In this document: positions 1 to 28,387 of the stretch, in pieces | Position numbering within the stretch: the first letter of the stretch is position 1 | How the letters are laid out: every line of letters begins with the position of its first letter | IMG/VR virus record: IMGVR_UViG_3300042882_000671 | Coordinates: 1-28,387 of that record | Length of the DNA stretch: 28,387 nucleotides | Reading direction: 5' to 3' (one strand) | Origin: a virus | The notes under the pieces: generated by a model | The model's input: only the letters and a program-made list of their open reading frames with translations | The model's database searches: none | What the model was told of the DNA's origin: nothing | Translations under genes and position numbers: made by a program

Positions 1-427
1 ATTCGGTTTGGGATTCGGTTTCGGTTTCGGATTCAGGCGGGAAGTCGCGGCGAGTTGCGGCGAGTTGCGGCAAGTCGCGGCGAGTTGGCAGCCATTCGGG
101 GTCTTGGTCAGCCGGCGGCGGGAATTTAAGACGGCTGTTCCGCAGTCGTTGGCCGTAGTTAATCACTGAAAGGCAATGCTTTCCCTCGGCATCGTAACGC
201 AGGATCAAGCCGCGCCGCTCAAGCTCATCGAGCCATTTGGTGATCTGCTTGGGCTCAATGTCCTGTTCCAGCGGGAAGCAGGCCGAGGCGACCAGCCGGG
301 GATCGGCATGGAAGCGTCCGTAGTCATCAGCCTTAGTCAAAAGCCGGATAAACAGCCGCTCGACCTCCGCGCCGATGCCGTCAAAGCACAGGCTGTCGGT
401 GTAATCGCGTAGGATTCTATTGGGCAT
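1..427 (-). CDS. Phage replication (replisome-organiser-like) protein, 3' end cut by window edge
   Basis: The reading frame starts at ATG 427-425, overlapping the end of the preceding gene by 11 bp, and stays open to the left edge (142 codons seen). The N-terminal ~110 residues look like the winged-helix domain of phage replication initiators and DnaD-like organisers, with the characteristic stretch AEVERLFIRLLTKADDYGRF followed by HADPRL and a helix-rich segment ending LERRGLILRY. After about residue 110 the protein becomes a low-complexity linker (PTRRDLPQLAATRRDFPP, then ETETES) encoded by 10-bp tandem repeats. Such proteins usually load the replicative helicase at an origin lying inside their own gene. 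It is the last visible gene of the early leftward operon, next to the recombination genes. The family assignment rests on recognised motifs only; the C-terminal domain is outside the window. Confidence 0.6.
   Translation of the reverse strand, partial: MPNRILRDYTDSLCFDGIGAEVERLFIRLLTKADDYGRFHADPRLVASACFPLEQDIEPKQITKWLDELERRGLILRYDAEGKHCLSVINYGQRLRNSRLKFPPPADQDPEWLPTRRDLPQLAATRRDFPPESETETESQTE
41..90. repeat. Five 10-bp tandem repeats (iteron-like) inside the replication gene
   Basis: Five consecutive 10-mers in perfect phase follow the consensus CRAGTYGCGG (gaagtcgcgg, cgagttgcgg twice, caagtcgcgg, then a degenerate cgagttggca). Immediately left, positions 1-36 hold a second short-period run of TTCGGT-like units. 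Because 10 is not a multiple of 3, the repeat is not simply an amino-acid repeat, so selection at DNA level is plausible. By analogy with lambda, where the origin lies inside gene O, this is a candidate origin; that role is inferred. Confidence 0.5.
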
Positions 428-626
428 ACGCCATACCTTTCTGGTTCCAATCCGCCACGATCTGATCCCGCTTGCGCCGCGCTTCCTCGATGTCCTTTGT
501 CTTTAGGTTGGCCGCCATACGCGGGTGCTTCACCACGGGGTCAAAAGGAGCCCACCGCAGCCAATAGGTGCCGTTGTTGTTCCAGATCAGCCGATCAGGG
601 TGCGGTTGCCAGCGGTTGCGCTTCAT
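417..626 (-). CDS. Small 69-residue protein resembling an integrase arm-binding segment
   Basis: The start ATG at 626-624 overlaps the stop of the upstream DUF551 gene in a 4-bp ATGA junction, which fixes the start; the longer open frame upstream is the antisense or shifted shadow of neighbouring genes. The protein has a short strand-rich part (NNGTYWLRWAPFD) followed by a helix with the pattern LKTKDIEEARRKRDQIVADW. This resembles the N-terminal arm-DNA-binding part of tyrosine recombinases, where L-x-T-x-D-x-x-E-A-R/A precedes a helix. No catalytic domain follows. It could be a stand-alone DNA-binding accessory protein, or the resemblance could be superficial. It lies between a DUF551 gene and the replication gene in the early operon. 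Confidence 0.6.
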   Translation of the reverse strand: MKRNRWQPHPDRLIWNNNGTYWLRWAPFDPVVKHPRMAANLKTKDIEEARRKRDQIVADWNQKGMAYAQ

Positions 627-814
627 TCCGGCACCTCGGGCAATTCCATCCAATGGGTGATCACGCTGTCGATAGGCTCGGACGTGCCGGCCTCGACCCA
701 GGTGCCGTCTTCGTAGATGGCGACAAAGTGCGCCTCGATGTCCGTGGCCAGGACGCAACGCATATTGCCAGGCAGTTCCTTGTCGGCGGGTGTCCAGTTG
801 CTCGGCGCGCTCAT
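623..814 (-). CDS. DUF551 family phage protein
   Basis: A 63-residue protein of the DUF551 type: an N-terminal WTPADKELPGNMRCVLAT-like segment, then DGTWVEAG, and the typical ending THWMELPEVPE (family pattern W-x-P-x-x-x-x-L-P ... G-x-W ... V-T-H-W-M-P-L-P). These small proteins are common in phage early regions; their biochemical role is unknown. Start and stop are both coupled by 4-bp overlaps to the neighbouring genes (811-814 and 623-626), so it is part of a continuous translationally coupled operon. Confidence 0.75.
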   Translation of the reverse strand: MSAPSNWTPADKELPGNMRCVLATDIEAHFVAIYEDGTWVEAGTSEPIDSVITHWMELPEVPE

Positions 815-1053
815 AGCGAATACTCCGCGACCCGTTTGCCGCCCCGTGTCTCAACGGTGCGTTCTTGAATCCCCCACCCATCCCGCCGCAGTTCGTGAAT
901 GCGAGCGGCCAAGCGGAAGCAACCAAAAGCGTCCAACGCTTCCAGCGCCGTGATGCGGTTCCCTGCGCGAAGGTGCGCGAGGATGCGGCCCGCTTGGGTA
1001 GGGCGGCGGTGCGTTTCGGGCGCACCGAACGAAAGTTCGGGTTGCCAGGTCAT
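811..1053 (-). CDS. Small helix-turn-helix protein (HTH_39-like)
   Basis: An 80-residue protein. The start at ATG 1053-1051 is chosen because it makes a 4-bp ATGA overlap with the upstream exonuclease gene and begins directly before the conserved part; a longer open frame adds 23 implausible residues. The core TQAGRILAHLRAGNRITALE followed by ALDAFGCFRLAARIHELRRDGW matches the widespread phage HTH family in which a Q-x-x-R-I-L-x-x-L-x-x-G helix precedes a recognition helix containing FGCFRLAARIHELR. It is probably a DNA-binding accessory of recombination or replication. The exact partner is unknown. Confidence 0.65.
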   Translation of the reverse strand: MTWQPELSFGAPETHRRPTQAGRILAHLRAGNRITALEALDAFGCFRLAARIHELRRDGWGIQERTVETRGGKRVAEYSL

Positions 1054-1895
1054 GCCGCCCCCTTCCCATAAACCCAACTCGGCAAGTTGAGGCACTGCAC
1101 TTCGGGCGCATACCCCGGCCAAACACCGTCATCCTCGCACTGAGCGATGAGTTCCAGCGCGTCATTCATCAGCCCCACGCCCAGATCCAGCGCGTCAGGG
1201 TGAATCTCATACACGGCCACTGCGTAAGGCGCACTCGTCTCCACGGCCACCCAGTAGAACCGTGCCGGCGGCAACCCATTGCACCCCGCCAGATGGCAAT
1301 AATAGGCTGCGCTGACGTGGTAGTTAAGCGATGCCGCTTGGCGCGAGAACGTGTTGTAGTCGGCCCCAGCGGAGGTGGTCTTCACGTCCACGATGACGGA
1401 CTCCATATCGTCAACCACTTTGAGCGCATCCACTCGGCCCTTGATCCACAAGCCGCTGCGATGCTCGGCAAACATCGCCACCTCGCTTTGGGTTTCGGCC
1501 AGCAACTCCCGCGCTGCTTTGTTTGCGGCGATTGAGTCGCGGATTCCCCGCACGGCCCGCGCCTCGTCCTGGTCGAGAACGGGCATGGAGCCAATGGATT
1601 CTTTCCACTCCTTGCCGAGCTTGGTGCGGAAGTCGATGCCCTCGGGTTTCTCGACAAAGGCCGTGTCGAGCTTCTGCGGCTCTAGGACGGCCACATGGGC
1701 CATCGTGCCAAGCATCATTGCCTTGCTTGGCTCGCGCCGAGTCTCGCCTGCCATGTGTGCCGCATAGTGTGCGGGAGTTTTGGGCGGGAGGATGTGCTTG
1801 GCGTCACTGCCGGCAATGGCTTGCGCGCTGCGGTAGTCGCCTTCTGGAATATCGTAGAACAGGCCAGCGGTTCCGTAGTTAAGTGGGGTGCTCAT
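1050..1895 (-). CDS. RecE-like 5'-3' exonuclease (PD-(D/E)XK, DUF3799 type)
   Basis: The 281-residue protein has the ordered motifs of RecE-type exonucleases: GTMAHVAVLEP with His67 near the N-terminus, Glu138 in SEVAMF, then KGRVDALKV with Asp156, and VDVKTT with Asp170 and Lys172, followed by the helix SRQAASLNYHVSAAYY. It would degrade the 5' strand of double-stranded ends, leaving 3' overhangs for the annealing protein encoded just upstream (gene 1902-2822, 6 nt between them, with AAAGGT before the ATG). Such exonuclease/annealase pairs drive phage recombination. The length fits the family's nuclease domain without the long N-terminal extension of Rac RecE. Function is inferred from motifs and pairing. 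Confidence 0.85.
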   Translation of the reverse strand: MSTPLNYGTAGLFYDIPEGDYRSAQAIAGSDAKHILPPKTPAHYAAHMAGETRREPSKAMMLGTMAHVAVLEPQKLDTAFVEKPEGIDFRTKLGKEWKESIGSMPVLDQDEARAVRGIRDSIAANKAARELLAETQSEVAMFAEHRSGLWIKGRVDALKVVDDMESVIVDVKTTSAGADYNTFSRQAASLNYHVSAAYYCHLAGCNGLPPARFYWVAVETSAPYAVAVYEIHPDALDLGVGLMNDALELIAQCEDDGVWPGYAPEVQCLNLPSWVYGKGAA

Positions 1896-1901
1896 ACCTT
1901 T

Positions 1902-2822
1902 TTAGAAAGGAATTTCTTCCGACTCGGCCAACGCTTCGGCGGTTTCGGTTTTGTCAGGCACGTCACCTGCGCGCAGATCCACAATGTCTATACCGCGCTC
2001 GCCCTCCTTGAGTTCCACGTTGAGCGCATCGCCTTGCTGGGCCTCGTCTATGATAGCGCCAAAGTTTTCGTCAAACGTGTTGAGCCAGACATCGCTTCCG
2101 TTGCGGCTGACCAGCGCGCCCCAGCGCGTCCAATCGCGGCCCTTTGCACTTGTGCCGGTCTTGCGGCTGGCCTTTAGAAAAGTCACCGTCTCGTAGTCTG
2201 CGGCTTGGGGCGGCTGCGCCACTGGCTGCTTCTTGCGGATCGGTGCTTTAGGTTCTACCCGCTCGGCCACCACGTCGATGATGTCTTCATCAGTTGCCCT
2301 GGGTGCAGGCGTTGCTGCCTTTTTGTAGGTGTGTGGCGTGTGCGTGATGACTCGCGGACCATCGTTGAAGCCCTCGGCTGGCACTTCCTCGGCTGGTGTT
2401 GTCTCAAGCCCCGCGTCCATGTAGGTCACGATGAAAGCAAACGCGCTGCGGCAGGCGCGGCTGATGGCCCTTGTCTGCGCCATCGCCCGCTTTGCAAACT
2501 CATCGCGCTTGGCCCAGGTGCGCTCGTCATCGCCCACAAAGCCCTCGGCCTCGCAGATGACAACTCCCGTGTCCATTTTGCGGACTTGGCCGATGGCGCG
2601 AAAGCCCGTCTCGATGCGTTCAACGTCCTTGGCCGAGGCCACGCATCCGTAGGCATTGGCGATGCTCTGCCAGCCTTCGACGCGGACGTATTTGCGCCCC
2701 TGTATGTTTTGCGCCGTCCTGGTGACGATGTCCTTGCAGATCGCCGCGATTTCCGTTGCTTGACGCTGGTGCGCCACTTGGTGTGATGTGCCGTTCGACA
2801 CTACTAACTGGTTCGTATCCAT
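1902..2822 (-). CDS. Probable single-strand annealing protein with OB-fold and SSB-like C-terminal tip
   Basis: Three parts are visible in 306 residues. Residues ~15-140 form an alpha/beta domain with GRKYVRVEGWQSIANAYG, CEAEGFVGDDERTW and MAQTRAISRACRSAFAFIV, ending TTPAEEVP, a pattern found in phage proteins linked to recombination. Residues ~140-205 are a Pro/Ala/Lys linker. Residues ~205-290 (YETVTFLKASRKTGTSAKGR ... DVWLNTFDENFG ... LNVELKEG) look like an OB-fold. The last residues are ESEEIPF, closely resembling the acidic D/E-D/E-I-P-F tip of bacterial SSB that docks onto RecO, RecQ and other repair proteins. Its position directly before a RecE-like exonuclease supports an annealase role. 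It could instead be a dedicated phage ssDNA-binding protein. No Shine-Dalgarno sequence is evident before ATG 2822. Confidence 0.65.
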   Translation of the reverse strand: MDTNQLVVSNGTSHQVAHQRQATEIAAICKDIVTRTAQNIQGRKYVRVEGWQSIANAYGCVASAKDVERIETGFRAIGQVRKMDTGVVICEAEGFVGDDERTWAKRDEFAKRAMAQTRAISRACRSAFAFIVTYMDAGLETTPAEEVPAEGFNDGPRVITHTPHTYKKAATPAPRATDEDIIDVVAERVEPKAPIRKKQPVAQPPQAADYETVTFLKASRKTGTSAKGRDWTRWGALVSRNGSDVWLNTFDENFGAIIDEAQQGDALNVELKEGERGIDIVDLRAGDVPDKTETAEALAESEEIPF

Positions 2823-2839
2823 TGGTGTGTGTTCTATTG

Positions 2840-2867
2840 CGGGTCAGGTGTTAGCGCACCTGGCCCG
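2840..2867. promoter_or_regulatory. Hairpin upstream of the annealase gene
   Basis: An 11-bp inverted repeat (arms 2840-2850 and 2857-2867, 6-nt loop) lies between the nuclease stop and the annealase start, ending 17 bp before the ATG. Read as minus-strand RNA it has one mismatch; read as plus-strand RNA that position is a G-U pair. No T-run follows on the minus strand, so it is not a standard terminator. It may affect translation or mRNA stability of the annealase. Confidence 0.45.
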
Positions 2868-2879
2868 TCTTGGTTTGTG

Positions 2880-3272
2880 TTAAGCAGTCGAATCAGCCAG
2901 TTCCTTTAACCGTTTCTCCAACTGCAAAAGTGTTGTCTTGAGGCGCGATATTTCGGCCAAGGCCGCAACAAGGTGCGAGAGGCGCACAAGACCCAACCAT
3001 TCGCCGCCGTTCCAGCGCATTGCCACGCAAGGTTCTTTCTCAATGCCGGCGTCTGCCAGCGCCTGCGCCCAGGCCGCTTTGACTGCAGGCTTCTCCGTGC
3101 GCTTGACCTCAAGGTGCAGAGGTAAGTCAGTCAGCACATCAGGCGAGGCCACGCCAACGGCAAAGCGTCCTGCGTGCTGGCAACCACGTTGAGCGGCAAA
3201 GACGCCGCCGCTCGCGTCCTTGATGAGATCGGCCACCTCGCGCTCGCCGCGTGCGCCCTTGTTGCGGCTCAT
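2880..3272 (-). CDS. PD-(D/E)XK nuclease, Holliday-junction-resolvase-like, with C-terminal coiled coil
   Basis: A 130-residue protein starting MSRNKGARGEREVADLIKDA, the typical N-terminus of phage resolvase-like nucleases. The catalytic signature is Glu12 in the first helix, Asp45 in SPDVLTDLP, and Glu55-x-Lys57 in LHLEVKR. Residues ~105-128 (ISRLKTTLLQLEKRLKEL) form a short coiled coil, an addition not usual in the family. The start at ATG 3272 is preferred over ATG 3281 because GAGG lies 9 nt upstream of the former; the latter would place GAGG directly against the start codon. It probably cleaves branched recombination intermediates. It precedes the annealase and exonuclease genes in the same operon. 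Confidence 0.7.
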   Translation of the reverse strand: MSRNKGARGEREVADLIKDASGGVFAAQRGCQHAGRFAVGVASPDVLTDLPLHLEVKRTEKPAVKAAWAQALADAGIEKEPCVAMRWNGGEWLGLVRLSHLVAALAEISRLKTTLLQLEKRLKELADSTA

Positions 3273-3273
3273 G

Positions 3274-3567
3274 CTACTCATCCTCGCGGCCTCCAAATTC
3301 ATACTCGGGGTCGTATTTCTCCCGCACCGAGTCCCTGACTTCTTCCAGCGTTGCGGGCCGTGCGCCGGCCATGAGTTTGGCGCGCAGAATTTCGCGCTCG
3401 GCCTCAACCATTGCCAGGCTGGCCCGCAACTCTTCGTTCTCACACTCAAGCCGAACGATGCTTCGTGCCATTGCGTCCTCTACCGCAGAGTAGCTGGCCG
3501 ACCGGGCTTGTGAGGACTCCCCAAAGTCCACCCGACCGACCAGCATTTCCCTTACGAGAGTGCTCAA
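3274..3567 (-). CDS. Coiled-coil protein of unknown function (TTG start)
   Basis: The 97-residue protein starts at TTG 3567-3565. That start is supported by a strong Shine-Dalgarno (GAGGAGG) 7 nt upstream and by a TTGA overlap with the stop of the gene before it. Residues ~28-68 form a heptad-rich helix (VEDAMARSIVRLECENEELR onwards to EREILRAKL), followed by an acidic tail with EEVRDSVREKYDPEYEFGG. I do not recognise a family. It is paired with another coiled-coil gene immediately upstream (3564-3743), which suggests the two may form a hetero-oligomer; this is an inference. Confidence 0.65.
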   Translation of the reverse strand: MSTLVREMLVGRVDFGESSQARSASYSAVEDAMARSIVRLECENEELRASLAMVEAEREILRAKLMAGARPATLEEVRDSVREKYDPEYEFGGREDE

Positions 3568-3743
3568 AGTGTTTCCTCCTCGGTGTTGCCGCCGCGATAA
3601 CGGCGAGCGATGGCCAGCGCCTCATCCAAGGCCAACGTGAGCCGACTGTTCTGCTCGCGGAGGGCTTGGTTTTGTTCTTCAACAATGGCCACCTTGCGCT
3701 TCATGTCTGCCAAGTAGTCCTCCATTTCCATCTCGTGACTCAT
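3564..3743 (-). CDS. Small coiled-coil protein, 59 residues
   Basis: It starts at ATG 3743-3741, overlapping the stop of the upstream gene (3740) by 4 bp, and ends at TGA 3566-3564 overlapping the next start. The sequence is almost one continuous charged helix (MKRKVAIVEEQNQALREQNS, then RLTLALDEALAIARRYRGG) with heptad spacing of V, L and A. It was below a common 60-residue cutoff and would be missed by many gene finders. The function is unknown; coupling to the next coiled-coil gene suggests joint assembly. Confidence 0.65.
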   Translation of the reverse strand: MSHEMEMEDYLADMKRKVAIVEEQNQALREQNSRLTLALDEALAIARRYRGGNTEEETL

Positions 3744-4162
3744 GGCCGGCCTCCTGCTTGGTGTTTAACCGTGCTCTGAAAGATTTCTGCCGCAGGCAGA
3801 TTGCAGCCGATCAAGTCGCAGAATATTTGCGCTTCGCCGCTCAAGAACCACGCCCGCAACTGCCGGTGCTCATGCGGCCCCGTGCAGCAAGCGATTTGCG
3901 CTCGGGATTTGTGGTTAAAGCATTCCAACCTTCCTCGCTGCATTTTGAACCGCCGCCGCATTTCATATGGCCACGGCCCGCAGTTGCCCTGGGGATCAAT
4001 GAGCCCATACCGGCAATAGGTGGCCAGATCGTCCACGGCCTGTTCCAAAATTGCCCACGCCAACAACTCCCAGCCGCTGCGCTCGGGCGACTTATGCCCG
4101 GTAGCCATGATCGGCTTGCCGTTTATGGCCGACCCTGTAAGTCCCTCAAGGTTGTAAATCAT
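3740..4162 (-). CDS. Hypothetical early protein, Trp/Cys-rich, 140 residues
   Basis: The start at ATG 4162 is chosen because it overlaps the stop of the tiny upstream gene in an ATGA junction; the longer open frame upstream is made of out-of-frame neighbours. The N-terminus includes SAINGKPIMATGHKSPE. The middle contains WELLAWAILEQAVDDLATYC and five cysteines spread over the protein. The C-terminal part (HRQLRAWFLSGEAQIFCDLI then GCNLPAAEIFQ) is similar in pattern to short phage proteins with A-x-x-W-F-x-S ... F-C-x-L-x-G, where this helix pair follows DNA- or RNA-binding elements. I cannot name a family with confidence. No zinc motif of standard spacing is visible. Confidence 0.6.
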   Translation of the reverse strand: MIYNLEGLTGSAINGKPIMATGHKSPERSGWELLAWAILEQAVDDLATYCRYGLIDPQGNCGPWPYEMRRRFKMQRGRLECFNHKSRAQIACCTGPHEHRQLRAWFLSGEAQIFCDLIGCNLPAAEIFQSTVKHQAGGRP

Positions 4163-4236
4163 TTGAGCAGTTGAACGAGAGTGTCGAATGTCCACGCGCA
4201 CAGCAGAGCGAGAGCGCAGAGAATGAGCAGGGCCAT
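4159..4236 (-). CDS. 25-residue single-pass membrane peptide
   Basis: The frame from ATG 4236 to TGA 4159 encodes MALLILCALALLCAWTFDTL plus VQLLK, essentially one transmembrane helix. It ends in an ATGA overlap with the next gene, which supports translation as part of the operon. There is no clear Shine-Dalgarno site. Small membrane peptides in phage early regions can act in superinfection exclusion or on host membrane enzymes. A role as a leader that couples translation of the following gene is equally possible. Confidence 0.45.
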   Translation of the reverse strand: MALLILCALALLCAWTFDTLVQLLK

Positions 4237-4262
4237 CAGTGACTGATCTGGAGGATGTGGGG

Positions 4263-4427
4263 TCACAGGCTGATGCGGTTGCGAAGTTGGCTAAGAACGG
4301 CGACCACGCGATCTCGGAGCGAAGGTGTCCCGCCTTGGGCCAGCCGCTCGCAGACAGCCAGCAAGGCGTTTGCCGGCAGACAGGGCCGCTCGCCGCGACG
4401 GTCAATGACGGAAGGACGGATGCTCAT
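4263..4427 (-). CDS. Hypothetical 54-residue basic protein
   Basis: It starts at ATG 4427-4425, overlapping the stop of the upstream membrane-protein gene by 4 bp. It encodes a basic, helix-rich chain (LPANALLAVCERLAQGG, then LRDRVVAVLSQLRNRISL). It ends 26 nt before the tiny membrane peptide gene. No family is recognised. The coupled start is the main evidence that it is translated. Confidence 0.5.
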   Translation of the reverse strand: MSIRPSVIDRRGERPCLPANALLAVCERLAQGGTPSLRDRVVAVLSQLRNRISL

Positions 4428-4615
4428 TTGCGGTTCCTCCGAGTGCGTGGTGCGCGGCGGTTTTCCCGCTCGAGCAATGCGCCAACCCTAAGGTTTGCGA
4501 GGTTGCGCTCAGTGGTGATGCCGCGCTTGCGGCCATACTCGTGGCCTGACAGGAATGCCAAGCCGACGAAGCTGGCGGTTAAACCGGTTGCAATAATGAT
4601 TGAGATAGGGTCCAT
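4424..4615 (-). CDS. Small membrane protein with basic C-terminal tail
   Basis: A 63-residue protein. Residues 1-24 (MDPISIIIATGLTASFVGLA then FLSG) form a transmembrane helix; the rest is a strongly basic cytoplasmic tail (YGRKRG ... RRAPRTRRNRK). ATG 4615 is chosen over an upstream start that would read through the neighbouring gene; it lies 4 nt behind the stop of the excisionase-like gene. The function is unknown. The basic tail could bind DNA or RNA at the membrane, but nothing shows this. Confidence 0.55.
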   Translation of the reverse strand: MDPISIIIATGLTASFVGLAFLSGHEYGRKRGITTERNLANLRVGALLERENRRAPRTRRNRK

Positions 4616-4619
4616 GTGT

Positions 4620-4823
4620 TTATTTTCTGTTGCTTGAGGAAGCGCGTTTGCCTTGCCACCACGCTTCAAAAGACGGCTTGACGATCTCCCACCCGCCGCG
4701 CTTGCCCCGGGGCATACAGGCGGCAAATTCGCCGCGATGGGCGAAGCGGCGGATCATAAAGACGCTGTATCCCGTCATGGCTGCGGCCTGCTCGGGACGA
4801 ATGATGAAGTCGCCGGTGCTCAT
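4620..4823 (-). CDS. Excisionase/AlpA-like HTH protein
   Basis: A 67-residue protein with the compact winged-helix layout of excisionases and MerR/AlpA-like proteins: FIIRPEQAAAMTGYSVFMIR (helix-turn-helix), then RFAHRGEF and a wing PRGKRGGWEIVKPSFEAWW that ends in the usual Trp-containing helix. The start at ATG 4823 makes an ATGA overlap with the upstream RHH gene. As the second gene of the early leftward operon, near the integrase and attP, it is the best candidate for the recombination directionality factor; it may also regulate transcription. The evidence is fold-like pattern and location. Confidence 0.6.
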   Translation of the reverse strand: MSTGDFIIRPEQAAAMTGYSVFMIRRFAHRGEFAACMPRGKRGGWEIVKPSFEAWWQGKRASSSNRK

Positions 4824-5053
4824 ACTCGTTGCTTTGCCATGAGGCACTCGATGCCCTCGCGCACGACGCGCGAAACATTGTCATGCCCTTGTTGCTTTGC
4901 CCGCTTGCACGCCCAAACGTAGAGCGATGCGGGGATGGAAACGGATTTCTTGATGGTAGGTGTGGTATTTGTGTTCACGCCTAAGATCATGGCCCGCAGG
5001 CCAGAGACATTTGCGGGCATACCCCCTGTTTTTTTAATCGGTGCTTGGCGCAT
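4820..5053 (-). CDS. Ribbon-helix-helix (RHH) regulator, first gene of the early operon
   Basis: The C-terminal ~45 residues match a ribbon-helix-helix DNA-binding domain: strand IKKSVSIP, first helix ASLYVWACKRAKQQ, a G-containing turn, and second helix VSRVVREGIECLMA. Residues 1-33 are a flexible basic arm. The start is drawn at ATG 5053, only 8 nt below a possible -10 box, which would give an almost leaderless mRNA; ATG 5020 or 4990 are alternatives. It is divergent from another RHH gene (5191-5409) across a region with two palindromic operators, suggesting that it is one side of the lysogeny switch. Which of the two is repressor-like and which Cro-like cannot be told. Confidence 0.7.
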   Translation of the reverse strand: MRQAPIKKTGGMPANVSGLRAMILGVNTNTTPTIKKSVSIPASLYVWACKRAKQQGHDNVSRVVREGIECLMAKQRV

Positions 5054-5190
5054 TGGTAGGTGAATACCTTACTGGTGCTACCAGTAGCAAGCATTTATTT
5101 TGCAAAAGTGAAAAAAAGTTTTGGACCCAAAAACCACTTGCAAAATGGTGGCACCAGTAGGAATTTGCCACCGCTCACCTATGTCGCCTT
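5054..5190. promoter_or_regulatory. Divergent promoter/operator region between two RHH genes
   Basis: Two palindromic sites sit 73 bp apart, about seven helical turns: ACTGGT-N3-ACCAGT at 5071-5085 (perfect) and AATGGT-N3-ACCAGT at 5144-5158. Each lies exactly in the 17-bp spacer of a possible promoter. Leftward: TTGCTA 5090-5085, then GTATTC 5067-5062. Rightward: TTGCAA 5138-5143, then GAATTT 5161-5166. The -35 parts are reasonable and the -10 parts weak. A further inverted pair, TAGGTGA at 5057-5063 and TCACCTA at 5175-5181, brackets the region. Bound regulators would block RNA polymerase at both promoters and could bridge them by looping. The promoter calls are tentative; the palindromes are directly visible. 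Confidence 0.65.
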
Positions 5191-5409
5191 ATGAAAGCAA
5201 AACCCAAAAAAGAGAGGTCGGTTAAACTGTCCGTTTCACTCAAGCCGCATCACATTGCCTTTATTGAGGCTAATATGCCGATTTTCGGCACCACTAGCGG
5301 TTGCATCACCCGTGGATTGGACGAGCTAATCGCCCGCGTATCCGAGGAACCAGAGGTCTACACGATCAAGCCCGTAATTCCAAAAGGGTCTGATCGCCCC
5401 GCTAAATAG
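5191..5409 (+). CDS. Ribbon-helix-helix regulator, divergent partner
   Basis: A 72-residue protein. A basic N-terminal arm (KAKPKKERS) is followed by the RHH strand VKLSVSL, helix KPHHIAFIEANMP, the turn IFGTTSG and helix CITRGLDELIARV, then a short tail. It resembles the RHH core of the divergent gene 4820-5053 (shared S-V-S-I/L strand, G turn, R-x-x-x-E/D-x-I/L second helix), so the pair may have arisen by duplication. No Shine-Dalgarno sequence is seen. Its stop overlaps the convergent integrase stop by 8 bp. Being the only plus-strand gene beside the integrase, it would be expressed alone, as a lysogenic repressor often is; this is an inference. Confidence 0.7.
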   Translation: MKAKPKKERSVKLSVSLKPHHIAFIEANMPIFGTTSGCITRGLDELIARVSEEPEVYTIKPVIPKGSDRPAK

Positions 5410-6424
5410 CCCACCAAGCCTGCCAATCGGCCATGGCCGCCGGCACAGAGTAAACCCGCTGCACCATAGCTGACGAAGTGTGGCCCATCTGGTAGGCAGT
5501 GAGCCCCGCATTCTTGGCCCTGCCAAGGTGGTAGGTGGCGAAGGAGTGCCGCAGGCAGTTATCCGGCCACTCTGGCAGCACCGGAGAACAAGCCTGGCGG
5601 CGATGGGTGTGCAACGTCTCGGCAGCCACAGGAATGATCTTGCCCTTCTGCTCGGCAAGCCACTCTTTGCGCCGAGTCAGCGGCTCGGTGAAATCGACAA
5701 TGCGCTGGTCAAAGCCGCCCGAGTCCTTCATCGCCCCTGGCGGGACGTGGATCTGGCCCGATTTAGTATTTACGTGGCTCCAATCCATCCGCGCCACTTC
5801 CTCGGTGCGGAGGCCGGCGAACCCGCCGAGCAGGAGCAAGGCCCGCACATGGTCGGGCAACTCGAGGTCGAGCAGGGCTTTCATTTGCCCTGGCGTTAGA
5901 ATCGCCCGCGCTGGCTTAGTCTTTGGCGCAGGAACCCCACCCATCGGATCGTCAGCAATCAATCTGTTGCTCTTGAGGTAGGCAAAAAACATTCTGGCAT
6001 AGCGATAATACATCGCCTGAGTGTTGCCGTTGATGCTGCGGGCCTTGATCCACTTACGGATTGCGGCCGGCTCAATGTCATTGGCAAAGCCGCGAAAGGC
6101 GGCAGGGAAAGCGCGCTGAAAAATCTCCAGCTTCTGCCGGTGGCTTTTGCTTTGCGGGTCGGCTTCGTTAACAAACATCCGCACGGCAGCCGCCACGGTC
6201 AGTCCGCTTTTGTCTGCCGAAAGCGAGTCCGCGCCCTTGGCATTAACTTGAGCGGTCAGCTTGGCCCCCTCCACCCAGGCCAATTCTTCCGTTGGAAAAA
6301 ACTTTCTGATACGCTTTCCATGCGCGTGGAAATCACACACCCAAGGGCTATCGGCTCGGGTAGCGTCCTTCCGCACTCGGAATCGCACGGGGTTATTGTT
6401 GCGAGAAAATGCCATAAGTGCCAC
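5402..6424 (-). CDS. int: Tyrosine recombinase (phage integrase)
   Basis: Catalyses attP x attB recombination into the tRNA-Ser gene. Numbered from GTG 6424 (340 residues), the catalytic set is Arg206 in GFAGLRTEEVARMDW, Lys233 in GAMKDSGG, Arg292 in NCLRHSFATYHL, His315 in MGHTSSAM and the nucleophile Tyr325 in RVYSVP. The usual first His of the H-x-x-R box is Asn. Residues ~10-60 form the arm-binding part (RFRVRKDA ... RIRKFFPTEELAW) and ~75-160 the core-binding SAM-like domain. The start GTG 6424 is chosen because GGAG lies 7 nt upstream. ATG 6415 is the alternative. A longer frame from GTG 6481 would begin inside the terminator hairpin and is unlikely. The attP core is about 105 bp upstream. 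Confidence 0.9.
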   Translation of the reverse strand: MALMAFSRNNNPVRFRVRKDATRADSPWVCDFHAHGKRIRKFFPTEELAWVEGAKLTAQVNAKGADSLSADKSGLTVAAAVRMFVNEADPQSKSHRQKLEIFQRAFPAAFRGFANDIEPAAIRKWIKARSINGNTQAMYYRYARMFFAYLKSNRLIADDPMGGVPAPKTKPARAILTPGQMKALLDLELPDHVRALLLLGGFAGLRTEEVARMDWSHVNTKSGQIHVPPGAMKDSGGFDQRIVDFTEPLTRRKEWLAEQKGKIIPVAAETLHTHRRQACSPVLPEWPDNCLRHSFATYHLGRAKNAGLTAYQMGHTSSAMVQRVYSVPAAMADWQAWWAI

Positions 6425-6457
6425 AACCCTTCTCCATGCTTGCAACTTTGGCAAATT

Positions 6458-6517
6458 AAAAGCCGCGACAAGCCAAGACACTTGAGCGGCGTAAGTGTCT
6501 TAGCGTGCGCGGCTTTT
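6458..6517 (-). terminator. Long double-arm hairpin terminator between attP and integrase
   Basis: Outer arms 6458-6467 and 6508-6517 are a perfect 10-bp inverted repeat (AAAAGCCGCG/CGCGGCTTTT); inner arms 6475-6483 and 6493-6501 are a perfect 9-bp repeat (AAGACACTT/AAGTGTCTT) with a 9-nt loop. Read on the minus strand the stem ends in CGCGGC followed by TTTTAATTT, a Rho-independent terminator; plus-strand reading also gives TTTT. It lies 11 bp behind the 3' end of the tRNA half, so after integration it would end transcription of the rebuilt tRNA gene and shield int. Confidence 0.75.
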
Positions 6518-6528
6518 ACAGAGAAAAA

Positions 6529-6586
6529 TGGCGGAAGGGGTGGGATTCGAACCCACGGTTGGTTTAACCCAACGCTCGATTTCGAG
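6529..6586 (-). other. attP: attP core: 3' half of tRNA-Ser(CGA), from anticodon loop to CCA
   Basis: On the minus strand the segment reads anticodon loop CTCGAAA (anticodon CGA), the 3' anticodon-stem strand TCGAG, a serine-type long variable arm (GTTGG-GTTAAA-CCAAC), the T arm GTGGG-TTCGAAT-CCCAC, the acceptor strand CCCTTCC, discriminator G and CCA. The 5' half is absent: beyond position 6587 the sequence does not pair with the anticodon stem and no GGAAGGG acceptor strand is found. This is the classical integrase target within tRNA genes, where the phage copy restores the gene after integration. Phage genes lie on both sides, so this is attP rather than attL or attR. Confidence 0.85.
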
Positions 6587-6673
6587 GTGAATGCCGCATA
6601 CTGTGGCTGAACGCTTTACAAAAGCTGTGCCAACGATTGCCACTAATTGCATAAAATGGCTATGACAGCCTCT

Positions 6674-6693
6674 TTGACACTCGCCGCCGCATC
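6674..6693 (+). promoter_or_regulatory. TTGACA box, 14 nt before GTG 6694
   Basis: TTGACA at 6674-6679 followed by a GC-rich 14-nt spacer and the GTG start of the metallophosphoesterase. It is the only plus-strand member found and matches the minus-strand late-gene boxes in hexamer and spacing, which also supports the GTG start. Confidence 0.6.
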
Positions 6694-7434
6694 GTGGCGT
6701 CGATCACCCGCAAATGGAAGAAATGGGTCGGCGTTTCTTGTAGTCACGGCTCCGACATAGACCCCAAGGCCCGCGAAGCGTTCCTGACCTTCTTGGACCG
6801 CTACAAGCCCGAGCAGCGCATTCACCTTGGCGATGCAATCGACCTCGCCTGTCTGCGCGCTGGAGCTCGCCGTGATCCTGATGACCCCGACCGCGCCGAG
6901 TCTTTGATGGACGATCTGCTCGCCGGGCTTTCGTTCCTGCACGAGATGCGGCCCACCATGTATTTCCACGGCAACCACGAGGCCCGCGCCGTTTCCCTTG
7001 CCCACAGCGCCAACCAGGTCGTGGCCTATGCCGCCGGCGCGGTTATGGCAAAGATCCACGACAACCTAGCCAAATACAAAACCGAGATCATCCCCTATCG
7101 CGGCATGGCCCGCGACTCGGTGCGCTACCTTGGTGGCACAGCCTTTTTACACGGATCTTTGTTCAACGTCAGCGCCACACGCGACACAGCGGAGACGGTC
7201 GGCGCGCATTGTTGCTTCGGTCACACACATCGCGTGGCAATGGAGTCAGCTAGGACGCACGCTGACGCTATTGGCTACAACATCGGCTGCCTGGCTCGCT
7301 TGGACATGGAGTATGCCGCAGGCCGCCGGCAGACCTTGGCTTGGCGACATGGCTTCGCCTACGGCGAATACTGCGACAGCGCCTGCACGGTGAACATGGT
7401 CACGCTTTCTCCTCATTACCGCCTGCCGCTATGA
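6694..7434 (+). CDS. Calcineurin-like metallophosphoesterase
   Basis: A 246-residue protein of the metallo-dependent phosphatase fold. Metal-binding motifs in order are: residues 13-19 GVSCSHG (the D-x-H position reads C-x-H), G46-D47 in HLGDAID, G93-N94-H95-E96 in FHGNHEAR, His153 in FLHGS, and G176-H-T-H179. The replacement of the first Asp by Cys16 is notable, although similar phage proteins carry a C-S-H-G motif, so it may be a subfamily trait. The start is GTG 6694: an in-frame stop lies at 6652, no ATG intervenes, and a TTGACA box sits 14 nt upstream. It may hydrolyse phosphoester or cyclic-nucleotide substrates; a role in lysogenic conversion or counter-defence is speculation. First gene of a four-gene operon that ends at a terminator. 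Confidence 0.8.
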   Translation: MASITRKWKKWVGVSCSHGSDIDPKAREAFLTFLDRYKPEQRIHLGDAIDLACLRAGARRDPDDPDRAESLMDDLLAGLSFLHEMRPTMYFHGNHEARAVSLAHSANQVVAYAAGAVMAKIHDNLAKYKTEIIPYRGMARDSVRYLGGTAFLHGSLFNVSATRDTAETVGAHCCFGHTHRVAMESARTHADAIGYNIGCLARLDMEYAAGRRQTLAWRHGFAYGEYCDSACTVNMVTLSPHYRLPL

Positions 7435-7700
7435 GTCACAAAAAGTCAGCAAGGATTGTGACGCCCGACCCAGACTTGGCAAGGTGGTGCGAAGCCCTAG
7501 CCGCTGGCTCTGTGGTGGCCGAGGTTGTCCCGCCCGGCTGGTTCACTTGCAAGGAACTATCAAAGGCCCGAGGGCGTAGCGAATGCAGCACCTCAACCTC
7601 CTTGGCGCGGATGGTCGAAGCGGGCCTAGCCGAGAAGCGCAGCTTCACGATCAAGTTGGCCGCGCAGACCCGACCCGTCCCGCACTACCGCCTCAAATAG
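7431..7700 (+). CDS. Small winged-helix-like protein
   Basis: An 89-residue protein starting at ATG 7431, overlapping the phosphoesterase stop by 4 bp (ATGA). The middle (PPGWFTCKELSKARGRSECS then TSTSLARMVEAGLAEKRSF) has the arrangement of a short winged helix: an L-x-x-x-x-G-R-S turn, then a recognition helix and a basic wing ending PVPHYRLK. It is probably a DNA-binding or adaptor protein; I do not recognise a named family. It is translationally coupled with the phosphoesterase. Confidence 0.6.
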   Translation: MSHKKSARIVTPDPDLARWCEALAAGSVVAEVVPPGWFTCKELSKARGRSECSTSTSLARMVEAGLAEKRSFTIKLAAQTRPVPHYRLK

Positions 7701-7701
7701 T

Positions 7702-8046
7702 ATGGCAAAGCCCGCCAGCACCCCGCTTAAGCGCAGGAAAGGGCCGCCCTCGATGCGCTTTAAGTTTGACGGCGAGTGGTGGACGGTCAAGGTGCAGCGC
7801 CCGCCCAGCAAAGAGCTTTGCGAAGGGATGGCGCATTACCGCCGGCGCACCGTTTACCTCCATCCCAAGGCCGTTGCTGGCAACTTGCTCGGCATCTGCG
7901 CCCACGAACTCGCGCACGTCACCATGCCGTGCGTGGCCGAGGAGAACGTGCGCGATCACGAACGTCTGGTGTCTGTCGTGGTTCGGTGGGCGGCAAGTCT
8001 CAATGATGGCAAGGTGACCATTGGGCAGCACCGGGCAGACAGATGA
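7702..8046 (+). CDS. HExxH putative zinc metallopeptidase-like phage protein
   Basis: A 114-residue protein with ICAHELAHVTMPCVAEENVR: His68-Glu69-x-x-His72 is the zinc-binding HExxH motif and Glu80 or Glu81 the likely third ligand. The upstream part forms strands (FDGEWWTVKVQRPP ... RRTVYLHP) like those of short phage HExxH proteins annotated as SprT- or minigluzincin-like. No zinc-ribbon is present. The substrate is unknown. It starts 1 nt after the stop of the wHTH gene and its own stop overlaps the next start by 4 bp. Confidence 0.65.
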   Translation: MAKPASTPLKRRKGPPSMRFKFDGEWWTVKVQRPPSKELCEGMAHYRRRTVYLHPKAVAGNLLGICAHELAHVTMPCVAEENVRDHERLVSVVVRWAASLNDGKVTIGQHRADR

Positions 8047-8189
8047 CGTTCTGGCCGCTCTTGATCTGCACCGGCCTCTATGTCCTGACGGCGGTTGGCT
8101 TTCTCCGCGACGGCAACGGGCCTATGGCCGTGGCTTTTGGCGGCTATGCCCTGGCTAATGTGGGCTTCCTTTGGCTGACTTGGCGCTAA
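8043..8189 (+). CDS. Small two-helix membrane protein, 48 residues
   Basis: The frame starts at ATG 8043, overlapping the stop of the HExxH gene (ATGA), and ends at TAA 8187-8189, 1 bp before a terminator hairpin. It encodes two transmembrane helices (FWPLLICTGLYVLTAVGFL and PMAVAFGGYALANVGFLWL) joined by a short RDGNG loop. It may be a membrane-located moron function or a holin-like protein, but it stands apart from the lysis genes and lacks other marks. It is the last gene of the rightward operon. Confidence 0.6.
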   Translation: MTFWPLLICTGLYVLTAVGFLRDGNGPMAVAFGGYALANVGFLWLTWR

Positions 8190-8190
8190 T

Positions 8191-8213
8191 CCCATCATTT
8201 CGATGGGTTTAAT
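8191..8213 (+). terminator. Rho-independent terminator of the rightward operon
   Basis: Perfect 6-bp stem CCCATC/GATGGG (8191-8196 and 8202-8207) with a 5-nt loop ATTTC, followed by TTTAATCTT. It starts directly after the TAA of the last gene. Confidence 0.75.
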
Positions 8214-8491
8214 CTTAAGCGCGTAAACCAAGCGAGCCTCGATTTGCATACACCGGGGTAAACGTAAAGTCGGGTTGCGTATACTGCACCACACATTTTG
8301 TCACACAAACCGCATACACTTGTGCAGAAGTGTGGCCTTTTCTATCCACATCGTCTGCAACGTGCATACGAATGACGGTTTTTTCGACACATCCCGGCAA
8401 CGTGTCGATGGCGTCGACCTAGGGGGCCGAGGTCAGGGGATTACCCCACAAAGAGCGACACGGTTTGTCTTTCCGCTGCTCACCCCCGGCA
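8211..8491. other. Convergent intergenic region, about 280 bp, with repeated GCATAC words
   Basis: No convincing gene is seen. The word GCATAC or its variant GCGTATAC occurs at 8246, 8277, 8312 and 8364, three of these next to CTGCA/TGCAG words. Further right are dyads: CGACAC/GTGTCG (8385-8390 and 8402-8407), GACCT/AGGTC (8416-8420 and 8430-8434) and GGGG-ATTA-CCCC (8436-8447). None has a T-run on the correct side for a terminator of the leftward late operon that ends at 8492. It may hold regulatory sites or a small RNA. Confidence 0.4.
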
Positions 8492-9109
8492 TTAAATTAG
8501 CTGCTTGCCCAAGTAGTCCTTAAAACGCGCCAGTTCCTTCGGGTTCAGATCGTCTTTGCGCCCTGGGCTGACAGTGCGGTGATCGGTCACGTCGGCAAGC
8601 GTGAGTCCGTAGCGTTTCATCAGCGGCATCAGATATTCCGCCATGCTGGCCATCTCGGGTTCACCAAGTTGGCGGGTGTTGGTGTCGCCTTCAAAGGCCG
8701 CACCAATGGCCCAGCTATTCAGATCCCGCTTCCCACGCCAGGACGAAACGCCCGCGTGCCAGGTGCGCTCATCAGGATCGGCCAGCACCGTCCTTCGCCC
8801 GTCCTTGGCCACAATGGCGTGGTAGCTGACTCGGCTTGATGGGTCCATGCACCACGCCACTGATCCAGCATAGCTGCCAGACGTGTGGTGCAGGACAATG
8901 GCCTGCGGCTTAATGCGCCTGCCCGACGAGACGTTCGGCGTGTTAAGCAGCTTTTCTTTGAACCTTGGGCTTGTCGCCTTTGCTTGCTTTGTTGTGCTCG
9001 GCCCGGTCGTGGAGGATGCGCTGGATGGCGATGACGATTTCTGCGAGGTCGGTGCTGGGCCATTTTGCGAGGCCCCGAATAAAGCTCTTAACCATTGGAT
9101 CAGTTTCAC
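8492..9109 (-). CDS. Endolysin: N-acetylmuramoyl-L-alanine amidase (Amidase_2)
   Basis: Cleaves the amide bond between muramic acid and the peptide stem. Of 205 residues, ~65-200 are the amidase domain: IVLHHTSGS (His74/His75), SYHAIVAKDG, TWHAGVSSWRGKRDLNSWAI and TDHRTVSPGRKDDLNP (His177, Lys185, Asp187), the standard order of zinc and catalytic residues. The first ~12 residues are amphipathic (KLIQWLRALFG), and ~15-48 form a Ser/Thr/Pro-rich linker. No signal peptide is visible, so release would need a holin. The start at GTG 9109 overlaps the lipoprotein stop (GTGA). No other ATG, GTG or TTG in this frame lies before the domain, so the linker must be translated unless a rare codon is used. 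It is the last gene of the late operon. Confidence 0.85.
   Translation of the reverse strand: MKLIQWLRALFGASQNGPAPTSQKSSSPSSASSTTGPSTTKQAKATSPRFKEKLLNTPNVSSGRRIKPQAIVLHHTSGSYAGSVAWCMDPSSRVSYHAIVAKDGRRTVLADPDERTWHAGVSSWRGKRDLNSWAIGAAFEGDTNTRQLGEPEMASMAEYLMPLMKRYGLTLADVTDHRTVSPGRKDDLNPKELARFKDYLGKQLI
8943..9095 (-). CDS. Possible 50-residue gene nested in the endolysin linker (other frame)
   Basis: In another frame, ATG 9095-9093 to TAA 8943 encodes a chain with a normal composition: MVKSFIRGLAKWPSTDLAEI, then VIAIQRILHDRAEHNKAS and a basic tail. The helix is amphipathic. In contrast, the endolysin frame over the same DNA is low-complexity Ser/Thr/Pro, as if its sequence were set by the nested frame. 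Overlapping genes are common in lysis cassettes (spanins nested in one another). No clear ribosome site is seen, so translation is uncertain. Confidence 0.35.
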   Translation of the reverse strand: MVKSFIRGLAKWPSTDLAEIVIAIQRILHDRAEHNKASKGDKPKVQRKAA

Positions 9110-9246
9110 TTCTTAAGTCCAGGCTCAAGCGGCTTTTCGATCTGTAGAAAGAACTGCTTGGCCTCGATGTTGTAGCCAGCACCGAGCTTCATGCCCGCGC
9201 AGCCGGTGAGGGCCAGCGCGACCAGCGCCAAAAGGATAGCCCGCAC
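9106..9246 (-). CDS. Small lipoprotein of the lysis cassette (outer-spanin candidate)
   Basis: A 46-residue protein starting at GTG 9246, which overlaps the stop of the holin-like gene (TAGTG). The N-terminus is a signal peptide with lipobox L-T-G-C (RAILLALVALALTGCAG; Cys16 would be lipidated), leaving a mature part of about 30 residues ending EKPLEPGLKK. Its position between a holin-like gene and the endolysin suggests an o-spanin or another lysis lipoprotein. No matching inner-membrane spanin is evident unless the adjacent small membrane protein serves. An outer-membrane lipoprotein fits a Gram-negative type host. Confidence 0.7.
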   Translation of the reverse strand: MRAILLALVALALTGCAGMKLGAGYNIEAKQFFLQIEKPLEPGLKK

Positions 9247-9413
9247 TATTTCGACTCCCGGCGAAAGACCTCAAAGACGCCGACCAAGGCCATGACGGCA
9301 GCGGCAATGGCGGAAAACTGCTCGGGGTCAATAGCCAGACCGACGGCAGACGCGAGGGCCAACAGGCCGGAGTAGGTCGACTTCTCTTTAAGTCTTGAAA
9401 CAAGGTAGTCCAT
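9246..9413 (-). CDS. Holin-like small membrane protein, 55 residues
   Basis: It starts at ATG 9413 and ends at TAG 9246. A basic N-terminus (MDYLVSRLKEKS) precedes one or two hydrophobic segments (TYSGLLALASAVGLAI and FSAIAAAVMALVGVFEVF) separated by DPEQ, and a charged end RRESK. This layout is common for phage holins and holin-like proteins situated before the endolysin. A TTGACA box with a 14-nt spacer precedes the start. The other holin candidate is 10105-10299; which one sets lysis timing is not clear. Confidence 0.7.
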   Translation of the reverse strand: MDYLVSRLKEKSTYSGLLALASAVGLAIDPEQFSAIAAAVMALVGVFEVFRRESK

Positions 9414-9433
9414 AGCCCCGGCAGGGGTGTCAA
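9414..9433 (-). promoter_or_regulatory. TTGACA box, 14 nt before ATG 9413
   Basis: TTGACA lies at 9433-9428 on the minus strand. The 14-nt spacer contains a perfect small hairpin CCCC-TGCC-GGGG between hexamer and start codon. Confidence 0.6.
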
Positions 9434-9443
9434 AGGCGACCGA

Positions 9444-9478
9444 TATCCTGCTAAAATGGCAGACAAAATAGCAGGATA
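9444..9478. repeat. Perfect 10-bp inverted repeat before the lysis genes
   Basis: Arms TATCCTGCTA (9444-9453) and TAGCAGGATA (9469-9478) with a 15-nt A-rich loop, in the 125-bp gap between the tail-associated genes and the holin-like gene. No T-run follows, so it is probably an operator, a processing site or an mRNA structure rather than a terminator. The rest of the gap shows nothing else recognisable apart from the TTGACA box at 9428. Confidence 0.5.
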
Positions 9479-9538
9479 AGCCCCCTACCCAGCGGAATGT
9501 TCGGGTATCACGTTCGCTATTTTTGAACCGCGAATGCG

Positions 9539-9751
9539 CTAAAGCCTAGTGGTGGTCAGCATCCCGTCATCGTCCACGCTCAAGGCAAACTCGGCCCCGG
9601 TGGCCGTGCGTAGTGTGACCGAGGTGACACCATTAGCCAGGACCGCAGACGCCCCTTGCGGCCCTGTTGCGCCGATCTCCAAGACGCTCGCCTGGCCAAC
9701 CTCCAAGATGAGTGTTGCCGTGGACGCCTCGATGACGAGTTCAGCCGCCAT
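9539..9751 (-). CDS. Small phage structural protein, 70 residues
   Basis: The chain starts MAAELVIEASTATLILEVGQ and ends SVDDDGMLTTTRL. The ending resembles that of the larger protein 13714-14241 (TVDNDGILTATK), so both share a C-terminal beta-hairpin module, perhaps an oligomerisation or docking tip. It also contains GATGPQGAS, a short collagen-like or fibre-type stretch. It is coupled closely with the preceding gene (4-nt gap). AAGG lies 7 nt upstream of the ATG. Probably a tail-tip or fibre accessory; no family name is certain. Confidence 0.55.
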   Translation of the reverse strand: MAAELVIEASTATLILEVGQASVLEIGATGPQGASAVLANGVTSVTLRTATGAEFALSVDDDGMLTTTRL

Positions 9752-9755
9752 GACG

Positions 9756-10103
9756 TTACCTTGTGACGTTGCGCGAAATGGTGGCCACGCCTTGCAGGAG
9801 GCGCGTGACGATGCCCGAGCCGCTCACCAGTTCCAGATCGTAGACCCCACGTCCCGAGGTCAGGGCGGCGGTGTCTGTTGCGCTGATGGTCAAGCTGATC
9901 GTCCCGGCGGCCCCGCCTAGGGCAATGCGGCTGTTTGCCGTGGTCAATTCGACTAGGGTGCTTGCGGACTCTAAGGTGGCCCGCACTTGCATCCGCGCCG
10001 TGTAGCCGGTGAGGTTAATTGCTACGCCCGATTCCTTGTAGGTGATCAGTTGCGAGTATGTCGCGCCCTGCTCGATCAAGATGTCGTAGGTAGTCGCGGC
10101 CAT
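9756..10103 (-). CDS. BppU-like beta-rich virion protein
   Basis: A 115-residue protein with the well-known phage pattern Y-D-I-L-I-E-Q-G-A-T-Y ... I-N-L-T-G-Y-T-A-R-M-Q-V-R ... L-T-T-A-N-S-R-I-x-L-G ... I-S-L-T-I-S-A-T-D-T ... V-Y-D-L-E-L-V ... V-T-R-L-L-Q-G-V-A-T-I-S. These small beta-sandwich proteins are similar to the N-terminal domain of baseplate upper proteins (BppU) and are found near tail-fibre or lysis genes in many phages. Translation start ATG 10103 has GGAAG 9 nt upstream. The role is likely as an adaptor or assembly factor for host-binding parts. Confidence 0.65.
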   Translation of the reverse strand: MAATTYDILIEQGATYSQLITYKESGVAINLTGYTARMQVRATLESASTLVELTTANSRIALGGAAGTISLTISATDTAALTSGRGVYDLELVSGSGIVTRLLQGVATISRNVTR

Positions 10104-10104
10104 A

Positions 10105-10299
10105 TTATTTCTTCCTTACGAAGTCGCGCCAGACACTCATCAAAGTGACGATGCCAATGGCGAGGCCGAGCACCAGCCCGCCAATCCTCAAATACAACTC
10201 AAACTGGCTCAAAAACGACATTGCCACGCTGCCCCCGGTGGCCAGCGTGCCGAGTGCGCCGCGTTCGACTGTCGAAAGGTGTTCGTGCAGGTAACTCAC
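10105..10299 (-). CDS. Holin-like membrane protein, 64 residues
   Basis: It starts at GTG 10299, overlapping the upstream stop (GTGA). After a charged N-terminus (SYLHEHLSTVERG) there is a weak hydrophobic helix (GTLATGGSVAMSFLSQF) and a strong one (LRIGGLVLGLAIGIVTLMSV), ending WRDFVRKK. This is the format of small phage holins with one or two membrane helices. It could pair with 9246-9413 as holin and antiholin or pinholin. The assignment is by layout and location. Confidence 0.6.
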   Translation of the reverse strand: MSYLHEHLSTVERGALGTLATGGSVAMSFLSQFELYLRIGGLVLGLAIGIVTLMSVWRDFVRKK

Positions 10300-10643
10300 G
10301 GCATGACCTCCGGTTCCGGCGTGAGCGCAGCCAGTTGCTCCTCCGTAAGCTGCTCCACGCCCTCGATCCCGCCAGCATCAAAAGCAGCGGCGAGGTCGGC
10401 TTGCCAGAGGCAAGTATAGGCTACTCGGCCATCTGTAAGCGGTTGGCCGACAATATTGCCTCGCTCCATGCTCGCCGCATACATGCTGGTCTTCTCCGCG
10501 TCATTCCAAAATGCCCCAATGGTGCGCGTGCTGCCGCTGCCGTAGGATAGGTCTTCGCCGTATTGGGCATTGAGCGCAGGGAACAGGGTGGCCACGGCTT
10601 CGGGAGCTACGGCAATGGTGCGTTGGGTTAGTTCGTAGCTCAT
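10296..10643 (-). CDS. Hypothetical tail-associated protein, 115 residues
   Basis: The protein begins MSYELTQRTIAVAPEAVATL and includes YGEDLSYGSGSTRTIGAFWN and GRVAYTCLWQADLAAAFDAG, then the acidic ending LTEEQLAALTPEPEVMP. Both ends are linked to neighbours by 4-bp overlaps. I do not recognise a family. Because it lies directly behind the LamG-type protein, it may be a fibre chaperone or a short accessory of host recognition. Confidence 0.55.
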   Translation of the reverse strand: MSYELTQRTIAVAPEAVATLFPALNAQYGEDLSYGSGSTRTIGAFWNDAEKTSMYAASMERGNIVGQPLTDGRVAYTCLWQADLAAAFDAGGIEGVEQLTEEQLAALTPEPEVMP

Positions 10644-11419
10644 GGGAGTCCAAGGCCGGTGCCGAGGGTGGTTTTGTAGAGGGTGTGCAACAACAACTGT
10701 TGTGCCGTAGTCAGCCCGTCTTCTGCGGTGTATCCCAAGGCGAAAGAAATTGTCCCGTCGTATGGCACGGCTGTTGTCGCTGGTGTTTGAATACCAATGC
10801 TTACAGACTGTGTGCCGCTCTCGTCTGGCAGAGAAGCTATGGTTACGTCCAAAACGCCATTGACCGTGCCAAGCGTGTTTGCTCCCTGCGTTCCAAGTCC
10901 GACGGATGCAAAACCCGAAACGCTTCCATTGCTTCCGGCAGTATTATTTGTAGCGGCACTTGAGCGCGTCAAATACGCATACCGATTTGCGGAATGCTTT
11001 CGCACAATAGCAAACGAAGTTGCCGTTGTGGCTCCCCACGCTGCAACTATCGCGCCGGTCGCGGCAGAACTTGATCCAACGGCCCAAAGCGTAAATTTGG
11101 GCGTCGGACCAATCGTAAGCGTTGTTGTAATGTGCGTGTTGCTTGCCGCCACAAAAACCATCCCATCCGCCCCGCGTGTCGGGCCGTTGACCATCGTGCC
11201 ATTGAACGCTCCCAGCCCGCCCAGCGAGAACATCGTGTCGCCGCTTGCGGCGTTCTGACTACTCCGCAACGGCCAACAGACCATGCTGTTCCACAGTCCC
11301 AAATCATTGACGCCCTTGGCAAAGTCTCTGATCTGCTGGCGAGCCGTGCTGTCGAAAATGTTGCATACATTCAAGTAGCCTTGAACATCCAACTCCCATT
11401 TGTTTGGACTAATGGTCAT
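10640..11419 (-). CDS. LamG/concanavalin-like tail-fibre or adhesin protein
   Basis: A 259-residue protein starting at ATG 11419 (the longer open frame is a shadow of the upstream gene, which ends at 11424). An N-terminal segment ARQQIRDFAKGVNDLGLWNS followed by MVCWPLRSSQNAASGDTMFS and LGGLGAFNGTMVNGPTR resembles LamG-domain proteins in which a W-x-x-M-x-x-W-P-L segment opens a jelly-roll (GADGMVFVAASNTHITT, FTLWAVG). The C-terminal half keeps alternating strands and ends with an all-alpha segment AQQLLLHTLYKTTL. It probably binds glycans as part of the receptor-binding apparatus. Confidence 0.65.
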   Translation of the reverse strand: MTISPNKWELDVQGYLNVCNIFDSTARQQIRDFAKGVNDLGLWNSMVCWPLRSSQNAASGDTMFSLGGLGAFNGTMVNGPTRGADGMVFVAASNTHITTTLTIGPTPKFTLWAVGSSSAATGAIVAAWGATTATSFAIVRKHSANRYAYLTRSSAATNNTAGSNGSVSGFASVGLGTQGANTLGTVNGVLDVTIASLPDESGTQSVSIGIQTPATTAVPYDGTISFALGYTAEDGLTTAQQLLLHTLYKTTLGTGLGLP

Positions 11420-11423
11420 GGTG

Positions 11424-11807
11424 CTAAATGCTTTCGATTTGCGCCCATGCTGCGAGCAGGCCGTCCCGCAATTCGGTGGGCAGGGACTCGCTGGAGAATA
11501 CAACGCTGCGTGATCCGGCGGCTGCGTGGGCGGTGACGGCTGCGGAGAGTTTTGCGCGGGTCGAGGTGGCGACCTGCGATTCGATGCCTTCGGCGTCCAC
11601 GCTTGTCTCGTAATCCGAGTGTGTTCCGTCCGGTTCAAGGAACACTTGGCCCACTGACTCGCCTTCGACCAGTTGGGCTTGCAGCCACGCGAGAAGGGTT
11701 TGCGCGGTTGTGGCGAGGTCGCCGTCAAGCGGGATTGCGGTGGTGGTAGCGTAGTCGCCGCTTTTTGCGTAGCGGGTTAGCTGGTTGTTGGAGAGTAGGA
11801 GTTTCAT
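11424..11807 (-). CDS. Hypothetical protein between fibre genes (possible fibre accessory)
   Basis: A 127-residue protein starting MKLLLSNNQLTRYAKSGDYA and including DLATTAQTLLAWLQAQLVEG, GQVFLEPDGTHSDYETSVDA and LPTELRDGLLAAWAQIESI. The start overlaps the fibre stop by 4 bp. It alternates helices and strands without an obvious catalytic motif. The location between two fibre-type genes suggests a fibre assembly or accessory role; this is an inference only. Confidence 0.55.
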   Translation of the reverse strand: MKLLLSNNQLTRYAKSGDYATTTAIPLDGDLATTAQTLLAWLQAQLVEGESVGQVFLEPDGTHSDYETSVDAEGIESQVATSTRAKLSAAVTAHAAAGSRSVVFSSESLPTELRDGLLAAWAQIESI

Positions 11808-13702
11808 GGGACGTAGATGTGGACACCGGAGAGGTAGATGCTGTCTGACGAAGTGTCGGTGGCGTCACCTGCGCGTCGTTGCAGCTCGACCCATTTTAGC
11901 TGCATTGGGTTCGTTGCGCTGATGTTGGTGACAGTTGCAAAATTTACAGTCTGCTCCATAACGTAATAACGAAAATTTGGGTTTCCTCCATAATTTGCCG
12001 TAAATGTGCTTTGAATTTGAGTTCCACTCACAATTCCGTTTGTTTGAGTGTTGCTGACTGGTTCCACCACAAATGGAAACGTCCAGACAGCGATGTCTCC
12101 GTTGGTCCCGCTGTTGGTTAAAGTGCGATCCGTCCAGTAAGACACCACTTTAACCGATCCGCTGACCCGATAATCAACAGGCAGCATAAATTTTGTATTG
12201 GAGTTACTAACAGTCACCAAAGTTGCGCTTACAGGGTGTCCCTGCGCGTTGCCTGATATTAGCGGATTTGCGCTTACAACTTGCGCTCCCGATAAAATCT
12301 CATTCGCGCCATACCACCGAGAAAAACTATACCGCGCATCCGACAAATCCCGAGTCATCAAACTCGACCCACTGCTCGCCGTCTGCGAAGGCGCAGTGTT
12401 TGCGGTGCCGCCCAGCGCGACATCCGTCAGATCCCCGCGAGCCGCAACGGAGACGTTGGTGGGTCCGGTGGCGACGAGGGTGGCGGATTCATTAGGCGAA
12501 AGGGTAAGGTTTTGTGCGCCGTCTATCGTGATGCCGCCCACGTTGCTGATGGTCACGGCATTCGTCGCTTGGTTTACGAGGTAGTAGAACGCACCGAGGA
12601 CTCCATTGGTCACGCTGCTGATCGCGTTGTTGTTCGTGAGCCGGATTACGTTGGCGTTGCTTGGCAGGGTTAGCACACCGTTGGTCGCGGCGGCGGTTTG
12701 GGTGGCGTCGAGAGCCCATGTGGAGGGCGTGGTGGTGGTGAAGGAGCCGACTGAGAGGGAGCCTGCGACTGACACGTTGGTGGAGAATGTGGCGGTGTTG
12801 GAGACTGCGAGGGTTCCGCTGGCCGTGACGTTGGAGAAGGTGACGTTGTTGGTTGCGCCGAGTTCCAAATTGGTGCGCGCCGTGCTTGGCGAAAACGCGA
12901 CGTTCGCAAAACCGCTGTAACCATAAAAAGCAGGCTGCGCTACTGTTAAGTTGGTTCCGTAAAGCTGAAAAAGTCCGCCCGAGTTACGCCCCACAAAGCC
13001 GCCGGCGCTGCCAGAGCCAAAAATGCCTAGTTGAATGTTGCTAAACGTGGGCTCGTTTGTTGCGCCGAGTCCCAAGTTGTTGCGGGTGGTCGAGGCTCCA
13101 TTCGTGTTGCCACCACTGAAAGCATAAGAACCAACGTGTAAAATAAGCCCATTAGTTTTTAGTTCCAACTCAGTGCTTCCTGCGCGTTTAAACGCAAGGT
13201 CTATGCCAGAGGTTATAGCGGTTAAATTCATGCCTCCTATGGCTAGACTGCCATTTCCGCTAAGTGACAAATTGCTGAAGGTAACACTGTCGCTCCCCCC
13301 GAGCCCCAAGTTTGTGCGACTGGTCGCCGCTGCCGTTGCCCCGCCTAAAAAGGGAAAGGAAATAGGGTTAAGCAGTTTGGTCTCGTTGGTCGAAAGGGTA
13401 AGCCCCACAAGCCCACCAGAGGTGTTGATCTCCGCGTTCGTGCCAAAGATGGCGACTTGAGCCGCAGAAGTATTTGTGGCCGTGAAGACCGCATTGCCCA
13501 CCGTCGTTCCGCCGAGGTTGGTGCGCGTGGTCGCCCGGGCGTTGGTGGCGAAACCAACCGAGTTGGTGAAGGTCACGTTGGTGGCCGCCACGATGTTGCC
13601 GTTCGTTGTGTTATAGCCCAGCGACTTGATCGTTTGCCCTGATGCGGGAGCGGCAGCCAGGGCGGCGGCGGCGAGGAGAAGTATTGAGAGGCGAAGTTTC
13701 AT
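11804..13702 (-). CDS. Repeat-containing tail-fibre-like protein with Sec signal peptide
   Basis: A 632-residue protein. Residues 1-22 form a typical Sec signal peptide (MKLRLSILLLAAAALAAAP, then ASGQ with A-x-G/S cleavage), which is odd for a virion protein. Residues ~50-310 contain four spaced copies of the fibre repeat T-R-T/N-N-L-G/E-L-G-x-T/S-N/D-x-x-T-F-S-N followed by a short strand region, as in trimeric phage fibres. Residues ~430-632 (SRWYGANEILSGAQVVSANP ... VWTFPFVVEPV ... YLSGVHIYVP) make a distinct C-terminal beta domain, probably the receptor-binding head. It is Thr/Ser/Asn-rich and looks like fibre proteins common in Verrucomicrobiota genomes. It may instead be an exported surface protein made during infection or lysogeny. 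Confidence 0.7.
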   Translation of the reverse strand: MKLRLSILLLAAAALAAAPASGQTIKSLGYNTTNGNIVAATNVTFTNSVGFATNARATTRTNLGGTTVGNAVFTATNTSAAQVAIFGTNAEINTSGGLVGLTLSTNETKLLNPISFPFLGGATAAATSRTNLGLGGSDSVTFSNLSLSGNGSLAIGGMNLTAITSGIDLAFKRAGSTELELKTNGLILHVGSYAFSGGNTNGASTTRNNLGLGATNEPTFSNIQLGIFGSGSAGGFVGRNSGGLFQLYGTNLTVAQPAFYGYSGFANVAFSPSTARTNLELGATNNVTFSNVTASGTLAVSNTATFSTNVSVAGSLSVGSFTTTTPSTWALDATQTAAATNGVLTLPSNANVIRLTNNNAISSVTNGVLGAFYYLVNQATNAVTISNVGGITIDGAQNLTLSPNESATLVATGPTNVSVAARGDLTDVALGGTANTAPSQTASSGSSLMTRDLSDARYSFSRWYGANEILSGAQVVSANPLISGNAQGHPVSATLVTVSNSNTKFMLPVDYRVSGSVKVVSYWTDRTLTNSGTNGDIAVWTFPFVVEPVSNTQTNGIVSGTQIQSTFTANYGGNPNFRYYVMEQTVNFATVTNISATNPMQLKWVELQRRAGDATDTSSDSIYLSGVHIYVP

Positions 13703-13713
13703 GTGGGCTTTCG

Positions 13714-14241
13714 TTATTTGGTCGCTGTCAAAATTCCATCGTTATCCACGGTGATCGTCCACAGGCTTGAGTCTGCCGAGAGGAGCTTGAAGGAGGCCGC
13801 TGCGGTCACAGTCGGCACACCTTCGCCGCCACGGATCACGTCATTGTAGATCGTTGCGGAGGTCGGCAGCGTGGAGGAGGTCGTGCCGGATTCGGTCCAC
13901 TCAATTTCGACCTTGGCCGATATGCTGTCCTCGGTGTCTAAGGGAAATTCTGCGTTGAGGTTTGTGGTGTTGAGGTTGAGGTCAAACTGATAGACGGTGG
14001 TTGTCCCTGTGCCGGTCTTGGTAAAGGCAGCGTCATTGGCGAGGAACGAGCCAGCGAAGGTCTTTTTGAGGCCCATCTGGCCCGTGGCCCCGGCTGCCAA
14101 CTCGACCACCGTGCCACCGCGCACGAACTGAACTTGCACCGGCACAATGTCGCGGCGGGTAAAAAAGAGCGTGCTGACCCGCTGCAACAAAACGGGAGAA
14201 ACAACGAACTCGCGGGAATCGAGGTTGACGTATACGCGCAT
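13714..14241 (-). CDS. BppU-like baseplate/tail-tip adaptor protein
   Basis: A 175-residue beta-rich protein. The central part (VQFVRGGTVVELAAGATGQM, GLKKTFAGSFLANDAAF, TVYQFDLNLNTTNLNAEF) and the late part (KVEIEWTESGTTSSTLPTSA, TIYNDVIRGGEGVP) fit a family of phage proteins with a BppU-type N-terminal fold followed by a docking end; the terminal TVDNDGILTATK resembles the end of 9539-9751. It likely attaches fibres to the tail tip. It is preceded by a TTGACA box (19-nt spacer) directly after the cupin gene and is followed 11 nt later by the fibre gene. Confidence 0.6.
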   Translation of the reverse strand: MRVYVNLDSREFVVSPVLLQRVSTLFFTRRDIVPVQVQFVRGGTVVELAAGATGQMGLKKTFAGSFLANDAAFTKTGTGTTTVYQFDLNLNTTNLNAEFPLDTEDSISAKVEIEWTESGTTSSTLPTSATIYNDVIRGGEGVPTVTAAASFKLLSADSSLWTITVDNDGILTATK

Positions 14242-14266
14242 GGCCTTGCCCTCGGCTCTGTGTCAA
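14242..14266 (-). promoter_or_regulatory. TTGACA box, 19 nt before ATG 14241
   Basis: TTGACA at 14266-14261 on the minus strand, with a spacer containing GAGGGCAAG, a word also present before ATG 27804. It is the longest spacing among the accepted boxes and lies in the gap between the cupin and BppU-like genes. Confidence 0.5.
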
Positions 14267-14270
14267 AGGG

Positions 14271-14699
14271 TCAGCGAGACTGAACGTCCCATTGAAATGG
14301 GAAGGCAAACGGCCCCCGGCGGTCTTCGTCTGGATCGGCGGGGTCGTATTCGTGACTCGGCAAGTTGAGAATGGATGCCTCGCGGTGGCCGTGGCACGGC
14401 GTGAACCCGTGGAACAAGCCAGCGGGGATGACCAAAAGCTGCGGATGGTCGGCGGCAAGGATGATCGTCTCGCCGCGCATAGCCTCGGCGTCCCAAATGC
14501 CGACCTTGGCCGCGCCGGCCACGCAATACCAACGGTCTACTTGGACGCGGTGGCAATGCCAGGCTTTGACCACGCCTGCCGAGGCCGTTGTGATGTAGGC
14601 TTGCCCGAACCCGTGCGCGTCATCCGATGCGCGGTGGATCTCGGTTAGGCGTCCACGCTCATCGAGGTGGGCCGTCAGTTGGCGCAGTTGGGCTAACAT
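14271..14699 (-). CDS. RmlC-like cupin: dTDP-4-dehydrorhamnose 3,5-epimerase family
   Basis: Of 142 residues, almost all match the RmlC-like cupin core: LDERGRLTEIHRASDDAHGF, GQAYITTASAGVVKAWHCHR, DRWYCVAGAAKVGIWD, LLVIPAGLFHGFTPCHG and ILNLPSHEYDPADPDEDR. Family enzymes epimerise 4-keto-6-deoxy sugar nucleotides at C3/C5, with a catalytic His (here probably within KAWHCHR) and a Tyr or Asp partner. The start ATG 14699 overlaps the glycosyltransferase stop by 7 bp; TTG 14708 is an alternative. The pair glycosyltransferase plus sugar epimerase inside the tail-fibre region suggests sugar modification of a virion protein or of the host surface. Confidence 0.75.
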   Translation of the reverse strand: MLAQLRQLTAHLDERGRLTEIHRASDDAHGFGQAYITTASAGVVKAWHCHRVQVDRWYCVAGAAKVGIWDAEAMRGETIILAADHPQLLVIPAGLFHGFTPCHGHREASILNLPSHEYDPADPDEDRRGPFAFPFQWDVQSR

Positions 14700-15715
14700 G
14701 GCATCCAAGTCTGCTGCCGCTGGCGAAGATGGCCGCGATACTCCCCTTCCGTTTCGTGATACGCCCGGTGGTGGATCACCTCGCCCTTGGCATCACGCTT
14801 AACGTGGTCGGCGGCAGTGTGCGCGATGGCCGCGATGCGTAGCTCGGCGGGATGCCATCTGTTCCAACAAAGAAATAAGTCCTGCGTCCCTCGCCCGTCG
14901 TAGCCCTCAAACGTGGCAAGGGCCAGCGCCCGAGCAGACATGAGCGTGCAGCCGAGGCCACACCAATCGCTCGGCACAATGGCCCCGCGCCCGATGCCAG
15001 GGTAGGCAAAGTCCATCCAGCCGCGCCTGCGCCAGCCGTGCTTGCCGCTGACCTCAAACACGTTGCCGGCGGGCGGGCATTTCTTCACGCGCTCGGCCAG
15101 CCGCCCGAGGCGCTTGCCTTCCTTTTCGCCAATGGCTTTGTCCTGGCAGTCCTTCAGCCGGGCGCGGCAAGCCTCCAAAGCTCGGACTAGGCGCGGCGGG
15201 AGCTTCCGCTCCTTCTCGGTGAAGTCCTCCTCAATTGGTCGTTGTGGTGTTCCGTTGCCGCCAAGGAATAGACCATTCGGATAGGTCACGGCGGCAACAT
15301 GGTAAAACGGGCTGCCGTCCTCAGTCGGCATCTGCAAAGCCCACTCGGCCACTCGGAGCGCATCCGGCGGGACAAGGTTGTCGGCCTCGACAGACCACAG
15401 CATCAAGGCGCGGATCTTCCTGGCAGCGGCAAAGGCCGCGCCTTGGAGGGCGGCGATCCGCATTTGCGCTGGCTCCTTGTAGTCTTTGCCCTCCACCCCT
15501 CCGTCCTCTAGCGGAAGCTGCACGGCTTGGATGCGCCAGCCCTCGGGTAGTTCGTGGCGGGCTGCCTCAATGGCCTGCTTGGCCTCGTCACTCTGGTCAG
15601 TTGCCAAGACAAAATGCGCCTCGGCGTGGTGGCCGGCGGCGGCGGCAATGCGCCGCAGGAACTGGGGCCAGCAGTGAAAATACGAACGGGTTGCGTATGT
15701 TGCGATGGCCAGCAC
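14693..15715 (-). CDS. Putative GT-A glycosyltransferase in the tail-fibre cluster
   Basis: A 340-residue protein beginning with GTG 15715. The N-terminal part resembles GT-A nucleotide-binding folds: MLAIATYATRSYFHCWPQFL, AHFVLATDQSDEAKQAIEAA, and ALMLWSVEADNLVPPDALRV, where E-A-D-N stands in the place of the D-x-D metal motif. Further on are YHVAAVTYPNGLFLGGNG, and SDWCGLGCTLMSARALALAT followed by FEGYDGRGTQDLFLCWNRW, an acceptor-site pattern. Between them is a charged insertion of about 60 residues (PPRLVRALEACRARLKD and EKEGKRLGRLAERVKK). It is preceded by a TTGACA box that includes the stop of the Ser/Thr-rich gene and is coupled to the cupin gene. The donor sugar and acceptor are unknown. 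Confidence 0.65.
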   Translation of the reverse strand: MLAIATYATRSYFHCWPQFLRRIAAAAGHHAEAHFVLATDQSDEAKQAIEAARHELPEGWRIQAVQLPLEDGGVEGKDYKEPAQMRIAALQGAAFAAARKIRALMLWSVEADNLVPPDALRVAEWALQMPTEDGSPFYHVAAVTYPNGLFLGGNGTPQRPIEEDFTEKERKLPPRLVRALEACRARLKDCQDKAIGEKEGKRLGRLAERVKKCPPAGNVFEVSGKHGWRRRGWMDFAYPGIGRGAIVPSDWCGLGCTLMSARALALATFEGYDGRGTQDLFLCWNRWHPAELRIAAIAHTAADHVKRDAKGEVIHHRAYHETEGEYRGHLRQRQQTWMPC

Positions 15716-15737
15716 TCGGGTGCGGGCGGTGTGTCAA
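15716..15737 (-). promoter_or_regulatory. TTGACA box, 16 nt before GTG 15715
   Basis: TTGACA at 15737-15732 on the minus strand contains the TGA stop of the preceding gene (15734-15736). A GC-rich 16-nt spacer leads to the GTG of the glycosyltransferase. Confidence 0.55.
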
Positions 15738-17431
15738 GCGGGGTCTGGAGGGTTTCTGGACTCTGTCCAAAAAATAGCGTCAGGTGCTGGATTATTTCCA
15801 TTAAAAAGCCCGCCACCCAAAAGGTGTGGCTCAAAGGTCAGATAGCTTACCGAACTGCTTTGCCCCTGACTGTATGATGTGTCGTTTCCTAAATGGCTAA
15901 CGCTCAAGCTATTTTTCAAGTCACTGTAAACGTATTCGGGCTGCACTCTGTCAATCACGGTCCAGCTTTCTGCAAAAGCACCGCCTCCCAAATGTTCCAA
16001 CAGGGTAATATCGTCACCGATAAGCTGCGGCTGCCCCTCAACGCCGATAACAGTTGAGGCAGTGGTGGCCACCGTTCCATCAGTTGTTTTGTAGGTAATG
16101 CTCGGGACGCTTAAGGTGATGCTTTGGTTAGTAACATTGGCAATGGTGACTTGGCCGCGAGTAAAAGACCCGGTATGCGCGCTTATCAAATACTCCAAAT
16201 GTGTTGGAGTAGTTTGTGATCCCTTTTGCCCGTCAATGTTCCACGCCGTTTTGCCGTATCGGGATTGCGAGATCCCGGCAGGAAAGCCAGTGATCAATGA
16301 GGCCACCCAAGACGGATCGGCAAAGCGATTAGCCTGCAAGGCTACTAGCGTTTCATCATACAACTTTTGCGTTTGTGAAAACGTCGAATCAGTAAACACG
16401 TCGTCGGGGTCCTCGCTATAAAATTGCGTGTATGTGTAATTCACTGGCGTTGACTGTGTTTGGACTGTTGAAGCCGTGTAAGAATGCTCGGTCACGCTTG
16501 ACTGACTGTCGGGGCCGTATTGGGTAATGTTTCTGGTTAGCTCTGTTGCTTCAGGCACGGTTTCGCTTGAGCTTGCTGCGCTTAAGTCTATGGCAGGCGA
16601 TCCTTGACTAGCCAAAGTAACTAATCCCGTCACCGCGCCTCTTGTCACGGTTGCCCTAACTGGCAAAACAGTAATCCGCGTTTCTGTTGTCGCTAGGGGT
16701 CGAGCGGCTTTTGCCGTTGCTTCGTAAGAAGCGGGATTTGAGATTTTGTAAAAAATTTCGTTCCCCTCGGCTTGATAAACTGTGGCGCGGGAAACGCCGC
16801 TTGTTGTAACGGAAAGCGTTGTTGTGGTGTCTACGGTTTCTTCCGTGGACTGCGATGCAAAAAACCAATATGTCGGAGTAGCTTGTGTTGTCGTTGCAAT
16901 AGTGGCCTCTCCTTGCACCGTCTCAGTTATAAGAATGCCGCCGCTTTGTGAGGCGGTCACGGCATTGCTCGGCACGGCAGTGCCTGATTGTATGGACCCA
17001 AATTTGCTTGCCGAAACGGTAGTCACCGTTGAGGTGGCTTGGTGTTGTGTTGGGTATGTGCGGAGTCCGCTTGCGGTAGTTAGCTTTGGGTAGCTTTCAG
17101 ATGAAGTAGGTGGCTCATATTGGCCAGAGAAGTAGAAAGTTGTGTATGTAAACGCTTGAGTTTCCCCAGACCTTGAGTTGTAGGCTCCCTGCACGTTATG
17201 AAGCAAAGTTTGAAAAGTTGCCGTCTCGTTTGCAGATTGAATTGTTGCCCTGCTGTTTATGTCTGATCCGCTTTCGCTTGACGTAAAGGAATTCGTGACT
17301 GAGCCAAGGAAAGGGTTTACACTACTTGTAGAACCGTTTGCTGTTCGCGTTAAAGAACCGGTTTGGAGCGCGTGCGAGGAAAAGTAGCTTGTCGTTTCAA
17401 TTCCCGTTGTGACAATCGTCCAGCTAATCAT
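15734..17431 (-). CDS. Ser/Thr-rich distal tail or tail-tip protein, 565 residues
   Basis: The protein is exceptionally rich in Ser and Thr (for example TSSVNPFLGSVTNSFTSSES, STEETVDTTTTLSVTTSGVS) with few charged residues, and lacks enzyme motifs. The DNA is visibly richer in A/T than the neighbours, suggesting a different origin. Near the C-terminus is a short ordered segment ITLLEHLGGGAFAESWTVID. It overlaps the upstream gene by 4 bp and lies in the block after the tape measure where tail-tip and baseplate components are encoded, so it is probably virion-associated. It is followed directly by a glycosyltransferase and an epimerase, making it a likely substrate for O-linked sugars. No homology is recognised. 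Confidence 0.55.
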   Translation of the reverse strand: MISWTIVTTGIETTSYFSSHALQTGSLTRTANGSTSSVNPFLGSVTNSFTSSESGSDINSRATIQSANETATFQTLLHNVQGAYNSRSGETQAFTYTTFYFSGQYEPPTSSESYPKLTTASGLRTYPTQHQATSTVTTVSASKFGSIQSGTAVPSNAVTASQSGGILITETVQGEATIATTTQATPTYWFFASQSTEETVDTTTTLSVTTSGVSRATVYQAEGNEIFYKISNPASYEATAKAARPLATTETRITVLPVRATVTRGAVTGLVTLASQGSPAIDLSAASSSETVPEATELTRNITQYGPDSQSSVTEHSYTASTVQTQSTPVNYTYTQFYSEDPDDVFTDSTFSQTQKLYDETLVALQANRFADPSWVASLITGFPAGISQSRYGKTAWNIDGQKGSQTTPTHLEYLISAHTGSFTRGQVTIANVTNQSITLSVPSITYKTTDGTVATTASTVIGVEGQPQLIGDDITLLEHLGGGAFAESWTVIDRVQPEYVYSDLKNSLSVSHLGNDTSYSQGQSSSVSYLTFEPHLLGGGLFNGNNPAPDAIFWTESRNPPDPA

Positions 17432-18054
17432 GGCGCGAGAACGTAATACAGGTTGTAAAGAGACTCTCCCGGCACAACGTTCGTGCGCGCTTCTTGAAAC
17501 CAGATTTTGGGACTCAGCGTGATGTTTCCTGCTGGTATTGTTCGCAGCGCCCCGCCTTGAGAAAATATTCCAAAAACTACGTTTACGATGGACGGCACGG
17601 CAAAAAGCTCGGGTTGCTGCGATTCTGGCAGGGAGGTTGGAAATTTTATCTCAACGCTAGTAATGGCTTTTCCATCAGTCGAAACCTCGGCCACTGCGTA
17701 GTAATCTTGATCTCCTTGCAGGGTAAACTCCTCGTCCCAGTTCGTGGGCAAAAACTCTGACAATGTGCCAGGGCGAACGCGGACAAGGTAGGGCGGGTTG
17801 GCGTCCTCTGGGTCGGCGTCGGGGTCTGCGCGGGCCTGCAAGTCCCAGGGTTGAATGATGGCGGGTGTCGAGCTGCCGCCCTGTGGCAGCTTGCCCATAG
17901 AAATAAAAGTCCCATCTCCCCCGACCCGAGCCGTTAGGGGATAAGCCACTACTGGCCGGTTGCGCTTTATTTCGGCCAAAATGGCATTGAGCTTGTCGGC
18001 GGTGATCTCCGACAAGAGTGGTCGCCCAGGTGAAAATGGCGTGATGCCTTTCAT
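17428..18054 (-). CDS. Putative distal tail/tail-tip protein, 208 residues
   Basis: The N-terminus MKGITPFSPGRPLLSEITAD followed by KLNAILAEIKRNRP is a short helix as found in proteins docking on the tail tip; the rest is beta-rich (YLVRVRPGTLSEFLPTNWDE, QDYYAVAEVSTDGKAITSVE). Similar proteins sit after the distal tail gene in phages of diverse bacteria, often as anonymous structural proteins. It follows the upstream gene by 3 nt and overlaps the next by 4 bp. Function is inferred from order alone. Confidence 0.5.
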   Translation of the reverse strand: MKGITPFSPGRPLLSEITADKLNAILAEIKRNRPVVAYPLTARVGGDGTFISMGKLPQGGSSTPAIIQPWDLQARADPDADPEDANPPYLVRVRPGTLSEFLPTNWDEEFTLQGDQDYYAVAEVSTDGKAITSVEIKFPTSLPESQQPELFAVPSIVNVVFGIFSQGGALRTIPAGNITLSPKIWFQEARTNVVPGESLYNLYYVLAP

Positions 18055-18057
18055 GGC

Positions 18058-18774
18058 CTAGCTTCCGTCGTAAATGATGCCATCTGGGTCCCATCCCTTG
18101 CGGTCAGACAGCAACCATTCGCGGGTAATTTCGTAGGTGATGTCGCCGCTCGGGTTGGCCACTGAGCGACCATTGACGGAAACCAGCAGCCAGTTTTGTC
18201 CTTGGGCTACTGAAGGCGCTTTGTTCGGGGCGTTCACCGTGCAAAGGTCATCGAGCCTTGGAAGGTCTACATCCAAGGTCGTTTCGCGGTAGGTGATGGC
18301 TGGCGTGAGGTAAAACTCCTGCCCGCGAAACAGCATATTGTAAAGAATGCGAGCCTTGTTATCGGTATCGGTTGGCACAATGGCTGGGTCCACAGTTTCG
18401 TTAGCTGAAATTGCGCGTGTGATTTCTTTGAGCTGCGCTTCGCTAACAGCGGGAGCTTGAAAAACTTTGTGCGCTTGAATCGGAATTTCTCTGCTGCCGC
18501 CGGCCAACTCCACGGTGGCCCCGCCGCCTGCGCTGCCTGCGCCCGGCGTTGAGCTGCTTCCCCCGCCCGCGCTTAGTCCCTCGGTCCACGTTACGGTAAC
18601 TCTCCGGCTGCCAGCCTCAATGTCTGCAAAGTCGGCAGAGGTGATCGTGGCCCCAGTTACAGCGTCTGGCGTTACTGACGTGGTTTCGCCCGTTAGCACA
18701 TAGACTTGCCTAGTAACCTTTTTGCCGTCTGGGGTATAGCTTACGCCACCTCCGGTTGTTTCGATTTGTGCCAT
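18058..18774 (-). CDS. Putative minor tail protein, 238 residues
   Basis: It begins MAQIETTGGGVSYTPDGKKV and has an N-terminal strand-rich domain (VYVLTGETTSVTPDAVTGAT, SRRVTVTWTEGL), then a Gly/Ser/Ala-rich hinge at ~88-106 (SAGGGSSSTPGAGSAGGG), then a second domain (REIPIQAHKVFQAP ... PAITYRETTLDVDLPRLDDL) ending in GWDPDGIIYDGS. The order after the tape measure fits a distal tail (Dit-like) or hub component. I cannot show the Dit fold from sequence alone. Confidence 0.5.
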   Translation of the reverse strand: MAQIETTGGGVSYTPDGKKVTRQVYVLTGETTSVTPDAVTGATITSADFADIEAGSRRVTVTWTEGLSAGGGSSSTPGAGSAGGGATVELAGGSREIPIQAHKVFQAPAVSEAQLKEITRAISANETVDPAIVPTDTDNKARILYNMLFRGQEFYLTPAITYRETTLDVDLPRLDDLCTVNAPNKAPSVAQGQNWLLVSVNGRSVANPSGDITYEITREWLLSDRKGWDPDGIIYDGS

Positions 18775-18786
18775 GTTGGTAGTCGG

Positions 18787-20289
18787 TTAACTGTTTTTCA
18801 AAACCAAGGTGTCCTTGTCCTTAAATTCCTTGAGGATCTCGGCCAAAAAGGTGTTGGTTTTCTTTTGCTGTTCGATGGGATCACGCGGGCCAGTGCGGAA
18901 AAACTCGGTTGATGCGCCACCTACCCTTTGGAGAGTTGACGCGCCAAAAGCGTCTGCGGTTGTTTGGTTTTGCTGGTCGCGCAGTGCGGCGGCAGCGGCG
19001 GCAAAGCGGGCCGCGTCATCAAAGTTGCCAGTGGCCTCTTGTCCTTTTGCAAGGTCTTGCCTTTGCAGGATTGATTCTTCTGCGGATTCGTCACCAAGAG
19101 CCCGAGCCTGTAGGAGTTTGGTGTTGAGGTTAAACTCGTCGGCCCTCTGCTTTTTGCGGTCTGCCTCTCTTTGTGTGCGCTCGGCCTCTTTCGCTGCCTG
19201 CTCGGCATCTCTGCGGACGCTTTCCCGCTCGCGGTTAAGTTCCTCCATGCCCTCAAAGCTGCCTGGCCCGAGTTGCTTGCCGATCACGTTGCCCTCGCGT
19301 GTGCCAGACTCCAGTTTTTGCTGGCGCTCTTTTTCGCGGGTGATTTCTTTTTCCGTGTCTAGGCGCTCTTGGGCGGCCGTCGAGGCTTGATTAGCAGCAA
19401 TGGCTGCCTCCAAGTCGGCTCTAGCTTGCGCTTCTTGTGCTGGGCTAAGGCCGCTGCCCTCAATTCCAACGTCAAATTGCCGGCGGCGCTCGCGTGACTC
19501 TTGCATTTGCCGCACTGCATCTTGTGCTTTTGGATCGCCGCCAACGGCAGCCAGCTCCTCGGCTTCTATTCTTTGCCTTTGTAAAGAAGCCAAAAATGCC
19601 TGCCTAGATTGGCCTCTTTGATCTTCTTCATTTTGCCTTAAAGTTCCAGATACCGAGCCTTGAAACAGACCAGTATATGCGTCAGCAATTCGTGCCGTTA
19701 GTTGGGAAGTCCTGCCGCTAACAGCATTGGCTAAAGCCTCACCCACTCCCTTCCCAATCGTTTTATCAAGAATCTGACCTGTTTGATCTGCTAGGTTTTG
19801 AAGTTGCTTAAATTCTGAAATGGCCCCGCTAAGAGTAGTCGCGCTGCCTGCTGACGCTAAAGAATCTGCAAATTGTTTTTGCACTTCTGTGGCAGAAGCA
19901 ACGGCACTGCTTAGTTGGTCAAAAGCAGAAGCAATGACCTTGCCAACCGTAGCTGCCACCCCAATGAGGATTGCAAATCGCCCAATTACGCCACCGATGC
20001 CCCCGGCGAAGTCTTGCGGAACTGATGGGTCAAGCGCCTCTTGGGCTGATTGCCGAACCTTCTTTAGCTCCTCCTGCATCTGGCGCAACGGCTCAAGGCC
20101 ATAGTCACCAATGTCTATCTTGAAAGTGGGAGCCACGCGCTCCTGTGCAGGCTGCCGGGCGGGCATCTGCATGGCCGACTGCATCTCCTTCTGCGCTTGC
20201 CCCGCAAATTGACGCACCTCGGCCAGCGAGGCTTGCAGACCCGTCTGCACCTCGTTCTGAGCTGTAATTTTTACTTTTACTTCAGCCAT
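18787..20289 (-). CDS. Tape measure protein
   Basis: A 500-residue, largely helical protein. The N-terminus is VKITAQNEVQTGLQASLAEV; a hydrophobic region at ~100-140 (IGGVIGRFAILIGVAATVGK) may form the membrane-interacting segment; the remaining ~250 residues are a long charged coiled coil (EKEITREKERQQKLE ... AEQAAKEAERTQREADRKKQ). It follows the tail chaperone with an 8-bp overlap, the canonical order. At roughly 0.15 nm per residue the tail would be about 75 nm, consistent with a siphovirus of modest tail length; this is an estimate from known tape measures. Confidence 0.8.
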   Translation of the reverse strand: MAEVKVKITAQNEVQTGLQASLAEVRQFAGQAQKEMQSAMQMPARQPAQERVAPTFKIDIGDYGLEPLRQMQEELKKVRQSAQEALDPSVPQDFAGGIGGVIGRFAILIGVAATVGKVIASAFDQLSSAVASATEVQKQFADSLASAGSATTLSGAISEFKQLQNLADQTGQILDKTIGKGVGEALANAVSGRTSQLTARIADAYTGLFQGSVSGTLRQNEEDQRGQSRQAFLASLQRQRIEAEELAAVGGDPKAQDAVRQMQESRERRRQFDVGIEGSGLSPAQEAQARADLEAAIAANQASTAAQERLDTEKEITREKERQQKLESGTREGNVIGKQLGPGSFEGMEELNRERESVRRDAEQAAKEAERTQREADRKKQRADEFNLNTKLLQARALGDESAEESILQRQDLAKGQEATGNFDDAARFAAAAAALRDQQNQTTADAFGASTLQRVGGASTEFFRTGPRDPIEQQKKTNTFLAEILKEFKDKDTLVLKNS

Positions 20290-20881
20290 TGCTTTCGTCC
20301 TTACCCTCGATGTCAGACGCTGCGGCCTGTTGCTCTTTTATCTTTTGCCGCAGGATGGCTACCCGCTCCGAGTCAGTCACAATGTCCAAGCGTGACCCGC
20401 TTTCGGTTTCGTAGCCCGCCGCCTCATACCAGGAGGCCACACCAACTGGAGTCTGCCATGCCTCGCGCTCGCTCATGCCGAGGCGCATCAAGCGCACGGC
20501 GGTTGAAATTTGATGCGGGATGCGCGATGGCTCGGCGCGGCTTTCGCCCGCCTTGGGCGCTTTAGTCCAAAGCTGCGGTGGTGTGCAGAAGTCATCAACA
20601 AAGACCTTCCAGCGGGCCACCTCGCGCTCAAAATCGGCATTGCGGGTGCGGTAGCGCCACCACAAATTGCCCGCCCCGCCGAGGCAAAGCGCGGAAAGTG
20701 GTGGGTTGGCGCAGATCCACGCGGCCACGCGCAGCTCCTCGGGTGTGCCGAGGCGTCCGTGGTAAAAAGGATTGCCTAGACTTTCTAGGACAAAGGCGTG
20801 GCCCAGCGACAGCGGGCGCATGGCGAGGCCATAGACCTTGTGGCTTGCGTTTAGAAACGCTTCTGCGGCCAAACTATCCAT
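20282..20881 (-). CDS. Tail assembly chaperone-like protein
   Basis: A 199-residue protein between tail tube and tape measure, the fixed place of tail assembly chaperones. Visible features are a helical N-terminal half (AAEAFLNASHKVYGLAMRPL then SLGHAFVLESLGNP) and a C-terminal part with IPHQISTAVRLMRLGMSERE then AWQTPVGVASWYEAAGYETE, a pattern shared by phage chaperone-like proteins. No slippery heptamer typical of a -1 frameshift (X XXY YYZ) is visible at its end, so this phage may use a single product. It overlaps the tape-measure start by 8 bp. Confidence 0.6.
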   Translation of the reverse strand: MDSLAAEAFLNASHKVYGLAMRPLSLGHAFVLESLGNPFYHGRLGTPEELRVAAWICANPPLSALCLGGAGNLWWRYRTRNADFEREVARWKVFVDDFCTPPQLWTKAPKAGESRAEPSRIPHQISTAVRLMRLGMSEREAWQTPVGVASWYEAAGYETESGSRLDIVTDSERVAILRQKIKEQQAAASDIEGKDESNG

Positions 20882-20893
20882 GGCCGCTGGCGG

Positions 20894-21454
20894 TTACGAT
20901 CCGGCAAAGGCAACCGTTGTGACGGTGATGCGGTTGTAATCGGTGTTGGAGAGGCGCTTTTCAACCCGAATGGTTGAAGTTGAAGAATGGTCACCCGTGG
21001 TCAGGGTTGAGCCACCCACCGAGGCCGTGTTGATCGCCGTGCCGCGAATGTTGGTCTTGACCACATCGCCCGATGTTTCGGCCTTCTCGGCGCTTAAGGT
21101 GGTAAAGGTGATTCCGTCTAAAGTGAAGCTAGACCCAGTAAAATCGCCCAAAATTTGAGCAGACGCCTCGGCGCGAGGATTGTAAAAACGAATAGAGGGA
21201 GGCGCGGTGCTGGCCGTGCCGCTTTCGATAAGTTGCTCGTCCACCTGGGCGGTGATGGTTGCGTTCAAAACGTCATCCGAGCCAATGGCCCCTGCGCCGA
21301 AAGTAGTGCCAACCGTTTCGGTGGTTGTCTCCGTGCGAACGTATTTGGAAAGGATCGTCGTGGTGACGCCGTTCTTGTCCGCGACAAGCAGTTTCTCAAA
21401 GGTTTTAGAAGTGGACTTAGAAAAAGCCCCAGAGACGCCATAGACGATAGCCAT
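20894..21454 (-). CDS. Major tail tube protein
   Basis: A 186-residue beta-rich protein: MAIVYGVSGAFSKSTSKTFE, the strand pair KYVRTETTTETVGTTFGAGA, then ATITAQVDEQLIESGTAS and RVEKRLSNTDYNRITVTTVA. Size, position before the chaperone and the beta-sandwich-like alternation fit a tail tube subunit. A TTGACA box with a 14-nt spacer holding a perfect GCCC-GCGA-GGGC hairpin lies before the ATG, in keeping with strong or independent expression of this abundant protein. Confidence 0.65.
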   Translation of the reverse strand: MAIVYGVSGAFSKSTSKTFEKLLVADKNGVTTTILSKYVRTETTTETVGTTFGAGAIGSDDVLNATITAQVDEQLIESGTASTAPPSIRFYNPRAEASAQILGDFTGSSFTLDGITFTTLSAEKAETSGDVVKTNIRGTAINTASVGGSTLTTGDHSSTSTIRVEKRLSNTDYNRITVTTVAFAGS

Positions 21455-21474
21455 GCCCTCGCGGGCGGTGTCAA
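21455..21474 (-). promoter_or_regulatory. TTGACA box, 14 nt before ATG 21454
   Basis: TTGACA at 21474-21469 on the minus strand. The spacer contains GCCC-GCGA-GGGC, a perfect 4-bp stem with a GNRA-type tetraloop, ending directly at the ATG. Confidence 0.6.
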
Positions 21475-21479
21475 CTTCC

Positions 21480-22361
21480 CTAGTTCACTTGCGCGTAGAG
21501 ACTCAGAGCCAGCACATCAGAAATGCGGTTGCTGTCCTTATCGTTGGTGTGCGAGCCCTCAATGACCCCTGCCACAGTGACGTTGGCCGAGGTAAAGTCC
21601 TGCGTGGTCAAGAGGCGCAGCGTGTCTTGCACTTGCCTGACGGCGGCAACGTGGCCTGTGGAATCGGCCCCATTGGTGATGACGTGAACCGTGGCCTGGG
21701 CCTGGTATCGGGCCAACTGCGGGAAGGGTTTGGTGGCCGAGAGGCAGGCGGCCACGATGCGGGAGCCGGCGGCGGGCGCTTCGTTGTAATAAGGCTGCAC
21801 CGAATAATCGTCAGTCACGGACTCGGGCAACTCGGCCACCAAGTGCGCGGTCAGGATTTGCTCAACTTCATGGCGCAGGCTGAAGTCCTGCGGGTCGGCA
21901 TTGGTCGGCCCTGTCGGCGTGGTTCCGATGCGGTCGCCGGCCACGGCAGCCAGGCGGAAGCTGTCGGCTTGGTGGTTGGCCGAGGTTTCGCTGGCCAACT
22001 CGGACAAGGCCCAGCCATACAGGGTGTAATCGCTTTGCGCGGCGTTGATCGAGGCAAGGCTTGGGTTGGTGTTGGTATCGTCCATTAGCTTGGCCAGCGC
22101 CCCTACCCTGTTTTTGTGCGCGGTTTGCCAGCCGCTTTCGTTGCTCGCGGAGCTGACCACACTGATGTCCACGTTAATCCGAGAGCCCTGCCTAGCCCCG
22201 CCTTCCAAGACTTCGCTGGAATTGGCCTGCACAATCACGGCAGGGTAAGACAGCGACTCGGGCGGGATGCCGCTGCGAATGGACGCCCCGACCAAAGACG
22301 TGCCGCTCACGCCCGAGGTGATCCAATCGGCAAAGCTGGCTTCAATTTCGCGGTTAATCAT
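21480..22361 (-). CDS. Tail terminator-like protein, apparently a tandem duplication
   Basis: The 293-residue chain seems to contain two related halves. The first (~1-145) has a helix (MINREIEASFADWITSG), then PPESLSYPAVIVQANSSEVL, a strand RINVDISVVSSAS and a helix HKNRVGALAKLMDD; the second (~160-293) has FSLRHEVEQILTAHLVAELP, SRIVAACLSATKPFPQLARY, AQATVHVITNG, AAVRQVQDTLRLLTT and a closing strand SDVLALSLYAQVN. Helix-strand-strand-helix-strand order is that of tail terminator/completion proteins (lambda gpU type). Normal members are about 130-150 residues. The start overlaps the upstream gene by 4 bp. Confidence 0.55.
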   Translation of the reverse strand: MINREIEASFADWITSGVSGTSLVGASIRSGIPPESLSYPAVIVQANSSEVLEGGARQGSRINVDISVVSSASNESGWQTAHKNRVGALAKLMDDTNTNPSLASINAAQSDYTLYGWALSELASETSANHQADSFRLAAVAGDRIGTTPTGPTNADPQDFSLRHEVEQILTAHLVAELPESVTDDYSVQPYYNEAPAAGSRIVAACLSATKPFPQLARYQAQATVHVITNGADSTGHVAAVRQVQDTLRLLTTQDFTSANVTVAGVIEGSHTNDKDSNRISDVLALSLYAQVN

Positions 22362-23242
22362 GCTGCCTTTGCCACCTTGCCAACCCGTTTTTCAAATTCG
22401 GCCAAGATGTTTTCTTTGCGGAGGTTAAGAAGGAACTGAATGCTGCCCTTGTTGATCTTGGTCGAGGCCACTGGCGTTTCGTTGATCAGCTCGACATACA
22501 TATTGTAGGGGTCGCCGTCGCTCACGCGGCCCTTGCCCATAGCGCGGTCCACATTGTTCCTGACAAAGCGCGGCACACTGACCCCAAGATTGGCTTGGTC
22601 TGCGGCCTTGGCCCACCCGGCCTTGAGCAGGCCGACCCTTTTAATGGTGTCTGTGACATATGCATTAAGGGCCGTCTTTTTTAAAACGATCTGCGCCCAT
22701 TGTGAGCGCCCCACCCTGCCCCTAGAACCGCGTCGACTTTGGTGCAGCATGGCGCTCGGCTCGTCGGCAATGTGTTCGATGCGACCAAGGCGCGGATCAG
22801 AAAAAACACTGGCCTGGCGCGTCTGCGAGTAGGCTTTTACTGCTTTGCCGTTGCGGACGTAACCCTTGACCTGGACAGACGTGGGCGCTTGGCCGTTTAT
22901 GAAGTCCTTGGCCTTTTGCAAATTTCCGTTTTTGATGTCGCGTTTGAATTTGATTTGGTCGCCCTGCTTTCCCGATTCCCGCAGGATGCCCAGAATAGTG
23001 CTTGTCGCGGCAAAGACTTTGCTAATGTCACGCCTTACGGCGAGATCACCAATGGCTTTTGCGCTGTCCCCATCGCCCTGTGGCGCGGTGATGGAAACCA
23101 AACCAAAGCCACTATCACCCGCCACTAGCAGCCGCCCCTGACGGCGCATTTCAAGCGATACCTCTTTTTTGGTGGCGTTGACGAACTTCGGCACAAACTC
23201 GCGCAACTCATCCAAGCTGATGGTCAAATTGATTGCGGCCAT
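22358..23242 (-). CDS. Tail completion / HK97 gp10-like neck protein, enlarged
   Basis: The order head closure, this gene, tail terminator is the standard neck order. The N-terminal part (MAAINLTISLDELREFVPKF then VNATKKEVSLEMRRQGRLLV) fits a gp10-like protein whose first helix sets a ring. The middle is enlarged and basic (KRDIKNGNLQKAKDFINGQA, SRRGSRGRVGRSQWAQIVLK) and the end is helical (LNLRKENILAEFEKRVGKVA). At 294 residues it is longer than most family members (120-180), so another virion role is possible. GGGG lies 5 nt upstream of the ATG. Confidence 0.5.
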   Translation of the reverse strand: MAAINLTISLDELREFVPKFVNATKKEVSLEMRRQGRLLVAGDSGFGLVSITAPQGDGDSAKAIGDLAVRRDISKVFAATSTILGILRESGKQGDQIKFKRDIKNGNLQKAKDFINGQAPTSVQVKGYVRNGKAVKAYSQTRQASVFSDPRLGRIEHIADEPSAMLHQSRRGSRGRVGRSQWAQIVLKKTALNAYVTDTIKRVGLLKAGWAKAADQANLGVSVPRFVRNNVDRAMGKGRVSDGDPYNMYVELINETPVASTKINKGSIQFLLNLRKENILAEFEKRVGKVAKAA

Positions 23243-23251
23243 AAAAGCCCC

Positions 23252-23584
23252 TTACTCTGCCAGCCCGCCGGCAGTGATCTCGACTACGGCAGAGTCGCGG
23301 TTGACCGCCAGCACTTGCAGCTCCTGTTCCCGCACGGTGATGCGGCTCCAAATGGTCGGCACGGCATTGGTCACGCTGCCGAAGCTGGGCAAAAACGCGC
23401 TGGCAGGCAGGCCCACTTGCACGCTGCGGATCTGCCGCACGCCGCCCTCGGCTAATTCGTCGCGCTCATCGAGGCTGCCAACGATGGCGCGGTAAGCGAT
23501 GTCGCCAATCGTAACCACCTCGCCGCCAAGGTCAGTGATCGCGCCAATACCTAAGACGTGCGCGGTATCCAGTTGAGTGGCCAT
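23252..23584 (-). CDS. Head closure / head-tail connector protein
   Basis: A 110-residue beta-rich protein: GIGAITDLGGEVVTIGDIAY, RAIVGSLDERDEL, GGVRQIRSVQVGLPASAFLP, then VPTIWSRITVREQELQVLAV and VVEITAGGLAE. This is the pattern of small head-tail attachment or closure proteins, where G-x-x-Y-x-A-I-x-x leads into a beta-barrel of which the last strands read V-x-V-R-x-x-x-x-x-V. It is the first connector gene after the capsid region, separated from it by the inserted glycosyltransferase/methyltransferase pair. A TTGACT near-box lies 14 nt before ATG 23584. Confidence 0.6.
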   Translation of the reverse strand: MATQLDTAHVLGIGAITDLGGEVVTIGDIAYRAIVGSLDERDELAEGGVRQIRSVQVGLPASAFLPSFGSVTNAVPTIWSRITVREQELQVLAVNRDSAVVEITAGGLAE

Positions 23585-23604
23585 GCTCTACGGCTGGGAG
23601 TCAA
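23585..23604 (-). promoter_or_regulatory. TTGACT near-match box, 14 nt before ATG 23584
   Basis: TTGACT (one mismatch to TTGACA) at 23604-23599 on the minus strand, with the same 14-nt spacing as the exact boxes. It lies in the 16-bp gap right after the methyltransferase gene, starting at the base next to its stop codon, so it marks the downstream border of the inserted cassette. Confidence 0.45.
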
Positions 23605-24215
23605 AACTGATCAACTAGCCAGAAATTGCCGATTTCTCGGTGGTTGGGACAAACTTCGCTGATGGCCATCTTGACGCTGCCCCACCCTGTGTCATCGCCA
23701 AACATCAAGCCCTTGGGTGACAGCAGCTTTTTGTAGGCCAAAACGTCTGTTTTCACGTCTTGGTATTCGTGGCTGCCGTCAATGTAGATTAAGTCGGCCA
23801 AAACGCGGCGATCTTGCAAAATAATGCTGCCAATAGTGCTTGTGTTCGGTATCGGCACAATCAGGTCTTGGCAGTCGTGCTGAACCACGTTGGCCAAGAA
23901 ATCAAAATACACTTGAGGGTATCCGTTTTTTTGGCGCAAATTGCGCTCCTCCGTGTCGGCCTTGCTTGTCCAAAATTCCTCGGCCCCTAGCCATGTGTCC
24001 ACGCAGTAGATGGTAGTCTGCAAACCAAGCTCGCGGCAGATTTTTGCCATGTGAATGGCTGAAGCACCCAGCCAAGTTCCCACTTCAATAATGACAGTGG
24101 GCTGAGTTTTCTCGATCAACTCTCTAAACAATGGTTGGTCGCTGTTCCATCCAGAGACGTTTGCAACGCCGCTTGGTTGTATGCCTTCAAATACCTTGTC
24201 GCCTATCTTGTTCAT
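23601..24215 (-). CDS. Class I SAM-dependent methyltransferase (Methyltransf_24/CmcI-like)
   Basis: A 204-residue protein with motif I IIEVGTWLGASAIHMAKI (residues 42-59, G-x-x-x-G glycine loop), motif II YCVDTW (Asp73 for ribose), and motif IV LIYIDGSHEYQDVKTDVLAY, a signature of Methyltransf_24/cephalosporin-hydroxylase-like enzymes, followed by LLSPKGLMFGDDTGW. Such enzymes often methylate sugars or small molecules. The start ATG 24215 shares one base with the stop of the glycosyltransferase (TGATG), so the two are made together; TTG 24218 is the alternative. Together they may transfer and then cap a sugar. The target is unknown. Confidence 0.8.
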   Translation of the reverse strand: MNKIGDKVFEGIQPSGVANVSGWNSDQPLFRELIEKTQPTVIIEVGTWLGASAIHMAKICRELGLQTTIYCVDTWLGAEEFWTSKADTEERNLRQKNGYPQVYFDFLANVVQHDCQDLIVPIPNTSTIGSIILQDRRVLADLIYIDGSHEYQDVKTDVLAYKKLLSPKGLMFGDDTGWGSVKMAISEVCPNHREIGNFWLVDQF

Positions 24216-25951
24216 CAAGCCTCGGGATTGCGGCGCTTAAACACTTCAGCCCCGAATTTGTTGGCCGCGTCAGAGTTTTCCACATCGTAGACGGCATCCG
24301 AGGCCACCTTGGGATTAAAAAACGGGTGGTTGTGGAGAAACACAATGTCAGTGTCCAAGACAATGCCGGCCTTGCGGACTCGGTAGGAAAACTCGGTGTC
24401 GGAATAAATGCCGTGGTAGTCGTTGGACAGAATGCCGCCGCCGTTGCCTAGCCACCCGAGGGTTGGCCGAGTGCAAATGAAGGTGACCATGAGGCCGTCT
24501 GTGCGGTGGCCGTCTTTGATGCCTAAGACTTTGGGCCTTTTAAGGTGCGGCTCCAGTGCCTGCCATACCAGCTCGTCCCAAAACAGTGGCGGCTCGATGT
24601 CATCCTGCGCGGTCACGATGATGTGACCCGTGGAGGCTTTGACCGCTGCGTTGTAGTTGGCCACGGCGTTGCCGCCGACTTGATCCATCAGGCCGGCGGG
24701 CGACAGCGCGTGCTTGAAGCGTCCCAAGATGTCACGCGTCTCGTTGTCATCTTCGGCAAAGCCAAAGATGTATTCCACGGACTGAGGATCTTTTGCTGCC
24801 TCCAGCCACTTCTTGCGCGTCTCGGCGGCTTGCATTGGACGGCCCCGAGTAGGATGGCAAACGCTAATCTTCCCGCCGCACTTCTTAAACCAATCCAATT
24901 CAAACTGGTCGGCGCGCTTGGTGTCGCCGTTGGCGCGCAGAGTGCAGCAGTAAAGGCCAACGCCCCCAAACCCATAGACAACCGGGCGGTGGGTCCACGG
25001 CACAATCTCAGGCACGGGCAGGGCCATAAAAGCCCTGGCATAAGCCAAGGCGTCTTGCGCCTCGTTGTTGTCCAAGCTGGTGGCGGCAAGCTGCGCTAGG
25101 GCCTCTCTGCGCCAAGGACTCACCTTGTAGGCCTCGTGCAGCAGGGATTTCTTTGGCGCAAAAGCCTGCGTCCTCATGGCGAGCTGCAAATACAACTCGT
25201 AACGCTCATCCCCCGAAAGCGACTCATGCTTGAGGGCTTCGATGGCCAGCTCCATGCCTCGGGCATCGTCCTTCATGCCGAAATGCTCTAAGCTGCCGTA
25301 GAAAAGCCAGCGCGGGTCTTTGTCCCAGCCAGGCTGGCTGGAAAGAATGCGCCAGTTGCGGGCGTTGCCTTGCTTTTCGGCAGCCGCATCCTTCTTTTCG
25401 TCTGGCGCATGGACAATGCGAGCGTCCTCCCAACGCACTTGACCGTCTCCTGACTTGTCTAGTGGGTCTAAGTGTTCGTGAACAGCGCCACCCCACTTGG
25501 CCGTTCCGGCCCTCCAAATCCGTTCGCGGAGTAGGTTTAGGCCGTTATTGGTCAACCGATAGGGAATCATGGCCAGCGTGGTCGTGGTGGCCGTCTCAGA
25601 AAGGTGCTGGCGGATAATGTCGCAGGACTCCTGCTCGATAATATCGTCCGTATCGGCCCACATTAGCCACTGGTGGCCATCTGCCTCGGCCATGTCGGTG
25701 GCCATTTGCCTAGCGTTGGCAAAGTTGTCCACATGGTCCCAGAACTGAAAGGCCTCGGCGTTTTTGTATTCGCCCACCTTGCAGCCCATTTCGCGGGCAA
25801 TGTCTAGGGAGCGGTCTGGCTCCCTGGCCCCGCAGGCCCGCACGATGTAGATGTGAGGCGTGAGCTTCTGGAAGCTCTCAATAAAACGCCCGATGTAACT
25901 CTCGCTATTCCCTGTGATAGCGACCAACGCCAAAGAATGTTGTGTGGTCAT
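24215..25951 (-). CDS. Two-domain glycosyltransferase with TPR-like middle
   Basis: A 578-residue protein with two GT-A domains. Residues ~5-200: SLALVAITGNSESYIGRFIE, ... WLMWADTDDII (D-x-D type metal site, 98-103), then a segment ending AKWGGAVHEHLDPL, as in SPBc2/SunS-type GT2 enzymes. Residues ~210-345 are helical repeats resembling TPRs (DPRWLFYGSLEHFGMKDDAR, ALAQLAATSLDNNEAQDALA). Residues ~361-560 form a second GT-A domain: KISVCHPTRGRPMQAAETRK, FGFAEDDNETR, NYNAAVKASTGHIIVTAQDD (second D-D), WDELVWQAL. It lies between the capsid terminator and the connector genes, where phages normally have none, with its own TTGACA box. It may glycosylate capsid or host surface; the double active site suggests two successive transfers. 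Confidence 0.75.
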   Translation of the reverse strand: MTTQHSLALVAITGNSESYIGRFIESFQKLTPHIYIVRACGAREPDRSLDIAREMGCKVGEYKNAEAFQFWDHVDNFANARQMATDMAEADGHQWLMWADTDDIIEQESCDIIRQHLSETATTTTLAMIPYRLTNNGLNLLRERIWRAGTAKWGGAVHEHLDPLDKSGDGQVRWEDARIVHAPDEKKDAAAEKQGNARNWRILSSQPGWDKDPRWLFYGSLEHFGMKDDARGMELAIEALKHESLSGDERYELYLQLAMRTQAFAPKKSLLHEAYKVSPWRREALAQLAATSLDNNEAQDALAYARAFMALPVPEIVPWTHRPVVYGFGGVGLYCCTLRANGDTKRADQFELDWFKKCGGKISVCHPTRGRPMQAAETRKKWLEAAKDPQSVEYIFGFAEDDNETRDILGRFKHALSPAGLMDQVGGNAVANYNAAVKASTGHIIVTAQDDIEPPLFWDELVWQALEPHLKRPKVLGIKDGHRTDGLMVTFICTRPTLGWLGNGGGILSNDYHGIYSDTEFSYRVRKAGIVLDTDIVFLHNHPFFNPKVASDAVYDVENSDAANKFGAEVFKRRNPEA

Positions 25952-25973
25952 TCGCGCTCGGCGCGCTTGTCAA
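25952..25973 (-). promoter_or_regulatory. TTGACA box, 16 nt before ATG 25951
   Basis: TTGACA at 25973-25968 on the minus strand, located between the capsid terminator and the glycosyltransferase. The spacer contains GCGC-GCCGA-GCGC, a perfect 4-bp hairpin. Being downstream of a terminator, expression of this gene would need read-through or a promoter here. Confidence 0.6.
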
Positions 25974-25985
25974 CCAGACCAAAGC

Positions 25986-26009
25986 AAAACCCCCGGCTAC
26001 TGCCGGGGG
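25986..26009 (-). terminator. Rho-independent terminator after the major capsid gene
   Basis: Perfect 8-bp GC-rich stem CCCCCGGC/GCCGGGGG (26009-26002 with 25997-25990) and a 4-nt loop, followed on the minus strand by TTTTGCTTT. It lies 28 bp behind the capsid stop and would cap the abundant capsid mRNA while allowing partial read-through to the tail genes. Confidence 0.85.
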
Positions 26010-26037
26010 CTTGCGGAACACACAACCAGAACAGTGA

Positions 26038-26952
26038 TTAGGCCTTCTTAGCCAAGATCTTAAGGCCGCCGGTCACACCGTAGGTGTAGCCTCCGACTAC
26101 CTCAAAATTCAAGAAATGCGTACCATTTGCAGTATTATAATGTCTGCGATATCCCAGACCAATTCCGCTGACAGGATCAACGATGGTGCGGGCCTCCAAA
26201 TACTCTGAAGGAGCCTGCGGCTGAAGGGTGCGGATCGCCACAGCAATGGCCGAGGGATGCACCGCGAACGCGGCCAGAGTGATGCTTGCGCCCACGCCTG
26301 TGGCGGGGATCAAGGTGCTCTCGTAAACATTCATGCCAGCCAACCGGCGGACCACACCTTCGCGCACGCCTTCGCTGCCGAAGTTAAGGTTAGCCAGAAT
26401 GTTGGTGCTGTCGGACAGCAGCGCATCGTAGGCCTCGGGCTCCAAGAACAGGGAGCGATCATTCTGCGGGGCTTTCGCCTTGGTCAGCTCCAAACGAGCC
26501 TTGCGGACTTCCGCCATGCTGAAGGAGGCCGAGGTGAAGCTGGCCACCGCCGCGCCGTAATTCGCGGTGGTAATCATGCTCCAGACGGAGCTGATGAACG
26601 CCTGGGCAACCGCACGGCCCTGCTCTGCGCCGATGTCGGCCAGCATCTGAGGGGTGAGGGCCGAGGACTTGCTCCACTGCGTGTCCGTGAAATCAACCGT
26701 GGACAAGAAATGCTTGTCGATGGTGACTTCGCGGGCAGTCAGGGTCACGTCTCCGTCCGAACCTTCATAAGTGTTGTTAAACGTACTGGCAGTGATCGAG
26801 CTGATGAGCGGGATGCTCACCACTTCGCCCTTGCGCGCTGCTTCGGCGTTATAGTTAACAGAAAAAGCAGATAGGGGATGTAGAGAGTCAACAAAACTTT
26901 TCAGCGCGGCTGAAGAAATGATGTCGTCGTTGAGTCCTGTGATAGAGGCCAT
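26038..26952 (-). CDS. Major capsid protein (HK97 fold)
   Basis: A 304-residue protein directly downstream of the protease/scaffold and before the connector genes. The N-terminus (MASITGLNDDIISSAALKSF then VDSLHPLSAFSVNYN) lacks a long scaffold-like delta domain, which fits a separate scaffold protein. Later segments (AREVTIDKHFLSTVDFTDTQ, a helix DIGAEQGRAVAQAFISSVWS, MAEVRKARLELTKAKAPQND then RSLFLEPEAYDALLSDS, and VRRLAGMNVYESTLIPATG) follow HK97-fold coat proteins: E-loop strand, spine helix, P-domain. There is no Shine-Dalgarno site or TTGACA box before the ATG, surprising for the most abundant protein; the upstream region CTAAAAAT is A-rich. A strong terminator follows. Confidence 0.85.
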   Translation of the reverse strand: MASITGLNDDIISSAALKSFVDSLHPLSAFSVNYNAEAARKGEVVSIPLISSITASTFNNTYEGSDGDVTLTAREVTIDKHFLSTVDFTDTQWSKSSALTPQMLADIGAEQGRAVAQAFISSVWSMITTANYGAAVASFTSASFSMAEVRKARLELTKAKAPQNDRSLFLEPEAYDALLSDSTNILANLNFGSEGVREGVVRRLAGMNVYESTLIPATGVGASITLAAFAVHPSAIAVAIRTLQPQAPSEYLEARTIVDPVSGIGLGYRRHYNTANGTHFLNFEVVGGYTYGVTGGLKILAKKA

Positions 26953-26964
26953 ATTTTTAGGTAG

Positions 26965-27339
26965 TTACTTGTTGGATTTGAGTTTGCTGATGAGAGAAAA
27001 GTCGCGAGCTTCAAGAGCCTTGCGAACGATTTCAAATTTGGTGGCGCGGTCGCCAGAGGCGTAAGCGTCTTCGACGGAAACGGCGGAACCGTTGCCGCTG
27101 ATGGCGTTGTCGCCGCGAGCGGCGAGTTCGACCTCAAGGGCCGAGAGCTTGTTAAGAGCCGCGTCGAGCTTGGCCGACATTTCCGAATCAACGGGTGCGG
27201 CAACAGGAGCGGGTGTTTCGTCTTGCGAAGCGGCAATGCCGTCCACGGTGGACTTGAGGTCGGCAACCGAAGCGGTCAACGCTTCGATGGCGGCTTGCGC
27301 GTCGAACTCAACTTTAGCGACAGAAGTAATTTCAGTCAT
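26965..27339 (-). CDS. Scaffold protein from an internal in-frame start (nested in the protease gene)
   Basis: The internal ATG at 27339-27337 (Met156 of the protease) is preceded by TTGACA with exactly 14 nt between, the same arrangement as at late-gene starts. Initiation there gives a 124-residue helical, acidic protein (TEITSVAKVEFDAQAAIEAL, TASVADLKSTVDGIAASQDE, a Pro/Ala hinge, KLDAALNKLSALEVELAARG, and a basic C-terminus FEIVRKALEARDFSLISKLK). Scaffolds made from an internal start of the protease gene are established for lambda (Nu3 within C). The basic helical end is the usual coat-binding part. Confidence 0.6.
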   Translation of the reverse strand: MTEITSVAKVEFDAQAAIEALTASVADLKSTVDGIAASQDETPAPVAAPVDSEMSAKLDAALNKLSALEVELAARGDNAISGNGSAVSVEDAYASGDRATKFEIVRKALEARDFSLISKLKSNK

Positions 27340-27804
27340 GCCCACTGCGGTGGTGTCAACTTTGGGCGCGGCCTCGGGCTCTGATCCTGCGCGAAATACA
27401 CCGTCAGGATTGGCTGCTGGGCGGCTGACCAGATCCACGCTGACCAGCTCTGCCACCCTGGCAAAACGCTTGCCGTCCTGCTCGTCGGGCTGGCCGCTGA
27501 AGGTCATGCTGAAGCCAACGCGGTTTGGCGCTTTGTTCAAGATCTCCTGGTAAAAAGCTGCCTGCGGATGCGAGCCGAGAAGCTCTAGGTCGGCGCGCAG
27601 TTGGTCTTCGACAATGCGGAAGTTGGCCAGAAAGCCGATGAGGGAATCAATCGACTCGTCGTGATCGACAAACACTTTGACCGGGCTGCCCACCTTGCCG
27701 GCCTCTTCGGCCTGCAAAAGAGTCACATCGTCCACCATCATGCTGTGGCCAAGCGCGGGGCCGACTGTTGCCACGCTTATGCCTTCAAATTTGAGCGAGT
27801 CCAT
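26965..27804 (-). CDS. Prohead protease fused to scaffold domain
   Basis: A 279-residue protein. Residues ~1-150 resemble phage prohead proteases of the serine type: VKVFVDHDESIDSLIGFLAN (His48), RIVEDQLRADLELLGSHPQA, APNRVGFSMTFSGQP (Ser99 as nucleophile candidate) and VAELVSVDLVSRPAANPDGV, the standard closing motif of the domain. Residues ~156-279 form the coiled-coil scaffold part, which is also probably made alone from an internal start. The protease removes scaffold and then itself during capsid maturation. The start ATG 27804 has a TTGACA box 15 nt upstream and follows the portal stop by 17 bp. The MCP gene follows 12 bp later. Confidence 0.75.
   Translation of the reverse strand: MDSLKFEGISVATVGPALGHSMMVDDVTLLQAEEAGKVGSPVKVFVDHDESIDSLIGFLANFRIVEDQLRADLELLGSHPQAAFYQEILNKAPNRVGFSMTFSGQPDEQDGKRFARVAELVSVDLVSRPAANPDGVFRAGSEPEAAPKVDTTAVGMTEITSVAKVEFDAQAAIEALTASVADLKSTVDGIAASQDETPAPVAAPVDSEMSAKLDAALNKLSALEVELAARGDNAISGNGSAVSVEDAYASGDRATKFEIVRKALEARDFSLISKLKSNK
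27340..27359 (-). promoter_or_regulatory. TTGACA box, 14 nt before internal ATG 27339
   Basis: TTGACA at 27359-27354 on the minus strand lies inside the protease coding region (codons for K-V-D-T). The 14-nt spacer contains a perfect CCAC-CGCA-GTGG hairpin followed by GC and the ATG. It supports an internal start for the scaffold. Confidence 0.55.
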
Positions 27805-27825
27805 ACTCGCTTGCCCTCATGTCAA
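27805..27825 (-). promoter_or_regulatory. TTGACA box, 15 nt before ATG 27804
   Basis: TTGACA at 27825-27820 on the minus strand contains the TGA stop of the portal gene (27824-27822). The spacer holds GAGGGCAAG, shared with the box before ATG 14241. Confidence 0.55.
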
Positions 27826-28387
27826 GGGGTCGGCTTCTCGGTCTTCTTGCGGCGGTAGAGGCGCTTGCGCTTTTTCGGCAAGGCAAGTTCGGTTGGTTCT
27901 TCCTTAGATTCCAACTGCGGAGCGACCACTGCTGGCTCTTGCGGTTCTTCAATAATCACTGCTTGCGGTTGCGCCTGCTCCACGCCGATCATTACTCCGA
28001 GGTCGGCAGCAAACTCCCGCTCGGCGGCAATTTCGGCCACCGCCTCTTTCCAATCGATGCCCTGCTCGCCAAAGTAGTCCGAGAGGGTCATCAAGCCCGC
28101 CTTTACGTCATCGCGCCGGGCGGTGGCCTCGCGGCCCACGTCCACCGTGATTGAACGCGGAGTTTGCCATCCGACTTGCTGCCAGCCGGCCACCATTGGC
28201 AGCTCGCGGCGAGAAATGGCCCGAGCAATGGCGTAACGCCAGAGTTTCGACAGAAACGCATTGACCAGCACATCCTGGCGGGCGGCAAAGCATCTTGCGG
28301 CCTTCTGAATAATAAACCGCTGCGCCACGCCGCCGATGGCACTGGTGTCCCAAACAAATTCGTAGGGCAGGCCAAGGCCAATGGCCG
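27822..28387 (-). CDS. Portal protein, lambda-type, C-terminal part (5' end beyond window)
   Basis: The frame is open to the right edge; the visible 187 residues begin AIGLGLPYEFVWDTSAIGGV then AQRFIIQKAARCFAARQDVL, and continue to LWRYAIARAISRRELP, GWQQVGWQTPRSITVDVGRE, ATARRDDVKAGLMTLSDYFG and EQGIDWKEAVAEIAAERE. This is the C-terminal wing/crown portion of lambda-family portals (typical G-L-P-Y-E-x-V, and V-D-x-x-R/K-E-x-x-A-x-x-x-D-x-x-x-G-L-x-T-x-x-x-x-x-x-x-x-G-x-D). The last ~50 residues are Pro/Glu/Lys-rich, ending in a basic tail (KKRKRLYRRKKTEKPTP). The portal forms the dodecameric DNA entry ring. Terminase genes should lie to the right of the window. Confidence 0.85.
   Translation of the reverse strand, partial: AIGLGLPYEFVWDTSAIGGVAQRFIIQKAARCFAARQDVLVNAFLSKLWRYAIARAISRRELPMVAGWQQVGWQTPRSITVDVGREATARRDDVKAGLMTLSDYFGEQGIDWKEAVAEIAAEREFAADLGVMIGVEQAQPQAVIIEEPQEPAVVAPQLESKEEPTELALPKKRKRLYRRKKTEKPTP

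Follow-up and report, generated by a model that had tools for sequence, protein, structure and literature searches.

We place the primary lysis-lysogeny (immunity) region of this phage, with a probability of about 0.6, at positions 4824-5400 of the window, the whole 28.4-kb stretch of DNA analysed here (IMG/VR fragment IMGVR_UViG_3300042882_000671), where two ribbon-helix-helix (RHH) proteins would stand in for the usual HTH CI/Cro pair. On balance, and with slightly less confidence, we also favour a broader reading: that in a lineage of tailed phages of Verrucomicrobiota an RHH/RHH pair replaced HTH CI/Cro as the primary switch and branched out into at least four heteroimmune cassettes, each with its own operator code, that are exchanged between the conserved genes int and xis. 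In the literature searched we found no tailed bacterial phage with a primary RHH/RHH switch that is exchanged as a cassette, and one may exist elsewhere. If this is true, the lysis-lysogeny switch of a tailed bacterial phage can rest on the RHH fold alone, and the lineage supplies naturally matched pairs of regulator and operator for following the evolution of RHH DNA specificity and of phage immunity; a search for CI-like HTH genes, used as a test for temperate or immune phages, would miss it. The genes and sites of the region are:

417..4847, minus strand: presumed early operon downstream of RHH1, from gene order and annotation
4620..4847, minus strand: xis-like HTH_17 gene (start codon ATG at 4823) that comes second in the operon and does not change with the cassette type
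4820..5053, minus strand: RHH1, ORF of 77 aa that opens the early operon and overlaps xis, in the presumed Cro position
5054..5190, no strand: divergent promoter/operator region, from conservation
5191..5409, plus strand: RHH2, ORF of 72 aa transcribed away from RHH1, in the presumed CI position; it and the integrase gene overlap at their 3' ends
5402..6481, minus strand: tyrosine integrase
6529..6585, minus strand: attP core, a 57-bp match to the 3' half of tRNA-Ser(CGA)

The integrase, used as a query, retrieved 26 related viral loci, and its relatives in bacterial genomes (18/18) all belonged to Verrucomicrobiota, which points to this phylum as the host group. The matching tRNA-Ser(CGA) is intact in a Verrucomicrobia MAG, where it adjoins a related integrase. 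With an integrase and an attP site matching a host tRNA gene, the phage is therefore very likely temperate. We found no copy of the cassette integrated with host DNA on both sides, and the xis profile, run against 387 and 26 Verrucomicrobiota genomes to locate more copies, turned up distant matches only. In some of the relatives (L010, L011, L012, L014, L015 and L058) the integrase-attP segment (window 5401-6642) is flipped with respect to its flanks, with type A and type C cassettes (defined below) alike.

The sequence-only reading of this region had proposed two small divergent genes separated by 137 bp, and both ORFs were borne out. RHH1 is kept in 5 other loci at 70-74% identity and RHH2 in 4 other loci at 67-78%, with RHH1 beside it every time; the relatives of RHH2 were found with an alignment as query, the lone sequence having retrieved none. 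Both genes are under coding constraint, as differences at third codon positions are 2-6 times more frequent than at second positions. Downstream of RHH1, and all on the minus strand, the presumed early operon encodes the xis protein, a membrane protein, a nuclease/resolvase, an ERF-like annealing protein, a PDDEXK exonuclease and proteins of no known function. A small operon at 6694-8046, divergent from it, encodes a metallophosphoesterase, a small winged-HTH protein and a SprT-like protein, and its phosphoesterase is conserved across cassette types. One relative carries a second xis-like gene (L026:4796-4996), divergent and directly upstream of the integrase, and a similar one is found in L018.

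The assignment of RHH1 to the RHH (MetJ/Arc/CopG) fold is well supported, and that of RHH2 moderately so. The AF2 model of RHH1 (pLDDT 61) has a ribbon segment followed by two helices, with the strand not formed in the monomer; its top VIA-align matches are mostly RHH proteins (CopG, Arc, NikR and PutA; best Z 3.9), and hhalign relates it (80%, E 1.5e-5) to a relative, encoded in the same genomic slot, that Pfam recognises as RHH_3 above the cut-off, whereas RHH1 itself has no direct Pfam match. The predicted helices of RHH2 (residues 19-32 and 35-52; pLDDT 64) follow the RHH topology, and its listed VIA-align matches are all RHH proteins (ParD and NikR), with a best Z of only 3.5; a profile search with RHH2 gave no match. 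Both structures are low-confidence monomer models, and for both proteins Pfam, PHROGs and PDB sequence searches returned no usable match and Foldseek alone no significant one. The two proteins had been read as having similar RHH cores; both models do show RHH topology, but profile comparison of RHH1 with RHH2 detected no homology. Antitoxins and partition proteins often have an RHH fold, and antitoxins account for many of the structural matches, so the pair might be a remnant of such a system. We consider this highly implausible: neither RHH gene has a recognisable toxin gene beside it, no ParA-type family is among the Pfam families listed, PADLOC gave no match, and every cassette retains two regulators.

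Comparison with the related phages revealed that the two genes and their intergenic region are exchanged as a unit. The unit and the types found in its place are:

4824..5400, no strand: exchangeable cassette, a gap in the similarity to 12/12 compared non-type-A relatives
Type A (window, L005, L011, L022, L058 and, partially, L067): RHH2 divergent from RHH1
Type B (L003, L008, L025, L019, L020 and L056): two divergent RHH proteins homologous to each other (hhalign 99.8%)
Type C (L006, L010, L012, L014, L015, L017 and L026, with C_d in L055): tandem pair (hhalign 49%, E 2.6e-5)
Type D (L066): another divergent pair

In BLASTN comparisons of window positions 3500-8000, similarity to all 12 non-A phages ends at 4822-4823 (4806 in L066) and returns at 5398-5411, while it is continuous, or nearly so, with the type A phages. 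These breakpoints coincide with the start of xis (4823) and the end of the integrase gene (5398-5411), and the block replaced is exactly the two-gene cassette. The type C phage L026, for example, shares with the window the phosphoesterase (99%) and xis (94%) but not the cassette. The slot that runs from the end of the integrase gene to the start of xis holds different small-gene sets in different phages, including at least three RHH sets besides type A. Similarity of the type B and D proteins to Pfam RHH_1 is below the cut-off; that of the type C proteins is absent, and their assignment to the RHH proteins therefore rests on sequence pattern and on the homology between the two members. Each set comes with its own motif: 10-bp CTTGnnAAGn repeats in type B, a AGCCGTCnGACGGCT palindrome in type C and CCCATTGTG repeats in type D. 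Such co-variation of predicted regulators and putative operators across cassettes is what an immunity module predicts, and its exchange between conserved flanks resembles that of lambdoid immunity modules.

The position of the pair between int and xis, and the overlap of RHH1 with xis, would also fit a switch that sets only the direction of integration by regulating these two genes. This seems quite unlikely to us, as the type B cassette also adjoins a different integrase (28-32% identity), in phages that lack a homologue of this xis, and still lies next to the early operon; the pair is therefore not just an accessory of integration. In L111-L116 a type B cassette lies by an unrelated integrase in the opposite orientation. 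In two more distant loci, from Verrucomicrobiota MAGs, the interval from integrase to xis likewise holds two RHH-like genes, a divergent pair in L099 and a tandem pair in L079, with one protein of each over a Pfam cut-off (RHH_3 or RHH_1). Since type C and one of these MAG relatives have their two RHH genes in tandem before xis, divergence is not essential, and the CI/Cro analogy is not general, type C having no divergent gene. Extra small genes, B_a and B_b (L008:6111-6441 and equivalents), go with types C and D and with some type B cassettes, and B_a is homologous to RHH1 (hhalign 77%).

The divergent promoter/operator region of type A contains two putative operators:

5068..5086 (core 5071-5085), plus strand: putative operator O1, beside RHH1, perfect palindrome ACTGGTGCTACCAGT, from conservation and matrix scan
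5143..5161 (core 5144-5158), minus strand: putative operator O2, beside RHH2, palindrome AATGGTGGCACCAGT with one mismatch, from conservation and matrix scan

These ACTGGT-N3-ACCAGT-like palindromes, the second with one mismatch, lie 73 bp apart from start to start, just as had been noted from the sequence, and a search of the window for further sites with 0-1 mismatch, suggested at the same time, found none. Dinucleotide shuffling of the 137 bp produced two mutually similar palindromes of this kind in 0.18% of cases, and a single perfect 6-N3-6 palindrome in 5.6%. Five type A phages keep both operators together with a CTTG (-35-like) element at the inner side of each, and in these phages the stronger half-site faces outward (CCTACTGGT...ACCAGTAGG) and the distance between the operators is 73, 73, 73, 73 and 71 bp. 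The 54-56 bp between the operator/CTTG elements, by comparison, have a mean identity of only 54%. A matrix scan gave exactly two strong sites in each of three type A sequences (the window, G001 and G013) and no strong type A site in six non-A genomes. A site at 12054 of the window (score 16.4), inside a large structural-region ORF, was taken as chance.

Each palindrome had further been placed in the 17-bp spacer of a possible promoter. The arrangement of CTTG element and operator is indeed conserved in the five phages, with candidate spacers of 17-18, but the candidate promoters are weak by consensus, and a consensus sigma-70 scan gave no promoter at or above threshold in 5054..5190; we therefore infer the promoter positions from the conserved arrangement. 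The putative -10 element of RHH1 ends 7-8 nt before the ATG in all five type A phages, and the position of this element suggests that the RHH1 mRNA is possibly leaderless.

Searching for a CI-like repressor gave no candidate. In a six-frame search of 17 related records neither HTH_3 (0 over cut-off) nor Peptidase_S24 (0) was found, with incomplete sensitivity, since the HTH_3 control search caught only 1 of 2 Akkermansia phages and a repressor of some unrecognised family could escape it. The repressors annotated in phages of Akkermansia, which also belongs to Verrucomicrobiota, are of the HTH/S24 type. Three weak HTH_3 matches in relatives were inspected and set aside as CI candidates, all being ORFs of ~190-200 aa directly upstream of the terminase large subunit. 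Two of the relatives are complete: G001 (38.6 kb, circular, with a 127-bp terminal repeat, type A) and G015 (127-bp terminal repeat, type C). Their called genes include no repressor among the 25 Pfam families listed for each genome, with one and two further families lying outside these lists, and their non-structural genes none in PHROGs or NCBIfam; no antirepressor family is among those listed for them either. The DNA-binding entries listed for the two genomes are a xis-type HTH_17, a small winged HTH and an AbiEi-type match, a kind of match also given by the xis protein of the window. The absence of a CI-type repressor, first seen in the window, thus extends to the relatives, including the two complete ones, as far as such proteins are recognised.

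Could the RHH pair be an accessory, locally autoregulated circuit that tunes xis and the early genes while an unrecognised primary repressor holds lysogeny? P22 offers a precedent, as Mnt and Arc, both RHH proteins, act there on the ant region and are not themselves the prophage repressor (PMC2629481); moreover, the operators lie at the RHH locus only, and several conserved genes have no known function. We regard such an arrangement as unlikely, since no CI, S24 or antirepressor family is among those listed for the two complete relatives, the whole early operon is apparently driven by the RHH1 promoter, and the sharply exchanged block is the cassette itself. The conserved winged-HTH protein of the opposite operon (7434-7697) has a weak MarR_2 match, and the G001 ORF at the same position was matched in 10/10 other compared genomes. 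That this protein is the repressor, with the RHH proteins regulating excision only, appears very unlikely: it is common to different cassette types, unlike a specificity-determining repressor, its operon mates are a phosphoesterase and a SprT-like gene, and the type A operator is absent from that operon. The winged-HTH protein and the xis protein could nevertheless act as regulators.

We thus return to the RHH pair as the primary switch. RHH1 would head the early operon (RHH1-xis-recombination genes) in the position of Cro, and the divergent RHH2 would take that of CI, with one GGT-N3-ACC-type operator between the -35-like and -10-like elements of each putative promoter. The most likely mechanism would be promoter occlusion, in which RHH dimers, bound singly or in pairs, block the polymerase. 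In the lysogen, RHH2 would keep the early promoter silent; during lytic growth, RHH1 would limit its own expression and that of RHH2. Operator binding and this division of roles between RHH1 and RHH2 are what we infer from the arrangement. The sequence-only reading had envisaged a looping-capable RHH/RHH switch. Its switch gains from the conserved operators, the boundary-exact cassette exchange, the lack of a recognised CI and the attP site; looping, with the near-constant spacing as its sole backing, no direct support and one relative at 71 bp, is not supported and is kept as a minor possibility.

Among known systems, lambda has divergent regulators with operators in both promoters and Cro as the first early gene, in a module that is swapped between related phages. 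The window resembles the lambdoid CI/Cro switch in its divergent regulators, its putative operators in both promoters, its module exchange and a first early gene in the position of Cro. It differs in having an RHH and not an HTH fold, one operator per promoter and no S24 autocleavage domain, and the relatives searched showed no HTH CI of the lambdoid kind, which often carries an S24 domain. In P22, mnt and arc are divergent and the Arc operator lies between the -35 and -10 elements of Pant. The P22 immI region has two RHH repressors with adjacent operators, an anatomy that type A would fit, with RHH2 a moderately supported RHH protein and the type A operators putative. The P22 pair is immunity-linked and controls the ant region (PMC2629481), and as a regulator of an antirepressor it is secondary to an HTH prophage repressor, whereas the pair in the window heads a xis/recombination operon: the gene after RHH1 is xis and not ant, and neither antirepressor nor CI was found in the families listed. 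YosL of SPbeta, a predicted Arc-type RHH protein, takes part in lysis-lysogeny management, but is tied to lytic-cycle activation in SPbeta c2, where the master repressor is a separate protein, MrpR (PMC10516654). F55 of the archaeal virus SSV1 is a small RHH protein reported to maintain lysogeny in a CI-like manner by binding sites at the early promoters and at its own (PMC5569661). F55 acts as a single RHH protein on archaeal promoters with tandem-repeat operators, whereas here a pair of RHH proteins would serve a tailed bacterial phage from exchangeable cassettes.
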